From contig JAFQHZ010000006.1 in the NCBI GenBank assembly GCA_017415185.1, positions 62,001 through 126,000 of the forward strand: a stretch of 64,000 nt of DNA, read 5' to 3'. The position numbers were made by a program, and so were the translations under genes. The notes beneath the pieces were generated by a model that worked only from the letters and a program-made list of their open reading frames with translations, was not told the origin of the DNA and did no database searches. Positions 1 to 64,000 of the stretch are shown here, piece by piece. Every line of letters begins with the position of its first letter. Positions within the stretch are counted from its first letter, which is position 1. This DNA is from Candidatus Gastranaerophilales bacterium. GTDB lineage: Bacteria > Cyanobacteriota > Vampirovibrionia > Gastranaerophilales > Gastranaerophilaceae.

Positions 1-121
1 AATTTGGATTAACACAAACACCAAAAAAATTATATTTCAAAGCGTCAGCGCTCATTTTTTCAATATCAAACCTTGTTGCATCAGATTTTAAAACCGTATG
101 TTCAATATAATAGTTAATCAT
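1..121 (-). CDS. deoC: deoxyribose-phosphate aldolase, 5' part only
   Basis: Reading the minus strand from the ATG at 121 gives 40 residues that run off the window edge. They contain IEHTVLKSDAT and FFGVCVNPN, which match the conserved DeoC N-terminus (IDHTLLKPDAT and a VCVNP strand). DeoC cleaves 2-deoxyribose-5-phosphate to glyceraldehyde-3-phosphate and acetaldehyde in deoxynucleoside salvage. The start lies 10 bp beyond the stop of the upstream dehydrogenase gene, so both are probably co-transcribed. The catalytic lysine lies outside the window. Identity rests on the N-terminus alone. Confidence 0.85.
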   Translation of the reverse strand, partial: MINYYIEHTVLKSDATRFDIEKMSADALKYNFFGVCVNPN

Positions 122-131
122 AGTAAAACTA

Positions 132-1136
132 TTATAGCAAAACAAGATTCTTTGCGCCAGATTTTATATCAAAAGACGAATTAATATTTTCCAAAACAAT
201 ATCCAAAATTCTTTTTTGAGCTTCTTTTGTATTGTAAGCGTTATGCGGAGTAATTAAAACATTAGGCAAGCGCAAAAGTTTTCTTATAAAAAAGAACTTT
301 TTTAAACAAAAAGATTTCATTTGTGAATTTTTATTGCACTTTTTCCAATTATGACAAAGATATTCTTCACATTCGACAACGTCAAGCGCAGCGCCTTTGA
401 TTCTTTTTTCAATAAGCGCATAAAACAAAGCTTCGCTATCGACAATTTCCCCTCTTGCGGTATTTATCAAAATCGCATTTCTTTTCATTTTTGATATTGC
501 AATTTTATCAATCAAATTTCTTGTTGAATCATTTAAAGGGCAATTAATCGAAATAAAATCAGATTTTTTTAACAATTCATCCAATTCAACAAAATTATAT
601 GCGCCATTTTTATAAACATCATAAGCTAAAACTTCCATTCCAAAACCATGAGCAATATTGATAACTTTTCTTCCAATAGCACCGACCCCGATTACGCCCA
701 TTGTTTTTGAAAAAAGCTCAATTCCCCTTAAATCGTCATGATTGATTTCGCCATTAAGAAGTGAATTTTGCGCTTTTAAGATTTTTTTTGATAATGTTAA
801 AAGCAAAGAAAAAACATATTCTGCAACTGTCGAATTTCCATAATTTGGCGCATTAAAAACAAAAATATTATTATTTTTACAATATGCTAAATCAACGTTT
901 GAATAACCAACACTCCTTAAAAAAATATATTTTAAATTTTTAAATTTTGATAGCGTTTTATTATCCAATTGCGAACTCACAAAAACGCTCAAAGCTTCGC
1001 AATCAAGATATTTTTCGTCAATGCGCAATGAATCATTTATTGGATTTTGAAAAAAATAAACCTCGTTTTCCATAAGTTTATTTTTTGAAAGATAATCAAG
1101 CTCGAATTTTTTAATATCATAAAAAAGTATTTTCAT
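132..1136 (-). CDS. D-2-hydroxyacid dehydrogenase, D-lactate dehydrogenase-like
   Basis: This 334-residue protein has the family layout: a split substrate domain around an NAD-binding Rossmann domain with GVGAIG (G150, G152, G155). The expected catalytic residues are visible: Arg228 in NTARGE, Glu255 in DVVE and His298 in TPHNA. A Cys/Lys-rich stretch of about 30 residues between DVVE and PNVLITPH sits where D-lactate dehydrogenases carry a similar insertion, which favours that subgroup over phosphoglycerate dehydrogenase. It would reduce a 2-keto acid such as pyruvate with NADH, fitting fermentation. It lies just upstream of deoC. The exact substrate cannot be read from sequence. Confidence 0.8.
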   Translation of the reverse strand: MKILFYDIKKFELDYLSKNKLMENEVYFFQNPINDSLRIDEKYLDCEALSVFVSSQLDNKTLSKFKNLKYIFLRSVGYSNVDLAYCKNNNIFVFNAPNYGNSTVAEYVFSLLLTLSKKILKAQNSLLNGEINHDDLRGIELFSKTMGVIGVGAIGRKVINIAHGFGMEVLAYDVYKNGAYNFVELDELLKKSDFISINCPLNDSTRNLIDKIAISKMKRNAILINTARGEIVDSEALFYALIEKRIKGAALDVVECEEYLCHNWKKCNKNSQMKSFCLKKFFFIRKLLRLPNVLITPHNAYNTKEAQKRILDIVLENINSSFDIKSGAKNLVLL

Positions 1137-1192
1137 AAGTTGAATATACTTTTTAAATTCAAAATTCTAATTCCCAAACAAGCTAAATTAAA

Positions 1193-2443
1193 CTAACATT
1201 CTTTTTTAGCTAAGAATTTTTTCATTTTATTATAATCAAAATCTTTTTCCCAACGAGCAACAACAGTCGTTGCAACACAATTGCCGATAAGATTTACGGT
1301 TGTTCTTCCCATATCTAAAATTTGATCAATTCCCAACAAAACAGCAACCCCAACAAGAGGAAGCCCAAAGCTTGCAAGCGTTCCTGTCAAAATAACAAGA
1401 GAAACCCTTGGAACTCCAGCAATTCCTTTTGATGTAAGCATTAAAGTAAACATTATCATTAATTGTTGTTCTAATGGTATATTAACCCCTGCAATTTGCG
1501 CACAAAACAAAGTCGCAAGAGTAAGATACATTGTTGAACCATCAAGGTTAAATGTATATCCCATTGGCATAACAAAGCTTACAATGCTTTTTGGAACGCC
1601 AAATTTTTCCATTAATTCCATTGCTTTAGGTAGCGCTGCTTCTGATGAAGCAGTTGTGAAAGCAAGCAAGGCTGGGTCTTTCATTGTTTTTAATAAACCC
1701 ATAAAAGGAATATTGACGATTTTGCAAGCAACAACCAAAACAATACCAACAAAAACAGCAAGAGAAAAATAAGTTATAGCAATTAATTTTGCATAACCTA
1801 TCATAACTTCAATGCCATTTTGTCCAACTGTTGCACTGATTGCGCCAAAAACCCCAACCGGCGCAAATTTCATAACGTATTCCGTAAATTTGAACATCAC
1901 ATCACATGTGCTTTGCAAAAAATCCAAAACAGGACGTGCTTTTTGACCAACCGCACAAACGGCAAGTGCAAAAAATATTGCAAACACGACAATTTGAAGC
2001 AAGTCCCCTTTTGCCATAGCGTCAACAACACTTTCAGGAACGCTATGAACAAACATTTGAACCAAACTCATTCCTTGAGAGCCTGTTTTCATTGTTTCAA
2101 CAACACCCATTGAAGCGCTGCTGACTTTCATAACAAAACCTTCTCCGGGTTTTAAGATGTTTGCCATAACAAGCCCTAAAACAAGAGCAATTGTTGTCAC
2201 AATTTCAAAGTAAACAATTGTTTTAAATCCAATTTTACCCAAATTTTTAACATTACCGTGTCCTGCAATGCCAACAACAAGGGTTGCAAAAATTAAAGGA
2301 GCAATAATCATTTTAACCATTCTTAAAAACAAATCACTTAATGGTTGCATTTTTATTGCATACTGCGGGAAAAGCCATCCAAAAAGAATGCCTGCCAGCA
2401 ATGCTATAAAAATATGCAAAGTGAGTCTTTTAGAATTTTTCAA
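1193..2443 (-). CDS. dicarboxylate/amino acid:cation symporter (DAACS family)
   Basis: A 416-residue, multi-helix inner-membrane protein of the GltP/DctA/GltT family. The re-entrant loop signature SSEAALPKAMELM and the substrate/ion-site segment MPMGYTFNLDGSTMYL are present, with a conserved DQILDMGRTTVN stretch near the end. It would import glutamate, aspartate or C4-dicarboxylates with Na+ or H+. The start codon is TTG (complement of 2441-2443), supported by a GGAGAAA Shine-Dalgarno 5-10 bases upstream; no ATG lies nearby. The glyS stop (2460) is 16 bases upstream, so it may be co-transcribed with glyS. Substrate choice is not decidable here. Confidence 0.88.
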   Translation of the reverse strand: MKNSKRLTLHIFIALLAGILFGWLFPQYAIKMQPLSDLFLRMVKMIIAPLIFATLVVGIAGHGNVKNLGKIGFKTIVYFEIVTTIALVLGLVMANILKPGEGFVMKVSSASMGVVETMKTGSQGMSLVQMFVHSVPESVVDAMAKGDLLQIVVFAIFFALAVCAVGQKARPVLDFLQSTCDVMFKFTEYVMKFAPVGVFGAISATVGQNGIEVMIGYAKLIAITYFSLAVFVGIVLVVACKIVNIPFMGLLKTMKDPALLAFTTASSEAALPKAMELMEKFGVPKSIVSFVMPMGYTFNLDGSTMYLTLATLFCAQIAGVNIPLEQQLMIMFTLMLTSKGIAGVPRVSLVILTGTLASFGLPLVGVAVLLGIDQILDMGRTTVNLIGNCVATTVVARWEKDFDYNKMKKFLAKKEC

Positions 2444-2459
2444 TTATTTCTCCAAATGT

Positions 2460-4517
2460 TTATAGTTTTTCAAAATCGCAAACAATTGAAAATTTTTCTT
2501 TTAATTTGTTTAAAAGAGCAATTCTATTGTTTTTAATTTTTTCATCCTTATCCATAACCAAAACTTTATCGAAAAACTCGGTTATTGGCTTAATTAGCAC
2601 ATTTAAAGATTTAATATATTTTTCTAAATCAGATTTTTCTTCGCTATGAGCTAAAATTGCATTATAAAGATTTTTTTCTTCATCCAAAGCAAACAATTTT
2701 TCATCAAATAAATCAAAATTATTTTCTTTCAAAATGCGAGAAACTCTTGTTGCATTTTCTTTGATAATTGCAAAATCGGCATCGTCTTGATATTTCATCA
2801 AAACTTCGGCTCTTTTGATAAATCCAGTTAAATCAGTTAAAGGATTAAATGCAAAAATTGAATTCATAACATTTGTTGTAAATTCTTTTTCATACATAAA
2901 TACCAATCTTTGAACGAAAAATTCTTTTAATTCGTCAAATAAAACTTCTTCAACTTCAATAGAAAATTCTTTAGCAAGGACAGAAATTGAATATTTAATT
3001 AATTCTTCCAAATTAATATTTAATTTCTTTTCAATAACTGTTCTTAAAATTCCAATAGCAGCTCTTCTTGCTCCCAATGGGTCATTTGAACCTGTTGGAC
3101 GTTTTTTCTTTTTGTCGCCTTGAGTTGAAATAAATAAAGCGCAAATTGTATCAATCTTATCTGCAATTGAAACAATTTGACCTTCTATTGCACTTGGAAG
3201 TTCGCCATTTGCCCCTAATGGGAAATAATGTTCAGATATTCCAAGAGCAACGTTTTCTTTTTCACCATCAACTCTTGCATAATCTTGACCAATAAAGCCT
3301 TGAAGTTCTGTGAACTCAAAAACAAGTTTTGTTGATAAATCGCATTTTGCAAGTTTTGCAACTCTTAAAATGTCGTCTTTTTCTTGGATATTTAAAATAT
3401 CTGCAATTTTTGAAGATAAATCAACTAATCTTTGAGTTTTATCATATAGGCTTCCAAGTCCTTTTTGGAAAGTCATACCTTTAAGATTTTCAAGCTTTTC
3501 AGACAATTTTGTTTTAGTGTCTTCTTGATAAAAGAAAACGCCATCTTCAAGTCTTGCGCAAATTACTCTTTGATTTCCAGCTTTAATGTTTGAAAATTCA
3601 CTTCCAACATAATTTGCCATAGTTATAAAATGATTTGACAATTTTCCATTTGAATCCCAAAGAGGGAAATATCTTTGATGTTGCGTCATAACTGTTGTAG
3701 TAACAATTTCTGGCACTTGAAGATATTTTTCACTAAAATCACAAAGAACAGGAACTGGCCATTCATTGATGAATGTTACCTCTTCAAGAAGTTCTTCCAT
3801 GTTATCAAATTTAATAGTTAAATTATTTTCGCTCGCGCATTTTTTTGCTAAATCAACAATTAAATCTCTTCTTTCGTCTTGTTTAACAATAACGTTAGCA
3901 GTTTTTAAAAGTTCAACATATTTTTTTGGTTCAGTGATAACTACTTCTTTATTTTGAGAATATCTATGACCAAAAGTTTTATTTGTTGCACTTCTTTCTA
4001 AAATTTTTAAATCAACAACTTCATTCCCTAAAAGCGCAACAACATTTTCAATAGGACGAGAAAATTTTTCGCTATTATATGCCCAGCGCATAAAATGAGC
4101 GCCTTGAAGTTTCAAAATTAAGCTTTCAACATTTTCTTTTAAAATATCGACTGTTGAATTTCCTTTAATTTCGATTTTTGCCCAGATATAGTTATCTTTT
4201 TCATACAAATCGGTTATTTCAACGCCATTTTTCTTTGCAAAGCCTATTGCAGCAGGAGAAAAATCGCCTGTTTCAGTTTTTGCAATGTTTAAAATTGGAC
4301 CTTTAACATCCTTAGAAACTGTTTCTTGACACAGCGCCAAATCATCAACCAAAACAGCCAGACGTCTTGGTGTTGCATAAACTTTAATATCGCCATAAGC
4401 AAGAGCGTTTTCTACAAATAATTTCTTAAAAGAGCTTTCTAATTGAGTTATTGCACTCGGAATAAATTTATATGGTAGCTCTTGAACCAATACTTCTAAT
4501 AAAAAATCTTTTCTCAT
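2460..4517 (-). CDS. glyS: glycyl-tRNA synthetase beta subunit
   Basis: A 685-residue protein with the GlyS N-terminus MRKDFLLEVLVQELP and characteristic segments such as TPRRLAVLVDDL, MTQHQRYFPL and NDPLGARRAA. The beta subunit binds tRNA-Gly and pairs with the catalytic alpha subunit (GlyQ). A longer ORF exists upstream, but its extra 38 residues are hydrophobic, low-complexity and non-homologous, so I start at the ATG at 4517. glyQ is not adjacent and not in the window; separate glyQ and glyS loci are known in Cyanobacteria. The gene diverges from the DUF1822-like gene across a 148-bp AT-rich gap. Confidence 0.93.
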   Translation of the reverse strand: MRKDFLLEVLVQELPYKFIPSAITQLESSFKKLFVENALAYGDIKVYATPRRLAVLVDDLALCQETVSKDVKGPILNIAKTETGDFSPAAIGFAKKNGVEITDLYEKDNYIWAKIEIKGNSTVDILKENVESLILKLQGAHFMRWAYNSEKFSRPIENVVALLGNEVVDLKILERSATNKTFGHRYSQNKEVVITEPKKYVELLKTANVIVKQDERRDLIVDLAKKCASENNLTIKFDNMEELLEEVTFINEWPVPVLCDFSEKYLQVPEIVTTTVMTQHQRYFPLWDSNGKLSNHFITMANYVGSEFSNIKAGNQRVICARLEDGVFFYQEDTKTKLSEKLENLKGMTFQKGLGSLYDKTQRLVDLSSKIADILNIQEKDDILRVAKLAKCDLSTKLVFEFTELQGFIGQDYARVDGEKENVALGISEHYFPLGANGELPSAIEGQIVSIADKIDTICALFISTQGDKKKKRPTGSNDPLGARRAAIGILRTVIEKKLNINLEELIKYSISVLAKEFSIEVEEVLFDELKEFFVQRLVFMYEKEFTTNVMNSIFAFNPLTDLTGFIKRAEVLMKYQDDADFAIIKENATRVSRILKENNFDLFDEKLFALDEEKNLYNAILAHSEEKSDLEKYIKSLNVLIKPITEFFDKVLVMDKDEKIKNNRIALLNKLKEKFSIVCDFEKL

Positions 4518-4665
4518 AATATCTTGATTATAGTATAAAAATTTTAAAACCAAGAAATTTTTATTAAGAAAATGCAACAAAACGACAAAAAAGAATATTA
4601 AATTTTTGAAAATTATCTTTGGATGTGTCAAATTATTATATAAGAGTTATTGGTTTAATTAAACA

Positions 4666-6246
4666 ATGCAGAATTTAGACATTATCGAAATAAATGATGA
4701 ACAAGCCCACAGCGCCAAGTTATTAGCCAGCAAAATGAGTACACCTCAAATTAGAAAAAGAGGCATGATTGACATGCTTGGCATCGCTTGCGCAATTAAT
4801 TACCTGCATGCAAAAAGAATAAGAGTTGATAACCGAAGAAGTGTTTATAAAATTCCTCTTTTGTTTGAAGAATTTAAAATTTCAGATGTTTACTATGGAA
4901 ATTATAGAATTGATGTTATAACTCTTTTTAAAGAAAAAACAATAAAAATTCCAAAAATTCACGTTGATATGGAAATTTTGCCACACTTTTATTTCGTTGT
5001 GCAAATCGGAGGCAAAATCAAAGAAGCCAAAATGATTGGTTTTATTGAAGGCAAAAAAGTTCAAAGATGTTCTTGTGATTCTAAATTTTATTATCCAACG
5101 CTAGATATGCTTATCGATTTAGAAAAATTTGCGCAACTAACAAAACATTCTGTACCAACAAAAACCCTTCTAGGAAAACATGTTGACTGTATGGGTTTAT
5201 TTTTAAAGTTTATTGATAATGATTTATCTTCAGTTTATAAAAGACAATTAATTCAACATCTTATGAATTGCGATTCATGCAGAAGCCGCTTCATTGACAC
5301 AATTGAATTTGAACGCCTTGCTGGAAATATCCGTTTTTATCCTGATTTGATGAGAAAATATGAATCAAAATCAAATGTTGAAGATGTTTCTTATGAATTA
5401 AACAAAACATCAAGTTATGAAAGTTTCGAAGAAACAATAAATAATGCAGTAATTAACGAGCCTGATGAATTTAAACAAAGATTCATAGACATTGAAGATA
5501 ACGAAAATGATAATTCCGCTAAATCAAAAACTGTTCAAATGTTTGACATAATCGACCCAAAACAATTCAAAAAAGGCGTAATTGATTCAATTTTTAATGA
5601 AATACCAAAATTCGAACTTCCGCAAATCAAAACCATTGCAAGCGCAAAAAACAGACGTGCATTGCTTATCATCGTGACGATAATAATTGTTTTTGCAAGT
5701 TTTGCTTTAATTTCATTCAAAGGAACGTCTGATATCATCGAAGAAAACAAAGATATAGCAAGTTTTGAAGAATTTGATGATGAATATAGCGTTGATGATT
5801 ACAACAACAACACAGAAGGCTATGCTCAATTAATTCCAAAAGATTCAAGAAGCATTGAAAGCTTTACAATCAAACAGCCAATCTCTACAAAACCAACATA
5901 TAGCCCAACAATCACAAACATTTCTTGGGAGGCTCCTGAAAGCTTAATTAAAAAAGCAAATTATACAAAATTCCTTCAATTAATCGGAAAAAATGTCAAA
6001 TTAAATTTGCAAAACGATTTATTATTAGTCAACGATATTCCTGTTAATAAAGTTGTTAAAGTTGATATTAATATCGCTTCAAATGGCAATGTTAATTCAA
6101 TCAAAATGACTTCATCATCAGGTTCTCATTCAATTGATGCTTCAATTAAAAAAGTCGTAACAGACACTTTAACCTATATGAAGCCTCCAAGCCATGGCAT
6201 TGCAACAAAACCAGTTGATGTAACTTTAACTGTTGAATTAAACTAA
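4666..6246 (+). CDS. DUF1822-like, zinc-knuckle, single-TM protein with TonB C-terminal-like domain
   Basis: Three parts are visible in 526 residues. Residues about 30-130 resemble cyanobacterial DUF1822 proteins in strand order and in the segment ending KEAKMIGFIEGK. H198, C202 and C205 in HLMNCDSC form an anti-sigma-type zf-HC2 knuckle. A hydrophobic helix lies at about 331-351 after a basic stretch (KNRR), and residues about 460-526 resemble a TonB C-terminal fold (VDINIASNGNV, then a VDVTLTVEL ending). This suggests a cytoplasmic sensor or sequestering half linked through the inner membrane to a periplasmic domain. No sigma factor is adjacent. There is no clear ribosome-binding site before the ATG. 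The function is unknown; domain matches are from memory. Confidence 0.6.
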   Translation: MQNLDIIEINDEQAHSAKLLASKMSTPQIRKRGMIDMLGIACAINYLHAKRIRVDNRRSVYKIPLLFEEFKISDVYYGNYRIDVITLFKEKTIKIPKIHVDMEILPHFYFVVQIGGKIKEAKMIGFIEGKKVQRCSCDSKFYYPTLDMLIDLEKFAQLTKHSVPTKTLLGKHVDCMGLFLKFIDNDLSSVYKRQLIQHLMNCDSCRSRFIDTIEFERLAGNIRFYPDLMRKYESKSNVEDVSYELNKTSSYESFEETINNAVINEPDEFKQRFIDIEDNENDNSAKSKTVQMFDIIDPKQFKKGVIDSIFNEIPKFELPQIKTIASAKNRRALLIIVTIIIVFASFALISFKGTSDIIEENKDIASFEEFDDEYSVDDYNNNTEGYAQLIPKDSRSIESFTIKQPISTKPTYSPTITNISWEAPESLIKKANYTKFLQLIGKNVKLNLQNDLLLVNDIPVNKVVKVDINIASNGNVNSIKMTSSSGSHSIDASIKKVVTDTLTYMKPPSHGIATKPVDVTLTVELN

Positions 6247-6255
6247 ACTTGTCAT

Positions 6256-6268
6256 TTTATGCTATAAT
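6256..6268 (+). promoter_or_regulatory. extended -10 promoter for the 6295 gene cluster
   Basis: TTTATGCTATAAT contains a TGn-TATAAT extended -10 element 27 bases before the ATG of the CooC-like ATPase. No good -35 hexamer is found at 16-18 bp, which fits the extended -10 class. The same word with TAAAAT occurs before nadE (57951-57963). Confidence 0.5.
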
Positions 6269-6294
6269 CAAAAGGCACATAAAAAGGATATTAA

Positions 6295-7026
6295 ATGACA
6301 TCAACCATAGCTTTTATTGGTAAATCTGGAAGCGGAAAAACAACCCTATCAAAAGCATTTTTAAAACTGCTTAGGAAAAATTTTCCACAAAGTTCTATTT
6401 TAATGGTGGATAACGACCTAACACTCGAACTTTCAGATAGCTTTGGAATCAAAACAAGAAACACAATTTACGGAATCAAATCAGGAAAACATGAATACAA
6501 AACAGGCATTCCTGAAGGTATGAGCAAACAAGAATATATTGAATGGGCGCTTGAAGATATCATTATCGAAATTGATGAAAATGTTGATATGATTGCTTCT
6601 TGGTTTGTTACACCAAAAGATTGCCATTGTCCAAGCACAAAATTAATGAGAGATTCACTATCCAAGCTTATTTCAAGATATGATTTTGTAATTTTTGATT
6701 GCGAATATGATTTAAAATATTTAAATTTATTAATCGATTGCCCAATCGATGAAGCAATAATCGTTTCAAAATGCAATAAAACAGACATTGCCCTTGCAGC
6801 AAAAATTGCAGATTCTTCAAGAAAATATGCGTATGACGGGCAAATGGGCGTAATTTTAAACAAAATTGAAAAAGATAAATTGTCCCAAGGTGCAGAATTA
6901 TTAAACAATTTCGAACTATATTTATTAGGATATTTGGAAAAATTCGACAATCCAGATTGTGAAAAAATGATGGAAACTTTGGAAATAATATATTCCAGAA
7001 TGAATTTAAGGCAAATTGAAAGCTAG
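6295..7026 (+). CDS. CooC/MinD-like P-loop ATPase
   Basis: A 243-residue protein opening with a P-loop, IGKSGSGKTTLS, with a lysine early in the loop as in deviant-Walker SIMIBI ATPases (CooC, MinD). Further family-like segments are SILMVDNDL after strand 2 and YDFVIFDCEYDL at the Walker B position. CooC-type proteins use ATP to insert metals into enzymes or act in assembly; the target here is unknown. AAAAAGGAT supplies the ribosome-binding site. It lies 6 bp ahead of folD and probably begins the folD-alr-gcv transcript. It could equally be a ParA/MinD-like partitioning ATPase. Confidence 0.65.
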   Translation: MTSTIAFIGKSGSGKTTLSKAFLKLLRKNFPQSSILMVDNDLTLELSDSFGIKTRNTIYGIKSGKHEYKTGIPEGMSKQEYIEWALEDIIIEIDENVDMIASWFVTPKDCHCPSTKLMRDSLSKLISRYDFVIFDCEYDLKYLNLLIDCPIDEAIIVSKCNKTDIALAAKIADSSRKYAYDGQMGVILNKIEKDKLSQGAELLNNFELYLLGYLEKFDNPDCEKMMETLEIIYSRMNLRQIES

Positions 7027-7032
7027 GCATTT

Positions 7033-7884
7033 ATGACAACAATAATCGACGGAAAACTTTGTGCAAAAAAAATATTAGACGATTTAAAACAAAAAACAAA
7101 AAAATTACAAAAAAAGCCTGCTTTAGCGGTAATTTTGGCAAATGATGACGCTTCAAGCAAAGTTTACGTCGCTTCAAAAGAAAAACATTCGCTAGACTTA
7201 GGCTTTGATTCTTGCGTATATCGTTTTGACAAATCAATCACTCAAGGCGAACTCATTAAGCTAATCCATGAATTAAATGAAAATCCAAATATTAACGGTA
7301 TTTTAGTACAATTGCCATTATTCAAACATCTTAATTCGCAAGAAATTATCGAATTAATCAATCCAAAAAAAGACGTTGATGGTTTTCATCCAATAAATGT
7401 TGGCAAATTGAATTGCGGACTTGAACCTTACGCAATTTGTTGCACTCCTAAAGGAATAATTAAGCTTTTAAAAGAATACAAAATAAATTTAACAGGAAAA
7501 AATGCCATAGTTATTGGGCGCTCAAATATTGTCGGAAAGCCGACTGCAACCCTTCTAACAAACGAAAACGCCACAGTTACTTTGGCGCATTCTAAAACAA
7601 AAAACTTGAAAGAACTTACAAAAAATGCTGATATTATCATAAGCGCAACTGGAGTTGCAAAATTAATTAAAGCAGATATGGTTAAAAAAGGCGCAGTGGT
7701 TATCGATGTCGGCATAAATAAACAAGCAAACGGCAAATTAATTGGCGATGTTGATTTTGAAAAAGTGAAAAATATAGCAAGCTATATCACACCAGTTCCT
7801 GGAGGAGTAGGACCAATGACAATTGCTTGTTTAATGGAAAACACTTATGAATTATTTTTGGCGCAAAATAAGGGCATAATATAA
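7033..7884 (+). CDS. folD: bifunctional methylenetetrahydrofolate dehydrogenase / methenyl-THF cyclohydrolase
   Basis: At 283 residues the length is typical for FolD. Visible motifs are YVASKEKHS with the catalytic lysine, GILVQLPL, DVDGFHP, the NADP-binding VIGRSNIVGKP and the C-terminal PVPGGVGPMT signature. It interconverts 5,10-methylene-, methenyl- and 10-formyl-THF in the cytosol. Its position just before the glycine-cleavage genes fits, because GcvT produces the 5,10-methylene-THF that FolD uses. The stop codon directly abuts the alr start. Confidence 0.96.
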   Translation: MTTIIDGKLCAKKILDDLKQKTKKLQKKPALAVILANDDASSKVYVASKEKHSLDLGFDSCVYRFDKSITQGELIKLIHELNENPNINGILVQLPLFKHLNSQEIIELINPKKDVDGFHPINVGKLNCGLEPYAICCTPKGIIKLLKEYKINLTGKNAIVIGRSNIVGKPTATLLTNENATVTLAHSKTKNLKELTKNADIIISATGVAKLIKADMVKKGAVVIDVGINKQANGKLIGDVDFEKVKNIASYITPVPGGVGPMTIACLMENTYELFLAQNKGII

Positions 7885-9024
7885 ATGCAAAATTTTAGAG
7901 GAACATTCATAAACAAAAACAGAGACGCTTGGGTTGAAATCAATCTTGCTAATCTTGAGCATAATGTTCTTAATATTAAAGAATTTCTTAAGAAAAATTG
8001 CCCCAATGAACCCGACATTTTTGCAGTAATAAAAGCAGATGGATATGGGCATGGGTCTTTAATGTGTGCGCCAATTTTAAGCGCTTGCGGAGTAAAATAT
8101 TTTGGCGTTGCAAGCATTGACGAAGGAATTGAACTAAGAGAACACAAAGTAACTCAACCAATTCTTGTTCTTGGCGCAAGTCCACTTTGGGCAATGGAGA
8201 ATGCTATTAAATATGACATTTGTGTTTCAATTTTTAACGATGAACATATCGAAATGGCAAGCCAACTTTTTGAGCGACTCAACAAAAAATTAAAAGTCCA
8301 TATTAAGCTCGACACTGGAATGAATCGAATTGGAATTAATAAAGATTTTGCAAAAGACTTTATTCAAAAAGTCATCAACTCTAAAGCTCTTGATTTAAAA
8401 GGAATTTTCACCCATTTTGCAGATGTTGAAAACGAAAAACTTTTTAATAGACAAATTCAAGAATTTCAAGAAATAATTGAACCATATAAAAATAGCAATA
8501 TTAAAATACATTGTCTAAATTCGCCTGGAATGTTTTCATATCCTGAATTTTCTTATGATATGGTTAGAATGGGAATAATCATGTGGGGCTTAACCCCATT
8601 TTCAAACGAAAATCCAAACATGCCAGAAGTTCTTCCTGTTATGGGCTTAAAAGCCAGAATAACAAACATACACACCCTAAAAGAAGACGATGGAATCAGC
8701 TATGGTCACACATATATCGCTTCAAAAAACACAAAAATAGCAACAATTCCAATCGGATATGCAGACGGAGTTGCAAGAAATCTTTCTGGTAATATTGTAG
8801 CTTTTCTTAATGGCAAAAAAATTAAACAAATCGGAAGAATCACAATGGATCAAATTATGTTTGATGTTTCAAATGTTGATTGTTGCGTTGGCGATGTGAT
8901 AACTCTTTTAGGAGAAGAAAACAAGATTGATACAATAGACACTTGGGCAAAAAAATTAAACACAATTAATTATGAACTAACTTGTCGTTTAAAAATGAGA
9001 TTGCCAAGAATTTATGTGAGGTAA
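7885..9024 (+). CDS. alr: alanine racemase
   Basis: This 379-residue PLP enzyme has the active-site lysine K50 in AVIKADGYGHG, the second-base region SYGHTY and the conserved IPIGYADG and GRITMDQ segments. It makes D-alanine for peptidoglycan. The ATG follows the folD stop with no spacing; the Shine-Dalgarno AAGGG lies inside the end of folD, suggesting coupled translation. It ends two bases before gcvT, so a cell-wall gene sits within a one-carbon operon. Confidence 0.95.
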   Translation: MQNFRGTFINKNRDAWVEINLANLEHNVLNIKEFLKKNCPNEPDIFAVIKADGYGHGSLMCAPILSACGVKYFGVASIDEGIELREHKVTQPILVLGASPLWAMENAIKYDICVSIFNDEHIEMASQLFERLNKKLKVHIKLDTGMNRIGINKDFAKDFIQKVINSKALDLKGIFTHFADVENEKLFNRQIQEFQEIIEPYKNSNIKIHCLNSPGMFSYPEFSYDMVRMGIIMWGLTPFSNENPNMPEVLPVMGLKARITNIHTLKEDDGISYGHTYIASKNTKIATIPIGYADGVARNLSGNIVAFLNGKKIKQIGRITMDQIMFDVSNVDCCVGDVITLLGEENKIDTIDTWAKKLNTINYELTCRLKMRLPRIYVR

Positions 9025-9026
9025 AA

Positions 9027-10190
9027 ATGAGCGAAGATAAAAAAACAAGCCTATATGACGAACATATAAAATTAGGCGCAAAAATCGTTCCTTTTGGCGG
9101 TTGGGCAATGCCAGTTCAATATGAAGGAATTATCAAAGAACACCACGCAACAAGAAATTTTGCAGGGCTTTTCGATGTTTCCCACATGGGCGAAGTTTTT
9201 ATCAAAGGGAAAGATTCTCTGAATTTTTTACAATCAATCGTAGCGCAAGATTTAACAAATTTAGAACCTTCAAAAGCAATTTATTGCCATCTTCCAAATG
9301 AAGATGGGGGCTTAATTGATGACATAATAATTTATAATGCAAAAGGAATTATTGAAGAAATTGAATATTTAATCGTTATTAACGCATCAAGAATCGATTT
9401 TAATATTCCCCACATGCAAAAAATGGCACAAGGATTTGATGTTGAAGTGATTAACAAAAGTGATGATTTATCAATGCTTGCGCTTCAAGGTCCAAACGCT
9501 AAATTTATAATAGAAAAAATGGGCATTTCGCAAAGCGAACAACCAAAATTTTTCACATTCAAATCCGCAATATTAAACGCTTGTCCTGTGTTTTTAACTC
9601 GCACAGGCTATACTGGCGAAGATGGTTTTGAAATCATTTTTGAACACAAATATGCAAGCAAATTATGGAACGAAATTCTTTCATATAAAGAAGAATTCAG
9701 TGTTGTTCCTGTTGGCTTAGGCGCAAGAGACACTTTAAGACTTGAAGCAGGGCTTCCTTTATATGGTCACGAATTAAATGAAAACACAACGCCAATAGAA
9801 TCATCATTAGGCTTTTTTATACCAAAAGAAAAAGAACAAAACTATATCGGAAAAAAATTAATCCAAGGTCAAAAAACAAAAGAACTTCCATTAAGACGAA
9901 AACTTTTCGCTTTCATTATGGAAGACAGGATGATTGCAAGAGCAGAGTATCCTGTCTATATCAATGATATTGAATGTGGAGTTGTAACATCTGGCGCTCC
10001 AAGTCCAACTTTAGGCAAAAATATTGGTTTTTGCATGATAGAATTCGACAAACTTGAATCGTCTTTGGTTTCAAAACTTAACAATATTCAAGAAAGTCTT
10101 GGCATGACAATACAAATCATGGTAAGAAATAAATTGTATAATGCTAAAATCGTCAAAAAACCATTTATTGAAAAGAAATATAATAAATAG
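9027..10190 (+). CDS. gcvT: glycine cleavage system T protein (aminomethyltransferase)
   Basis: A 387-residue protein with hallmark segments LFDVSHMGE, LALQGP, RTGYTGEDGFE and GLGARDTLRLEAGLPLYGHE. It transfers the aminomethyl carbon from lipoyl-GcvH to THF, releasing ammonia. I use the ATG at 9027 rather than an upstream in-frame start inside alr, because GTGAGG lies just ahead of it and MSEDKKTSLYDEH aligns with GcvT N-termini. gcvH follows after 11 bp. Confidence 0.96.
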   Translation: MSEDKKTSLYDEHIKLGAKIVPFGGWAMPVQYEGIIKEHHATRNFAGLFDVSHMGEVFIKGKDSLNFLQSIVAQDLTNLEPSKAIYCHLPNEDGGLIDDIIIYNAKGIIEEIEYLIVINASRIDFNIPHMQKMAQGFDVEVINKSDDLSMLALQGPNAKFIIEKMGISQSEQPKFFTFKSAILNACPVFLTRTGYTGEDGFEIIFEHKYASKLWNEILSYKEEFSVVPVGLGARDTLRLEAGLPLYGHELNENTTPIESSLGFFIPKEKEQNYIGKKLIQGQKTKELPLRRKLFAFIMEDRMIARAEYPVYINDIECGVVTSGAPSPTLGKNIGFCMIEFDKLESSLVSKLNNIQESLGMTIQIMVRNKLYNAKIVKKPFIEKKYNK

Positions 10191-10201
10191 GAGATAAAAA
10201 A

Positions 10202-10579
10202 GTGACTATACCAGAAGGAATTTTGTGTTCTAAAACGCACGAATGGGTCGCAGAAATTAATAATGAATTTACAATCGGGCTTACTGATTGGGCAGTTGAA
10301 CAACTAGGAGACGTTGTTTTTATAGAACTGCCTGAAATTGGTTCAACTTTTTCTAAAAACGAAACATTTGCGACTATTGAATCAGTTAAAGCTGCAAGCG
10401 AAATTTATATGCCAGTTGGTGGCGAAATTATAGAAATCAACGAAGAATTAATAAATTCACCAGAATTAATTAACGAAGACGCTTTTAGCGCTTGGCTTGT
10501 TAAAATTAAACCTGAAAATTTCCAAGAAGATTCTCAAGGCTTAATGGAATACGAAGATTACAAAGACGAAGTTCAATAA
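10202..10579 (+). CDS. gcvH: glycine cleavage system H protein
   Basis: 125 residues, the normal size for the lipoyl carrier of the glycine cleavage system. The lipoylated lysine is K63 in ESVKAASE. Flanking sequence KTHEWV, LGDVVFIELPEIG and the acidic C-terminal helix are typical. The start is GTG at 10202 with GGAGAT eight bases upstream. It shuttles the aminomethyl group between the P, T and L proteins. No lipoate ligase or L protein gene is in the window. Confidence 0.97.
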   Translation: MTIPEGILCSKTHEWVAEINNEFTIGLTDWAVEQLGDVVFIELPEIGSTFSKNETFATIESVKAASEIYMPVGGEIIEINEELINSPELINEDAFSAWLVKIKPENFQEDSQGLMEYEDYKDEVQ

Positions 10580-10588
10580 GTAGGTAAA

Positions 10589-11848
10589 ATGTATAATTTT
10601 GAAGCTTTAAGCGAAAATGACAGAAAAGAAATGTTGTCATCAATTGGCGTAGATTCAGTTGATAAATTGTTTAACATCATTCCACAAGAAGCAAAAATGG
10701 CAACATTAAATCTTGATGATGGTTGCGATGAATTATTAGCCCAACAAACTCTAAAAAATTTATCTCAACAAAACAAAACGGATTATTCTTGCTTTATGGG
10801 TTCAGGAGCAAGAAATAGATATATCCCTAGTTTAATAAACGATATTGCTTCAAGATTTGAATTTTTATCTTGCTACACGCCTTATCAAGCTGAAATTTCA
10901 CAAGGCTCTTTGCAATCAATGTATGAATTTCAATCTTTAATTTGCACTTTAACCAATCAAGATGTTTCAAATGCTTCTGTTTACGATGGAGCAAGCGCAA
11001 GCGCTGAAGCAATATTGATGGCAGTAAGGCTAACAAAAAAGAACAAAGTTTTTGTTTATGACGACATAAACGACAATTATCTAGAAGTAATTAAAACTTA
11101 TCTTTGGGCAAATGATATTGAGCTTGTTGTTGGAAAAGAACCCTCAAATGACGAATTTTGCGCTCAAGTTTATCAAACACCAAATAAATATGGCGAACTT
11201 ATTGAAATGCCAGAAAAAAAAGGCAAAGAATTAATTATTTCAATTGTTGATTTAATGAGTCTTGCTTTGTTTGAACCACCAAATTCTGATATTACGGTTG
11301 GCGATGTTCAATCTTTTGGAATAGGGCTTAATTTTGGCGGAGCTTATGCCGGTTTTATAGCTTGCAAGGATGCATACAAAAGACAATTGAGCGGAAGAAT
11401 TTGCGGAAAAACAGTTGATAAAAACGGAAAAACCGCATATTGTTTAACCCTGCAAGCAAGAGAACAACACATTAGAAGAGAAAAGGCAACTTCCAATATT
11501 TGCTCTAATCAGGCTCTTGTTGCATTTTGTGCTAATTTATATTTAAGAAAACTTGGCAAAACTGGCTTATTAAATATTGCACAAAAATCATACGATAACG
11601 CACACAAATTAGCTTACGCACTTAGCGAAAATGGTTTTGAATTAGAAAACAAAGAATTCTTTGATGAATTCACAATCAACGTTGGATATAGCGAAAAATT
11701 CCTTGCTTTTATGAAAGAAAACAACATTTTAGCAGGTATTAAAATCGACAATCAAAGAATTTTAGTAAGCGTTAGTGAAATTAACACAGAAAAAGAAATT
11801 GAAAACTATATTAAAAACGCTAAAAAATTATCCTTAAATCGAATTTAA
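10589..11848 (+). CDS. gcvPA: glycine dehydrogenase (decarboxylating) subunit 1
   Basis: A 419-residue protein matching the N-terminal half of glycine decarboxylase as found in two-subunit P proteins. Visible segments are YTPYQAEISQGSLQ, YEFQSLIC, YDGASASAEA and TLQAREQHIRREKATSNICSNQAL. The PLP-binding lysine of the complex is in subunit 2 (GcvPB), which is not next to this gene or elsewhere in the window. It follows gcvH by 9 bp. On its own it cannot decarboxylate glycine, so gcvPB must be encoded elsewhere or the pathway is incomplete. Confidence 0.94.
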   Translation: MYNFEALSENDRKEMLSSIGVDSVDKLFNIIPQEAKMATLNLDDGCDELLAQQTLKNLSQQNKTDYSCFMGSGARNRYIPSLINDIASRFEFLSCYTPYQAEISQGSLQSMYEFQSLICTLTNQDVSNASVYDGASASAEAILMAVRLTKKNKVFVYDDINDNYLEVIKTYLWANDIELVVGKEPSNDEFCAQVYQTPNKYGELIEMPEKKGKELIISIVDLMSLALFEPPNSDITVGDVQSFGIGLNFGGAYAGFIACKDAYKRQLSGRICGKTVDKNGKTAYCLTLQAREQHIRREKATSNICSNQALVAFCANLYLRKLGKTGLLNIAQKSYDNAHKLAYALSENGFELENKEFFDEFTINVGYSEKFLAFMKENNILAGIKIDNQRILVSVSEINTEKEIENYIKNAKKLSLNRI

Positions 11849-11860
11849 ATTAAACAACAA

Positions 11861-11913
11861 TATAATGTTTTAAAAACCTCTTTAGAATAAAATGCATTCA
11901 AAAGGAGGTTTTT
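11861..11913 (+). promoter_or_regulatory. -10 element and hairpin sequestering the Shine-Dalgarno of the 11914 gene
   Basis: TATAAT at 11861-11866 is followed about 7 bp later by AAAAACCTC (11872-11880). This is perfectly complementary to GAGGTTTTT (11905-11913), which holds part of the strong AAAGGAGG ribosome-binding site and ends at the ATG. A transcript from this -10 would begin with the hairpin. It may act as a translational switch, or simply as the terminator of the gcv operon. No convincing -35 is seen. Confidence 0.4.
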
Positions 11914-12192
11914 ATGTGTAAAACGTATGACGCAATTTATGAAATTGCAAAATTTGTCGATTCAAATATTTTAATTTGCCACACAACGCAAGCAAAATAC
12001 GAAGGCGAAATCCATAAATGCGATTGCTATTCAAACGATTGCAAGTGTATTGATGGAATAATTACGCTAAAAAATGCTAAAATCACCTGCAAAGACGGCA
12101 ATCAAAAAGAATTTAAATGGATAAATATATCTTCAAAGCATATTGAATCTTTTTCGTTTAAATGTTGCGAAACAAACGAAAACGAAAATTAG
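11914..12192 (+). CDS. small cysteine-rich protein, unknown
   Basis: A 92-residue protein with seven cysteines (C2, C22, a CDC/CKC cluster near residues 36-45 and more near the end), no signal peptide and no membrane segment. The central HKCDCYSNDCKC could bind a metal. The very strong AAAGGAGG ribosome-binding site lies in a predicted hairpin. A bidirectional terminator follows nine bases after the stop. I do not recognise the family. Codon use looks like that of its neighbours, so it is probably a real gene. Confidence 0.6.
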   Translation: MCKTYDAIYEIAKFVDSNILICHTTQAKYEGEIHKCDCYSNDCKCIDGIITLKNAKITCKDGNQKEFKWINISSKHIESFSFKCCETNENEN

Positions 12193-12200
12193 GCAAATAA

Positions 12201-12228
12201 AAAGGCTTCAAAAGAAGCCTTTTTTGTT
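12201..12228. terminator. bidirectional intrinsic terminator
   Basis: AAAGGCTTC, loop AAAA, GAAGCCTTT followed by a T-run on the plus strand and an A-run at the 5' side. It sits between the convergent 11914 gene and the repeat-rich surface protein gene. Confidence 0.85.
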
Positions 12229-12246
12229 ATTTATTTGTTATTTATT

Positions 12247-14745
12247 TTATTCTTCATCTTCAAAATCAAGCTCGATACTAGAGTCGCCTGAATTATTTTC
12301 GATTGATTGAGAAGAATTTTCTGCACTCACTGGAGGACATTGTGTTGCAGCAGGTGCTGGAGCTTGTGTTGCAGCAGGTGCTGGAGCTTGTGTTTCAACT
12401 GGTGCTGGTGCTTGTGTTGCAGCAGGAGCAGGAGCTTCAGTTGCCGCAGGAGCAGGAGCTTGAGTTGCAACAGGCTCATCGTTTAAATCGATACTACTAT
12501 CATTTGAATTGTTGTTGTCGCTACCTGTGCTTGGTGCTTGAGTTTCAACAGGAGCAGGTGCTTGTGTTTCAACAGGCGTAGGCGCTTGAGTCTCAACTGG
12601 CGCTTGTGTTTCAACAGGAGCTTGAGTTGCAGCAGGCTCTTCATCATCACCTAAATCAATGCCGCTATCTCCTGAATCATTATCATCATATCCTGAATCA
12701 GGTTGAGATGGTTCAGATGGGCAATATGGAGGCTCAGTCGCCTGTGTTGTTTCAGGAGTAGTTGTTGTTTCTGGAGTAGTTGCTTGAGTTGCAGAAGGTT
12801 CAGTTTCATCTTCTAAATCAATGCCGCTATCTCCTGAATCATTGTCTTCGTATCCTGAAGTTGGTTGAGATGGTTCTGTTGGACAGAATGGCTCTGTTGT
12901 TTCTGTTGGAGCAGTTGTTTCATCAACAGGCAAAGTTGGTCTTGTTGGAGGAAGCGTTTCTTCTGTTGGGTCAATGTCTGGTAAATCAGGACATGTTGTT
13001 TCCTCTGTTGGTTCTGTTGTTTCTTCGGTTGGTTCTGTTGTTTCTTCTGTTGGCTCAGTTGTTTCTTCAGTAGGCTCAGTTGTTTCCTCTGTTGGTTGAG
13101 TAGTTGGTTCTGTTGTCTCTTCTGTTGTAGGAGCAGTTGTTTCTTCTGTTGGTTGAGTTGGTCTTGGATAAGAAACAGGAGGCTCGCAAGTTAATGGACA
13201 ATCAGGATGAGCGAAAGCAACCGGTTGAAGATTAACTTTTGCGTTTTGAGGATCCAAATTGTTTAAATCAACTTCATCATACAAATCGTCAGCTGTTAAA
13301 ACATCTGTTCCATAAGCTTCTAAAAGCGCATTATTATTGTCGATAATTTGTCTATATGCGCCTAATACCAAGCCTTCGTATTTATCTGGATTTGATTCGT
13401 AAGCTTGTTTTAAACTTACGCCGTCACTAAATCTGATTGTATCTAAAACATCAATTGGTCTGAATACTCTATCAGAAGCGTCTGTCAAATCATAAACCGC
13501 TCTGTCTGGTGTTAAATATGTGATAGTAACGCCAAGATCTTTTTTAGCAGTCAAAGCTGACATTGTAATTGCTTCATTGTCGCCTTCCATAACGCTCAGC
13601 GCAATTCTTGGAAGTTCAAGTCTAACAGAACCATTTTGATCAATATATTCAGCAAGAATCATTTGCGTTTTGTTTTCGCCTGCAGTAGCAAAAACATCTT
13701 CATTGCCTTCCCAAAGCGCAACACCGTGCCAAATTGCATCGCCTGCGTATGAATCCATTGTTGGAATTCCATAAGCTTTAGCCAAAGCTTGGTTTACAAC
13801 TTGAATGCGTTGTTCGTCTGTTCTTGCGTATCTAAATGCATCAGAATCCAATTCAATTACTGCAAGATTGTTTTCATCAGCGCCTTGCGCAATAAATTCT
13901 GTGCTAATTGTTAATCTTGTGTCGTGGTCATTTCTGCGTTCTGCTAAAACATTAACATCTGGCAAGAATACTCTTCTTTCTTCTTTTAAGCCAGCTGAGT
14001 AATCTGTTGAAAGAATTAATTGCGGATCAACATTTGTGATGTCGCCTTGTGTAAAATCAACAGCGCCACCAGTAATTTGTTCAGCCATCCAAGGATTTGC
14101 TTTTACAATGCTTTGTGCAATTAACCATCTAATTTCTGTATCGTTTTCGTTTACACCATAAATTTCAGTGATAATAGTATTTAAATCACTGAATTCATCA
14201 ATTGCACCTTTGCTTGGTTTTTGAGTTAAAATCACTGATGAACCAATTGGCTTAATTGTCCAAGCTTTAAAATTGTCTGTAAAATCAAGAGTTAAAGATG
14301 GGCTATCTTTTGTTTGTGCCAATTGGAAAATATTATTTTCTTCTAATTTTGCATAAGGAGAATTAGCAACACTTGTTGGTGTTGTTGGGCTGGTTGTTGG
14401 TGCTGTTGTTGAAGCAGTTGTTGCATTTGTTGCAGAATTACTTACGCCAACAGTAACAGTTGCATATTTTCCAGTTGTAGGAGCAGCGCTATAAGCCTCT
14501 TGAGGCATATTTGCTTGAGTATCGTCCTTTTTGCAGCCAGTAACGCCTAAAGCAGTCAAAACAGCCATAACACCAGCGCCAACACGAGTTGATGTTTTTT
14601 TCAAAAATGGCGTTTTTCTTTCATATTTTCCGCTAAAACTAACTGAATCAGAAATTTTTGAATCTTTCAAAAATGGGTTAGAATTATATTTTTTTTGCTT
14701 TGAAACATTACCAATATTTGATTGCAAAGTTCCATTTATTTTCAT
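12247..14745 (-). CDS. repeat-rich, lipoprotein-like surface protein with N-terminal SF tag
   Basis: 832 residues. The N-terminus carries the VSFSGK tag (35-40), then a hydrophobic stretch ending LTALGVTGC that resembles a lipobox near residue 70, though the preceding region is unusually long and basic. Residues about 75-530 are a globular part I do not recognise. The C-terminal third is Pro/Thr/Glu/Ala-rich: five 7-residue PTEETTE units, then many ATQAPAP/VETQAP units. These are interrupted by four acidic motifs of the form SxDSxI[DE]L (for example GDSGIDLEDE). It looks like a stalked, surface-anchored adhesin or scaffold. AGGAGC precedes the ATG. Confidence 0.6.
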   Translation of the reverse strand: MKINGTLQSNIGNVSKQKKYNSNPFLKDSKISDSVSFSGKYERKTPFLKKTSTRVGAGVMAVLTALGVTGCKKDDTQANMPQEAYSAAPTTGKYATVTVGVSNSATNATTASTTAPTTSPTTPTSVANSPYAKLEENNIFQLAQTKDSPSLTLDFTDNFKAWTIKPIGSSVILTQKPSKGAIDEFSDLNTIITEIYGVNENDTEIRWLIAQSIVKANPWMAEQITGGAVDFTQGDITNVDPQLILSTDYSAGLKEERRVFLPDVNVLAERRNDHDTRLTISTEFIAQGADENNLAVIELDSDAFRYARTDEQRIQVVNQALAKAYGIPTMDSYAGDAIWHGVALWEGNEDVFATAGENKTQMILAEYIDQNGSVRLELPRIALSVMEGDNEAITMSALTAKKDLGVTITYLTPDRAVYDLTDASDRVFRPIDVLDTIRFSDGVSLKQAYESNPDKYEGLVLGAYRQIIDNNNALLEAYGTDVLTADDLYDEVDLNNLDPQNAKVNLQPVAFAHPDCPLTCEPPVSYPRPTQPTEETTAPTTEETTEPTTQPTEETTEPTEETTEPTEETTEPTEETTEPTEETTCPDLPDIDPTEETLPPTRPTLPVDETTAPTETTEPFCPTEPSQPTSGYEDNDSGDSGIDLEDETEPSATQATTPETTTTPETTQATEPPYCPSEPSQPDSGYDDNDSGDSGIDLGDDEEPAATQAPVETQAPVETQAPTPVETQAPAPVETQAPSTGSDNNNSNDSSIDLNDEPVATQAPAPAATEAPAPAATQAPAPVETQAPAPAATQAPAPAATQCPPVSAENSSQSIENNSGDSSIELDFEDEE
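12995..13099. repeat. five 21-bp tandem repeats inside the surface-protein gene
   Basis: Five consecutive units of the pattern GTTGTTTCYTCNGTNGGYTC plus one base encode the PTEETTE repeats in the minus-strand gene. Third-position variation between units shows age or selection on the protein rather than a fresh duplication. Copy number is likely to vary between strains. Confidence 0.85.
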
Positions 14746-15102
14746 AAAATTGCTCCTATTAATAGTTTAATTGCTTTTTAATTAAAGCATCTAAAGATAA
14801 TTATTTGCTTAAATATGGGGCTTTTGTTGCCATTTTTTACAATTCTTAATATCTAACAAACATAACTTTTTTTAAACTTCTTTCTTTGGGTGATTTTATT
14901 TTTTTATATTTTTGTTATAGCGACAAAAATGTTGATAAATCGGCAAATTTTCAACATCTTTTTTATTAATGTAAACAAATATTAAGAAACTTGTTATAAA
15001 AATGTTACTAATATAAAAGTTGTGGAATTGAAAAAATAGATAAAAGGCATACTAGCCATAATGCTATATCTGCAAGTAATTTAAAAGTAAAGGTGGTAAA
15101 AA
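14746..15102. other. intergenic region between divergent genes
   Basis: A 357-bp AT-rich stretch with no ORF. On the plus side TTGTTA (14991-14996) and TATAAA (15012-15017), 15 bp apart, may be a weak promoter for the 15103 gene, whose AGGTGG ribosome-binding site is at 15091-15096. The minus-strand gene has AGGAGC just upstream of its start. I see no RNA gene here. Confidence 0.5.
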
Positions 15103-16341
15103 ATGGGATTATCAGCAAGTCAAGGCAGATTGCTCCTATTAACGGCAAAGAAAAGCGATTTGGAATACAGAGCGCAACAAATTGCAATGTTGAGAGCAAT
15201 TTTGTGTCAGGAACAGGAAGCTGCAAGTAAAGAGTACGAAGATGCAACTTCAAACCGTATTATGAACATTACTTTAGCTGCGCAAGCAGGGAAAAACGAC
15301 AGTGCTTCAAGTTCTAAAGTAACATACAATTTAACTTATAGAAACTTGATTAGTGGTACTGTAACAAACTCAGTTGCTTCAAGCTTAGGTGGAATTCAAG
15401 GCTCAGAAGGAGCTCGCACAACAGATTTCGAATATGCAAGTGCAACTCCATATCGTCTTATGACTGCTGATGGCGCAATCGTTGTTTCAGACGAAAGTGA
15501 AATTCCATTAATCAAAACACATACGGTTGAAAACGATGCCACACAAGTTGAAGGCAAAACAAATTTATACGAAACAAAATATGACGGCAAAGAATCAACA
15601 TACAGCGTTCTTGCAACAGGCGCTTTAGCTGAAATCATCGGCGAAGACGAAGATTCAATTTCTGGTCTTGAACTTGACCTTGCAAATGGCGTTGTAAGAT
15701 ATACCGATGACGAAAACAATGTAAGATTGTTTAATATTGCAGACGGTAGCGAAATCGACAAAGACAACGATAACCGTCAAAATGTTAAATACGAAACCGC
15801 AACAATCAGCGCTTACAAAGATAGAAGCGATATACCAAAAAGTAAAACTTCAGAAGATTCAGCCGAAGGTGATTATAAATTATCACCAGCAGGTCCTGAT
15901 GGCATTGTAACATTACAAAAAAGAACTCCTTCAGGATATGTTGCAGTTCAAAGATATTTAGTTGACCCAGGTCTTAAAGATGGTTATTACGATAACGAAA
16001 GCGGTCTAAGCGACATCAATTATCTTCAAGACTGTTTAAGAAACGGTAAATACATGCTTCAAAAATGTATTCAAGACGAAAACGTTGACGAAGGATGGAG
16101 ATGGACCGACATTTCTTGGGATACAGCAACAAACGTAACAGATAGCTATTACACTGAAGACGATGCTACTGCTAAAGCAAAATATGACAGAATTCAATCT
16201 CAAATTCAAGCTCAAGATAAAAAATTAGAACTTGAATTGGATAACATTGAAACTCAAAGAAGTGCTGTAACAACAGAAATCGAATCAGTTGAAAAAGTTA
16301 TCAACGAAAATATTGAAAGCACATTTAATGCTTTCGGTTAA
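15103..16341 (+). CDS. unknown protein with terminal coiled coils flanking a globular core
   Basis: 412 residues without a signal peptide or membrane segment. The N-terminal 60 residues (MGLSASQGRLLLLTAKK, then a heptad-like helix with AQQIAMLRAIL) and the last 60 (many QSQIQAQDKKLELELDN-type heptads ending NAFG) are predicted helices. The middle, about 80-340, is Ser/Thr/Asp-rich and beta-like. This resembles flagellin and hook-type proteins, whose two ends pair into a coiled coil. I recall related MGxSASQAR proteins in Melainabacteria and Elusimicrobia but know no function. No flagellar genes are nearby. A strong terminator follows. Confidence 0.55.
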   Translation: MGLSASQGRLLLLTAKKSDLEYRAQQIAMLRAILCQEQEAASKEYEDATSNRIMNITLAAQAGKNDSASSSKVTYNLTYRNLISGTVTNSVASSLGGIQGSEGARTTDFEYASATPYRLMTADGAIVVSDESEIPLIKTHTVENDATQVEGKTNLYETKYDGKESTYSVLATGALAEIIGEDEDSISGLELDLANGVVRYTDDENNVRLFNIADGSEIDKDNDNRQNVKYETATISAYKDRSDIPKSKTSEDSAEGDYKLSPAGPDGIVTLQKRTPSGYVAVQRYLVDPGLKDGYYDNESGLSDINYLQDCLRNGKYMLQKCIQDENVDEGWRWTDISWDTATNVTDSYYTEDDATAKAKYDRIQSQIQAQDKKLELELDNIETQRSAVTTEIESVEKVINENIESTFNAFG

Positions 16342-16386
16342 TAAGGTTTAACCTATAACCCACATTCCGCTTAACTTAAATTACTT

Positions 16387-16412
16387 AAAGCAGGCTTCGC
16401 CTGCTTTTTTTT
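16387..16412 (+). terminator. intrinsic terminator after the 15103 gene
   Basis: AAAGCAGGC, loop TTC, GCCTGCTTT with an eight-T run. It lies 46 bp past the stop codon and immediately before the GC-rich repeat. Confidence 0.9.
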
Positions 16413-16419
16413 ATGCAAA

Positions 16420-16800
16420 GCCGGTGCGAATCGGCGACCCGTTGAGGGTTGGCGATAGCACTACGAACACAAAGCCGTGTGTGAAGCGCCAAAGTGGCAA
16501 GCGGCGAGCTTGGCACGACGCGCAAGAACCGTACGATGGCGACGTGGGACGAAGTCCCCCAGGAGCATGCGAAGCCGGTGCTAAATCGGCGACCCGATGA
16601 GGGTTGACGATAGCACTACGAACACAAAGCCGTGTGTGAAGCGCCAAAGTGGCAAGCGGCGAGCTTGGCACGACGCGCGAGAACCGTACGATGGCGACGT
16701 GGGACAAAGTCCCCCAGGAGCATGCGAAGCCGGTGCTAAATCGGCAACCCGTTAAGGGTTGGCGATAGCACTACGAATGCGAAGCCGGTGCTAAATCGGC
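16420..16800. repeat. GC-rich tandem repeat, about 155-bp unit
   Basis: Two nearly identical units start at 16420 and 16574 (154-155 bp period). A third, cut to 55 bp, starts at 16729 and a 17-bp stub at 16784. Each begins GCCGGTG and both full units carry the 28-bp hairpin element (16539-16566 and 16694-16721) that recurs at 52484 and 62643. The base composition is strikingly richer in G+C than the surrounding genome. The last stub runs into the 3' end of the histidine kinase gene and supplies its stop codon. No convincing protein is encoded. Confidence 0.85.
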
Positions 16801-17477
16801 AATTTAAACCCAAAAATATTAACATCCTCAGGAAAACTTTTTGCAATCATAACCCCACCATGCGCTTTTATTATTTCTTTTGATAAATACAACCCTAGTC
16901 CAATGCTAAATTTACTATATAAAGACATTCCAATATTAGATTTTTGAAAAACCTCCCTCAAAACATCTTCGCAAATAGCAGGGCTATTGCTTTCAACTTT
17001 AAAAATCAGGTCATTCGCCTCTTTTAAAAGGGTGATTTTAATTAAACTTCCTTTAAAAGCATAATTCACACTATTAGAAATAAGATTTTGCACGATTTTT
17101 TTAATTTGAATTTTATCCGCTTTAACAAAGCAATCAAAATCATTTTCAAAGATATAATCCAAATCAGAATATTTTAACAACACCTTCATTTCATCCAAGG
17201 TTTCATCGATAATTTCGCCAAAATTAAATGTTTCATAATTAAGCGAAATTGGTTCATAATTCAGTCTATAAACCAAATTAAATATATCAATTTGCCTTGA
17301 AATATAATTGCAAGAATTCAGCGTTAATTCAATTAAATCTTTTTCTTCTTGGGCAATCTTTTTTTCCGCAGTATCCAAAAAAGAGCGCAAAGCATTAATT
17401 TGCGCCAAAATTGGATTTTCTAAATCATGCATTATTTTTGCAACATAGTCTTCTTTTTTTATTTTTAAATTTGTCAT
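16791..17477 (-). CDS. sensor-type histidine kinase, soluble, without input domain
   Basis: 228 residues from the ATG at 17477: a HisKA dimerisation helix with the phospho-acceptor in MHDLENPI, then an ATPase domain with an N-box-like LISNSVNYAF and a G-box GLGLYLSKEIIKAHGG. There is no membrane segment or sensory domain, so it should be cytoplasmic and probably partners another protein. No response regulator is adjacent. An upstream in-frame ATG (17504) adds nine residues but lacks a ribosome-binding site. The final codons Pro-Ile-stop are contributed by the GC-rich repeat, so the original C-terminus may have been replaced. Confidence 0.8.
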   Translation of the reverse strand: MTNLKIKKEDYVAKIMHDLENPILAQINALRSFLDTAEKKIAQEEKDLIELTLNSCNYISRQIDIFNLVYRLNYEPISLNYETFNFGEIIDETLDEMKVLLKYSDLDYIFENDFDCFVKADKIQIKKIVQNLISNSVNYAFKGSLIKITLLKEANDLIFKVESNSPAICEDVLREVFQKSNIGMSLYSKFSIGLGLYLSKEIIKAHGGVMIAKSFPEDVNIFGFKLPI

Positions 17478-17560
17478 ACTCGCTCTACCTATACACAAAA
17501 GCAAGTATAGTACAAAAAAATAAAAATGGAAATATAATTTATATAATTAATATAAATTCA

Positions 17561-18154
17561 TTATTTAGATATTACAAAAACAACTTCTTGAGAAAAGAAA
17601 TTTGCAATATGCCTAATGAAAAATCCACTTCTTGATTTTTCTCTTGTTAAATAAACAGATTTTTCAATTTTTATATCTCTTTTTTTGCAAAATTCAAAAA
17701 AATCGCCAATAGTTAAAAGGTGAATATTTGGAGTGTCATACCATTCATAGGGTAATTGTTTTGATTTTGGCATTTTCCCCTTGAAAAACAAATAAAAACG
17801 GACTCTCCAATATGCAAAATTAGGAAAAGAAACTATTCCTTTTTTTGCAACTCTAAGCATTTCATATATAACAAATTCAGGATTTTTTGTCGATTGCAAA
17901 GTTTTATTTAAAATTGCATAATCATAAGTTTTATCTTGGAATTCTTCCAATCCTTTGTCTAAATCCCCCTGAACAACGCTTAAGCCCTTACTTAAAGCCT
18001 CCAAAACACTATCCTGATTGATTTCTATCCCAAGCCCCTTGATGTCTTTTTCTTTTTTCAAAAGCTCTAATAATTCACCATTCCCACATCCTAAGTCCAA
18101 AACACGGGAATTTTTTTCTATCAACTCGCATACAACTTTATAATTTAAATTCAT
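17561..18154 (-). CDS. metW: methionine biosynthesis protein MetW
   Basis: A 197-residue class I SAM-methyltransferase-fold protein with VLDLGCGNGELL, DYAILNKTLQ and the MetW-specific segment FPNFAYWRVRFYLFFKGKMP followed by LPYEWYDTPN. MetW accompanies MetX and is reported to support homoserine acylation in organisms with this gene pair. It starts two bases after the metX stop, so the two are translated together. Confidence 0.93.
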   Translation of the reverse strand: MNLNYKVVCELIEKNSRVLDLGCGNGELLELLKKEKDIKGLGIEINQDSVLEALSKGLSVVQGDLDKGLEEFQDKTYDYAILNKTLQSTKNPEFVIYEMLRVAKKGIVSFPNFAYWRVRFYLFFKGKMPKSKQLPYEWYDTPNIHLLTIGDFFEFCKKRDIKIEKSVYLTREKSRSGFFIRHIANFFSQEVVFVISK

Positions 18155-18155
18155 T

Positions 18156-19250
18156 TTAGCCTTTCAAAAAACTTTTTATAATTTTTGTCTGCTTTTCAAA
18201 TTCCAACAAAAATGCGTCATGTCCACATTTACTCTCTAATTCAACAAAAGAAACATCTTTATTAGATTTAATTAAAGAATTAACAATTTGTTTAGATTGA
18301 GTGGTTGTAAAAAGCCAATCTGTTGAAAAAGAAATTATCAAAAAACGAGAATTTGAATTTTTAAAAGCTTCTTCAAGAGAACCATGTTCTTTAATTGGGT
18401 CGTAATAATCAACCGCTTTTGTGATATACAAATAGCTATTTGCGTCAAACCTATCAACAAAAACTTGACCTTGGTGTTGCAAATAGCTTTCAACTTGGAA
18501 ATCAATTCCAAAATCAAAACTTGGCGAATCTTTAAATTCTCTTCCAAATTTTTTATACATTGCTTCTTCACAAAGATAAGTTATATGCCCAATCATTCTT
18601 GCAATAGACAAGCCAGAAGAAGGGTTTTCGCCATCATAATAATTGCCATTATTAAAATTGTTGTCTGTTAATATTGCATTTCGAGCAACAGCATTAAAAG
18701 CAATCCCTTGCGCATTCAATCTTGCACTTGTAGCAATTAAAATTGTTGATTTAACTAATTTTGGATATCTAATTGACCATTCAATCGCCTGCATTCCGCC
18801 CATCGAGCCTCCTGCAACAATTATTTTTTCAATTCCCAAATAATCAATCAATTTTTTTTGAACATCAACAATATCTTCAATTGTTATAACAGGAAAATCA
18901 AGAGCATAGGGCTTATTTGTCTCAGGATTAATCGAAGCAGGACCAGTCGTTCCATAACATCCACCCAAAACATTTGAAGAAATGATAAAATATTTATCAG
19001 TATCAAAAGCTTTGCCTGAGCCAATCATATCATCCCACCAGCCAACTTTTCCAGTGTCTTTATGTTTATATGCAGCATGGGCGCTTCCTGTTAGCGCATG
19101 AAGGACCAATATTGCGTTATCTTTGTTTTCGTTTAATTTTCCATAAGTCTCATACGCAATATCAATATTTGAAAGCACTTTGCCTGATTTAAGAGTTGTC
19201 GGCTCTTTAATTTTTAAAATCTTAGTTTCAGAAAATTCTATATTACCCAT
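18156..19250 (-). CDS. metX: homoserine O-acyltransferase
   Basis: A 364-residue alpha/beta hydrolase with the nucleophile S149 in AGGSMGGMQ and the acid and base near the C-terminus in STDWLF and KCGHDAFL. LHALTGSAHA and GWWDDMIGSGKAFDTD are MetX hallmarks. It activates homoserine by O-acetylation (or succinylation; the donor is not certain from sequence) as the first committed step to methionine. It forms the classic metX-metW pair. Confidence 0.93.
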   Translation of the reverse strand: MGNIEFSETKILKIKEPTTLKSGKVLSNIDIAYETYGKLNENKDNAILVLHALTGSAHAAYKHKDTGKVGWWDDMIGSGKAFDTDKYFIISSNVLGGCYGTTGPASINPETNKPYALDFPVITIEDIVDVQKKLIDYLGIEKIIVAGGSMGGMQAIEWSIRYPKLVKSTILIATSARLNAQGIAFNAVARNAILTDNNFNNGNYYDGENPSSGLSIARMIGHITYLCEEAMYKKFGREFKDSPSFDFGIDFQVESYLQHQGQVFVDRFDANSYLYITKAVDYYDPIKEHGSLEEAFKNSNSRFLIISFSTDWLFTTTQSKQIVNSLIKSNKDVSFVELESKCGHDAFLLEFEKQTKIIKSFLKG

Positions 19251-19346
19251 ATTTTCATTTTACCATCTCAAACCAAAGTATAAAATATATTAACTATTGT
19301 ATAATTTTTTAAAAAAATACTTCAGTTTATAAAATTTGTGCCGTTA

Positions 19347-19355
19347 TGTTAAAAT
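19347..19355 (+). promoter_or_regulatory. extended -10 promoter for the HD-GYP-like gene
   Basis: TGTTAAAAT is a TGn-TAAAAT element 26 bases before the ATG. It lies in the loop of a 6-bp inverted repeat, TGTGCC (19337-19342) with GGCACA (19362-19367), which could be an operator. Confidence 0.4.
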
Positions 19356-19380
19356 ATAAGTGGCACAGGATTGGGTATTT

Positions 19381-20670
19381 ATGAGCAAAACCAGGAAAGT
19401 AAAAGAACAAAACAATTCTTCAATGTATCAAAGAAGTATAAATTTACTTGAAGATGACCCGCTTGAGGAAATTTTTGCGCTTAATTTGGGCGATTTTTTA
19501 ACAGAACACTTAATAAATCCCGAATTTGCAGACAAAATTTCTAAAAAAGCCAAAGATAAAGACAAAAAAGAAAGCCTAAAAGAGCAACTTGGCGAATTAA
19601 TATCAATATATTCAATTGACAACACTCTTAGCCTTTTAGGATTTGAAAACAACGAAGATTTCGTAATTTATAATTCTATTGCAAAAACAGTTAAATTAAT
19701 GCTAAATCTTGTAGAGTGCAATATCTTTTTAGCGAAGAAAAATGAAGCTTTGCGCCATGCAGGTTCATCAGACGAAGAATTATCAAACGAAAACATCACC
19801 GAATATATTAAAGAAGTTATGGAAATCGAACATGAAAGAATTATCGAAACAAACGAAGTTCAAATTTCGCTCTTTCCAATGAAAAACAACTTCGAATGTA
19901 TCGGCGTTATCGAAATAATAAGAAAAATCGAACGTCCGCTTGAATTTGAATATGCAGATTTAATTCAAAATATGGCAGGATTATTTGTAACTTCGCTTGG
20001 GCTTCAAAAGCTAATCGACGAAGTAAAAAGATTATTGTCGCTTGATAATGTTGCAATATTAGAACTTCAAAATCTAAGAGCGCAATTAACAGCAATTATC
20101 GGAGATTTAGGTGATCAACAACAATCCTTTGTTGAAAAATTAGCTTACGCTTCAGATTTAAAAGGACAATATAAAAGAACGCACTCAAACGAATGTGCCG
20201 AATTATCAAGAGAAATTTGCCATCATTTAGGATTAAACGAAAAAACAACAGATTTAATATATTACGCTGGTTTACTTCAAAATATCGGCAAAATCACACT
20301 ATCAGAAGAGTTATTTACCAAAAAAGATAAATTGACCGATGCAGAATGGAACGAACTCAAAAATTCTCCTAATGTTGGGGTTGATTTATTGATGAATATT
20401 AACTTTATGTCTGAAGTTGTTCCATACATTAATTATCAACAAGAAAGATATAATGGCGGTGGATATCCAGAAGGATTAAAAGGAAATTCAATTCCATTAG
20501 GCTCTAGAATCATAGCTCTTGCAGGTGCATATTGCGCATTAACGCAAGATAGAGCACATAGAAAAGCAATGACAAACGAAGAAGCTTTAAAGATAATCAA
20601 AGAAGAATCGGGAATTAAATGGGATCCAACTATTGTTGAAGTTTTATTAGAAATTAAAAAGACCGCATAA
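19381..20670 (+). CDS. GAF-like plus degenerate HD-GYP domain protein
   Basis: 429 residues from the ATG at 19381. Residues about 90-210 look like a GAF-type sensor and 225-429 follow the HD-GYP fold (THSNECAEL, GLLQNIGKI, ERYNGGGYPEGL, IIALAGAYCAL). The metal-binding residues are replaced: the HD dyad is Q300-N301, the HP histidine is N or S in KNSP, the HH pair is Q353-Q354, and the later Asp residues are missing (AGAYCAL). Only the GYP motif is intact. It is therefore unlikely to hydrolyse c-di-GMP and may serve as a nucleotide sensor or scaffold. Its stop lies inside a terminator hairpin. Confidence 0.75.
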   Translation: MSKTRKVKEQNNSSMYQRSINLLEDDPLEEIFALNLGDFLTEHLINPEFADKISKKAKDKDKKESLKEQLGELISIYSIDNTLSLLGFENNEDFVIYNSIAKTVKLMLNLVECNIFLAKKNEALRHAGSSDEELSNENITEYIKEVMEIEHERIIETNEVQISLFPMKNNFECIGVIEIIRKIERPLEFEYADLIQNMAGLFVTSLGLQKLIDEVKRLLSLDNVAILELQNLRAQLTAIIGDLGDQQQSFVEKLAYASDLKGQYKRTHSNECAELSREICHHLGLNEKTTDLIYYAGLLQNIGKITLSEELFTKKDKLTDAEWNELKNSPNVGVDLLMNINFMSEVVPYINYQQERYNGGGYPEGLKGNSIPLGSRIIALAGAYCALTQDRAHRKAMTNEEALKIIKEESGIKWDPTIVEVLLEIKKTA

Positions 20671-20681
20671 GCGGTCTTTTT
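20656..20681. terminator. bidirectional terminator
   Basis: AAAAAGACCGC, loop ATAA, GCGGTCTTTTT. The stop codon of the HD-GYP-like gene lies in the loop. An almost identical hairpin occurs at 21732-21757 and a longer relative at 47854-47888. Confidence 0.9.
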
Positions 20682-20694
20682 AATTTAAACAATT

Positions 20695-21342
20695 TTATCT
20701 ACTGCTGCATTTCCAAACCCCATTAAAATCCAAAGATGCAGAATATTTTTCCCCATATCTACCATTTTCTGGATGAAAATATTCAGAAGCACTAAAATAC
20801 TTAAGTTTTTGATCAATAAATTGGATTGTTTTTAAATATTCGTTGTTAGCTGCACCTTGTTCAAATTCATTTATAATAATTCTACTGCCAAATAAGCAAA
20901 CATATCTTGTTGCACCATTAGACATTTTTCCAGAAATTATTTTTCCACGACCAGGAATATCTTCAGCTTTAACTTCTGTTAAATCTTTTAATAAATCTTC
21001 AATTTTTGGAGCTCTTCCTTCATCATCAAAATAACCAAATTTCTTAAATGACTCAAAAAAAGATTGGCATTTTTGCCCTACGAAAGTATCGCTATCAAAT
21101 AAATCTTGCAGTTTTACACCAGCTTTTTGAGCAATTTTAACATCATCCGATGCTTTGTCAGCTCTGCCATTTAAAACATGACATATTGTCGCCATTCCTG
21201 CAACAGCTAAACCAGCCAAAGCAAGAGTCAGTTTCTTTTTATCGCCTTTTTGCTCGGATGTTACTTCTTTTTTTGCTTCAGTAACATTTTTTGTTGACGA
21301 AAAAGAAACTTGAGAAGCTGAATTAATGCTTTCTATACTCAT
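20695..21342 (-). CDS. unknown tagged protein with one hydrophobic segment
   Basis: 215 residues starting MSIESINSASQVSFSS, which carries the SF tag at 12-16. A Lys-rich stretch precedes a hydrophobic segment at about 38-55 (LTLALAGLAVAGMATI), likely a membrane anchor. The rest is mixed alpha/beta with a Phe/Tyr-rich C-terminus. GGAAAGG precedes the ATG. Its tail (FGYFDDEGRAPKIEDLLKDL) resembles a segment of the next tagged gene (GIFDEDLRVKSFDDLKQNL), which suggests a shared domain. I do not recognise a family. Confidence 0.55.
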   Translation of the reverse strand: MSIESINSASQVSFSSTKNVTEAKKEVTSEQKGDKKKLTLALAGLAVAGMATICHVLNGRADKASDDVKIAQKAGVKLQDLFDSDTFVGQKCQSFFESFKKFGYFDDEGRAPKIEDLLKDLTEVKAEDIPGRGKIISGKMSNGATRYVCLFGSRIIINEFEQGAANNEYLKTIQFIDQKLKYFSASEYFHPENGRYGEKYSASLDFNGVWKCSSR

Positions 21343-21441
21343 GTAAAACCTTTCCTAATCAGCCGTTATATCTACATAAAACACAACTATTAAATTATCT
21401 TGCTAATATTTTACCAAAATTTTACAAATTTTAATAGTTAT

Positions 21442-21502
21442 TGGCTATTATTTATATGCTAATGGCTGTTAGAAATAGGTAATATAGTTTATATAATACC
21501 TA
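21442..21502 (+). promoter_or_regulatory. promoter with palindromic operator of the XRE gene
   Basis: Arms TAGGTAATATA (21476-21486) and TATAATACCTA (21492-21502) form a palindrome with one mismatch. The right arm contains a TATAAT -10 ending 10 bp before the ATG, so the mRNA should be nearly leaderless. Upstream, TGGCTATTA (21442) and TGGCTGTTA (21463) repeat at 21 bp, two helical turns. This is a plausible autoregulatory operator. Confidence 0.5.
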
Positions 21503-21507
21503 CTAAT

Positions 21508-21732
21508 ATGGATTTAAACAAAGATATCGAGAAAAAATTTGGTGCAAAATTAGCATATATTAGAAAATCTAAAAGGCTTTCTCAAATGAAATTAGCCGAA
21601 ATTGTTAATATGAATTTTAACCATATTGGTCAAATTGAACGTGGAGAAGCGAATGTCGCAATTAGAACAATGAAACTTTTAGCTAATGCTCTTGGTGTTA
21701 AATTAAGCGTTTTATTTGATTTTAAGTTTTAA
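21508..21732 (+). CDS. XRE-family transcriptional regulator
   Basis: A 74-residue protein that is almost entirely a Cro/CI helix-turn-helix: LAYIRKSKRLSQMKLAEI, then NFNHIGQIERGE and MKLLANALGV. It lacks any sensor domain. There is no Shine-Dalgarno before the ATG and the -10 is only 10 bp upstream, so translation is probably leaderless. The palindrome covering the promoter suggests self-repression. It sits between two minus-strand tagged genes, bounded by terminators. Confidence 0.85.
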   Translation: MDLNKDIEKKFGAKLAYIRKSKRLSQMKLAEIVNMNFNHIGQIERGEANVAIRTMKLLANALGVKLSVLFDFKF

Positions 21733-21757
21733 AAAAGACCGCTTAAGCGGTCTTTTT
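21732..21757. terminator. bidirectional terminator
   Basis: AAAAAGACCGC, loop TTAA, GCGGTCTTTTT, shared by the convergent XRE gene and the tagged gene whose stop codon overlaps its right arm. Confidence 0.9.
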
Positions 21758-22760
21758 AATATATTTTTATTGAATCTTTTTCATCAAAAAAATTATTCCA
21801 GCCACTAAAACCAAGTCCAACTACTTTATCATCCTCGATTCTTACGCTGAGCGCTTTATCGTATCCTCTTCCGTTATCTCCACCAAAAGAAACAATTGCA
21901 GACAATTTGCCGTCTTCTTGAAAAGAAAACACAGTTGCGGTCTTTTGATAGACTTCCGTAACGGAACAAATTTTTCCATTTTTGCATACAATTTGTCTAT
22001 CAAAACCATCTAATGTTACACCTTCAAAAGCTTCAACGCCATGGGTTTTGGTTGTTACTTTAATATCGAATAAGTTTTGTTTTAAATCATCAAAACTTTT
22101 TACTCTTAAATCTTCGTCGAAAATTCCTGTTTTTTTATATGATTGAAATGCAAGATTTAACTCGTTTTGCGCCATTTGAGGAGTCTGAAACTCTTTTCCT
22201 GTAAAATCAACAATTTTTTTATCTAAAATTTCACCAGTTTGAGGATTTCTTGTAATCTTTTCATAGCAATCTTCTTTGGAGCCTGGGATATAAGTTTTCC
22301 TGATGCTTTCTTGACTGCATTGCCAAGCATCTTTTCTCCTGTGAGCCTTTGCATATAAATCACCCAAAAAGCCTTCGCTTTGGTCTTCATATCTTCTTGT
22401 AATATTATTTCTTTCAATATTAGTTTGCGCAACGACCCTTCTTAAATCCGCTCCAGTTTTATAAATTTGCATATTGCCATCTTCATTTTCATAAACTTTT
22501 CTTGAAACTGGCGCATATTTTGTTGAGCTAATCAAATTTCCATTTTTCATTTTTATAACAAAAATGCCATGCTCATTCGCAACGACTGCCGTTCCTGTTT
22601 TTGTATCAGGATTGAAGCTTGCAAGCTTTTTAATTATTTTATCGTTATCGCAAAGTAAAGGTTGAGAACCTTGTTTTTTATCCTTTTTTTCAACTCTAAT
22701 TGGATTAACTTTTGCACAAAAAGAAGTTTGAGAAATATTATCAATTTTATTTATATACAT
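21756..22760 (-). CDS. unknown tagged protein
   Basis: 334 residues from the ATG at 22760, which has AAGGA seven bases upstream; a longer reading frame adds only a non-homologous hydrophobic leader. The N-terminus MYINKIDNISQTSFCAK carries the tag at 12-16. The rest looks beta-rich with repeated [DN]GK turns (VKNGN-like, CKNGKIC, QEDGKLSAI), reminiscent of MORN/YwqK-type strands. It has no signal peptide and no membrane segment. Function unknown. Confidence 0.55.
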   Translation of the reverse strand: MYINKIDNISQTSFCAKVNPIRVEKKDKKQGSQPLLCDNDKIIKKLASFNPDTKTGTAVVANEHGIFVIKMKNGNLISSTKYAPVSRKVYENEDGNMQIYKTGADLRRVVAQTNIERNNITRRYEDQSEGFLGDLYAKAHRRKDAWQCSQESIRKTYIPGSKEDCYEKITRNPQTGEILDKKIVDFTGKEFQTPQMAQNELNLAFQSYKKTGIFDEDLRVKSFDDLKQNLFDIKVTTKTHGVEAFEGVTLDGFDRQIVCKNGKICSVTEVYQKTATVFSFQEDGKLSAIVSFGGDNGRGYDKALSVRIEDDKVVGLGFSGWNNFFDEKDSIKIY

Positions 22761-22823
22761 AAAAATCCTTATTTTAGCTTTGCGCATACAAAACTTGTCA
22801 AAAAGAATTTTTGCCAATAATTT

Positions 22824-22848
22824 AAAAAGCAGGCAAAATGCCTGCTTT
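22824..22848 (-). terminator. terminator of the YtxH operon
   Basis: AAAGCAGGC/GCCTGCTTT stem with a five-base loop, followed on the minus strand by TTTTT. It lies just past the last gene of the three-gene envelope operon. Confidence 0.8.
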
Positions 22849-22869
22849 AACAAAATATTTTATTTATAA

Positions 22870-23142
22870 TTAAGCTTCTTGAGATTCGCTTTTTTGTTTA
22901 TCAATCATTCCTTGGATTTTGTTAATTAATTCTTCGCCTTTTTTAGCCATTTCACTTGAAATCGTTTCAGCTTTTTCTTGAATTTCTTTAACCGCACCAT
23001 GTGCTTTATCATAAGCTTTTTGAGAAGATTCTTTAATTTTTTCTCTTGTTTCTTCACCTGATTGAGGAGCTAACAAAACGCCAGTTACAGCACCAACAAT
23101 GCCACCAACGATGAAACCTGCTATAAATTTACCTGCTGACAT
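22870..23142 (-). CDS. YtxH domain protein
   Basis: A 90-residue protein with one glycine-rich hydrophobic segment (FIAGFIVGGIVGAVTGVLLAP) followed by QSGEETR and a long charged helix. This is the YtxH family pattern. YtxH proteins are small inner-membrane proteins linked to general stress; their biochemical role is unknown. It is the last gene of a three-gene minus-strand operon. Confidence 0.85.
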   Translation of the reverse strand: MSAGKFIAGFIVGGIVGAVTGVLLAPQSGEETREKIKESSQKAYDKAHGAVKEIQEKAETISSEMAKKGEELINKIQGMIDKQKSESQEA

Positions 23143-23159
23143 AATATTTTCCTTTCTTG

Positions 23160-23507
23160 TTATTTTTTAAACATATTGACACCAAAAGATATGCCTTTGA
23201 CAATTCCTTGAATAAAATCTTTTAATCTGCCGCCCAAGCAAGCGCTTAAGCCAAGAGCTGAAGCAATGCCTGTTTTAGCATTTTTAAATTTAGCATCTGC
23301 ATTATTTGCAATTGAATTGATAGATTTTGCTGCCTCTTTTAATTCTTGAAGAGTTGGCTCAATTTCTTTTTGCACACTTGTTGCAATAATGTTTGCATTA
23401 TTTGCAAGGTCTTTTAGACTAATTAAAAGTTTAATAACATAAACAGTTAATGCGCCAAGGCAAACAATAGTAACAAGTAAAAATAAAATTATTGCTTTAT
23501 CTACCAT
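23160..23507 (-). CDS. DUF948-like membrane protein
   Basis: 115 residues: an N-terminal membrane helix (AIILFLLVTIVCLGALTVYVI), a long amphipathic helix containing EIEPTLQELKEAAKSINSIANNAD, then a Gly-containing tail. This matches DUF948 proteins, which usually neighbour YtxH genes in Firmicutes and Cyanobacteria, as here. It begins 6 bp past the stop of the first YtxH gene. It probably acts at the membrane in stress or envelope organisation; no mechanism is known. Confidence 0.75.
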   Translation of the reverse strand: MVDKAIILFLLVTIVCLGALTVYVIKLLISLKDLANNANIIATSVQKEIEPTLQELKEAAKSINSIANNADAKFKNAKTGIASALGLSACLGGRLKDFIQGIVKGISFGVNMFKK

Positions 23508-23513
23508 TTCAAC

Positions 23514-23825
23514 CTACATTTCATCCACATTTGTTTCGTTATTTTTTGCTTTAGCAAGTTGACGAGCCTTCAAATAGTCATTAAATTTTTGATATGCATC
23601 TTCTATTTTTTCTTTTGAACTTTTAATGGCACACATAGCTTGCTCTTTTGCTTGAATAATTTCAGGAGAATATTTTTCTTTTAATTCGTCAATTGTCTCT
23701 TTTAATTCTTTTCTTGATTCTTCTCCTGATTTTGGCGCAAAAAGAATGCCAGCGACAATTCCGCCAACCATTCCAGCTAAAATACCCATTGCAAATCCAA
23801 ATGAGTTATCTTCTTTTTTACACAT
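23514..23825 (-). CDS. YtxH domain protein, first gene of the operon
   Basis: 103 residues with a glycine-rich membrane segment (AMGILAGMVGGIVAGILFAP), KSGEESR and a charged helix. It is a paralogue of the 22870 gene in the same operon with the DUF948 gene between them. AAAGGAGAAA gives a strong ribosome-binding site. Confidence 0.85.
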   Translation of the reverse strand: MCKKEDNSFGFAMGILAGMVGGIVAGILFAPKSGEESRKELKETIDELKEKYSPEIIQAKEQAMCAIKSSKEKIEDAYQKFNDYLKARQLAKAKNNETNVDEM

Positions 23826-23913
23826 ATTTTCTCCTTTTAAACTTGTGTTAATTATAACATTTTTTAATCAAGTTTTAAAGTAGAAGAAAGTATAAGAAAA
23901 TCAAAAAATTTAA

Positions 23914-25044
23914 TTATTTAAGCCAAACAAGCTTATCATAAATCGGATTAAAATCGGAATCGAAATCAAATTCATAGGTTCCGTTTGTTTGATGAGTTAA
24001 ATAGCAAGCTTGGGGTCTTTCTTTCTCGTCAAATGTGAAATATTTTTCAATATATCTTGTATCAGAATCAGCACTCAAGCCCAAAGCAGCTTTTTGAATT
24101 TTTGAATCACTATAACAAAAAATTTTATCAGCAGTAGTCACAAAGCCAAAAACTCTATTTTTGTTTTTGATGTATCTTATTGGCTTATTGCCAAAGGAAT
24201 ATTCTTCTTCGCTTGAAGCAAATGAACCCATTTTTATTTTTTGATTTTTAAAATAATTAACTAAATTATCTTTTTCAAACCAAAATTCTTCATCACTTGC
24301 GCAAAAGCCATTTTTTGAAGTTGTTAAGTTTGTTGAATATTTGTCCAACGCACCGTTTTCAAAACCAAATGTTTCTTTCGCAACAGTCACTCTAGAATCA
24401 AAAGACACATCAGTTGAATATTTGCTCAATTGACCATCTTTAAATTCGCAAGATACGTCTGCTTTTCCGCTTGTTGAAGAGGATTCTTTAAAACCATAAT
24501 CAATTCTAATCAATTGCCCTGTTTGCGTGTCAAAAATTCTTCTTGTTTCGCTTTTTTCGCCAATATTTTCAACAATTACAGTAAAATCAGGCTTTTTATC
24601 AATCGTTCTTGATTTATGTCCATTTTTATATTCAACCACCAAGGCTTTATCTTTTTTGCTTGAAATATCGTAAACAGTTTGCGTATTTTTAAAAGGGTCA
24701 GCACAAGCTCGAATTTTGAATTCTCCAGCATATTCAAGTTCGTTTTCAATTTCAAGCCATTTTTTTTGAGCTTCAAGTTGAATATTTTGCGTTTTGGTTA
24801 ATATCGAAGGCAATTTTTCAACAATAGATTGGGATTTCTTTTGAATATTTTTGCCACGAGCAAATGCCATATATGCTTCTTTTGACAATTGCCTTGCTTC
24901 TTGAGAAAGCTCTTTTTGTTCTTGAATTTTTGAACTGAAGCTTATTTTATCAACATCATAAACCAAATTTGGCTTCGAAAAATTCCCTCCATTGCTTGAA
25001 GAAATTGTTTTTATAGCCCCGAAATTTAAGCTTGATATTCTCAT
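23914..25044 (-). CDS. unknown tagged protein with repeated beta-strand units
   Basis: 376 residues starting MRISSLNFGA (tag at 6-10), with a second tag-like KISFSSK at 33-39. A helical stretch (40-95, EARQLSKEAYMAFARG) is followed by a beta-rich region with repeated FENGALDKYSTN / FKDGQLSKYSTD / FEKDNLVNYFKN units, resembling MORN/YwqK repeats. I choose the ATG at 25044, with GAGAGG upstream, over a TTG three bases before it. No signal peptide. Function unknown. Confidence 0.55.
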   Translation of the reverse strand: MRISSLNFGAIKTISSSNGGNFSKPNLVYDVDKISFSSKIQEQKELSQEARQLSKEAYMAFARGKNIQKKSQSIVEKLPSILTKTQNIQLEAQKKWLEIENELEYAGEFKIRACADPFKNTQTVYDISSKKDKALVVEYKNGHKSRTIDKKPDFTVIVENIGEKSETRRIFDTQTGQLIRIDYGFKESSSTSGKADVSCEFKDGQLSKYSTDVSFDSRVTVAKETFGFENGALDKYSTNLTTSKNGFCASDEEFWFEKDNLVNYFKNQKIKMGSFASSEEEYSFGNKPIRYIKNKNRVFGFVTTADKIFCYSDSKIQKAALGLSADSDTRYIEKYFTFDEKERPQACYLTHQTNGTYEFDFDSDFNPIYDKLVWLK

Positions 25045-25111
25045 CAAAAACCTCTCAAATCTATATTTTTATAATACATCAGAAAAAAATATTTTGCTTT
25101 TTAAAAAACAC

Positions 25112-25139
25112 TTGCGTTTAAAATATTTTTTGGTATTAT
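25112..25139 (+). promoter_or_regulatory. candidate promoter of tRNA-Asn
   Basis: TTGCGT (25112-25117) and TATTAT (25134-25139) are 16 bp apart. The short leader before the tRNA contains the perfect inverted repeat GTACC-CAAAA-GGTAC (25146-25160). Confidence 0.4.
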
Positions 25140-25185
25140 AAAAAAGTACCCAAAAGGTACAAATTGAATATTTAAAAAACGCTAA

Positions 25186-25257
25186 TCCTCAGTAGCTCAA
25201 TGGCGGAGCAACCGGCTGTTAACCGGTAGGTTGTTGGTTCGAGTCCAACCTGGGGAG
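25186..25257 (+). tRNA. tRNA-Asn (GTT)
   Basis: All four arms fold. The acceptor is TCCTCAG with CTGGGGA plus discriminator G; the D-stem is GCTC/GAGC; the anticodon stem ACCGG/CCGGT encloses loop CTGTTAA with anticodon GTT; the T-stem is GTTGG/CCAAC with loop TTCGAGT. CCA is not encoded. A six-T run follows at once. The 3' end and its flank are repeated twice downstream, marking it as an integration site. Confidence 0.97.
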
Positions 25258-25272
25258 TTTTTTCATGTAAAA
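25252..25272 (+). repeat. tRNA 3'-flank repeat, copy 1 (putative attachment site)
   Basis: GGGGAGTTTTTTCAT plus GTAAAA covers the last bases of tRNA-Asn and its T-run. The 15-base core recurs exactly at 26534-26548 and, lacking the first G, at 25651-25664. This is the usual arrangement when elements integrate at a tRNA 3' end. Confidence 0.6.
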
Positions 25273-25300
25273 GGCAGGGATTAACCCTGCCTTTTACATG
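25264..25300. repeat. perfect 16-bp inverted repeat
   Basis: CATGTAAAAGGCAGGG, loop ATTAA, then its exact reverse complement. It may terminate tRNA-Asn transcription or form one end of the inserted segment. It lacks a T-run after the stem. Confidence 0.8.
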
Positions 25301-25321
25301 AGAGAAGTTTCTTGTGTTTGA

Positions 25322-25351
25322 GAACCAACAAGGCGAAAGCCTTCTTGGTTC
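25322..25351. repeat. hairpin with GAAA loop ahead of the structured units
   Basis: GAACCAACAAGGC, loop GAAA, GCCTTCTTGGTTC: 13 positions with a single C-C mismatch, closing on a GNRA tetraloop. It lies 10 bases before structured unit 1 and may belong to the same RNA. Confidence 0.6.
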
Positions 25352-25361
25352 GAAGTCCAGC

Positions 25362-25495
25362 GGATTTTGATTAGGGCGGAACAGAGTTTATTTATAAACT
25401 CGTAGTGAGCCCGTCTGTTCGAGTAGATTTTTGAAGTGAAAGAAAATCTTTGATTTTCTGAAACGAAATACTAAATCTACGAGTTGTCAAAATCC
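25362..25495 (+). ncRNA. candidate structured RNA (or cruciform DNA) unit 1
   Basis: A closing helix GGATTTTGA (25362-25370) pairs with TCAAAATCC (25487-25495). Inside are GAACA (25379-25383)/TGTTC (25416-25420), a hairpin GAGTTTA (25384-25390)/TAAACTC (25395-25401), a helix GTAGATTT (25423-25430)/AAATCTAC (25473-25480) and a hairpin AGAAAATC (25441-25448)/GATTTTCT (25452-25459). GGGC (25374-25377) can pair with GCCC (25409-25412) to make a pseudoknot. Unpaired TTGAAGTGA and GAAACGAAATACT are kept in unit 2. No ORF and no known family recognised. The strand of transcription is unproven. Confidence 0.55.
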
Positions 25496-25503
25496 AAGAC
25501 AGC

Positions 25504-25638
25504 GGATTTTGATTAGGGCGGAACAGAGTTTATTTATAAACTCGTAGTGAGCCCGTCTGTTTAAGAAAACTTTTGAAATGACGGTTTTGCGCAAGCAAAA
25601 CCGAAATGAAATACTAAGTTTTCGAGTTGTTAAAATCC
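25504..25638 (+). ncRNA. candidate structured RNA (or cruciform DNA) unit 2
   Basis: A tandem copy of unit 1, period 142 bp, with the first 61 bases of the repeat identical (from 25359 and 25501). The helices are preserved while the sequence differs: GAAAACTT (25565-25572)/AAGTTTTC (25616-25623) replaces GTAGATTT/AAATCTAC, and CGGTTTTGC-GCAA-GCAAAACCG (25582-25603) replaces AGAAAATC-TTT-GATTTTCT. The closing helix keeps pairing through a G-T wobble. These compensatory changes argue that the fold is selected. Confidence 0.55.
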
Positions 25639-25650
25639 AAAACAACAGCA

Positions 25651-25664
25651 GGGAGTTTTTTCAT
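25651..25664 (+). repeat. tRNA 3'-flank repeat, copy 2
   Basis: GGGAGTTTTTTCAT, the second copy of the tRNA-Asn 3' flank. It bounds the structured units on the left from the higBA module on the right. Confidence 0.55.
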
Positions 25665-25737
25665 TTTAAAGGGTTTGAAATATCTCAAAGCCTTTAAAAG
25701 TATTTATTTGGAAAGTTCGAACATAAGACTTAATATG

Positions 25738-25746
25738 TGCTACAAT
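25738..25746 (+). promoter_or_regulatory. extended -10 promoter for higB
   Basis: TGCTACAAT, a TGn-TACAAT element seven bp before the higB ATG, implies a leaderless or very short 5' end. A GTTCGAAC palindrome lies about 20 bp upstream. Confidence 0.4.
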
Positions 25747-25752
25747 TAATCT

Positions 25753-26034
25753 ATGATTAAATCTTTTAAGTGTAAAGAAACAGAGAAGGTGTGGAATGAA
25801 ATGTTTTCAAAGAAACTTCCACATGATATTCAAAAAAGAGCATTGCAGAAACTAAGAATGCTCCATGTAGCTTGTGTTCTTGATGACTTAAAAATACCAC
25901 CAAGTAATCATTTAGAAGCCTTAACTGGCGATAGACAAGGGCAACATTCTATTCGTATCAATGACCAGTATAGAATCTGTTTTCGTTGGCTAGATAATCA
26001 TTCTTTTGATGTTGAAATTGTGGATTATCATTAA
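25753..26034 (+). CDS. higB: HigB-type toxin (RelE/ParE superfamily)
   Basis: A 93-residue protein with the HigB signature: NHLEALTGDRQGQHSIRIND, then QYRICFRW and a C-terminal VEIVDYH. This family cuts mRNA on the ribosome. It precedes a HigA-type XRE antitoxin, the usual toxin-first order for higBA. The module lies between tRNA-flank repeats, so it is probably cargo of a small integrated segment. There is no evident ribosome-binding site, in line with a short leader. Confidence 0.9.
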   Translation: MIKSFKCKETEKVWNEMFSKKLPHDIQKRALQKLRMLHVACVLDDLKIPPSNHLEALTGDRQGQHSIRINDQYRICFRWLDNHSFDVEIVDYH

Positions 26035-26071
26035 TTTATGTTAATTTATTTAGCAATTGTTTGTTAGAGTA

Positions 26072-26100
26072 TTGAAATTATGTGGTACGTACTATATAAT
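26072..26100 (+). promoter_or_regulatory. higA promoter with overlapping 24-bp operator palindrome
   Basis: TTGAAA (26072-26077) and TATAAT (26095-26100) are 17 bp apart, in the gap between toxin and antitoxin. ATTATGTGGTAC/GTACTATATAAT (26077-26100) is a palindrome with 10 of 12 positions matching, covering the spacer and -10. HigA binding here would repress its own promoter. Confidence 0.65.
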
Positions 26101-26132
26101 ATAGATAAAGCCACTACGCAGGAAATAGTGTG

Positions 26133-26432
26133 ATGACGGAATATATTGAATTAACAACAGTTGGAGAACTGTTGAAAGAAGAATTTATTGATGCATTTAA
26201 TATTAGCCAAAATGCTTTAGCTAAGGCTATATTTGTACCACCAAACAGAATTCATCAAATAGTAAATAACCAAAGAAGAATTACTGCAGATACAGACCTT
26301 AGATTAACTACATATTTTGGTTTATCTCAAGGTTACTTCTTGCGCTATCAAGAAGATTATGAACTTAGAATCGCAAGACGTGAAATTGCTGATGATATAA
26401 ACAGAATTAAACCAATTCAAGCATTAGGATAA
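26133..26432 (+). CDS. higA: HigA-type antitoxin (XRE family)
   Basis: About 99 residues from the ATG at 26133; a GTG immediately before it is possible, but AGGAAA is better placed for this ATG. The HTH reads NISQNALAKAIFVPPNRIHQIVNNQRRI, followed by DTDLRLTTYFGLSQGYFLR, typical of HigA/VapI antitoxins. It should neutralise HigB and repress via the palindrome at 26077-26100. Its own promoter allows the antitoxin to be made in excess of the toxin. Confidence 0.9.
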   Translation: MTEYIELTTVGELLKEEFIDAFNISQNALAKAIFVPPNRIHQIVNNQRRITADTDLRLTTYFGLSQGYFLRYQEDYELRIARREIADDINRIKPIQALG

Positions 26433-26513
26433 ATATATTCTTTCAAGCTTAAAATCTATCTAAAAAGGCTACTATTAGTTCTCTTTATTGCTTCATGTAA
26501 TTCAACACAAAAA

Positions 26514-26554
26514 GTTCGAATCTCGGACGGTTCGGGGAGTTTTTTCATATAAAA
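26514..26554 (+). repeat. tRNA-like remnant with tRNA 3'-flank repeat, copy 3
   Basis: GTTCGAATC at about 26516 resembles a tRNA T-loop. It is followed by GGGGAGTTTTTTCAT (26534-26548), identical to the tRNA-Asn end, and by ATAAAA where copy 1 has GTAAAA. The T-stem no longer pairs, so this is not a functional tRNA. It marks the right end of the accessory segment. Confidence 0.55.
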
Positions 26555-26621
26555 CTCTTTTTGCTTCTGCAAATTTTTAAATTCAGGAGTTTTATAATCA
26601 TGTTGAAGGTGAGGGTAAAAT

Positions 26622-27719
26622 ATGAAAATATCAGCAATTTCTTTTGGTGCAAATTTCAACTTAAAAGTTGGAGACAAAAACAAAACAACTCAAGCGCAAT
26701 TCAATAACGAAATTGGATTAGCACAACACGCAAGAAACATTGGAGTTTCAATACCAAATTATGATATTTTATATGGTCCTGTGATGATAAATTATCAAAC
26801 AAAAGGCGAAGTTGCGAATTTTCAAACAAATCCAATCCAACAAAAACACTTCCCAAAATTATTTAACAATATATATTTGCTAGATATTTCAAACATTTCT
26901 CATAATGACCTTGAAATGACCCATTGTTTTTATTCTCAAGATGGGGATGTTGAATTCGACTGTTTCAGATTTGGAAACTATTTTGAAAAAGACGAAATCA
27001 ACTTGCCACCTTTTGAAATGCCTAATAACTTAGCAAACTACGAAAATACCAGCTTGGCTTTTTATATTGAACAAATGCCAGATATTCAAGCTAAAACAAA
27101 CTTTTTAAAAGATTATTTAAAAGCAAGCAGTGTTTATCACCAAAAAAGAGCAGATTATATTGAACAAAGGCTCAATAAAACCGCAAATTCAGGAATAATT
27201 TTAACAAAAGAAATGCTTGAAACAGAACAAATCCGCACTCAAATGTGTCAAAATCCAACCGATGAAATGGCAAACTTGTTATTGAAAAAACTTGAATTTG
27301 GCAAAAAACAAAGACAAGCTTTCACACTATGGGATGAAGGAAATGGTGCTTGCGGCAAGGATTTCAGCAAAGAAAAAAGAATAAATTCAATTGTTGAATA
27401 TCTTGATTCTATAAAACTGGGAATAGACTTTGCAAAAAGCGCACAAATTTTATCAGACAAAAGCACCAATGAAACAGAAAAGAAATACTACGCTCTTGAA
27501 GCTCAAGTTGGCAAATATTATATAGACACATACATCAAATGGGTTTCAGGAATGGCAAACTATAACTTTGAAGATTCAAGAGTTTGCCCAAAACCAGACA
27601 GCACAAGAAAAGAATTAAAAAAAGTTTATGATAAAATTGCAAATGCCGAATATAGCTCAAAAATAAACGCAATAGACGAATATATTGAGCTATATCTAAA
27701 GGAAACAAAAAACAATTAA
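26622..27719 (+). CDS. unknown tagged protein
   Basis: 365 residues with the N-terminus MKISAISFGANF, the clearest example of the tag (I6-S7-F8-G9-A10). The rest is mostly helical and charged, with no signal peptide, membrane segment or recognisable motif. GTGAGGG is the ribosome-binding site. Its last four bases overlap the end of the convergent double AAA+ ATPase gene, so the two 3' ends are antisense to each other. Function unknown. Confidence 0.55.
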   Translation: MKISAISFGANFNLKVGDKNKTTQAQFNNEIGLAQHARNIGVSIPNYDILYGPVMINYQTKGEVANFQTNPIQQKHFPKLFNNIYLLDISNISHNDLEMTHCFYSQDGDVEFDCFRFGNYFEKDEINLPPFEMPNNLANYENTSLAFYIEQMPDIQAKTNFLKDYLKASSVYHQKRADYIEQRLNKTANSGIILTKEMLETEQIRTQMCQNPTDEMANLLLKKLEFGKKQRQAFTLWDEGNGACGKDFSKEKRINSIVEYLDSIKLGIDFAKSAQILSDKSTNETEKKYYALEAQVGKYYIDTYIKWVSGMANYNFEDSRVCPKPDSTRKELKKVYDKIANAEYSSKINAIDEYIELYLKETKNN

Positions 27720-29764
27720 AATCCGATATTTGAGCTTAATTCTTTTGATTTTTTGACTTTAACTTCTTCTTCAAGCATTTGCTTAAGCTCACAAACATCT
27801 TCTGTTCCTAAAAATGCAATTTTCTTTTTAACTGTGGCAAAATCTCCCGCTGTTAATCCATTAATGCTCGCAATTTTTTCAGAAACATCTTTATTGAAAA
27901 AATGCTTAAAACCAAGTTGGACTTGCTTTGTTGTCATATATTTAAATTTTATTTTAAAAGTAAATCTTCTTAAACTTGCCTCATCAAGCGAATCCATAAA
28001 ATTCGTCGTGCAAATAAAAGGATAAGGATGTGATTCCATCCAAGTAAGCATTTCGTTCACTTGCGAAATTTCCCAGCTTCTTTGCGCATTTTCTCTTGAT
28101 TGCAGAAAAGAATCGGCTTCATCAAAAATTAAAATTGCCTTTTTATCCCTTGCTTCTTTGAAAGCTTTTGCAATATTTCGCTCCGTTTCTCCAACCCATT
28201 TCGACATTAAATCAGAAGCTTTTTTAAAAACAACCCCAAGCTCCAACATATTTGCAAGTTGTTTTGCATATTCGCTTTTCCCTGTTCCCGCTTCGCCATA
28301 AAGACACAAAGAAAAATTCAACTTGCCAGTATTTTTTATCTTTTTAGCCAAATCTTCCATATTATTATCGGTGTTAATCAAATCAAAATTGTAATTATCC
28401 GTTTTTTTATTAACGTCAAAATTTTCGCTCGTTTCTTTTCCTCGGTTCAATAATGTTATTTGATTTTTAACAAATTTTTCAAAATCTTCTTTAGGTGAAT
28501 TTGTCAATCTTAAAATTTTAATTGAATTAGTAATTACCGATGAAGCTAAATCATATTTCTTGCTTAATTTCATTATTTCATCATCAGATATTTCAAAATT
28601 ATGTTTTTTAAATTCCTTTTTCATAAAATTCAATTGAACATCTTCGCTCAATTTTTCAAATTTAACAGAATAAACAAAACGCCTTAAATAAGCTTTATCC
28701 ATATTTTCAATATCATTTGTTGTCCAAATAATTGGTGTTTCATTTTCTTCAAGAATCTTATTAACATAAGCCTTTGATTGAGTCCTTCGGTCAAACATCG
28801 TATCTTTAAAAACATCCTCAGCTTCATCAAAAAGAATAATTTTTTTACCAACCAAATTTACAAAAATACCCAATTTTAATTTCAAGTTTCCAATTCTCTC
28901 TTCTCGACACATTTCATTATTGTCATCATCCTCACAAAGAATTTCAAAAAGGGGAGTTTTTAAACATTTTGCAACCACTTTTGCCATTTCTGTTTTTCCG
29001 GCGCCAACTTCACCATAAAAAAGAATATTGACCCCTTTGGTTTTTTGTTCAAGAGCACTTTTCAAAATAAGCTCAACGGTTTCAAATTCATTTTTTAAAT
29101 GTTCAAAATCATTTTTCTTAAGATTTGCCCCCAAGGCACTTCCGACAAAATGAGCGCACATTTTATTAACAGAAGAATATTTCCTTTCAATCGCTTCATC
29201 AATTTTACTTGGCAAAGAATATTTAAACCCTCTTCTTCCTCGAATATTAAGTAAAATACCCGCATCAACCAATTTCTCTATACATTTTTGTGGCTTATTA
29301 ATTCCTAAATAATAACGGCACATGTTCAGAACATTGCAATGCCCATAACAATCATGCGCTAAACAAAGTATATCGCAACAAATATTATCAATTTCATTTC
29401 TACAAAACATTTTAAAAATATTTATTTCGTCTTTGCTTAAATTGAATAGCTTTTCAATCGCTCTAAAAGTTTTTTCTCTTGGTGATATTTTTATATTTTT
29501 AAATTTTTTCAATTGCTCTTTTAATTGAAAAACCACATCATCCGCAATAGCATAAATTGTCTTCTTAGTTTGCTTATCTAAATTGCAATCAATATTTTTT
29601 TCTAAATTAAAATTAATTTTTTTGCATTGAAAATTTTTTTGAACAGTTTCAATAAAATCCAAAATTTTTTGTATATTAAGACTTCCTTCTGAATCAAGTT
29701 TTATTTTTTCAATCGCATTAATTAAATACTCAATCAAAATCTTTTGTTCATACAAATGCAACAT
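27716..29764 (-). CDS. double AAA+ ATPase
   Basis: 682 residues. The N-terminal 190 are helical, with a Cys/His-rich stretch around 120-150 (CCDILCLAHDCYGHCNVLNMC) and a winged-helix-like VDAGILLNIRGRRGFKYSLP. AAA+ domain 1 has GEVGAGKT (251-258) and LFDEAE (311-316). Domain 2 has GEAGTGKS (490-497), IFDEAD (546-551) and an arginine finger-like SLRRF. It is probably a ring-forming remodelling ATPase of the ClpA/Cdc48-like style, but I know no close family. The flanking genes on both sides encode tagged proteins, which could be clients. Confidence 0.7.
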   Translation of the reverse strand: MLHLYEQKILIEYLINAIEKIKLDSEGSLNIQKILDFIETVQKNFQCKKINFNLEKNIDCNLDKQTKKTIYAIADDVVFQLKEQLKKFKNIKISPREKTFRAIEKLFNLSKDEINIFKMFCRNEIDNICCDILCLAHDCYGHCNVLNMCRYYLGINKPQKCIEKLVDAGILLNIRGRRGFKYSLPSKIDEAIERKYSSVNKMCAHFVGSALGANLKKNDFEHLKNEFETVELILKSALEQKTKGVNILFYGEVGAGKTEMAKVVAKCLKTPLFEILCEDDDNNEMCREERIGNLKLKLGIFVNLVGKKIILFDEAEDVFKDTMFDRRTQSKAYVNKILEENETPIIWTTNDIENMDKAYLRRFVYSVKFEKLSEDVQLNFMKKEFKKHNFEISDDEIMKLSKKYDLASSVITNSIKILRLTNSPKEDFEKFVKNQITLLNRGKETSENFDVNKKTDNYNFDLINTDNNMEDLAKKIKNTGKLNFSLCLYGEAGTGKSEYAKQLANMLELGVVFKKASDLMSKWVGETERNIAKAFKEARDKKAILIFDEADSFLQSRENAQRSWEISQVNEMLTWMESHPYPFICTTNFMDSLDEASLRRFTFKIKFKYMTTKQVQLGFKHFFNKDVSEKIASINGLTAGDFATVKKKIAFLGTEDVCELKQMLEEEVKVKKSKELSSNIGF

Positions 29765-29836
29765 AGGGGCATATCCTTATATCTAACTTCATATTAAGAT
29801 ATTACCTCCTTGATGTGTCAATTTTGGACGCATAAA

Positions 29837-32290
29837 TTATAACATTAAATATCCTTGAGAAGCTCTTAATTTATCAACAAAATCTTTATATTTTACATAC
29901 AGCACGGGGTTCAAAAGCGCTTCTTTAACTAATCTTTCCTCTGGAATTTCGTCGCTTGCAAGCCTGATTTTGCATTCTCTCAAAATTTCATTTGCTTTCA
30001 TTGTATTTGTACCATTTACGCTTATTTGCGAAACGATATTTTGAAAATGAATATTATTCAAAAGACAATCTTGTTCAATTGGGCTTTCAACAGGAATATG
30101 CGAATCATCGCCAAAATATGCCCCATTGAAATCATTATTTGCTAAACTATAATAATTAGGATTATCTCCATCATAATAACCACAACGTAGCACCCATTTT
30201 GAATCTAAATTCGAATAGTTTACATCGGTTGAATGAACTCTCAATTCCCAATTTTTGCCGTCTTTATCTCTCCATGTGCAACAAACTGAATACAAAATGT
30301 TGTCGTTACTATATGGATGTATTTCAATATTTGCATCTTTAGGCATAATTTTTAAAATATTTTCAAAAGTTAATTTGCCTTTGGCATTTAAAGAAGTAAA
30401 CAAATCTTTATATTTATCAGCAAGCTCGTCTGTTTCAAGCACGGCACCATTAAAAGATTCAATTTTTTCACCTAAAATATCTTCTTCTAAACCTTGAGAA
30501 ATAATACAACTGCCATTTTGATTTGTTAAATTTACAACAAAATTTTGCACCGCAAGAACTAAAGCTTTTAATTCAAAAGAATTATTATCACGACAATGCG
30601 ATTTCAGGCTTTGCGCTAATTGTTTAGCTTTTTGCTTTCCTAATTTTGTTGTCAAATCAAATTCATGAGTTTTCATTGGCGCAATCGCACCGCCTATTGC
30701 AACATAACGATTATCAGGATTATTTAAATCATTAATCAATAAAATTAATTCATTATTTTTATACATCTTTTGAATATCAACTCCAAAAGATTGATTTCCA
30801 TCCGTATATCTTAATATGCCATTATTAAACTCAACAAAACCAGCAGGATATAATCCTAAATTATCAGGCTGTATCAAATTTTCAACAGAAATTGCAACAT
30901 CGTTTTCTTGCCTTCTTAAACTTGAAAACAATTCAAACATTGAAAAAGTACTTCCTGTTTTAATTACATCCAAATTTCTATAAAGTTCAATAGATTCCAC
31001 TTCTCGATTTATTCTTCCGCTTGAGCTTGAAACAAGTTTAGGCCTTGACTTTACTTTGGATTCGGCAGCAGAAATTACTTCATCAACTTCTTTATCTGTT
31101 TCTTTTGAAAATTTTTTAATCAAAACAATTCTAGTATCATCTGGAAAATTTTCTGTTGAAATAACTCTCCCATATTCATCATATTTAACCACAGCGCAAA
31201 TTGTGCTATGTTTTTCAACAGTTCCATAAGGAATGCCTAATTTTTGCGATATTTCAATTTTAGATTTTCCTTCACTCAACATTTTTTCAACTATTTGCCT
31301 TGCTTGCACTGCAAGTTTTTCCTTGTAATCTCTGGAATGCAAATATGAATCCATAGCATCCTGCATTTTATTTTCAAAACCCCAATATGACAAAACTCTT
31401 TCCAAATGCGCATGGGAACATCCAATTTTAATAGCAATATCTTCAGAAGTCATGCCGCTATCCAACATCAACAAAATATCTTTCTTTGGATAACCCTTAA
31501 TCATTTTAGGATTCAAAATTGCTTGCTGTCGACGAATAGACTCTTCTTTTTTAATTTCATCCCTATAATTTTCAAGGGATATTTTTTCAACAATTTTTTG
31601 AATATCGGGCTGAACTTTGTGGCTCTTATTAGCCCTAATTCCAGATAAAACTTCTTTTTCTTGCAATTTTGCTTTAATAAATTTAATTATATCCGCTTGT
31701 TTGAATGAATAACTTGCCAAAAACAAAGCTTCATCAACAGGCAAAACGTGACTAATATTTTCTCCATTCACCACACAATTAAATTCAACGCCTTTAATAT
31801 TACTTAAATAATTTTCTATTTGTTTTTTACTTAGTTCAAATCTTGCACATAACATTAACTCCATCGGAGTCAACGAAGGAAACATCTTCTTAGCAGAAAG
31901 ATATTTTTCAATTTCATTTGGATTAAGTTGATAAAAAATTACAGCGTCAACAAGGCTAATTGGCGCTTCTTTATATAATTTTGAATATTCTTCTTGTAAT
32001 TTTAAATAAACTTCAATTTCATTTGCAGACAAATCCTTTATCATAGGCAAATTTGCCGCTTCATCGGTTAAAAGTTTGTTTATTTTATCCATTTCCCAAT
32101 AAGCATCTTTTAATTTGCCATAAAAAAGAGCTCTTATATCACTAGCACCACAAAAAGAAATATTTTTTGCTTTGTTTTTTTCAAAAACATCACACTTCAA
32201 GCCTTTTGGAGCAGTTTGAACTGTATTATTTTGTTGAAATCGGGGAAATTTTGTCTGAATATTTGAAAAATTTAAACTAATCATATCCAT
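29837..32290 (-). CDS. large tagged protein with helix-turn-helix repeats, unknown
   Basis: About 817 residues. The start region is MDMISLNFSN (tag at 6-9) and a second, stronger tag NISFCGA follows at about 43-49. In the first half, two helix-turn-helix-like units are visible: SEDIAIKIGCSHAHLERVL and SKIEISQKLGIPYGTVEKH. These resemble resolvase-type HTHs, so nucleic-acid binding is possible. The second half is beta-rich and unrecognised. I choose the ATG at 32290; an upstream TTG and the ATG at 32284 are alternatives, and none has a clear ribosome-binding site. Confidence 0.5.
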   Translation of the reverse strand: MDMISLNFSNIQTKFPRFQQNNTVQTAPKGLKCDVFEKNKAKNISFCGASDIRALFYGKLKDAYWEMDKINKLLTDEAANLPMIKDLSANEIEVYLKLQEEYSKLYKEAPISLVDAVIFYQLNPNEIEKYLSAKKMFPSLTPMELMLCARFELSKKQIENYLSNIKGVEFNCVVNGENISHVLPVDEALFLASYSFKQADIIKFIKAKLQEKEVLSGIRANKSHKVQPDIQKIVEKISLENYRDEIKKEESIRRQQAILNPKMIKGYPKKDILLMLDSGMTSEDIAIKIGCSHAHLERVLSYWGFENKMQDAMDSYLHSRDYKEKLAVQARQIVEKMLSEGKSKIEISQKLGIPYGTVEKHSTICAVVKYDEYGRVISTENFPDDTRIVLIKKFSKETDKEVDEVISAAESKVKSRPKLVSSSSGRINREVESIELYRNLDVIKTGSTFSMFELFSSLRRQENDVAISVENLIQPDNLGLYPAGFVEFNNGILRYTDGNQSFGVDIQKMYKNNELILLINDLNNPDNRYVAIGGAIAPMKTHEFDLTTKLGKQKAKQLAQSLKSHCRDNNSFELKALVLAVQNFVVNLTNQNGSCIISQGLEEDILGEKIESFNGAVLETDELADKYKDLFTSLNAKGKLTFENILKIMPKDANIEIHPYSNDNILYSVCCTWRDKDGKNWELRVHSTDVNYSNLDSKWVLRCGYYDGDNPNYYSLANNDFNGAYFGDDSHIPVESPIEQDCLLNNIHFQNIVSQISVNGTNTMKANEILRECKIRLASDEIPEERLVKEALLNPVLYVKYKDFVDKLRASQGYLML

Positions 32291-32388
32291 ATAAAACAAA
32301 CAAAAAATTAAAATTGCCTTTTTGTAAAAAGAAATTTATTATATAATTTTCATAGAATTAGTATTATTCAAACAAGATAGAGGAATTA

Positions 32389-33141
32389 ATGCTTAGCAAG
32401 TATTTTCAAATTAAAACCAAAGAAGAAAATTTTATTAACCACATAAATTCACTTATAGAAAATCATAAAAATAAAAAAATATTATTTTATGGCGCAGGAG
32501 AAGCTTTTTTAGAATTAAATAAAACTTATAAATTTAATGAAAAACTTGATATCGTTGCAATTGCAGACCAAGATTCTTCAAAAAAAATTGAAAATTTTAA
32601 TCTAATTTCACCGCAAGAAATCAAGAATTATTCTTTTGACAAAATCATCATAACAACAGAATCAAACAGCCATATTAAAACATTTTTGTTAGATTTGAAA
32701 ATACCGCAAGAAAAAATCGAAACGCTATTTATAGAAGATTTTAAAGATGAAAGACTTTCTTTTATTTATCTTGAAAAAAACAACTTTGAAGACCATTTAA
32801 AAAAATTAAATCATCAATTGCAAGGCAAAAAAATTGTTATTTATGGAGCAGGCGTATTTTTCCAAGCAATTAAAAAATTTTATGATTTATCAAAATTAAA
32901 CATTATTGCAATTTCAGACCAAAGCTTTTCCAAAGAAGAAACAAAGGAATATATGGGCTATATGACAATTTCGCCAAATAAAATTAAAAGCTTAAATCCT
33001 GATTGCGTTCTTGTTGCAACAAAAATATATATAACCATAATTGAACATTTGCACCAAAATCTTCTTTATAGAAGCGGTATTAAAATTGCGCCACTTGTTA
33101 AAAAACCACTGGGCGTTTTATTAAAAGAAATTTGGAAATAA
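32389..33141 (+). CDS. tandem Rossmann-like nucleotide-sugar-type protein
   Basis: 250 residues made of two similar halves. Each has a glycine-rich turn after strand 1 (KILFYGAGEAF and KIVIYGAGVFF), an I-A-[IDQ]-x-D-Q strand end (IVAIADQDSS, IIAISDQSFS), an I[ST]P segment and a late strand (IIITTE, CVLVATK). That is an internal duplication of a short Rossmann unit of the type found in surface-glycan proteins. GAGGAATTA precedes the ATG. It opens a three-gene glycan cluster. Activity unknown; perhaps sugar-nucleotide binding. Confidence 0.6.
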   Translation: MLSKYFQIKTKEENFINHINSLIENHKNKKILFYGAGEAFLELNKTYKFNEKLDIVAIADQDSSKKIENFNLISPQEIKNYSFDKIIITTESNSHIKTFLLDLKIPQEKIETLFIEDFKDERLSFIYLEKNNFEDHLKKLNHQLQGKKIVIYGAGVFFQAIKKFYDLSKLNIIAISDQSFSKEETKEYMGYMTISPNKIKSLNPDCVLVATKIYITIIEHLHQNLLYRSGIKIAPLVKKPLGVLLKEIWK

Positions 33142-33146
33142 ATCAA

Positions 33147-34349
33147 ATGGCAAAAAAAGGCAAAATTTTAATTATTACCAAAACCGATTATTTAACCAAA
33201 AATAGCGGTTCAACCGCATATTTAAAATCTATCATTCAAGGTTTAAAAAAAGAAAACAAAGTTGAAGTTTTAAATATGTATAAAATAGAAAAAATTTTCT
33301 TTTTTGATAAAGAAGGAATTAATTACTTCAACAATGCTTTCAAAATTGGCAAATTGCATTTTTGCTATGGCGTTTTATTAAGAAGAATTTTGTTTTCGCT
33401 ACAATATATTTTAAACAATAATTTTTTCTTAAATTTTCTTCCAAAATATACCCCTGCACTTCAGCCATTCGATAAAAAAGAAATTAATTTTGTAATAAAC
33501 CACATAAAAAAGAAAAAATATACAACAGTTATTGCAAACTATATCAGCTCAAGCAATGTTTTTAAAGAAAATTTTTTCAAAGAAAAAAATATTAAAACAA
33601 TAATTTTAACATGCGATATTATTCAAAACAGAATTAAAATTTTTAAAGAAAAAGGCATAAATTGTCAAAATATTGCCCACTGGACAGAAGAAAAAGAAAT
33701 AGAAGCTTGGCAAAGCGCAGATATAATTGTTTCAATTCAAAAAGAAGAAACGCAACAAATACAACAACTATGCCCAAATAAAAAAATTATTACAACACCC
33801 GTTTCTTTTGATTTAAAAATGACATCCAAAAAAAGACTTGAAAGAGAATTTCAAAAAAACATTATGTTTATAGGCGCAAATAACCCCCCAAACAAATCTG
33901 CGGTTGAATTTTTGTTATCGTTTGCTTCTGAAATTAATGCAACTTTTAATATTTACGGTGGCGTTTGTAAAGAATTTAAAAAACAAAATCAAAAAAACGT
34001 TGTTTTTAAAGGAAAACTTGATAATTTACAAGAAGCCTATCAAAATAATGACATTGCTCTTGTGCCATTAATTGGTGGCACAGGTTTAAAAGTTAAATCT
34101 GTTGAAGCTTTGTCTTATTCAATGCCAATTGTTGGAACAAAATATGCAATTGAAGGAATGAGAAATTCTCTTGGAAAATGTTGTTTTGAAGGAAACAGTG
34201 AAAAAGAATTGATTAATGAGCTTAAAAATCTAATCAACAATGAAGAATTATACAAAAAAGCAACAAAAGAAGCGCAAAAATATTTTGAAAACAATTTCAC
34301 ACCAAAAATAGCCCTCAAAGAACTTATTGAAACACTAAAGGAAAAATAA
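33147..34349 (+). CDS. glycosyltransferase (GT4-like)
   Basis: 400 residues from the ATG at 33147, preceded by GGAAATAA; an upstream TTG is less likely. The C-terminal half shows the GT-B pattern: NIMFIGANNPPNKSAVEFLL, FNIYGGVCKEF, NDIALVPLIGGTGLKVKSVEALSYSMPIVGT. The Gly-rich loop and the E of VEAL match the nucleotide-sugar site of GT4 enzymes. It probably adds a sugar to a surface polysaccharide or LPS. The stop overlaps the next start (TAATG). Confidence 0.75.
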   Translation: MAKKGKILIITKTDYLTKNSGSTAYLKSIIQGLKKENKVEVLNMYKIEKIFFFDKEGINYFNNAFKIGKLHFCYGVLLRRILFSLQYILNNNFFLNFLPKYTPALQPFDKKEINFVINHIKKKKYTTVIANYISSSNVFKENFFKEKNIKTIILTCDIIQNRIKIFKEKGINCQNIAHWTEEKEIEAWQSADIIVSIQKEETQQIQQLCPNKKIITTPVSFDLKMTSKKRLEREFQKNIMFIGANNPPNKSAVEFLLSFASEINATFNIYGGVCKEFKKQNQKNVVFKGKLDNLQEAYQNNDIALVPLIGGTGLKVKSVEALSYSMPIVGTKYAIEGMRNSLGKCCFEGNSEKELINELKNLINNEELYKKATKEAQKYFENNFTPKIALKELIETLKEK

Positions 34350-35542
34350 TGATTAACAAAAAAATCGACAAAATTATCATCACAGGTCAAGCCCTTAGAA
34401 AAAACTGGACTTCGTTCGGTTGGTTTTATGAACTTTTTTGTTACTATATCGAAAAAGCAACTGGGCTAAAATGTTATTGCACAGTTTCTCCTGAAAAAAA
34501 AGAAGAATTTTATCCTGAAGATAAATATATACCTTACGACATTAAAAAAATATATAATGCATACGGTTTTGATTATTCTTCTGAAGGCGTAATGTTAGAC
34601 ATAGCAAAACAATGGTGTGAAATATATTACAATAATGAATATAACAAAGTAGCATACGATTATTTTTATTCAATTTTTAAGGATTCTCTTGTTATCAGCT
34701 TTGAAATTGAAGACATTGTTAAAACAGCACTTTCATATTTCGAAATTCCTCATATTGATATAAATCTTTGCCCAATAAGATTTTTATCAGATGTTATGCT
34801 TTGTTTTAAAACCGATATCAAAGAGGTTTACGATAAATTTCTTAAATATAGAGTTGACGAAGAGAAACTCTATCTTGAAGCAAACTATATAAAATCGATA
34901 TACACGCAATTTGGACAGCCTGATGGAAATGATGTTTTGTTTTTAGGACAAACAGGACTGGATAAAACATTAATTAACCCAAAAACAAAAGAAATTTATT
35001 CAATTTTAGAACATATTGAAGAATTCAAAAGCACACTATCAGGCTTTGATAGAATATTTTATAAACCGCATCCAAGGGCATACGAAAGACTTGAAGTTAA
35101 AGTAATTAGACACATGAAAACTTTAGCAGATGTTGAAATTATAAACACAAATTTTTATGAATTAATTTCATCAAAAAACATCAAAAAAGTTGTTTCAATT
35201 TCTTCTGGAACTTGTGCTGAAGCAAAATATTTCGGAAAAGAAACGCAAACCCTTTTGCAAGTAGGAGTACCAAGACAAACAAAAGACGAATTTGATAAAG
35301 ACAAATATGTTTCAATTTATGGAAGCTTTTTCTCTTTGAATTTTTGGTCAGACATTCTAAGTCCATTAATAGAAACAAAAAAATTTGATAGATTAATTAC
35401 AATTGAAGAAAGAAATAAATTAAGAAATTCAAGACCAAATGCGTTATTTTATTACGCTTGGCAAAATCTTGACACCATTAATCTTGAAAAGAAAATTAGG
35501 CACTCTTTAATTGCTTATGATTCTCTAGAAGACATATTTTAG
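34349..35542 (+). CDS. surface-glycan synthesis protein, possible sialyl/capsule-type glycosyltransferase
   Basis: 397 residues, translationally coupled to the GT4 gene through TAATG. Two features point to a GT-B transferase of the capsule or polysialyltransferase kind: IFYKPHPRAYE, a KPHP motif used by such enzymes for the nucleotide, and VVSISSGTCAEAKYFG, the following S/T-S-[ST] turn. The N-terminal part is not recognised. Donor and acceptor cannot be predicted. Confidence 0.55.
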   Translation: MINKKIDKIIITGQALRKNWTSFGWFYELFCYYIEKATGLKCYCTVSPEKKEEFYPEDKYIPYDIKKIYNAYGFDYSSEGVMLDIAKQWCEIYYNNEYNKVAYDYFYSIFKDSLVISFEIEDIVKTALSYFEIPHIDINLCPIRFLSDVMLCFKTDIKEVYDKFLKYRVDEEKLYLEANYIKSIYTQFGQPDGNDVLFLGQTGLDKTLINPKTKEIYSILEHIEEFKSTLSGFDRIFYKPHPRAYERLEVKVIRHMKTLADVEIINTNFYELISSKNIKKVVSISSGTCAEAKYFGKETQTLLQVGVPRQTKDEFDKDKYVSIYGSFFSLNFWSDILSPLIETKKFDRLITIEERNKLRNSRPNALFYYAWQNLDTINLEKKIRHSLIAYDSLEDIF

Positions 35543-35567
35543 TTATATTAAGCCCCTTTTGTGGCAT

Positions 35568-35594
35568 ATATAACATATCTTTTAGGTGTTATAT
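35568..35594 (+). promoter_or_regulatory. inverted repeat around the ribosome-binding site of the 35593 gene
   Basis: ATATAACA (35568-35575) and TGTTATAT (35587-35594) are perfect complements. The AGG Shine-Dalgarno lies in the loop and the right arm overlaps the ATG. In mRNA this could mask the start codon. Confidence 0.4.
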
Positions 35595-35946
35595 GAAAAA
35601 ATATTTTACGATATTATCAATATTCGCAACGCTTTGTCTTGCACAAAACGCTCAAGGCAAGATGTATGAATGTACTTACAAAAATAAATATGGAATGGAA
35701 ACGGTTTCTTCATATAACACATTAATCTCCAATCAACCAAACAAAAAAGAATTAATAAGCGCATATAAAATGGGAAATTGCAAAGAATTAATTGTAAAAA
35801 GATATTTTATAGAAGGAACGATTTGCAATATTCAGTTTTATAAATATAACAAAAAAATAGGTAATGTTACTTGCACACCAAATAATCCTTCTGCGCTTAA
35901 AAAAATAAAAGAAATAGCAAGAAGAGATTACGGTTATTTTGAATAA
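35593..35946 (+). CDS. small secreted protein, unknown
   Basis: 117 residues with a classic signal peptide, MKKYFTILSIFATLCLAQNAQG. The mature part of about 95 residues has four cysteines (in YECTY, GNCKE, TICNI and VTCTP), which could form two disulfides in the periplasm. It follows the glycan cluster by 50 bp but has its own leader. A terminator shared with rplI follows. Family not recognised. Confidence 0.6.
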   Translation: MKKYFTILSIFATLCLAQNAQGKMYECTYKNKYGMETVSSYNTLISNQPNKKELISAYKMGNCKELIVKRYFIEGTICNIQFYKYNKKIGNVTCTPNNPSALKKIKEIARRDYGYFE

Positions 35947-35949
35947 AAA

Positions 35950-35968
35950 AACCCGCCAATGGCGGGTT
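35950..35968. terminator. terminator, best on the minus strand
   Basis: AACCCGCC-AAT-GGCGGGTT. On the minus strand it is followed by a T-run and would end the minCDE-rplI transcripts; on the plus strand the tail is weaker. Confidence 0.8.
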
Positions 35969-35989
35969 AAATTTTATAATTACTTTTCC

Positions 35990-36484
35990 TTATTCTTCAG
36001 TTGCAGTTTCTTCTTCAAAAACTTCTTTAATTGTTTCAGAAGCAACAACTTCAACATTTAATTGAGCTTTAACTTTAGAAGAAAGTTTGATTGTCATAAC
36101 AAAGTTACCAACATGGTTGATTGGTCTATCAAGAATGATAGATTTTTTATCGATTTCCATGCCAGTTTTTGCCAATAATTCTTCTGAAAGTTTTTTAGTT
36201 GTGATTGTACCGAATAATTTTCCAGATTCACCAGCTTTAGCGCTTAAAGAAATTGTTTCAATTTTTTCAATTTCTTCTTTAGCAGCAAGTGCTTCTTGAT
36301 GTAATTTTTCAGCTTTTGCTTTAATTCTTGCAATGTTTCTTTCTCTTTGAGCTAAAGCGCCAGGTGTAGCGATTTCAGCTAATGAATTAGGAATTAAGTA
36401 GTTTCTAGCGTAACCGTCTTTAACGTTTACTAAATCGCCTACTTCACCTATATTTTGAACATCTTTTTTTAATATAACCTGCAT
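35990..36484 (-). CDS. rplI: ribosomal protein bL9
   Basis: 164 residues with the L9 N-terminal signature MQVILKKDVQNIGEVGDLVNVKDGYARNYLIP and a long connecting helix, then the C-terminal domain. The acidic tail (EVFEEETATEE) extends a little beyond the usual length of about 148. AAGGAGA precedes the ATG. It lies 83 bp after minE. In other bacteria rplI neighbours rpsR, which is not here. Confidence 0.96.
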   Translation of the reverse strand: MQVILKKDVQNIGEVGDLVNVKDGYARNYLIPNSLAEIATPGALAQRERNIARIKAKAEKLHQEALAAKEEIEKIETISLSAKAGESGKLFGTITTKKLSEELLAKTGMEIDKKSIILDRPINHVGNFVMTIKLSSKVKAQLNVEVVASETIKEVFEEETATEE

Positions 36485-36567
36485 TGGTTTTCTCCTTATG
36501 TTATTGTGATGAGCTAATTTTAATCATATTTAAAACATAACTAAATTTCAAGCCATGCCAAAAGCGA

Positions 36568-37098
36568 TTATTTGCTCTTCTTTGTTTCTTTCTCAGTTTC
36601 TTCTTTTTCTTCTTCTATTTCTTCAACTTCAGCTTCTTCTTCAACTTCTTCTTCAGTTTCTTCTTGAGCTTCGTTGTTATCAGTTTCGTCTGTTAATTGC
36701 TCAGCAAGTTCTTGAACTTTTTCTTTAACAAGTTCTTGAATTTCGCCAACAATTTCTTGTGTTTTTTCGATTTTTTCTTTTTCTTGAGCATTAAGCGCTT
36801 CATCAATTTCTTCGTCTGTTTTTGTTCTTAAAACAGGAATACTCAAATTAAGCACTGTTGCATTTTCTTTTGCATCAATGCTTAAATCGAATGAATCTTC
36901 GTCAATTTCTAAATATCTTGAAATTGATTCAATTAAATCATCCTTAAGCATTTGCATAGCACGTTCTGAAAAGCCGACTCTGTCTTGCATTAAAACAGTT
37001 CTTAAACGGCTTTTTGCCATTACTTTTGTATCGTCTGAGCTTTGTGTTGTGAAAAAACTCAAAACTCTATCGTATAAATCCGAAAATATATCTTTCAT
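36568..37098 (-). CDS. minE: cell division topological specificity factor MinE with acidic tail
   Basis: The first 90 or so residues are MinE: an amphipathic start, AKSRLRTVLMQDRVGFSERAMQMLKDDLIESISRYLEID (anti-MinCD and topological regions) and LNLSIPVLR. MinE displaces MinD from the membrane, driving pole-to-pole oscillation. At 176 residues it is nearly twice the normal length: from about 95 on it is helical and extremely Glu-rich, ending KKSK. The tail has no known MinE counterpart that I recall. The gene follows minD by 9 bp. Confidence 0.92.
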   Translation of the reverse strand: MKDIFSDLYDRVLSFFTTQSSDDTKVMAKSRLRTVLMQDRVGFSERAMQMLKDDLIESISRYLEIDEDSFDLSIDAKENATVLNLSIPVLRTKTDEEIDEALNAQEKEKIEKTQEIVGEIQELVKEKVQELAEQLTDETDNNEAQEETEEEVEEEAEVEEIEEEKEETEKETKKSK

Positions 37099-37107
37099 TT
37101 CCTAGCC

Positions 37108-37911
37108 CTACGCTTTCTTAGCAAAGAATTTCTTAATCTTGTCAATAAATGTTGTTGGTTCATCAATATCCAACAAAGGAACATCTTCGCCAGTTATTCT
37201 TTTTGCAACATTAATATAAGCCATACCTGCTAATGATTTTTCATCATTTACAACAGGTTCGCCCTTGTTTGTTGATGTGATAATGTTTGTATCTTCAGGA
37301 ATTACACCAATTAAATCACAAGACAATATTTCAACAACATCATCAACGCCCATCATGTCGTTTGATTTGATTAATTTTGGTCTTACACGATTAACCAATA
37401 AACGATATCTTTCAACGCCTTCTTTTGATTCTAATAAACCAATTATTCTATCAGCATCACGAATTGCGCTCATTTCAGGAGTTGTTACCACAATTGCTTC
37501 GTTAGCGCCAGCAACCGCATTTTGGAAACCTTGTTCAATACCAGCAGGGCAATCAACTAAAACATAATCGAAATCTTCTTTTAATTTTTCGCAAATATTT
37601 TTTAATTGGTCAGCATCAACCGCAGATTTGTCACGAGTTTGAGCAGCTGCCAACAAGCAAAGATTTGGATTTTTCTTGTCTTTAACAAGTGCTTGTTTTA
37701 ATTTGCAACGTTCTTCAACAACGTCAACAATTGTGTAAACAATTCTATTTTCCAAGCCTAATAATAAATCTAGGTTTCTTAAACCTATATCAGTATCAAT
37801 TAGAACCACTTTATAGCCTAAATGCGCTAGAGCTGTTCCAATGTTAGCAGATGTTGTGGTTTTGCCAACACCGCCCTTTCCAGATGTAATAACAATAACA
37901 GAACCTGCCAT
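37108..37911 (-). CDS. minD: septum site-determining ATPase MinD
   Basis: 267 residues with the deviant Walker A motif GKGGVGKTTT (signature lysine K12), VVLIDTDIGLRNLDLLLGLE and DYVLVDCPAGIEQGF. The C-terminus ends in an amphipathic, Lys/Phe-rich stretch (DKIKKFFAKKA), the membrane-targeting sequence. MinD binds the inner membrane with ATP and recruits MinC to block FtsZ at the poles. It lies between minC and minE in one operon, with AAAGGAG before the ATG. Confidence 0.96.
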   Translation of the reverse strand: MAGSVIVITSGKGGVGKTTTSANIGTALAHLGYKVVLIDTDIGLRNLDLLLGLENRIVYTIVDVVEERCKLKQALVKDKKNPNLCLLAAAQTRDKSAVDADQLKNICEKLKEDFDYVLVDCPAGIEQGFQNAVAGANEAIVVTTPEMSAIRDADRIIGLLESKEGVERYRLLVNRVRPKLIKSNDMMGVDDVVEILSCDLIGVIPEDTNIITSTNKGEPVVNDEKSLAGMAYINVAKRITGEDVPLLDIDEPTTFIDKIKKFFAKKA

Positions 37912-37923
37912 TTATTTGCTCCT

Positions 37924-39027
37924 TTAGTTTTGATTAATCTTAAACAACATAATTTCACCATCTACAACGCGCGCTTCTTCAGGCGTGAAAATAGATGATC
38001 TGATGATATATGGAATATTTGTGCCATCAGGACGTCTTGAATAGCAGTTTCCAATTCTTAATTGAACCGCATTCATTTTTAGCGCACGAACTTTAGCATT
38101 CATATTTCCTTTGCAACCTGCATGGGCAATACCTGATAAAACACCCCAAACCGTAATATCTCCAAGAGCTCGGATTTCACTTCCTGGGTGGCAATCTCCA
38201 ATGATAACAACGTTGCCGTCGGCTTCTAAAATTTGACCGGAACGAAGGGTTTGGTTGATATATGTTGTATTTTTTGTATCAGATACCACAGGGTCAGATG
38301 TAGGAGTTTCATAAAAATCAACTTCTTCCCACTGATCATCCTGTAATTGGTTTTCGTCATAAGCTTTTTTATAAACACCGATTGAATTTTTTTCGGTATT
38401 TTCAAATTCTTTATTTTCTTCAAAATTAACTTCAAATTGTTCAATTGAAGGAATAGGAGAAACGATTTTTGAATACTCATCAACAGCAGGAATAATTTCT
38501 TCAACTTGAGTATATTGACTTGAAATTTGAGCTTCAATTGATTCAAAATCGCTTCTTGGATTAATCCCAGCTTCTCTTAAATCATTATTAATATTAATAT
38601 TATTTTGTTGTTTTTGAATTGCATCCAAATCAGCTTCAAAATGTAATCCTGTAACGTCTTTCACAGCTATATCGTTTGGATTTTCAACATTAATTGTAAA
38701 AGGTTCAAACTCTTCTTTTTTAGGAGTTTCGTATTTTTCTTCAACCCTTCTTTCGATAGGTTTTTGAACAAAAATATTCATATTTTCTGCAATTTTTGCA
38801 GTGTCTTCATTTACCGTTTCAACAGTATCTAAAATACATCCATAACTCGTAATCAAAGATTGAATACTAAGCATTTGAGATTGATTTAAATAGCTTTCGT
38901 TTAATTTTAAAACAATCTTTTTGCCTGAATGATTAAGAGTTTCAAGAGCCAAAGAAAGGCTATTGATAATTTCACCGGTTGATGTGCATGAGGCCATATC
39001 GACCACAAAGTATTCATTGTCATACAT
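37924..39027 (-). CDS. minC: septum site-determining protein MinC
   Basis: 367 residues from the ATG at 39027; the longer frame upstream adds 37 hydrophobic, non-homologous residues. The N-terminal domain (about 1-95) looks like MinC_N. The C-terminal beta-helix is clear: LRSGQILEADGNVVIIGDCHPGSEIRA, DITVWGVLSGIAHAG and VQLRIGNCY. Between them is an acidic linker of about 150 residues, much longer than usual. It inhibits FtsZ assembly with MinD. It is the first gene of minCDE. Confidence 0.92.
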   Translation of the reverse strand: MYDNEYFVVDMASCTSTGEIINSLSLALETLNHSGKKIVLKLNESYLNQSQMLSIQSLITSYGCILDTVETVNEDTAKIAENMNIFVQKPIERRVEEKYETPKKEEFEPFTINVENPNDIAVKDVTGLHFEADLDAIQKQQNNININNDLREAGINPRSDFESIEAQISSQYTQVEEIIPAVDEYSKIVSPIPSIEQFEVNFEENKEFENTEKNSIGVYKKAYDENQLQDDQWEEVDFYETPTSDPVVSDTKNTTYINQTLRSGQILEADGNVVIIGDCHPGSEIRALGDITVWGVLSGIAHAGCKGNMNAKVRALKMNAVQLRIGNCYSRRPDGTNIPYIIRSSIFTPEEARVVDGEIMLFKINQN

Positions 39028-39177
39028 AAATAAAAAATACCTTAAAATTTCTAATACTTTAGTTAAGATTACATTAAATATTATTTGTCTACAATTATTT
39101 ATAAAGGAATGTAAAAAATATTTTATAGTTATTTTCAAGTGTATTTTTTACAATTAACCACCTAAAAACAATTAAAA

Positions 39178-39201
39178 AGCCTTACCGAATTCGATAAGGC
39201 T
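39178..39201 (-). terminator. terminator of the 39255 gene
   Basis: AGCCTTA/TAAGGCT with a 10-base loop, followed on the minus strand by TTTTT. It separates the small tagged gene from minCDE. Confidence 0.75.
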
Positions 39202-39254
39202 GTTGTTTGTTGTTTATGCTTCGAGATTGTGTTGTTAGGTGTTGATAATGCTTT

Positions 39255-39509
39255 TTACACTAATGTGTTAATTTTGTTTTCTGTGTTTAATCCTTTTTCG
39301 ATAGAGATTTGACGTTTCATAAAAGTTTCATAAAATAATGGAGATTGTTTAATTGTTCCTAAAAAATCAGTTAAAAAACTAGCATCATTTTTTGAACTTG
39401 TATTGTTGATTACGTCTGCTCCATAGTTTGATTGAACACCAGCTTTGAAGCTTATATTTTTATGATTAATTGTATTTTTTACATTTGTTATTGAGTTTAC
39501 TGTCAACAT
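39255..39509 (-). CDS. small tagged protein, unknown
   Basis: 84 residues, largely the tag plus a helical tail: MLTVNSITNVKN, then NISFKAG at 18-24 and DFLGTIKQSPLFYETFMKR. A strong ribosome-binding site (AGAGGTGAG) and a near-consensus promoter suggest high expression. There is no signal peptide or membrane segment. As a short protein bearing the tag, it is a good test case for what the tag does. Function unknown. Confidence 0.6.
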   Translation of the reverse strand: MLTVNSITNVKNTINHKNISFKAGVQSNYGADVINNTSSKNDASFLTDFLGTIKQSPLFYETFMKRQISIEKGLNTENKINTLV

Positions 39510-39577
39510 TTTGGTTATCTCACCTCTTTGTTTTTTTAGTTTTTAGTGTCTGCGTAACACTTAATCCTTATGTTTTT

Positions 39578-39606
39578 ATTATGCACCCAAAAATTACATT
39601 TGTCAA
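39578..39606 (-). promoter_or_regulatory. near-consensus sigma-70-type promoter for the 39255 gene
   Basis: On the minus strand TTGACA (39606-39601) and CATAAT (39583-39578) are exactly 17 bp apart. Transcription would start near 39571, leaving a leader of about 60 nt. Confidence 0.75.
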
Positions 39607-39609
39607 CCC

Positions 39610-39925
39610 CTATTTTTAAATATTTTTTTTCAAGCTATTATTGACTTTTCGCATATTTTTGAAAAAAATATTTATTAACTGTCCTTTTTACACTTATTAT
39701 TTTATTTGATATTTTTTCCAAATTACCCATGTGTGTAATTGTTTTTAATTCATATATATATTTATATATAATTAATCTTTTTCATACTTCCAGCTATTCT
39801 TAATTCCAGACAGTTAGGGGCGAAAGCCCCATTTTTTTATTTTTAATTTACAAAAGAAAATATTTAAGTCGAAATAGCATTTTTAAGGTAGAATTAAAAC
39901 AATAGTAATTTATGGGAGGAGCAAA
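39610..39925. other. AT-rich intergenic region upstream of glyA
   Basis: No ORF. TATAAT (39767-39772) lies about 45 bp before the terminator-like hairpin at 39817, so a short transcript is possible. TAGAAT (39889-39894) may be the glyA -10. The strong ribosome-binding site GGGAGGAG is at about 39914-39921. I found no glycine or other riboswitch pattern. Confidence 0.5.
39817..39838 (+). terminator. terminator-like hairpin with GAAA loop upstream of glyA
   Basis: GGGGC-GAAA-GCCCC followed by A and seven T. It could end a short upstream RNA or attenuate read-through into glyA. A similar GGGG/CCCC hairpin lies at 47272. Confidence 0.7.
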
Positions 39926-41161
39926 ATGGAACTTGATATTATAAAAAACACCGACCCGCAAGTGGCGCAATATATAGAATTAGAGCTTGAAAGACAAAGA
40001 AACACAATTGAATTAATTGCTTCTGAAAATTTTACTTCTCAAGCAGTAATGGCGGCATGCGGAAGCGTTTTAACAAACAAATATGCTGAAGGAAAACCCT
40101 ACAAAAGATTTTACAACGGTTGCGAAAATGTAGACAAAATCGAAGAATTAGCTCAAAAAAGATGTTGCGAGCTTTTTGGTTGCGACCATGCCAATGTTCA
40201 ACCACACTCAGGCGCTCAAGCGAACATGGCAGTATTTATGTATGCACTTAATATTGGCGATACTGTTATGGGGATGGATTTATCCAACGGCGGACATTTA
40301 TCTCACGGCTCTCCTGTTAATTTTTCAGGCATAAATTACAATATTATTTCTTATGGCGTTGATGAAAATGGCGTTATTGATTATGAAGATGTTGAAGCTA
40401 AAGCTCGTGAACACAAACCAAAAATGATTATTGCAGGAGCTTCAAATTATTCTAGAATTATTGATTTTGAAAGATTTTCAAAAATCGCTCGTGAAATTGG
40501 CGCATATTTAATGGTGGATATTGCTCACATTGCAGCACTTGTTGCAGCAGGCGTTCACCCATCTCCTGTTCCTTATGCTGATTTTGTTACAACAACAACC
40601 CACAAAACCCTAAGAGGTCCTCGTGGCGGAATAATCATGTGCAAACAAGAACACGCTCTTGGCATAGATAAAGCGGTATTCCCAGGATTACAAGGCGGAC
40701 CATTAGAACACATCATTGCAGGAAAAGCCGTTGCTTTATTAGAAGCACAACAACCGGCTTTCAAAGAATACGCAACTCAAGTTGTTGAAAATTCAAAATG
40801 TTTAGCAGCTGAATTAATCGCAAACGGAATTGATATTGTTGGCGGAAAATCAGAAAACCACGTTATGACAATTGATTTAAGAAGACTAAACAAAACCGGA
40901 AAAGACATTGCAAATCTTCTTGAAGAAGTTGGAATAACTGCAAACAAAAACACTGTTCCAAACGATCCACAAAGCCCATTTGTTACTTCAGGCGTTAGAA
41001 TTGGAACAGCAGCAACAACAACTCGAGGTATGAAAACTCCTGAAATGAAAAAAATTGCTTCAATAATCGCTGATGCAATATTAGAAAAAGATACTGTTGA
41101 GAATTTAAGAGCAAAAAGTTTGGAATTATGCAAAGAATTCCCACTATATGGAGATATGTAG
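39926..41161 (+). CDS. glyA: serine hydroxymethyltransferase
   Basis: 411 residues with the PLP lysine K227 in [14 protein letters not shown], plus the SHMT hallmarks [16 protein letters not shown] and [11 protein letters not shown]. It interconverts serine and glycine while charging THF with a methylene group, feeding FolD and the glycine cleavage proteins encoded at 7-12 kb. GGGAGGAG is a strong ribosome-binding site. The stop is three bases ahead of the next start. Confidence 0.97.
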
Positions 41162-41164
41162 TCA

Positions 41165-42217
41165 ATGATTAAACTATCCCAAGCACATGTTCTAGGAACG
41201 ATTATCGCCTATCTACTTGGAATTTTCATAGTTCCATTGGTAATATATTATTCAAAAAAGAAAAATCTAATCGATGTTCCAAACGAAAGAAAAATCCACC
41301 ACGGCGCAATTTCTCGCCTTGGCGGAGTCGCAATATGGATTTCGGTTATGCTAACTTTTGTTTTCTTAGTTTTTTTAAGCTACTATCCAAAAGGACAAGG
41401 GCTTTCAGCGATTATTGTTGGCGGTTCTTTAATGTTTTTAATGGGTTTAATTGATGATGTATATGGATTAAATGCAAAATTTAAATTATTCATTCAAATC
41501 GCAATAGCAACAATAGTTATTTTATTAGGCGTAAGAATCGAAGAACTTTATAACCCAATAAGTTCGTCCTGTGTTTCGCTAGGATATTTAAGCTATCCAA
41601 TAACCCTTCTTTGGATAGTTGGAATCACAAACGCAATAAATTTCATAGATGGCGTAGATGGATTGGCTGGCTCAATTGTTAGCATTTCCGCTCTTGCTAT
41701 TGGGCTTGTTTCCTTGGTTTTAGCCCCAAGCGTCCCAATCACAGCGCTTATCGCCTTTATTTTAATGGGCGCAATGTGTTCCTTTTTAACATTTAACTAT
41801 AATCCTGCTAAAATATTCATGGGGGATTCTGGTGCATTATATGCAGGCTTTTTGCTTGCGACACTCTCTATAACAGGCATTGTTAAGCCATCTTCAAACT
41901 ATTCAATGTATTTGCCAATATTAATACTAGCAGTTCCATTGATGGACGTTGCTTTTTCTTCAACAAGAAGAATGCTAAAAGGCTCAAGTCCTTTTGTGGC
42001 TGATGCTGAACATATACACCACAAATTGCTTCATGCTGGATATTCGCAAGACAAACTTGTTTTACTATTAGCAAGTTTTTCAATGGTATGCGCTTTATTA
42101 TCTATCTTCGCTGTAACAACAAAAAGCAAATTTATAATAACTGCACTATGTTTAATTGCAGTTCTTATTGTTTTGAATACTGTTTCAAAATTAATCAAGA
42201 AAAAAGATAGCGAATAA
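41165..42217 (+). CDS. undecaprenyl-phosphate sugar-1-phosphate transferase (WecA/TagO family)
   Basis: A 350-residue polytopic membrane protein. Family motifs are RKIHHGAISRLGG, GLIDDVYGL (Asp pair), NAINFIDGVDGLAG (catalytic aspartates), KIFMGDSG and the cytoplasmic His loop DAEHIHHKLL. It transfers GlcNAc-1-P or a similar sugar to undecaprenyl phosphate, starting O-antigen or wall-glycan synthesis. It starts three bases after glyA and is probably co-transcribed. WecA/TagO fits better than MraY because of the HIHH loop. Confidence 0.88.
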   Translation: MIKLSQAHVLGTIIAYLLGIFIVPLVIYYSKKKNLIDVPNERKIHHGAISRLGGVAIWISVMLTFVFLVFLSYYPKGQGLSAIIVGGSLMFLMGLIDDVYGLNAKFKLFIQIAIATIVILLGVRIEELYNPISSSCVSLGYLSYPITLLWIVGITNAINFIDGVDGLAGSIVSISALAIGLVSLVLAPSVPITALIAFILMGAMCSFLTFNYNPAKIFMGDSGALYAGFLLATLSITGIVKPSSNYSMYLPILILAVPLMDVAFSSTRRMLKGSSPFVADAEHIHHKLLHAGYSQDKLVLLLASFSMVCALLSIFAVTTKSKFIITALCLIAVLIVLNTVSKLIKKKDSE

Positions 42218-42277
42218 TATAAACTTAATAACAAATTTTTGCCTTTTTGATTTTTATAAAATCGGAAAGGCTTTTTA

Positions 42278-43183
42278 ATGCGCATATCAAAAATCAACAA
42301 AAATATATACATACAAACTCAAAAACCACAAAACAACACAACAATCCCCCTTAAAAAAACATATTGCGATAGTATATCTTTTACAAGCAACGACTTTGAA
42401 AAATCCTTTCGCTCACTTGCCAAAAACCTAATAAGCTATGCTTATTTAAACAATCAACCCAGAGAAAAAGAAATTGCAAAAATTTTCAAAGAATTTTGTC
42501 CCAAATCAACCTTTAAACAAACCCAAAGAATACAAGCCCAAAATAGCGATGTTATTTCATACAGTGGAAATACAGAAAAAGAATATACGATTCGACAAGA
42601 TTTCTTAGGAAGAAAAAAAGCAATATTAAAAAAACAAGAAATAAGCGTTATTTTTCCAAAAGATTCAAGCCAAAAAGAAAGAATTATCTTTATAGGAAGA
42701 TTAATCCACGAAGGAACGCACGCACTTCAAGCAGAATCTCCTAAAAAAGAAACAGAACTTGATGTTATAAATAATTTTTTAAAAAAAGAAAGAAATCTGC
42801 AAACTATAAAATCAAATATTTTATCCGCCTTCAATTTTTACGAAACACTCAGCGTTGAATTATTAGGAGCAATCAACGAAGCATTTGAAGAATCTTTGTC
42901 TGATATTTCAAGCGCAGACGAAGCTTGTCGAAATTATTTTAGCGCAACGATTGAAGAAATTACTTATGAATTAATCCAAGAAACAATGGGAAATTTAGGA
43001 AAAAATATTAATTTAAATTTTATTTTTGAATATTGCAAAAAAGTTGCTCAATGCGAAATTGAAGCATACAGCAAAGAAAAAGATTTTCTCAAAAAAGCAA
43101 ATTGCTCTTATGAAGCAAATCAAGCGCAAATTAAAATCGATGCAAATAAAGCAATTATCTGCGCAATAGAATCTTTGCAATAA
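42278..43183 (+). CDS. tagged putative zinc metalloprotein (HExxH)
   Basis: 301 residues. The N-terminus MRISKINKN leads to the tag SISFTS at about 32-37. A helix carries HEGTH (H144-E145-x-x-H148) followed by ALQAE, the classic zincin metal-binding pattern; downstream acidic helices (GAINEAFEESLSD) could give the third ligand. No signal peptide or membrane segment is evident, so if it is exported the tag region may be responsible. Peptidase activity is inferred from the motif only. A strong terminator follows directly. Confidence 0.6.
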   Translation: MRISKINKNIYIQTQKPQNNTTIPLKKTYCDSISFTSNDFEKSFRSLAKNLISYAYLNNQPREKEIAKIFKEFCPKSTFKQTQRIQAQNSDVISYSGNTEKEYTIRQDFLGRKKAILKKQEISVIFPKDSSQKERIIFIGRLIHEGTHALQAESPKKETELDVINNFLKKERNLQTIKSNILSAFNFYETLSVELLGAINEAFEESLSDISSADEACRNYFSATIEEITYELIQETMGNLGKNINLNFIFEYCKKVAQCEIEAYSKEKDFLKKANCSYEANQAQIKIDANKAIICAIESLQ

Positions 43184-43211
43184 AAAAACCCTGTTAAGCA
43201 ACAGGGTTTTT
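43184..43211. terminator. bidirectional terminator
   Basis: AAAAACCCTGTT, loop AAGC, AACAGGGTTTTT, between the convergent HExxH gene and the aminotransferase gene. Confidence 0.92.
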
Positions 43212-43226
43212 GTTTGTATTATTAAA

Positions 43227-44348
43227 TTAAGCAGTTACTGCCGATTTTTCAACAGCTTCGATTAAAACGCGAGCAACTTCTCTTTGTTCTTCTTCTGTAA
43301 TTTCAGCAAACATTGGCAATGAAAGAACAAGTTTAGTGTTTTCTTCTGTTATTGGAAGCATGCCTTCTTTGAAGTTGTATTTTTCATGAACTTTTTGAAG
43401 ATGCAATGGGATTGGATAATATATCATCGCCCCAATTCCAGCATCGGCAAGCATTTTATGAACTCCATCTCTGTTTGGAATTTTAACAGTGTATTGATGA
43501 TATACACAATATGTTGAATCTAATTCTTTTGGAGTTTCAATTAAAGAACAGCTTTTGAATAATTCATTATACAATTTGGCATGTTCTCTTCTTGCGCTAT
43601 TCCATTTATCGATATATGGAAGTTTTACTCTTAAAATTGCAGCTTGAATTTCATCAAGGCGAGAATTTACACCGATTTCATCATGATGATATCTTATAGC
43701 ACCGCCATGGTTTCTTAGCGCAATAACTCTATCTTTAATATATTGAGAATTTGTTGACAACAAACCGCCATCACCCATTGTGCCAAGGTTTTTAGTTGGA
43801 TAGAAACTAAAGCAACCAACATCACCAATTGTACCAACTTTTCTTCCTTTATATTCAGCGCCAATTGCTTGACATGCGTCTTCAATTACAAACAAATTAT
43901 GACGTTTAGCAATATCGATAATTGGGTCCATATCGCAGGGTTGACCATACAAATGAACAGGAATAATTGCTTTTGTTTTTGGAGTGATTGCTGCTTCAAT
44001 TTTTGCAGGATCAATATTAAATGTATCAGGATCGATATCAACAAAAACAGGTTTAGCTCCAACAATTCCTATTGATTCAGATGTTGCAACAAAAGTGAAT
44101 GCTGTTGAAATTACTTCATCGCCTTCGCCTATATCTAACGCTCTTAGTGCCAAATGAAGAGCATCAGTTCCAGAGTTAAGTGCAACTGTGTGTTTGCAAT
44201 CTAAATAATTGCACATTTCTTGTTCAAATTCTTTATTATTAGCCCCAAGGATATAAGAACCGCTTCTCATAACTTCTAAAACAGCGGCTTCAGCCTTAGC
44301 AGCAATTGTTTCGTATTGTCTTTTTGAATTAATAATAGGAATTTTCAT
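43227..44348 (-). CDS. DegT/DnrJ/EryC1 family sugar aminotransferase
   Basis: 373 residues from the ATG at 44348, which has GGAG eight bases upstream; the longer frame lacks one. PLP-fold hallmarks are NSGTDALHLALRAL, FTFVATSESI, VIEDACQAIGAEYKG and FSFYPTKNLGT with the PLP lysine K186. Such enzymes aminate UDP- or dTDP-keto-sugars for LPS, capsule or glycoprotein sugars. It stands alone here, but the WecA-like transferase and the glycan cluster are nearby. The sugar product is unknown. Confidence 0.87.
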   Translation of the reverse strand: MKIPIINSKRQYETIAAKAEAAVLEVMRSGSYILGANNKEFEQEMCNYLDCKHTVALNSGTDALHLALRALDIGEGDEVISTAFTFVATSESIGIVGAKPVFVDIDPDTFNIDPAKIEAAITPKTKAIIPVHLYGQPCDMDPIIDIAKRHNLFVIEDACQAIGAEYKGRKVGTIGDVGCFSFYPTKNLGTMGDGGLLSTNSQYIKDRVIALRNHGGAIRYHHDEIGVNSRLDEIQAAILRVKLPYIDKWNSARREHAKLYNELFKSCSLIETPKELDSTYCVYHQYTVKIPNRDGVHKMLADAGIGAMIYYPIPLHLQKVHEKYNFKEGMLPITEENTKLVLSLPMFAEITEEEQREVARVLIEAVEKSAVTA

Positions 44349-44484
44349 ACTTTTCTCCTCGTTTATATTTCCCAATAGATTAATATTAGCACATTTTAGC
44401 TCATGGAGTTATAAAGATTTCATTAAGATTTATGCAATTTTTTTTCTTCACGATTTTTATATATTCGAATTCACGAGAAAAAAT

Positions 44485-45867
44485 ATGAAAATATCGCATA
44501 ATAACAATATAAATTTTGGCTACGACAAAAGGCTAAACCAAAAGTTAAATAATAGAATAAACAACAGCGAACAAACTCCAACCATAAAATTAATTGGAGA
44601 AATGAATTCAACTTGCAATATGGCAGAATCATTGATTAATCAACTTGAAAACCCTAGTAATGGCGGAGTTGACAGAAACGAAGAGCAAATAAATATTCTT
44701 TTAAGTTATTTTTTAACAACAAAAAGAACTCTTTGCCATTTGGTTGACAGAATTTTTCCCGATTTAAACTTTTTAAAAAGAACAATTGACACTCTCGACA
44801 AAGAAGAGGTCGAAAGAGCGATAATATACGAAAATGAGCCAAAAGAAGAAATCCAAAAACCATGTTATAAATGGAGAGAGATTCTTTTTCAAAGTTTAAC
44901 CAACGATTTAGACAACAAACAAGCTTTATCAACCCCTAACGGATTAAGTGGTGTTGGTGTTGGTGTTGGGGAAGATGGAGCTCAAAGTTCAATCACGAAA
45001 TTTGAACCATCTTCTTCTTCTCCAAAATCCCTTGATGACGTAGTTGGGCTTGATAAATATAGAAATAAAATAAGAAATTTTATCATTTTCCCTCTTGAAC
45101 ATCCGCAAGAAGCAAAACAAAGAGAAATTAACTATGGCATTAAAATTCCAGGTTTTAGCGTTTTCTTTGGGCCCCCTGGTTGCGGAAAAACAATGCTTGC
45201 TGAAGCAATCGCAGCAGAATCGGGTTGCGAAATGTATAAACTTGATTTATCTCAAGTGGGCTCAACTTATGTCAATGGAACGGTTATAAACATTGCAAAA
45301 GCGTTTGGCGAGCTTGAAGAAATCGCCAAAAAATCAGACAAACCAATATTGCTATTTATGGATGAATTAGATTCGCTTTTAGCAAAAAGAGATGGCTCTG
45401 AATCAAAATCAGAAGAAGATAATAAAGTTGTGAACACGCTTTTACCTTTAATTACAGGAGCTCAAGATAAAAATATTTTAATCATTGGCGCAACAAATAT
45501 GTTTGATTCACTTGACCCTGCTGTAATTCGAAGAATTAAATTTAAACCATATATTGGCTTACCAAATGAAAACGACATAAAAAAACTTTTAATTAAACAA
45601 TTAAATACATTTAAAATGGGGGAAAATCTTGCAAAAAACGACGAAGCATTAAATAGGCTTTCAAAAACATTATTAGGATATAGCCCATCAAACATTGTTG
45701 ATATGGTTTCATTAGCTTCTGAGTGCGCATATTATGAAGAAAGAGAAGTGCTTGAAAAAGATTTTGAAACAGTATTAAAAGAAGGCGTTTGGCAAAAAAT
45801 CAACGAAGATGATTATCTTCCTCAAAACAAAAAAGAAAACAAAACTATTAAAGGCTTTTTAGGCTAA
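44485..45867 (+). CDS. tagged AAA+ ATPase
   Basis: 460 residues. The N-terminus MKISHNNNINFGYDK carries the tag at 9-12, followed by about 165 residues of helix and a Gly/Ser linker (GVGVGVGEDG). The AAA+ domain begins at DDVVGLDKYRNKI, with Walker A GPPGCGKT (229-236), Walker B MDELD (292-296), sensor 1 IIGATN and a VIRRIKFK arginine region. It is closest to FtsH/p97-type ATPase modules but lacks a protease domain. It is one of the few tagged proteins with a recognisable enzyme domain. Confidence 0.72.
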   Translation: MKISHNNNINFGYDKRLNQKLNNRINNSEQTPTIKLIGEMNSTCNMAESLINQLENPSNGGVDRNEEQINILLSYFLTTKRTLCHLVDRIFPDLNFLKRTIDTLDKEEVERAIIYENEPKEEIQKPCYKWREILFQSLTNDLDNKQALSTPNGLSGVGVGVGEDGAQSSITKFEPSSSSPKSLDDVVGLDKYRNKIRNFIIFPLEHPQEAKQREINYGIKIPGFSVFFGPPGCGKTMLAEAIAAESGCEMYKLDLSQVGSTYVNGTVINIAKAFGELEEIAKKSDKPILLFMDELDSLLAKRDGSESKSEEDNKVVNTLLPLITGAQDKNILIIGATNMFDSLDPAVIRRIKFKPYIGLPNENDIKKLLIKQLNTFKMGENLAKNDEALNRLSKTLLGYSPSNIVDMVSLASECAYYEEREVLEKDFETVLKEGVWQKINEDDYLPQNKKENKTIKGFLG

Positions 45868-45883
45868 AAGCTTAGCTTGCTAA

Positions 45884-45929
45884 AATTTCCTTATTTTATT
45901 AAGATTAAAAAGGACGAATAAAGGAAATT
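45884..45929 (+). promoter_or_regulatory. leader hairpin overlapping the tyrS ribosome-binding site
   Basis: AATTTCC (45884-45890) pairs with GGAAATT (45923-45929), and the adjoining TTA/TAA extend the stem past one bulged A. The right arm contains the AAAGGAAA Shine-Dalgarno region. No T-box motif is seen. Confidence 0.3.
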
Positions 45930-45936
45930 AAGACGA

Positions 45937-47151
45937 ATGGGAATTTTTGAAGAATTACAACAAAGGCAATTAATTGCCCAAATCACAAACGAGAAAGAAG
46001 TTAAAGACTTAATAAATTCAGGCAATGCTCGTTTTTATATTGGTTTTGACCCAACAGCAGACTCGCTTCATGTGGGTCATTTTATGGCGCTTTGCTTAAT
46101 GAAACGTTTGCAAATGGCAGGAAATAAGCCCATTGTCCTAATTGGCGGAGGAACAGGACACATCGGAGACCCTTCAGGACGTTCTGATATGCGCTCTATG
46201 ATGAGTTCAGAAACGATTGAACATAATTGCGAATGTTTTAAAAAACAAATGGAAAGATTTATCGAATTTGGCGAAGACAAAGCAATTATGGTAAACAACG
46301 CAAATTGGCTTTTAAAATTAAACTATATCGAGCTTCTTCGTGAAGTGGGTGCTTGTTTTTCGGTAAACAATATGTTAAGAGCTGAATGCTATAAACAAAG
46401 AATGGAAAAAGGGCTAAGTTTCCTAGAATTTAACTATATGATTATGCAAGCTTATGATTTTTATTACTTAAATGAAAATTATAATTGTAACCTTCAATTT
46501 GGCGGCGATGACCAATGGTCCAACATGCTTGCTGGTTCAGATTTAATCAGAAGAAAAACTGGTCGTGATGCTCATTCAATGACAATCACTCTTTTAATGA
46601 ATTCTCAAGGCAAAAAAATGGGCAAAACTGCCTCAGGCGCAGTTTGGTTAGACAAAAACAAAACAAGTGTATATGATTTTTATCAATATTGGAGAAACGT
46701 TGAGGACGATGATGTTTTAAAGTGCATTAGAATGCTAACATTCCTACCATTAGAAGAAATTGAAAAAATGGAATCTTGGCAAGGAGCGCAACTCAACAAA
46801 GCAAAAGAAATTCTTGCTTACGAGCTTACAACTCTTGTTCATGGAGCTGAAGAAGCGCAAGCAGCTCAAGCAGCAGCAAAAGCTTTATTTGCAGGCGGCG
46901 GCGATGATTCAAACATGCCAACAACGCAATTAAACTTTGAAGGTGATGAAATTTCTTTGATTGATGTTTTAGTGCAAAGCAATCTTTGCGCAAGCAGAGG
47001 CGAAGCAAAAAAATTAATACAACAAGGCGGAGTCTCAATTGAAGAAGAAAAAACATCTGATTTAGGTTATAAATTTAGCCGTGAAAGCCTAAAAGACGGG
47101 ATAAAAATCAAAAAAGGCAAAAAAATATATCACAAAATTATCGTTAAATAA
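45937..47151 (+). CDS. tyrS: tyrosyl-tRNA synthetase
   Basis: 404 residues: class I catalytic core with the HIGH-type motif HVGH (45-48), the Tyr-site segment NYMIMQAYDFYYL, FGGDDQWSNM, the KMSKS-type KMGKT (227-231) and a C-terminal S4 RNA-binding domain (NLCASRGEAKKLIQQGGV). It charges tRNA-Tyr. The form resembles the TyrZ-like group with KMGKT rather than KFGKT. A long terminator hairpin follows. Confidence 0.96.
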   Translation: MGIFEELQQRQLIAQITNEKEVKDLINSGNARFYIGFDPTADSLHVGHFMALCLMKRLQMAGNKPIVLIGGGTGHIGDPSGRSDMRSMMSSETIEHNCECFKKQMERFIEFGEDKAIMVNNANWLLKLNYIELLREVGACFSVNNMLRAECYKQRMEKGLSFLEFNYMIMQAYDFYYLNENYNCNLQFGGDDQWSNMLAGSDLIRRKTGRDAHSMTITLLMNSQGKKMGKTASGAVWLDKNKTSVYDFYQYWRNVEDDDVLKCIRMLTFLPLEEIEKMESWQGAQLNKAKEILAYELTTLVHGAEEAQAAQAAAKALFAGGGDDSNMPTTQLNFEGDEISLIDVLVQSNLCASRGEAKKLIQQGGVSIEEEKTSDLGYKFSRESLKDGIKIKKGKKIYHKIIVK

Positions 47152-47156
47152 TTTTT

Positions 47157-47216
47157 GAAAGTCATTGTTAAACTACTATAAATGTATTACATTTCTTAAC
47201 AATGGCTTTCTTTTTT
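47157..47216 (+). terminator. intrinsic terminator of tyrS
   Basis: A 15-bp stem, GAAAGTCATTGTTAA (47157-47171) with TTAACAATGGCTTTC (47196-47210), with one G-T wobble, then six T. Confidence 0.88.
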
Positions 47217-47232
47217 AATTTATTAAAGTTAT

Positions 47233-47294
47233 TATAATCATGTTGTTAATGCTTCGGCTAGTATGCGAATTGGGGTCTGTACCCCATTTTTTTT
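47233..47294 (+). ncRNA. candidate short RNA or leader ending in a terminator
   Basis: TATAAT (47233-47238) is followed after about 33 bp by TGGGG-TCTGTA-CCCCA (47271-47286) and eight T. The tyrS transcript already ends at 47216, so this second terminator implies a separate start. It could also insulate or attenuate the 47373 gene. No ORF of note. Confidence 0.3.
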
Positions 47295-47372
47295 CCAAAA
47301 ATCATACTTTTATACTAAACAAGAAGCAAAAAAATGTGGTAAACTCTATTTTGTGAAAGGAGTCTACCTTAA

Positions 47373-47840
47373 ATGGATACTAAAGACGAAAAATATTTAA
47401 TTTTAGAACAATATAGAATTTATTCAGAAGCGAAAGAAAAATTTATTGAAAGACAATTTTCAACAAATAGATTTTACTTGATTTTCAACCTTGTGCTTTT
47501 AATTTCAACATATATGTTAAGCACACTAACACCACACTATTCTCCTGCAATCGTTCTTTCAATTATTGGTTTTGCAGTAACTATAATGTGGTGGATGAAC
47601 ATTGACTCATATCAAATGTTAATCAAGGTTAAATACGCAAAAGTTTTAGAATATCTTGAAACAAAACTTCCAGAACAACCATATCACAAAGAATTTGTTG
47701 ATTATATGGAAATGAAAAAGAAAAATAATTTAATCGTATTTGGCGATTTCCAAAAATATTTAACATTAGCAATCGCTTTAGTTTATGTTATCCAATTCAC
47801 ATATAGCATAACAAAATACATCGAATTAAGATTAATTTAA
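47373..47840 (+). CDS. RipA-like small membrane protein
   Basis: 155 residues: an N-terminal charged helix with LEQYRIYSEAKEKFIERQFSTNRFYL, a first hydrophobic helix (FNLVLLISTYML), a second (IVLSIIGFAVTIMWWMN), then IDSYQMLIKVKYAKVLEYLETKLPEQPY. This order resembles the RipA-family octameric membrane proteins as I remember them, with a third hydrophobic stretch near the end. AAAGGAGT lies further from the ATG than usual (about 10 bases). Function unknown. The assignment is tentative. Confidence 0.5.
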   Translation: MDTKDEKYLILEQYRIYSEAKEKFIERQFSTNRFYLIFNLVLLISTYMLSTLTPHYSPAIVLSIIGFAVTIMWWMNIDSYQMLIKVKYAKVLEYLETKLPEQPYHKEFVDYMEMKKKNNLIVFGDFQKYLTLAIALVYVIQFTYSITKYIELRLI

Positions 47841-47853
47841 TTTAAAAATCAAT

Positions 47854-47888
47854 AAAAAAAAGACCGCCTTTTAAAGCGGTCTTTTTTT
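47854..47888. terminator. bidirectional terminator
   Basis: An A-run then AGACCGC, loop CTTTTAAA, GCGGTCT and a T-run. It is shared by the convergent 47373 gene and hisF. Confidence 0.9.
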
Positions 47889-48651
47889 ATCTTGTTTTGA
47901 TGCCGTTATTTTTTAAATCAGATTTCACTTTATCAATTGATAAAGTGTCATAATGAAAAATCGAAGCAGCAAGCGCAGCATCAACATTTGTCAAATTAAA
48001 AACATCAATAAAGTGCTTTGAATCAGCACCAGCCCCACCAGAAGCAATGACAGGAATATTAAGAGAATCTGATATTAATTTGTTTAATTCAATATCAAAT
48101 CCTTTTTGCACTCCATCAAAATCCATTGAAGTAAGCAAAATTTCGCCTGCGCCCAATTCTTGAGCTTTTTTTGCCCAATCAAGTGCTTTAATTCCAGTGT
48201 TTATTTTCCCAGCATTAATATGCACATAAAAATCACCATCAACCCTTTTAGCATCAAGCGCAACAACAATGCATTGCGAGCCAAAATAATTGGCAGTGGT
48301 TGAAATTATATCAGGATTTTTAACCGCAGCAGAATTAAACGAAATTTTATCCGCACCAGCAGCCAAAATTGCTTTGATATCTTCTAAATCAGATATTCCG
48401 CCGCCAACAGTAAAGGGGATAAAAACTTCTTTTGCAACCCTTTCAACAAGCTCTACAACAGTTTTTCTTTTTTCATTTGTTGCGCTAATATCCAAGAAAA
48501 CAAGCTCATCAGCACCCGATGACGAATATTTTTTCGCCAATTCAACAGGATCGCCAACAATTTTAAGATTTTCAAAATTAACCCCTTTGACTGTTTTTCC
48601 GTCTTTAACGTCTAAACAAGGGATAATTCTTTTTGTTAAATTGTTGGTCAT
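47887..48651 (-). CDS. hisF: imidazole glycerol phosphate synthase cyclase subunit
   Basis: A 254-residue (beta-alpha)8 barrel with RIIPCLDVKDGKTVKGVNF, IPFTVGGGI, AADKISFNSAAV and IPVIASGGAG, the two phosphate-binding halves of HisF. With HisH it converts PRFAR and ammonia to IGP and AICAR in histidine synthesis. No other his gene is adjacent. Instead it is coupled to a GGDEF gene, whose stop is one base before its ATG, an unusual operon partner. Confidence 0.96.
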   Translation of the reverse strand: MTNNLTKRIIPCLDVKDGKTVKGVNFENLKIVGDPVELAKKYSSSGADELVFLDISATNEKRKTVVELVERVAKEVFIPFTVGGGISDLEDIKAILAAGADKISFNSAAVKNPDIISTTANYFGSQCIVVALDAKRVDGDFYVHINAGKINTGIKALDWAKKAQELGAGEILLTSMDFDGVQKGFDIELNKLISDSLNIPVIASGGAGADSKHFIDVFNLTNVDAALAASIFHYDTLSIDKVKSDLKNNGIKTR

Positions 48652-48652
48652 T

Positions 48653-49528
48653 TTAGCAACCTAGATTCATTTTTGAAAATTCAACAATTTTGTTTTTGCC
48701 TGATTGTTTTGCGTTGTAAAGCGCATGTTCAGCGTATCGAATCAATGTATTTGAATTTTCATCCACTGCTTCCATACATGGGAAAGAAGAAATTCCGCCT
48801 GAAATTGTGATTGGGTGTCTTTCTTCTTCATTCGCAGGAATAAATTCCATTTTTTCAACGTCTTTTCTAAATCTTTCAGCAAAAATCATTGCTTGTTGTT
48901 CTGTTGTTTCAGGAAGAATAATAATAAATTCTTCATCGCCATAACGAGTTAAAACGTCTTCTTTACGAACAAGCGCAGAAAGCATTTGGGCAATTTTTCT
49001 TAATAAAATATCGCCCCAATCGTATCCATACATATCGTTTACAATTTTGAAATAGTCAATGTCTAATAATAAACAAGATAAACTTGTTCCATAACGTTTT
49101 GCACGAGAAATTTCAGCATCAAGCCTATGGTGCAAATATTTTCTATTATATAAACCAGTTAATTCATCACAAATTGCTGTTTTTATTAGTTCTCTTTTAG
49201 TAACATAAGTTTTCAACAAAGCATTCAAACGAACATTGAGTTCTGTTTCATTAATTGGTTTTTTAATAAAATCGTAACTTAACGCTCTAATTGTCAAATT
49301 CTCAGGAATTTCATTCACAGGAGCAAGAACACAACATTCCAATTTTCTAACCGCACAAAATTCTCTGATTTTATCGGTATCCATATCTAAAATCAAAACG
49401 CCTGGATTATATTGTTTATAGTTTTCCAATTCAGACGCACTAAACTCTCTTAATTCTGTTTCATCATCAAGCTTAATAAGACCCGCTAATTCGGAAGCGC
49501 CTGTTTCGCTATAAATAACAATATTCAT
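48653..49528 (-). CDS. GGDEF protein with receiver-like N-terminus and altered signature
   Basis: 291 residues from the ATG at 49528 (AAGGAG upstream; a GTG six bases earlier is less well placed). Residues 1-105 look like a response-regulator fold (GVLILDMDTD, DFIKKPI). Residues 115-291 form a GGDEF domain with DELTGLYNRKYL, DIDYFKIVND and, at the active site, RYGDEEF (195-201) instead of RYGGEEF. The second glycine is Asp198, which may weaken or abolish diguanylate cyclase activity. It sits in an operon with hisF. Confidence 0.8.
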   Translation of the reverse strand: MNIVIYSETGASELAGLIKLDDETELREFSASELENYKQYNPGVLILDMDTDKIREFCAVRKLECCVLAPVNEIPENLTIRALSYDFIKKPINETELNVRLNALLKTYVTKRELIKTAICDELTGLYNRKYLHHRLDAEISRAKRYGTSLSCLLLDIDYFKIVNDMYGYDWGDILLRKIAQMLSALVRKEDVLTRYGDEEFIIILPETTEQQAMIFAERFRKDVEKMEFIPANEEERHPITISGGISSFPCMEAVDENSNTLIRYAEHALYNAKQSGKNKIVEFSKMNLGC

Positions 49529-49683
49529 ATACACTCCTTAAATTTTACTAATTCTTGCTTTAGTATAACATATTTTTAATACCCAAAAACCAAATTTTCC
49601 CTCATATATCATTCAAATATATTATGTTTTATTTCGAAGTATTTATTAAACTGTTATGGTAGTCAGATTATCGGTGTTTTGTA

Positions 49684-50877
49684 TTGTCCAATCCTTTAAA
49701 AAAGCAAACATTTAAAAAATATCAAGATATATATGAATACAACCACTCATATTGTGATTTTGCGCTAGAAACAAAGCCTGAAAGAAAAAGAATTCCACTA
49801 AAGAAAAAAAATAAAAAAGGCGGAAAAAAATTCCTCGCAATGCTTCTTGCGCTAACGTTTTTGGGTTCGTATGGATATTTTGTGTGTCCATATAATTTCA
49901 AAAGCTATTTTGAACCGCTTTATTTAAATAAAATTTTAAATAACAACATAAAAATAGACGCAAAAGAACTCGCAAGTCCAACAAAAGAATATATCCACAA
50001 TTCATTTTTTATGGGCGAATATTTATTAACCCCAAGAGCAGAAAAAACAAAAGCCATAACTGATATTCAAATTGTTTCAGAAATGACTGATACAAAAAAC
50101 AAGCTTCTTGAATTAGCAAAAAACTATCCAAAACTTGAACCAAGCATTTTCGTTTGGGAATATTCATCAGGCTCTGGTTTGGAAATTAATTCGGATACAA
50201 TATTTCCATCTGCAAGTATAATTAAAGTTCCAATTGCTTTTGAATTAATAAGATTAGTTGACAGAACTTCTGACACAATTAATCCGATTAATTTAACCGA
50301 CAAAAGAATATTTAAAGAAGAATATAGAACGCTTGGTTCAGGAGATTTGCAATATACAAAAGGAGATGTTGCATATTCTTTAGATCATCTTGCAAATATT
50401 ATGATTGCAAATTCTGACAATTCAGCAACAAATATGCTTTTATATGAAATTGGCGGAATGGACAGTTTTAATCGTGAAATGAGAAATCTTGGCTTAAAAG
50501 CGACATCTATGGGTGATTGGTTGCCAGATTTAGACGGAAACAACAAAATCACAGCAAGAGAAATTTCAAAAATTCTTTATAACATTGATAATCCAAATTA
50601 TATTAATCCAAAATATAAAAATATTTTAAAAGAATACCTTGGAAACACAAAAAACACCCACTTAATAAAAGAAAAACTTCCACAAGACGTTATGGTGCTA
50701 CACAAAACAGGAGATATCGGCTCAATGTTAGGCGATAGCGGAATTGTTTACACAGATAACGGCAAAAAATATATAGTTACAATTTTAGCAAAAAGACCTC
50801 ATAACGACTACGGCGCAAAATTATTTATTCAAGAAGCCTCTCTAATCATATATAACGACATTAAAGCGCTATTATAA
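49684..50877 (+). CDS. class A beta-lactamase-fold membrane-anchored protein
   Basis: 397 residues. After a Lys-rich cytoplasmic start there is one membrane helix at about 49-67, then the serine hydrolase domain with S178-x-x-K181 (SASIIK), SDN at 244-246 and KTG at 341-343. The omega-loop Glu of class A enzymes (EPELN) appears replaced: the matching region reads WLPDLD. The general base for deacylation may therefore be absent, so this may be a penicillin-binding or peptidoglycan-acting relative rather than a resistance enzyme. The start is taken as TTG at 49684; no in-frame ATG precedes the helix and no ribosome-binding site is clear. Confidence 0.75.
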   Translation: MSNPLKKQTFKKYQDIYEYNHSYCDFALETKPERKRIPLKKKNKKGGKKFLAMLLALTFLGSYGYFVCPYNFKSYFEPLYLNKILNNNIKIDAKELASPTKEYIHNSFFMGEYLLTPRAEKTKAITDIQIVSEMTDTKNKLLELAKNYPKLEPSIFVWEYSSGSGLEINSDTIFPSASIIKVPIAFELIRLVDRTSDTINPINLTDKRIFKEEYRTLGSGDLQYTKGDVAYSLDHLANIMIANSDNSATNMLLYEIGGMDSFNREMRNLGLKATSMGDWLPDLDGNNKITAREISKILYNIDNPNYINPKYKNILKEYLGNTKNTHLIKEKLPQDVMVLHKTGDIGSMLGDSGIVYTDNGKKYIVTILAKRPHNDYGAKLFIQEASLIIYNDIKALL

Positions 50878-50897
50878 TTTTTTCTTGACTGATAAAT

Positions 50898-50924
50898 CTA
50901 ATTATTAGATAATTAGCTTATACT
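50898..50924 (+). promoter_or_regulatory. palindrome abutting a -10 upstream of the SLH gene
   Basis: CTAATTAT-TAG-ATAATTAG (50898-50916) is a perfect 8-bp-arm palindrome ending two bases before TATACT (50919-50924). It is a likely operator, though it could contribute to terminating the upstream gene. Confidence 0.45.
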
Positions 50925-50965
50925 ATTGTGTTACAAGTTTGTCAGATAAGAATAAGGAGTAAGTT

Positions 50966-52402
50966 ATGAAAAAAACTACACAAGCTTTATCTGTAACATT
51001 AGCATTATTTTTGACTTGCGCAGGCGTTATCGCTAAAGAACCTTGTGCTTGCAAAAAAGGTGAAAAAGTTCAAGTTTATGCTCACCCATCATTAATGAAT
51101 GCAGATGCGACAGAATTTAAAGATGCAGATTCAATTTATAGAATCGGTGGCAAAGTTTTAAAACAAAAAAATAGACTAGGTTTCACAAATAAAGAAAATT
51201 TATATGTAAATGCATACTCTAAAGACCTTTTAAACACTATGAGTGTTAGAAAAGGCGACAGAGATTTCGATATTAAAATGCCTATTTCAAGAGCTGAATT
51301 AGCATTTATGTTATCTCAAGGCTTAAACATGAGCCAAGTTAATGCAATCAAAGGTTACACAGATGTAACTAATGCATATTGGGCAAATGACGAAATCAAC
51401 AAAGCAACTGCTGCTGATGTTATGATTGGTTACCCTGATAAATCATTCAAACCAGACCAAGCAATCACAAAAGCAGAAGTTTTTGCTACAATTGCTAAAT
51501 TAATTGAAGTTGATTATGTAAACGATGGAAGCGCTCCAACAATCAACGGACAAAAAGTTGATGCTATTCCTACTTGGGCTTATGGTTGCACAAAAGAAGT
51601 TATCGCTTCTGGTTTAGTTGACAATATGCCTGATCCAAAAGCATTGTTTGCTAACCCATACTTATCAAGACATCAAGTAGCAACATTGGTTTCTGAATTA
51701 AGATTAAAATATGGTGCTAACGGCAAATTAATCGGCGACGCATTCAAAAACACAGGTGTACCTGTTGCAATCAAAGTTAAAATGTTAGACAGAGTTGACG
51801 CTAAACATTCTAACATTGGCGACAGATTCGTTGCTAAAACATTAGCTGAAGTTACTGTTGATGGCAAAACATTCCCAACAGGTTCAGAAGTATTTGGTCA
51901 AGTTGTAACAGTTCAAAGACCTGGTCTTGGCAAACACCCTGGAACAGTAACTGTTAAATTTACAGAAATCAAAAATGGCGATTGCACAGCTCATTTCCCT
52001 AAACAAATGACAAGCGCAACTGCTGACAAATTAAACAATCCAAACATCTTCGCTAGAATTCTTGGACTTCCATTAACAGCTGCTGCAAGAACAGTTGGCG
52101 TAACTGGTCGTGGAATTGGTCAAATCGTTAATATTACTGGAAACGGTTTAGAAGAATACGGCGATAGATTGTCAGATACATTAGTTGAAACATTCACAGG
52201 ACACCTAGGACGTGGCGTTGCAAGCTTCGGCAACTCATTTGTAACACTAGGAAAAGGTGTTTATGGAATTGTTAAAACTGTTGTTTCAGGAACATTCGGC
52301 ATTGTTTATGAAATTGGCGACGAATTGTTATACACAATCGTTCCATCAGTTTCAAACTCAGCTGCTTTGAATCCAAACGAAGAATTAACAGTAATATTTT
52401 AA
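50966..52402 (+). CDS. S-layer homology (SLH) domain envelope protein
   Basis: 478 residues with a signal peptide (MKKTTQALSVTLALFLTCAGVIA) and two or more SLH motifs at about 108-240: ISRAELAFMLSQ, FTDV-like GYTDVTNAYWANDEINKA, MIGYPDKSFKPDQAITKAE, then IPTWAYGCTKEVIASGLV. SLH units bind wall polymers; in Cyanobacteria they join peptidoglycan to the outer membrane. The C-terminal half is unrecognised but contains hydrophobic, Gly-rich stretches. AAGGAGT before the ATG and favourable codons suggest abundant expression. Confidence 0.85.
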   Translation: MKKTTQALSVTLALFLTCAGVIAKEPCACKKGEKVQVYAHPSLMNADATEFKDADSIYRIGGKVLKQKNRLGFTNKENLYVNAYSKDLLNTMSVRKGDRDFDIKMPISRAELAFMLSQGLNMSQVNAIKGYTDVTNAYWANDEINKATAADVMIGYPDKSFKPDQAITKAEVFATIAKLIEVDYVNDGSAPTINGQKVDAIPTWAYGCTKEVIASGLVDNMPDPKALFANPYLSRHQVATLVSELRLKYGANGKLIGDAFKNTGVPVAIKVKMLDRVDAKHSNIGDRFVAKTLAEVTVDGKTFPTGSEVFGQVVTVQRPGLGKHPGTVTVKFTEIKNGDCTAHFPKQMTSATADKLNNPNIFARILGLPLTAAARTVGVTGRGIGQIVNITGNGLEEYGDRLSDTLVETFTGHLGRGVASFGNSFVTLGKGVYGIVKTVVSGTFGIVYEIGDELLYTIVPSVSNSAALNPNEELTVIF

Positions 52403-52434
52403 ACCCGAGCGAAACGAGGGCAAAAGGATATGAA

Positions 52435-52469
52435 AAAAGAGGTCGAAGTGTTGAATTTCGGCCTCTTTT
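52435..52469 (+). terminator. terminator after the SLH gene
   Basis: A 13-bp stem, AAAAGAGGTCGAA with TTCGGCCTCTTTT (one G-T wobble), and a nine-base loop. It is part of the compound intergenic element described in the findings. Confidence 0.85.
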
Positions 52470-52483
52470 GCAATTGGACTAAG

Positions 52484-52511
52484 GCGACGTGGGACAAAGT
52501 CCCTCAGGAGC
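52484..52511. repeat. 28-bp dispersed element, copy 3
   Basis: Begins GCGACGTGGGAC and ends CTCAGGAGC, with the internal hairpin GGGAC-AAA-GTCCC. It matches 16539-16566, 16694-16721 and 62643-62670 at all but one or two positions. Confidence 0.85.
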
Positions 52512-52542
52512 TAAACCCGAGTAAAGCAAGGATAAAAAATAT

Positions 52543-52571
52543 AAAAGCCTCTTTTTAGAGAGGCTTTTTTT
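52543..52571 (+). terminator. second terminator downstream of the SLH gene
   Basis: AAAAGCCTCT, loop TTTTAG, AGAGGCTTTT with a seven-T run, 130 bp after the first. Confidence 0.85.
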
Positions 52572-52633
52572 CATTTGTTTTTGCAACTATTTTTATTTTC
52601 ATGTTTTATCCCATGCATAAGAAAGGATAAAAT

Positions 52634-53626
52634 ATGAATATTGCTTTTAGCTCAGTTAATTTCAAAAATAATTATTCAAAAATCAATTTCAAGGGTGCTC
52701 AAGCTCATGAAAACCCAAATGCGCCGGCAACAAAAAACGATATAAACAATGTTTTACAAGAAATAGCACAATTAAAAGCTGAAATGAACAAATATTTCAT
52801 GACTTTAGGCGCACAAACAACTTTTGATTATTCGCAAGTAAAACTTGATAAAAATAAAAAATTTAAAAACCTAGAAGGAAAATTATTAACAGGAACCGTA
52901 ATATCTCAAAAAACAAACGGAACAAAAATAGCACAAGATTACTATATGGGAAGATTATCCGAAACAAGAACTTATGACGACAAAGGGGGAATCAAAACCA
53001 CATCCACTCGTTTATATGACCCTAAGCAAAGATTAATCAAAATCGAAACGAAAGATTCGTCAGGAAAAATCATCCAAACAAAAGAATATTTTTATGAATC
53101 CGCAGACAGCAGCAAATACAACAAAGTTTATACAAAATCTGCAAATGGATTATTAAAAGCTGTCGAATTAATAAATGAAGACGACGAAAGAAAAACACAT
53201 TTGTCATTTTATGATAATGGAAACATAAAAAGCTATAAATCAGACAAAAATTTTAGATATAAGGCAAATAATATAGGAAACTGGTGCGGAGCCCAACTAT
53301 CTACAAAAGACATCTTAAAATTCAGCTGCGTACCATACGAAGTTAGTTTTTGGGAAAATGGCACGCCTAAAAAAGAAGAAATAAATTTCTATAGCCATTA
53401 TTATTATGGTTATTCGCTTTATTATGATTACCATCAAGCAACAAAAAGTTACAAGCAAAATGGCGAATTAGAAGAAATTATCTTATATCCTAATATCGAC
53501 AACAAAGAAGAAGCTTTTGTTCCTTTGGATGACTCTTCTGGAAAATTAAAACCTTGTCGTATTCCTAAGGAAATTCAAGAATATATAGACTACAACAAAG
53601 AAATTATGGCAAAATTAAATTCATAA
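52634..53626 (+). CDS. unknown tagged protein with YwqK/MORN-like repeats
   Basis: 330 residues. The N-terminus MNIAFSSVNFKN has the tag at 8-12, and INFKGA follows at 17-22. After a short coiled helix (ENVLQEIAQLKAEM-like), the protein consists of repeated strand pairs with [DN]-x-G turns (TYDDKGGIKTTS, FYDNGNIKSY, FWENGTPKKE, KQNGELEEI), as in YwqK or MORN repeats. AAAGGATAAA is the ribosome-binding site. The architecture resembles that of the tagged gene at 23914. Function unknown. Confidence 0.58.
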   Translation: MNIAFSSVNFKNNYSKINFKGAQAHENPNAPATKNDINNVLQEIAQLKAEMNKYFMTLGAQTTFDYSQVKLDKNKKFKNLEGKLLTGTVISQKTNGTKIAQDYYMGRLSETRTYDDKGGIKTTSTRLYDPKQRLIKIETKDSSGKIIQTKEYFYESADSSKYNKVYTKSANGLLKAVELINEDDERKTHLSFYDNGNIKSYKSDKNFRYKANNIGNWCGAQLSTKDILKFSCVPYEVSFWENGTPKKEEINFYSHYYYGYSLYYDYHQATKSYKQNGELEEIILYPNIDNKEEAFVPLDDSSGKLKPCRIPKEIQEYIDYNKEIMAKLNS

Positions 53627-53631
53627 CAAAT

Positions 53632-53665
53632 AAAAACGGTTCAAGCTTTTGCAAGAACCGTTTTT
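53632..53665. terminator. bidirectional terminator
   Basis: AAAAACGGTTC/GAACCGTTTTT with a 12-base loop, between the convergent tagged gene and infC. Confidence 0.9.
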
Positions 53666-53679
53666 ATTTTATTTTTTTC

Positions 53680-54210
53680 TTATTTACCGCTTGGAGCAAG
53701 AATCATTACAACGTTTCTTCCTTCAATCATCGGTTTCTTTTCAATAACAACCGAACCTTCTTCAAATTCTCCTTGGAATTTATTAATTAAGTCCATTGCA
53801 AGGTGAGAATGTTGCATTTCGCGCCCTCTTAGCATAACAACAACTTTAACTTTGTTGCCTGAAGCAAGGAATTTTTTAGCTGCTTTAAGACGAACTTCAT
53901 AGTCATGAACATCAATCTTATAGCGCATTTTAACTTCTTTAATATCAACAGTATGTTGTTTTTTCTTTGCTTCTTTAGCTCTTTTTTCTGTTTCGTATTT
54001 ATATTTGCCCCAATCAAGTATTTTTGCAACTGGCGGAGCTTGATTTGCAGATACAACAACCAAATCTAAATCTTTTTCTTTTGCCATTTGAAGGGCTTTG
54101 GCTGTTGGGATAGTTCCATGGTTTACGCCTTCATCATCAATTAATCTAACTTCTCTGGCTCTAATTTTTTCGTTTAATAACTCGTTTTGAGTTCTATTAT
54201 CTTTGCTAAT
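53680..54210 (-). CDS. infC: translation initiation factor IF-3, AUU start
   Basis: 176 residues when read from ATT at 54210. The first in-frame ATG (54087) would remove 41 residues of the conserved N-terminal domain (NELLNEKIRAREVRLIDDEG). Between the in-frame TAA upstream of the ATT and that ATG there is no ATG, GTG or TTG. AAGGAG lies eight bases before the ATT. AUU initiation is known for E. coli infC, where IF-3 rejects its own non-standard start and so autoregulates. The C-terminal domain (KMRYKIDVHDYEVRLK, MLRGREMQHSHLA) is complete. rpmI and rplT do not follow. Confidence 0.94.
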   Translation of the reverse strand: MSKDNRTQNELLNEKIRAREVRLIDDEGVNHGTIPTAKALQMAKEKDLDLVVVSANQAPPVAKILDWGKYKYETEKRAKEAKKKQHTVDIKEVKMRYKIDVHDYEVRLKAAKKFLASGNKVKVVVMLRGREMQHSHLAMDLINKFQGEFEEGSVVIEKKPMIEGRNVVMILAPSGK

Positions 54211-54283
54211 GGTTTTATCTCCTTATATCTGCTACATTTTATTTATACCACAGTAATTTTATTTTGTAAAAGTCCAATTGCTA

Positions 54284-55318
54284 TTATTCAAACAGTTTAT
54301 GTATTTCGTTTGGCTTGAAAATGCCATATTCAGTGATAATTCCTGTTATTAATTCTGCTGGAGTAACGTCAAACCCAGGATTAATAACATTCACCTTATC
54401 AGTGCAAATTGGTTTATCATTTACGATTGTAACTTCTTCTTTGTTTCTTAATTCAATAACAATTTCATCCCCAGTTTTTATGCTAGGATCAATTGTTGAT
54501 TTGGGAGCTGCAATATAAAACGGGATATTATGATATTTTGCTGCAATTGCAACCATATATGTGCCAATTTTATTCGCACTATCGCCATTTAGCGCAATTC
54601 TATCAGCACCAACTACAACAACATCAATCATTCCTTTTTTCATAAAATACGCACCCATACCATCAGTGATTAAGGTTGTATCGATGCCATCTCTAGTTAA
54701 TTCATAGGTTGTAATTCTTGCTCCTTGACCACGAGGGCGAGTTTCATCAGCAAAAACTTTAATAGTTGGGTCATTTTTAAATGCGCTTCTAACAACTCCA
54801 AGAGCCGTTCCATATCCAACAGTCGCAAGCGCACCAGCATTGCAATGAGTTTGAATAGTTGCACCTTTTGGAATAATAGTTGCGCCAAAATCACCAATTT
54901 TTTTGTTAATTTCGATGTCTTCATTTTCAAGCCTAATTGCGTTTTCAATCAAAAGCTCAATTATTTCATCAATTTCTTTTTCTTTATTATCTTCCAATAC
55001 TTTCAATTGCTCGTTTATAGCCCAAGCAAGATTTACCGCAGTCGGACGAGAAGAATTAATATAATCAGAAATTCTCTTAACTTCATCAACAAAATTTGGT
55101 TTGTTTTTTGATTCAATGGCAGCCAAACATACCCCATGAGCGCCAGCAATACCAATAGCAGGAGCTCCTCTTACAATCATTGTTTTAATGGCGTCATAAA
55201 TTTCATCACTGGTTTTAATATCCACTTTTTTATATTCATAAGGAATGACTAATTGATCAATCATCCTTGAAAAACCATTAACGTTGTCTATTTTAATCCA
55301 TTCAATAGTCTTTTCCAT
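54284..55318 (-). CDS. mtnA: methylthioribose-1-phosphate isomerase
   Basis: 344 residues with the catalytic pair C159 (QTHCNAGALAT) and D239 (VVVGADRIALNGD), and RGAPAIGIAGA and ADETRPRGQGAR. It isomerises 5-methylthioribose-1-phosphate to the ribulose form in methionine salvage. It is distinguished from eIF2B-like paralogues by these two motifs. GAGGAATA precedes the ATG. No other mtn gene is in the window. Confidence 0.94.
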   Translation of the reverse strand: MEKTIEWIKIDNVNGFSRMIDQLVIPYEYKKVDIKTSDEIYDAIKTMIVRGAPAIGIAGAHGVCLAAIESKNKPNFVDEVKRISDYINSSRPTAVNLAWAINEQLKVLEDNKEKEIDEIIELLIENAIRLENEDIEINKKIGDFGATIIPKGATIQTHCNAGALATVGYGTALGVVRSAFKNDPTIKVFADETRPRGQGARITTYELTRDGIDTTLITDGMGAYFMKKGMIDVVVVGADRIALNGDSANKIGTYMVAIAAKYHNIPFYIAAPKSTIDPSIKTGDEIVIELRNKEEVTIVNDKPICTDKVNVINPGFDVTPAELITGIITEYGIFKPNEIHKLFE

Positions 55319-55321
55319 TTT

Positions 55322-55801
55322 TTATTCCTCAATTTTAATGTCTAATCTAGCGTCAAGATTTTCTGGCTCTTTTTCAATATGACTTAATATCCAAGTAGTT
55401 CCCATGCCAGTTGCGCTGTTTGTTAGCGCAAAAATTAAAGCAACCATAAACACTACAACAAAAAACAGCCACAGCGCATCATGCAACATATCAGGAATCA
55501 TATATGCATAATATTGCTTAAAAATAAGCCTTAATATGCAAACCATAGGAGAAAAGGTGATAAAAAAACCAATAGAACAAAAGAAACCAACAATTCCGCC
55601 CATAATGGCGCCTTGTTCATTAGTTAAATATGAAATATGTTTTTCTCCTTTTTTCATATATAACATTACAATAACCGAAGAAAAGAACGAAAGAACAAAC
55701 AAACTTAGCCCAATAAAATATGGCACAAGCGAAATAAGCCCAATCAAAGCACCAAGCATTAATGCAAAAATTGCAGTTCTTTTAGCGATAAGCTGGTTCA
55801 T
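55322..55801 (-). CDS. four-helix membrane protein, unknown (DUF4199-like)
   Basis: 159 residues with four hydrophobic helices (about 9-30, 32-48, 65-90, 110-130) and a charged, acidic C-terminus. The spacing resembles small DUF4199-type proteins, without decisive motifs. Its ATG overlaps the ruvC stop (ATGA) and GGAGG lies within ruvC, so translation is coupled. It ends three bases before mtnA. Function unknown. Confidence 0.6.
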   Translation of the reverse strand: MNQLIAKRTAIFALMLGALIGLISLVPYFIGLSLFVLSFFSSVIVMLYMKKGEKHISYLTNEQGAIMGGIVGFFCSIGFFITFSPMVCILRLIFKQYYAYMIPDMLHDALWLFFVVVFMVALIFALTNSATGMGTTWILSHIEKEPENLDARLDIKIEE

Positions 55802-56298
55802 TTAATTTCCTCCTTAAACCTTTGGTTTTGAGCGTGGCACAAAGCAAGCGCCACTGAATCTATTGTATCATCTAATTTTATTTTTTTATCTAATTCTATA
55901 TAATTTTTTACCATCATTTTAACCGTTGATTTGTCAGCTCTTCCGTGCCCTGTTATTGTTTGTTTTACAACAAGAGGAGTATATTCAAAAGAAGGAATAT
56001 TATTTTCTTCTAACGTCAGCAAAATAACCCCTCTTGCTTGAGCAACAGGAATTATTGTTTTTTGATTTTTAAAGAAAAAAAGCTGTTCAATTGAAGCACA
56101 ATCAGGGGAATATTTTTTAATTAAAAAATCAATATCTGTCTTTAATTCTAAAAGTCGTTTTGGATGGGGCGCATTTTTATCAGTTTGTATTGAACCAGAG
56201 GCAATAAGCGCAAAACTATCACCCTTCTTGCTTGTTTGATATTCAACAAAACTATAACCCGTAATTCCAATTCCAGGGTCAATTCCCATAATTAGCAT
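55798..56298 (-). CDS. ruvC: crossover junction endodeoxyribonuclease RuvC
   Basis: 166 residues with the catalytic D7 in IMGIDPGIGITGY, the acidic IEQLFFFKNQKT, and GHGRADKSTVKMMV preceding the final DDTIDSVALALCHA aspartates. It resolves Holliday junctions in recombination repair. ruvA and ruvB are not adjacent. The gene overlaps the downstream membrane protein gene by four bases. Confidence 0.95.
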   Translation of the reverse strand: MLIMGIDPGIGITGYSFVEYQTSKKGDSFALIASGSIQTDKNAPHPKRLLELKTDIDFLIKKYSPDCASIEQLFFFKNQKTIIPVAQARGVILLTLEENNIPSFEYTPLVVKQTITGHGRADKSTVKMMVKNYIELDKKIKLDDTIDSVALALCHAQNQRFKEEIK

Positions 56299-56343
56299 AT
56301 TAATAAGATATTTTATAGCAGGCTTTTTGTCAAAAATTTAACT

Positions 56344-57942
56344 TTATTTAATCCAATAAGAATCGCTAACCGTCACATCGGTTTTGATTTTTTTAAAGTG
56401 TTTATCTTTTTTATCAACTAATTTATATTTAACTCCATATTCATTCATTCTAAAAAGAATTGTTGAATCATCCTCATCGTAAGGAGTTTTATCCATATAA
56501 ATTTCTATCGGAGTTGAAATATTGTATAAGCTATTATAATAATCATTCATAACATAAGTCTTATATGCATTTGTTGCAAAATTTTCTTTTGCAACCCAAA
56601 GCCCATTGATAATTAACAAAATTGATAAAATATAAAAAATTAAATTATTTTTTCTAAAATAATAACAATTCATCACTGGTAACAAATGCAATTGCGAAAC
56701 AAACCTCGCCCACCAACATATTGGATTTAACAAAGTTGTTAATAAAATCGCCAAAAGAGCAAAAATACCTTTTCTTTTTCGAAATTGAATTATAGACAAA
56801 AATACGCTTATAATAAAAATTCCGGAAAACAAATGCCCAAAACCATTAATTCGAACATCCTCTGCTCCATAAGGCATATCAAAATGGCTTGTGAAAGGAA
56901 TTTTGTAGAATAATCTTGGCGTTTGCGGATTGTTCATTCTTGCATCAGAAGCAGAAGAAAACATACTTCTGAAGAATTTATATAAATATGGTTTATCCTT
57001 AAATTCCTTTGGATTTTGTTTTGTCATAAAATCCAATTTATTATACCCAATTGAAGGATAAAAAGGATTTTTAAATTTAACAATGTTTGTTATATATGGT
57101 TGAAAACATAATATTAAACTCAAAAAAGAAACAACTAAGGCTGATTTTAAAATTATTTTTTTTCTTTTTAAAACAAACCAAACTACAAACAAAATCGCAA
57201 AATTAAAAGCACTTATATATTTTGTTGCAATAGCTAATACACTTGCAAAAATCAAAACAAAAAGATTTTCTTTTTTATCAATATTTTTATTTATCAAAAT
57301 CATTGAAAATAATTGGAATAAAAATAAATAATAAATAGAAAAATCTGCCATTTTTGTATTAATCTGACACACCACAACAGCACAAAGAAAAACACAAAAA
57401 GACAAAACAAAACTTTTAATCTTATTCAATTTATTTAAAAAGAAATAATATGAATAAAAAAACCCAGCAAAAACAATCAAAAAATTAACAATTTTGCTTG
57501 ATTCCATATTTTGAAAAAATAAATAAAAATTACTTCTTAAAACCTCAAGTGCATTTGGATAACTATTTGCAAACAATAAATTGTAATAAATATTGTTATT
57601 ATTTGCGAATGTTTTTATATCATCATAAATTGGATTATAGCCCAATTTAAAAAGGTTTTCTAAGGTAAAATGGTAACATCTTCCATCGAAAGATGTGTCT
57701 ATAAAAAGATTTGCAAAAACAAAAGACAAAAAGAAAACAAGCGCAATTATACCAAATTTCTTACAAAAATCTTTTGTTTTAAATAAATATATTAAAGCTA
57801 TTACAAAAGAAATTATAATATAGCTTATATTAACAGGAATTTTTACCAAAAAACCGATGTTTGACAAAGCAAACAAAGAAAAAAGAAAAATCAAAATAAA
57901 AACTGATAAATTTAAAAAATAATTTTTAGTTTTCAAATTCAT
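56344..57942 (-). CDS. polytopic membrane protein, GT-C-like glycosyltransferase
   Basis: 532 residues with about 11 predicted membrane helices and a short soluble C-terminus. An acidic residue follows the first periplasmic loop (LFIDTSFDGRCYHF), the place where GT39/ArnT-type enzymes bind the metal or donor. It would use a lipid-linked sugar to modify lipid A, protein or glycan. The start region lacks a ribosome-binding site. The family is inferred from topology and this loop only. Confidence 0.5.
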   Translation of the reverse strand: MNLKTKNYFLNLSVFILIFLFSLFALSNIGFLVKIPVNISYIIISFVIALIYLFKTKDFCKKFGIIALVFFLSFVFANLFIDTSFDGRCYHFTLENLFKLGYNPIYDDIKTFANNNNIYYNLLFANSYPNALEVLRSNFYLFFQNMESSKIVNFLIVFAGFFYSYYFFLNKLNKIKSFVLSFCVFLCAVVVCQINTKMADFSIYYLFLFQLFSMILINKNIDKKENLFVLIFASVLAIATKYISAFNFAILFVVWFVLKRKKIILKSALVVSFLSLILCFQPYITNIVKFKNPFYPSIGYNKLDFMTKQNPKEFKDKPYLYKFFRSMFSSASDARMNNPQTPRLFYKIPFTSHFDMPYGAEDVRINGFGHLFSGIFIISVFLSIIQFRKRKGIFALLAILLTTLLNPICWWARFVSQLHLLPVMNCYYFRKNNLIFYILSILLIINGLWVAKENFATNAYKTYVMNDYYNSLYNISTPIEIYMDKTPYDEDDSTILFRMNEYGVKYKLVDKKDKHFKKIKTDVTVSDSYWIK

Positions 57943-57950
57943 AACTGTAT

Positions 57951-57963
57951 TTTATGCTAAAAT
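57951..57963 (+). promoter_or_regulatory. extended -10 promoter for nadE
   Basis: TTTATGCTAAAAT, a TGn-TAAAAT element 25 bases before the nadE ATG. It has the same form as at 6256-6268 and has no good -35. Confidence 0.45.
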
Positions 57964-57987
57964 CACGATATAGAAAAGGAATTTAAT

Positions 57988-59562
57988 ATGAATATAGTAT
58001 TAGCGCAATTAAACCCTATTCCTGCAGATATCGAATACAACAAAAATAAAATCATTGAAGCCCTTGATAACCAAGAATATGAGCTTATGATTTTTCCAAA
58101 ATATTTCATTTATGGCTATCATAATTTCGATATGATTGAAAAATTTTCCTTCATAAAAGAACAAATAGATAATGCTTTTAAAGAAATTCAAAAACATGTT
58201 AAAACAAATGCCCTTATAAGTTCTTTTGATGGGAATTATTTAATTAATCAAGAAGAAATTAAAAAAGTCGAAATTTTTACTTTAAATTTTGAATCTTTTG
58301 AAATAATCGAAAATGAACATCCAAAATTTGCAACAAGCAATTTAATTTATTTGGATTTATGCGCTTCAAAAACAAACAGCGAATATTATAGAAACGAAAA
58401 ACTTTATAAACTTGCAACTTCGCAAAATAAAAATTTATTCTATCTTAATCAAACAGGCGCAATTGATGAATTTGTTTATGATGGAATGAGCAGAATAATC
58501 GATTCAAAAGGAACTTTATTAGCGCAAGCTAAAGCATTTAATGAAGACTATTTAAAAAAAGGACGAATCGAAAAAAACGAATACAATTTTCCAACAAACC
58601 ACGATTCTTTTAGTTTGAATTACGAAAATGATTTAAAAAGAACATATTGTTCAATAGTTTTATCAATTAAAGACTATTTTTCAAAAAACGGCTTTACTCA
58701 AGCAGTTCTTGGCTTATCGGGAGGTCTTGATTCAACAATATGTGCTGTATTATTAGCAGACGCCTTAGGCAGCAAAAACGTCCTAGGTGTTTCAATGCCT
58801 TCTAGATTAACTTCAAATGAATCAAAATTTGATGGTTGCGAACTTGCGAAAAATTTAGGAATAAATTATATTGAAGCGCCCATCAAAGAATATCACGAAG
58901 CTTTTTCAATTGGGCTTGATAAAGTTTTTAATAAAGCTTCAAATTATTGGTGTAATAGATACACTAAATCATTCACTCAAGATAATATTCAAGCAAGAAG
59001 CAGAGCTATGATTTTGTGGGGAATTGCAAACGAATTCGGCTCAACCTTGCCAATTGCAACATCAGACAAATCAGAAACATATATGGGTTATGCTACGATT
59101 AATGGTGATATGTCTGGCGGCTTTGCGCCAATTCTTGATGTTACAAAAACAAAGCTTTTTGCGCTTGCTCGTTGGATGAACGAAAATCGACCAATAAAAA
59201 ATGCAATTCCAGAATCAATCATCCTAAAGCCTCCAGGAGCAGAGCTTGCAATCGATCCTAATACAGGTAAAACACTGAAAGCAGAAGATGCCCTTATGCC
59301 TTACGAATTTATGGACGAAGTCATTTGGAGAATAGAAAATCTTAATCAATCAATTGATAATATGATGCAAATTGAATTTTTATATGAGAAAAAGAATATA
59401 TTGGACGAAAAAACAAAAAAACTTTGGCTTGAAAAATTCTTCAAAAGAATGAACAGCGCAATCTACAAATGGTATATTTCAGCACCAAGCCCTATTGTTG
59501 ATAGTCATTCAATAAACAAAGCAATTTATAAGCAACCAATAGTTTCAAATATAAATTATTGA
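57988..59562 (+). CDS. nadE: NAD+ synthetase with degenerate glutaminase domain
   Basis: 524 residues. The C-terminal synthetase domain is intact: LGLSGGLDST (ATP loop at 244-249), SDKSETYMGYATINGDM and GGFAPILDVTKT. It amidates deamido-NAD. The N-terminal nitrilase-like domain is shortened to about 200 residues and has lost its triad: the Glu of FPE is K38 (FPKYF), the Lys-x-x-LPNY segment is missing, and the Cys of CEDxW aligns with I107 (EIIENEHP). It should not hydrolyse glutamine and probably uses free ammonia or a partner glutaminase. Confidence 0.9.
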   Translation: MNIVLAQLNPIPADIEYNKNKIIEALDNQEYELMIFPKYFIYGYHNFDMIEKFSFIKEQIDNAFKEIQKHVKTNALISSFDGNYLINQEEIKKVEIFTLNFESFEIIENEHPKFATSNLIYLDLCASKTNSEYYRNEKLYKLATSQNKNLFYLNQTGAIDEFVYDGMSRIIDSKGTLLAQAKAFNEDYLKKGRIEKNEYNFPTNHDSFSLNYENDLKRTYCSIVLSIKDYFSKNGFTQAVLGLSGGLDSTICAVLLADALGSKNVLGVSMPSRLTSNESKFDGCELAKNLGINYIEAPIKEYHEAFSIGLDKVFNKASNYWCNRYTKSFTQDNIQARSRAMILWGIANEFGSTLPIATSDKSETYMGYATINGDMSGGFAPILDVTKTKLFALARWMNENRPIKNAIPESIILKPPGAELAIDPNTGKTLKAEDALMPYEFMDEVIWRIENLNQSIDNMMQIEFLYEKKNILDEKTKKLWLEKFFKRMNSAIYKWYISAPSPIVDSHSINKAIYKQPIVSNINY

Positions 59563-59581
59563 TAAATATAAGGAGAAAATC

Positions 59582-60046
59582 ATGAAAAAAAGTTTACTAA
59601 CATTTGCGCTATGCTCTTTTGCATTTGGTTTAGGTTTTGGCATGAATAATATTGCATTTTCAAACGCAATGCCTGCTAGTGTTGCTTATGTTAATGTACC
59701 AAAGTTGCTAGAAGCTTCAAAAGTGCTTAAATCAGCACAAGATGCACAATTAAAGCAAACAAAAGACATGCTAAAATGGTATGATACTGCAAGCGCAGAC
59801 ATTCAAAAACAAACCACAAAAGCAGGCAAAGATGCGCTAATTAAAAAATATGAAGCGCAATTAACCCAAAAGAAAAAAACAATCAAAGATTCTTATTCAA
59901 AAAAAGTTACCCAAGTTGACAATCAATTAAATGAAATCATAACTTCAAAAGCTAAAGCCATGGGCTACACATTAGTATTGAGAAAGGATGCAGTCCTTTT
60001 TGGTGGCACAGATATCACATCTCAAATTTTGCCTTTAGTAAAATAA
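59582..60046 (+). CDS. OmpH/Skp-family periplasmic chaperone-like protein
   Basis: 154 residues: a signal peptide (MKKSLLTFALCSFAFGLGFG, with a cut near SNA), then VAYVNVPKLLEASKVLKSAQ, a long charged coiled coil, and the C-terminal AKAMGYTLVLRKDAVLFGGTDITSQIL. This is the OmpH/Skp layout. Skp holds unfolded outer-membrane proteins, so this supports a diderm envelope. It follows nadE by 19 bp with AAGGAGA. A clear terminator follows. Confidence 0.88.
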   Translation: MKKSLLTFALCSFAFGLGFGMNNIAFSNAMPASVAYVNVPKLLEASKVLKSAQDAQLKQTKDMLKWYDTASADIQKQTTKAGKDALIKKYEAQLTQKKKTIKDSYSKKVTQVDNQLNEIITSKAKAMGYTLVLRKDAVLFGGTDITSQILPLVK

Positions 60047-60086
60047 TTTTGTAAAGTTAAGTTTTGAAAAATTTAATAATAAGTGT

Positions 60087-60115
60087 AAAAATCACTCTAT
60101 ATCGGAGTGATTTTT
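60087..60115 (+). terminator. intrinsic terminator after the OmpH-like gene
   Basis: AAAAATCACTC, loop TATATCG, GAGTGATTTTT. Confidence 0.92.
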
Positions 60116-60316
60116 ATCTTTTAAAAAATAATTTATTAAATCGTCTAAATAACTTGTACCCATGCCCTAAAATTTATAGTAAAATAATTTAAATAAGAAA
60201 ATTAGTTTAAATAAAAAACCGAAGCATATTGACCATCGGCAAAAACAATTTTCGGAAGAATTATGAAGGCAAATACGGGAAATGCATTTGGGGAAGTGCA
60301 GTTTAGGAGGAATTTA

Positions 60317-62563
60317 ATGCAGAAGATTTCAAACGATATAAACACACAATCGCAAGCTCAGTCGCATAGCGTTGTGTCTGATGCCATTAAAGCCAGTGAA
60401 AACCATATTAATATAATTAACTTCTCAAGACGTAATTTAAGCAATGTTATCATTGTTAAAAAAGATGGAACAAAAGAAAAATACAATATTGAAAAAGTAG
60501 TTGAAGCTATTAAAAAATCTGCAACAAGAATGCTTGTTGAATTTTCAGACAAACAAATTAAAGACATTTGCGCATTTGTAAATAAATCTGTTTCCGATAT
60601 GAACAAAGACGAAGTTGCAATCGCTCAAATGCACAATATTGTTGAATCTGCCCTACAAGCGCTAAGCCCTGAAGTTGCTGAAAGTTATAGAAATTATAGA
60701 AACTATAAAACCGATTTTGTTCACATGCTTGATAAAGTTTATCAAGAATCACAAAGAATCATGTATATTGGCGACAAAGAAAACGCTAACGCTGATTCAA
60801 CATTAGTTTCAACAAAACGTTCATTAATTTTCAACGAATTAAACAAAGAATTATATAAAAAATTCTTTTTAACTGTTGAAGACAAACAAGCCATCAAAGA
60901 AGGATATATCTATATTCATGATATGTCAGCAAGAAGAGACACAATGAATTGCTGCTTGTTTGACGTTGCAACCGTTTTAAAAGGCGGTTTCGAAATGGGC
61001 AACATTTGGTATAACGAACCAAAAAGCCTAGACGTTGCTTTTGATGTTATTGGCGACATCGTTATGGCAGCGGCAAGCCAACAATACGGCGGCTTTACAG
61101 TTCCTGAAGTAGACAAAATTCTTGCTCCATACGCTCAAAAAACTTTTGAAAGACAATATGACAGATATATTTGCATGGGTCTTTCTTTTGAAAAAGCTAG
61201 AGAAGAAGCAATGAAAGATGTTCAATCTGATTATGAACAAGGCTTCCAAGGTTGGGAATATAAATTCAACACAGTTGCTTCAAGCCGTGGAGATTATCCA
61301 TTCATCACAGTAACCACTGGTCTTGGCACTGATGAATTTGAAAAAATGGCTTCAATGGCTTGCTTAAAAACTCGTTCTGGCGGACAAGGCAAAAAAGAAT
61401 GTAAAAAACCAGTATTATTCCCAAAAATTGTATTCTTATACGATGAAGAAATCCATGGCGAAGGCAAAATTTCTTATGATTTATTCCAAGCAGGCGTTGA
61501 ATGTTCTAAAAAAACAATGTATCCCGATTGGTTAAGTTTATCTGGAGAAGGCTACGTTGCTTCAATGTATAAAAAATATAAACGTGTAATTTCTCCAATG
61601 GGATGTCGTGCATTCTTGTCTCCTTGGTTTGAAAAAGGCGGCGCTGAGCCTGCTGATAGCGAAGATAAGCCAATCTTTGTTGGTCGTTTCAACATTGGCG
61701 CAATAAGCTTACACTTGCCAATGATTTATGCTAAAGCTAAACAAGAATCTAAAGATTTCTATGAAGTTTTAGATTACTATATGAATTTAATCAGAAAAAT
61801 CCATATAAGAACTTATGAATATCTTGGAGAAATGAGAGCGTCAGTTAATCCTCTTGCATATTGCGAAGGCGGTTTCTATGGCGGACATTTAAATCATAAT
61901 GACAAAATTAAACCATTATTAAAATCGGCAACTGCTTCCTTTGGAATTACTGCTCTTAATGAACTTCAAGAACTTCACAATGGCAAATCATTGGTTGAAG
62001 ACGGCGAATTTGCTCTTGAAGTAATGAGATATATCAATAAAAAAGTTGATGAATTCAAAAAAGAAGACGGCCATTTATATGCACTATACGGCACACCTGC
62101 TGAAAACTTATGCGGTCTTCAAGTAAAACAATTTAGAAAAAAATACGGCATAATTGGAGATGTTTCAGACAAACCTTATGTTTCTAATTCATTCCACTGC
62201 CATGTATCAGAACAAATCAGCCCAATCGAAAAACAAGATATCGAAGGAAGATTCTGGGATTTGATGAATGGCGGCAAAATCCAATATGTTAAATATCCAA
62301 TTTCATACAACACAAAAGCTGTTGAAACATTAATCAAACGTGCTATGAAAAAAGGATTCTATGAAGGGGTTAATCTTTCTTTATCATATTGTGATGATTG
62401 CGGACATCAAGAATTAAATATGGATGTTTGCCCAAAATGTGGCTCTAAAAACTTAACCAAAATCGACAGAATGAATGGCTATTTGGCTTATTCAAGAGTT
62501 AAAGGCGATTCTCGTTTGGCAGACCACAAAATGGAAGAAATTAAAGACAGAGTTTCTATGTAA
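60317..62563 (+). CDS. nrdD: anaerobic ribonucleoside-triphosphate reductase, class III
   Basis: 748 residues from the ATG at 60317, chosen over an ATG 54 bases upstream because AGGAGG lies six bases ahead. An N-terminal ATP-cone (about 40-125, IIVKKDGTKEKYNIEKV) precedes the catalytic barrel with MNCCLFDV. The C-terminus has a four-Cys zinc site (CDDCG and CPKCGS) and the glycyl-radical motif RMNGYLAYSR. It makes dNTPs without oxygen, indicating anaerobic growth. The activase gene nrdG is not adjacent and not in the window. Confidence 0.95.
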   Translation: MQKISNDINTQSQAQSHSVVSDAIKASENHINIINFSRRNLSNVIIVKKDGTKEKYNIEKVVEAIKKSATRMLVEFSDKQIKDICAFVNKSVSDMNKDEVAIAQMHNIVESALQALSPEVAESYRNYRNYKTDFVHMLDKVYQESQRIMYIGDKENANADSTLVSTKRSLIFNELNKELYKKFFLTVEDKQAIKEGYIYIHDMSARRDTMNCCLFDVATVLKGGFEMGNIWYNEPKSLDVAFDVIGDIVMAAASQQYGGFTVPEVDKILAPYAQKTFERQYDRYICMGLSFEKAREEAMKDVQSDYEQGFQGWEYKFNTVASSRGDYPFITVTTGLGTDEFEKMASMACLKTRSGGQGKKECKKPVLFPKIVFLYDEEIHGEGKISYDLFQAGVECSKKTMYPDWLSLSGEGYVASMYKKYKRVISPMGCRAFLSPWFEKGGAEPADSEDKPIFVGRFNIGAISLHLPMIYAKAKQESKDFYEVLDYYMNLIRKIHIRTYEYLGEMRASVNPLAYCEGGFYGGHLNHNDKIKPLLKSATASFGITALNELQELHNGKSLVEDGEFALEVMRYINKKVDEFKKEDGHLYALYGTPAENLCGLQVKQFRKKYGIIGDVSDKPYVSNSFHCHVSEQISPIEKQDIEGRFWDLMNGGKIQYVKYPISYNTKAVETLIKRAMKKGFYEGVNLSLSYCDDCGHQELNMDVCPKCGSKNLTKIDRMNGYLAYSRVKGDSRLADHKMEEIKDRVSM

Positions 62564-62592
62564 AAGGCGAAAGCCGAAGTGGAAACGTTAAG

Positions 62593-62623
62593 AAAATGCC
62601 ATTGCGTTGAGCGATGGCATTTT
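62593..62623 (+). terminator. terminator of nrdD
   Basis: AAAATGCCATTGC, loop GTTGA, GCGATGGCATTTT with T continuing; one T-G wobble. Confidence 0.87.
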
Positions 62624-62642
62624 TAGTTGTAACTATCGATGA

Positions 62643-62670
62643 GCGACGTGGGACGAAGTCCCTCAGGAGC
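62643..62670. repeat. 28-bp dispersed element, copy 4
   Basis: Begins GCGACGTGGGAC and ends CTCAGGAGC, with internal hairpin GGGAC-GAA-GTCCC. It is followed at once by GGCGCAAGCC, a near repeat of GGCGAAAGCC just after the nrdD stop. Confidence 0.85.
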
Positions 62671-62698
62671 AAAAGGCGCAAGCCAGAGTGAAAATATT

Positions 62699-62726
62699 AA
62701 AAAACCTCTCTTATGAGAGGTTTTTT
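62699..62726. terminator. bidirectional terminator at the bioD stop
   Basis: AAAAAACCTCTC, loop TTAT, GAGAGGTTTTTT. The bioD stop codon (complement of 62711-62713) lies in the loop. Confidence 0.9.
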
Positions 62727-63376
62727 AATATAGAATCAAATTCTTTAATAATATCTTCTTTAATCAAATTTTCCATCTTAGGAATAACTCCCAAAATTTC
62801 AATATCGCAAAACATTTTCAGCTCTTTAATAAAATTTTCTTGCGACAAAGTTTTTTCCTTTGGCATTGAATTAATAATTATTCCTTTAATTTTAATTCCT
62901 TTTTGTTTTGCGCAATCTATTGTCATTAAAGTATGATTAATTCGACCCAAATCAGGGGTTGTAACAATTATTATTTCTTGACTTAAATCTTTTATAATAT
63001 CCGCAAATAATTTTCTTTTTATAGCAGGACAATATAATCCTCCAGCTCCTTCAATTACAACAAAATCATTTTGCGATTCAAAATCTTTTAAATCATTTTT
63101 TACTTTTTCAATATCAACTTCAATATTATTTAAAACACTTGATAAATGAGGTGAGACATCCCCTTTAAGAAGATATGAATATTTGGTTTTAATAGAATTT
63201 GAATATTTTTTCAATTCTTCGATATCTGGCGCTATTGCGTTTTTTACTCCAGATTGAAAAGGTTTAAAATAGCCAACTTTTAAACCCATATTTTCAAAAG
63301 CCAAGCACAAACCTACGCTTACAAAGGTTTTTCCGATATCAGTATCTGTGCCTGTTATAAAAATTGATTTATTCAT
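62711..63376 (-). CDS. bioD: dethiobiotin synthetase
   Basis: 221 residues from the ATG at 63376: the P-loop FITGTDTDIGKTFV, GYFKPFQSG, VVIEGAGGLYCP and IVTTPDLGRINHTL. It closes the ureido ring of dethiobiotin with CO2 and ATP. TATAAT on the minus strand (63388-63383) would place the transcript start at or near this ATG, so the mRNA may be leaderless. It diverges from bioB across 30 bp. Confidence 0.94.
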   Translation of the reverse strand: MNKSIFITGTDTDIGKTFVSVGLCLAFENMGLKVGYFKPFQSGVKNAIAPDIEELKKYSNSIKTKYSYLLKGDVSPHLSSVLNNIEVDIEKVKNDLKDFESQNDFVVIEGAGGLYCPAIKRKLFADIIKDLSQEIIIVTTPDLGRINHTLMTIDCAKQKGIKIKGIIINSMPKEKTLSQENFIKELKMFCDIEILGVIPKMENLIKEDIIKEFDSILKNLS

Positions 63377-63406
63377 GATAAAATTATACAACGAGGAAAA
63401 AAGATT

Positions 63407-64000
63407 ATGAAAACGAAAGAAGAGTTACTAAAATTATACAATTTGCCACTTGATGAATTATTAAAAGAAGCAAAAAAATACACTTTTAAAGAATTTGAAT
63501 TTTGTTCATTAATTTCTGCTCGTACTGGAAAATGTTCGCAAAATTGCAAATATTGCTCTCAATCGACTCATTATAACACTTCTATTACAACTCACCCTTT
63601 GGTTTGTGTTGAAGAAGTTATCAAAACAGCAAAAGAATCAAAAGAAAACGGAGCAATTAATTTTGCAATAGTAACCTCGGGAAAAACTCCAGACGAAGCA
63701 AAAGATTTTAATGAACTTTTAAAAATGATTCAAGAAATCAATAAGCTAGGATTAAAATCTTGCGCAAGTATTGGAATTTGTTCTCCTGAGCTTGCAAAAC
63801 AGCTTAAAAACGCTGGATTAAACAGGTTTCATCACAATATCAACACCTGCAAAAGCTATCATGGCGAAATTTGCACAACTCACACCTATGAAGATAGAAT
63901 TGAAACTTGTAAAAATATAAAAAATGCCGGAATTGAGCTTTGTTGTGGCGTTATTATCGGAATGGGAGAAACAATTGAACAAAGAATTGAAATGGCGCTT
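63407..64000 (+). CDS. bioB: biotin synthase, 5' part only
   Basis: 198 codons are visible before the window ends, with no stop. The radical-SAM motif CSQNCKYCSQS (C-x3-C-x2-C) and the downstream FHHNINT (as in RYNHNLDT of other BioB) and CCGVIIGMGE identify BioB. It inserts sulfur into dethiobiotin, the product of BioD. GAGGAAAA precedes the ATG. The shared 30-bp divergent region suggests joint control with bioD. Confidence 0.93.
   Translation, partial: MKTKEELLKLYNLPLDELLKEAKKYTFKEFEFCSLISARTGKCSQNCKYCSQSTHYNTSITTHPLVCVEEVIKTAKESKENGAINFAIVTSGKTPDEAKDFNELLKMIQEINKLGLKSCASIGICSPELAKQLKNAGLNRFHHNINTCKSYHGEICTTHTYEDRIETCKNIKNAGIELCCGVIIGMGETIEQRIEMAL

Follow-up and report, generated by a model that had tools for sequence, protein, structure and literature searches.

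How does a NAD synthetase obtain its nitrogen when the glutaminase domain fused to it seems to have lost its catalytic residues? The question is raised by the nadE gene of a Candidatus Gastranaerophilales bacterium, probably a gut bacterium. The gene lies in a stretch of 64,000 nucleotides (assembly GCA_017415185.1, contig JAFQHZ010000006.1, positions 62,001 to 126,000; hereafter the window). A preliminary description of it, made from the letters alone, had proposed ammonia-dependent synthesis with the dead domain kept for structure, or else a partner glutaminase. The features that bear on this question are listed in Table 1.

Table 1 Features of nadE and its neighbours in the window, and CarA of the same genome (G000; given as genome, contig and positions).
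Feature	Position	Strand	Basis or remark
nadE, two-domain NAD synthetase with a putatively inactivated glutaminase half, 524 aa	57988..59562	+	ORF open
Nitrilase-fold glutaminase remnant, residues 1-212	57988..58623	+	Alignment and predicted model
K38 at the catalytic Glu position	58099..58101	+	Glu in five intact relatives, L003 and L007; Lys in L004 and L005
Junction of residues 94/95, 27 residues with the catalytic Lys missing	58267..58272	+	Corresponds to L011 residues 117-143, with Lys119
N109 at the nucleophile Cys column	58312..58314	+	Cys (Cys158 in L011) in L011, L013, L012, L009 and L024
Junction of residues 111/112, 18 residues just behind the nucleophile missing	58318..58323	+	Alignment
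C125	58360..58362	+	Ser in five intact relatives shown; Ser in L003, L004 and L005, Phe in L007
Synthetase half, residues 213-524, intact	58624..59559	+	Pfam/NCBIfam, model
PP-loop SGGLDS in the synthetase half	58717-58734	+	Sequence
C-terminal segment, extended	59464..59559	+	Kept in aligned remnant forms, shortened in single-domain L070
OmpH-like gene, conserved nadE neighbour in the genus	59582..60046	+	Pfam OmpH 32.2 bits, cut-off 32.4
nrdD, anaerobic ribonucleoside-triphosphate reductase, next conserved neighbour	60263..62563	+	Conserved in the genus
CarA of the window genome (L181/L208)	G000:C30:42960-44018	-	Nucleophile Cys to Ser, catalytic His to Asn

Loss of the glutaminase triad

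Pfam and NCBIfam searches assigned the C-terminal half of NadE to the NAD synthase family, with PF02540 (NAD_synthase) matching residues 222-464 at 173 bits, and the synthetase half is intact, as first described. The match of CN_hydrolase (PF00795) to residues 5-50 stayed below threshold (21.9 versus 23.2 bits). We aligned NadE with intact orthologues of the same genus, using L011 as the reference and showing five intact relatives (L011, L013, L012, L009 and L024). These orthologues, of about 600 residues, carry the patterns FPEL, IRKxLLxNY and ICEDxWND, and the Glu/Lys/Cys pattern of their profile aligns with that of the solved type-F enzyme 5kha. Two of the losses claimed from the sequence, the change of Glu to K38 and the absence of the segment with the catalytic Lys, which here is a 27-residue block after residue 94, agree with this alignment. 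The loss of the nucleophile Cys held as well, although its position did not: the replacement had been given as I107, and the column is that of N109, a difference of two residues in gap placement. Besides the 18 residues missing just behind the nucleophile, another 12 that the intact orthologues have are missing after residue 78. By this alignment NadE lacks all three catalytic residues, Glu, Lys and Cys.

The same loss is common to L003, L004, L005 and L007, which come from four other genomes and have Ile, Asn, Asn and Gly, respectively, at the nucleophile column. Because these four genomes share the loss, and their proteins form one clade with the window NadE, it is no accident of a single assembly. 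The catalytic Glu is still present in L003 and L007, and is gone as well in the window NadE, L004 and L005.

One could imagine that other residues still let the remnant hydrolyse glutamine. It has a cysteine nearby in the sequence, C125, which as a functional nucleophile would have refuted the preliminary description, and the predicted model described below keeps the nitrilase fold. This cysteine was rejected as a replacement nucleophile, since its position is occupied by Ser in the intact relatives and by Ser or Phe in L003, L004, L005 and L007. With Glu, Lys and Cys all gone, and the Lys block and the stretch behind the Cys deleted, we give residual hydrolysis hardly any credence.

Erosion in place within the genus

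We read the neighbourhood of nadE at 45 loci, 21 of the window's genus and 24 others. The OmpH-like gene lies behind nadE at all 21 genus loci (L100-L119 and L121), five of which carry a lost nadE (L100, L101, L102, L103 and L107). It is followed by nrdD at 19 of the 21; L103 ends too early, and L121 has no match. The window nadE thus occupies the same locus as the intact genus orthologues of about 600 residues, which marks the lost gene as orthologous to them, its glutaminase half eroded in place. The two neighbours were not found at the other 24 loci, whether NadE was lost or intact, and so the synteny speaks for erosion in place within the genus only.

Recurrent loss and graded forms among relatives

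To place this loss we collected 167 proteins from the same genus and order, of which 129 distinct ones were left after duplicates and contained sequences had been dropped. Cys is absent from the nucleophile column in 54 of the 129, a count that is not a frequency, because the sample was fetched by likeness to the window NadE, and eleven stretches were picked for their short look, which biases it towards lost forms. On a tree of the 129 proteins we counted 12 changes between the intact and lost states, seven of them forced by well-supported branches; this was a quick tree, built on the synthetase half only, in which several lost proteins sit on long branches. A 47-protein tree, made more carefully, gave five changes, four of them forced. 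Among the relatives sampled, the glutaminase was lost about 12 times on the larger tree. Kept outside the 129-protein tree were open-ended or split frames (L006/L067/L103, L039, L040, L098, L134, L175 and L178), a repeat fetch (L080) and the single-domain L070. One of these frames, that of the lost nadE of G015 (L006/L067/L103), is interrupted by an in-frame TAG within the synthetase half.

The window clade consists of five lost proteins, the window NadE, L003, L004, L005 and L007. A second group, clade B, is larger: its 26 proteins are 454-504 residues long and come from 15 genera of the family, all of them lost and all with open frames that contain no internal stop. Clade B was drawn from 30 genomes, chosen for weak matches plus a few others; the remaining four gave a single-domain form (G245), a split one (G206), an intact one (G082) and one weak match only (G293).

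The extent of the erosion differs among the lost proteins. At one end are nearly full-length forms with Gly at the Cys column, namely L162 (652 residues, with Glu and Lys present), L151 (640 residues) and L164 (613 residues). L026 keeps its Glu and, by column, its Lys, and the Cys stretch is absent. In clade B the remnant is reduced to its core, and in G245 NadE is a single-domain protein of 259 residues (L070), the frame upstream of which encodes an FtsQ-type POTRA domain. Since these forms belong to separate lineages, they represent kinds of intermediates and not one path. Two genomes hold both states, with assembly contamination possible in each: G006 has a lost and an intact nadE (L007 and L032), and in G233 an intact copy (G233:C27:50805-51620) accompanies the lost one (L055).

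Constraint and predicted fold of the remnant

We compared dN/dS between the two halves of the gene, with values that are rough because dS approaches or exceeds 1 in most pairs: for the window NadE against L003 they were 0.098 (95% 0.063-0.141) in the synthetase half and 0.336 (bootstrap 0.192-0.508) in the glutaminase half, for the glutaminase half of L004 against L005 0.194 (0.124-0.289), for that half in six intact pairs 0.07-0.12, for the remnant in seven clade-B pairs 0.065 to 0.305, and for the remnant in more distant lost pairs up to 0.625 (window against L007). The nitrilase remnant therefore appears, from these codon comparisons, to be under relaxed yet purifying selection.

These values also bear on whether nadE is decaying as a whole gene, the cell obtaining its NAD from elsewhere. 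The in-frame stop in the synthetase half of L006 in G015 is what one would expect of such decay, but the dN/dS of about 0.1 in the synthetase half is not, and the 26 lost clade-B proteins remain open without internal stop across 15 genera. Moreover, the window NadE is the only NAD synthase match in its genome (G000; 1.87 Mb, 97.5% complete). Given this constraint and the status of sole copy, we rejected whole-gene decay, for which we see next to no chance.

A structure of the window NadE was predicted from a 14-sequence alignment, in which three sequences were intact (pLDDT 79.3, pTM 0.81). The model matched the type-F NadE 3n05 with a Z score of 29.7 (2.4 Å over 439 residues), and its residues 1-192 matched nitrilase-family amidases with Z of about 21 (5jqn, Z 21.5, rmsd 2.1, 188 residues). 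Whole-chain superposition on the NadE of M. tuberculosis was poor, with an rmsd of about 20 Å. The remnant is thus predicted to retain its nitrilase fold. In type-F enzymes a C-terminal segment contacts the glutaminase domain, according to an extract of De Ingeniis and colleagues (PMC3376133). By alignment, this segment is present in the window NadE and its sisters and shortened in L070; the model has low confidence in it. Another interface element of type-F enzymes is the helix alpha18, and the model predicts a helix at residues 474-490. A remnant that is still docked would account for a C-terminal segment kept in the remnant forms and short in G245.

In an enzyme that uses ammonia, a remnant under purifying selection could also have a regulatory use, such as PII binding or feedback by NAD, in place of a structural one. 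There is precedent in a PII protein that relieves the NAD inhibition of a characterised NadE-Gln enzyme, as described in an extract of PMC7196632. Against this, the remnant is entirely gone from the 259-residue protein of G245 and hence dispensable in that lineage, and we hold a regulatory role to be improbable.

Search for a separate glutaminase

The alternative named at the outset is a partner in trans: the remnant would be the platform on which a separate glutaminase subunit docks, and the synthetase half would receive its ammonia from that subunit. At an E value of 0.001 we found no PF00795 protein in the window genome (97.5% complete assembly) and no PF00795 match in G015. In G003 and G009 the search returned their own NadE remnant only, and in G005 and G006 the NadE loci only. 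Given 20 genus genomes with intact NadE, this search detected the NadE glutaminase domain in all 20. Several NadE-lost genomes have a free-standing nitrilase of about 270-280 residues (G017, G033, G068 and G146 among others), including the closest sister genome, G017 (274 residues), so that the argument against a partner rests on G000, G015, G003 and G009. Separate nitrilases occur in the intact-NadE genomes G022, G028 and G034 too, however, and their presence therefore does not track the loss. A partner from the nitrilase family was accordingly not borne out in the window genome, and we consider it unlikely that a separate glutaminase, which might also be of another fold, acts in trans.

A second glutaminase, CarA, and the enzymes that are spared

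Searches identified three class-I glutaminases in the window genome: PyrG, CarA and HisH. In CarA, which is a separate frame from CarB in L181, both the nucleophile and the catalytic His are replaced (Table 1); their counterparts in E. coli, Cys-269 and His-353, are essential for glutamine hydrolysis, as stated in an extract of PMC6245113. We compared CarA among the 27 genus genomes with a full CarA, dropping G020 with its partial match only. Both residues are lost in five of the seven NadE-lost genomes (G000, G005, G006, G015 and G017) and in none of the 20 others. Of these, 18 have an intact NadE, G014 carries fragments of two nadE genes, and G026 gave no match to NadE. The replacements vary, with Ser or Gly for Cys and Asn, Asp, Tyr, Gln or Glu for His, and the CarA tree contains three changes, two of them forced. 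The association between the two losses gave a Fisher p of 2.6e-4 with kinship ignored; the CarA tree offers only one to two independent NadE/CarA pairs, for which a sign test is not significant, and for this reason the association in the genus is suggestive, not proven. Nor does NadE loss require CarA loss, since the NadE-lost genomes G003 and G009 of the genus, and G252, keep an intact CarA.

Outside the genus, 27 of 30 genomes had no CarA over the cut-off, with NadE intact or lost alike. The three with a full CarA all keep Cys and His; NadE is intact in two of them, G256 and G044, and lost in the third, G252. In G245 (L216, G245:C22:22986-23447 and around) a single frame of 1491 residues joins PyrF, the CarA N-terminal domain and CarB domains; in the 919 residues read, there is no glutaminase domain between the CarA N-terminal domain and CarB.

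Loss of all class-I glutamine amidotransferases can be ruled out. In PyrG, both Cys and His are present in 26 of the 28 NadE-lost genomes searched. Of the 30 PyrG frames read, 28 have both residues, and these come from 26 NadE-lost and two intact genomes, the exceptions being a second copy in G245 and a split frame in G334, of which only the first piece was read. HisH keeps both residues in G000, G005 and G006, the NadE-lost genus genomes in which it was found. No PyrG match was found in NadE-lost G015. The retention in PyrG indicates that the glutaminase losses are selective. In the second PyrG copy of G245 (L266, G245:C29:9123-9914) the nucleophile Cys is replaced by Ser (GISLGMQ), and an intact copy, L238, is present beside it.

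We also searched 40 genomes of the order for AmtB and found it in two. Its near absence would fit cells that have no need to scavenge ammonia, but it extends to genomes with intact NadE and does not discriminate between the two states.

A proposed shift from glutamine to ammonia

Ammonia-using natural versions are known for both NAD synthetase and carbamoyl-phosphate synthase, and ammonia in the gut is presumably high enough for such enzymes. Type-F NAD synthetases use free ammonia besides glutamine, according to extracts of PMC6946656 and PMC3376133, so that, given ample ammonia, an enzyme that has lost its glutaminase would still work, now dependent on ammonia. We think it probable that the window NadE is a former type-F enzyme that lost its glutaminase in place and now uses ammonia, with the remnant serving a structural role. 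From the missing triad, the intact synthetase half, the fold of the model, the purifying selection and the kept C-terminal segment, we infer ammonia as the donor and a structural part for the remnant; ammonia-rich surroundings would be the permissive condition. Of the readings first proposed for this gene, ammonia-dependent synthesis with a structural remnant is thus the best supported.

In this mechanism, the synthetase half would amidate NaAD with free ammonia. The nitrilase-like remnant would no longer hydrolyse glutamine but would still fold and pack on the synthetase half, and probably holds the oligomer and the active-site loops of the synthetase together. The need for packing and for a stable oligomer may preserve it until this is compensated; deletion could then follow, as in G245. 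A shift from glutamine to ammonia may have occurred repeatedly in Gastranaerophilales and reached carbamoyl-phosphate synthase in some genomes; CarAB of the window genome would then also take free ammonia, whereas CTP synthase and, where present, HisH would stay on glutamine. An extract of PMC6245113 weighs against the CarAB part, in that ammonia use by the E. coli enzyme needs very high concentrations that are likely physiologically irrelevant. On balance we lean towards the broader proposal that the order repeatedly converts amidotransferases to ammonia, first NadE and then, in some lineages, CarA: two unrelated glutaminase folds would be inactivated and in the end removed, with CTP synthase remaining on glutamine.

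Relation to known enzymes

With type-F NadE (Acinetobacter 5kha, Burkholderia 4f4h, Streptomyces 3n05 and the M. tuberculosis enzyme), the window NadE shares the domain order, the synthetase half, the C-terminal extension and, in the predicted model, the nitrilase fold. It differs in having no Glu, Lys or Cys and in the deletion of the Lys block and of the stretch behind the Cys. The C176A structures of M. tuberculosis NadE (3sez, 3szg, 3seq and 3sdb), which are among the structural matches of the model, also have the nucleophile removed, but by a single engineered change and not by natural erosion with deletions. With the single-domain type N enzymes of Salmonella and Methanocaldococcus, as an extract of PMC3376133 presents them, the window NadE would share the ammonia donor, and no glutaminase component was found in its genome; it differs from them in its two-domain ancestry, with a 212-residue remnant and the C-terminal segment kept. 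The protein of G245 has reached the single-domain architecture through domain loss. A separate nitrilase-family G-subunit, as in two-subunit type C/R NadE, was not found in the window genome (PF00795, E 0.001).

Vertebrate CPS1 is a known case of a glutaminase domain that is dead but retained: its Cys is changed to Ser, and ammonia is the donor (extract of PMC4655335). CarA of the window genome has the same change and additionally lacks the catalytic His. CPS1 is a different enzyme from NadE, and it has glutaminase-like and synthetase parts in one chain, whereas bacterial CarA is a separate subunit. In the open-licence papers that we searched, we found no report of a degenerate or dead NadE glutaminase domain, nothing on point on NadE, NAD, or glutamine, ammonia or carbamoyl in Melainabacteria or Gastranaerophilales, and nothing on point that joins an ammonia-dependent carbamoyl-phosphate synthase with NAD synthetase. 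If the broader proposal is true, this conversion of amidotransferases would be a natural bacterial counterpart of CPS1. The parallel decay of CarA suggests a changed nitrogen economy and not an accident of one gene, and offers a bacterial system to compare with CPS1.

In an extract of PMC3376133, the mosaic of one- and two-domain NadE is explained by gene transfer and gene loss, with no further fusion or fission. The relatives examined here suggest several losses, in place, of the glutaminase of fused NadE, with intermediates that still exist; if this is true, they form a step-by-step living series from fused glutamine-dependent to single-domain ammonia-dependent NadE. The same extract argues that living cells do use free ammonia as a nitrogen donor, which closely related genomes that differ in glutaminase state could be used to test. 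It also proposes interface motifs, including a C-terminal loop, for recognizing glutamine-using NadE; the C-terminal motif alone would misname the remnant forms. Annotation was likewise misled for CarA, in that the putatively dead protein passes the cut-off of a model named glutamine-hydrolyzing (380.8 versus 307.35 bits).
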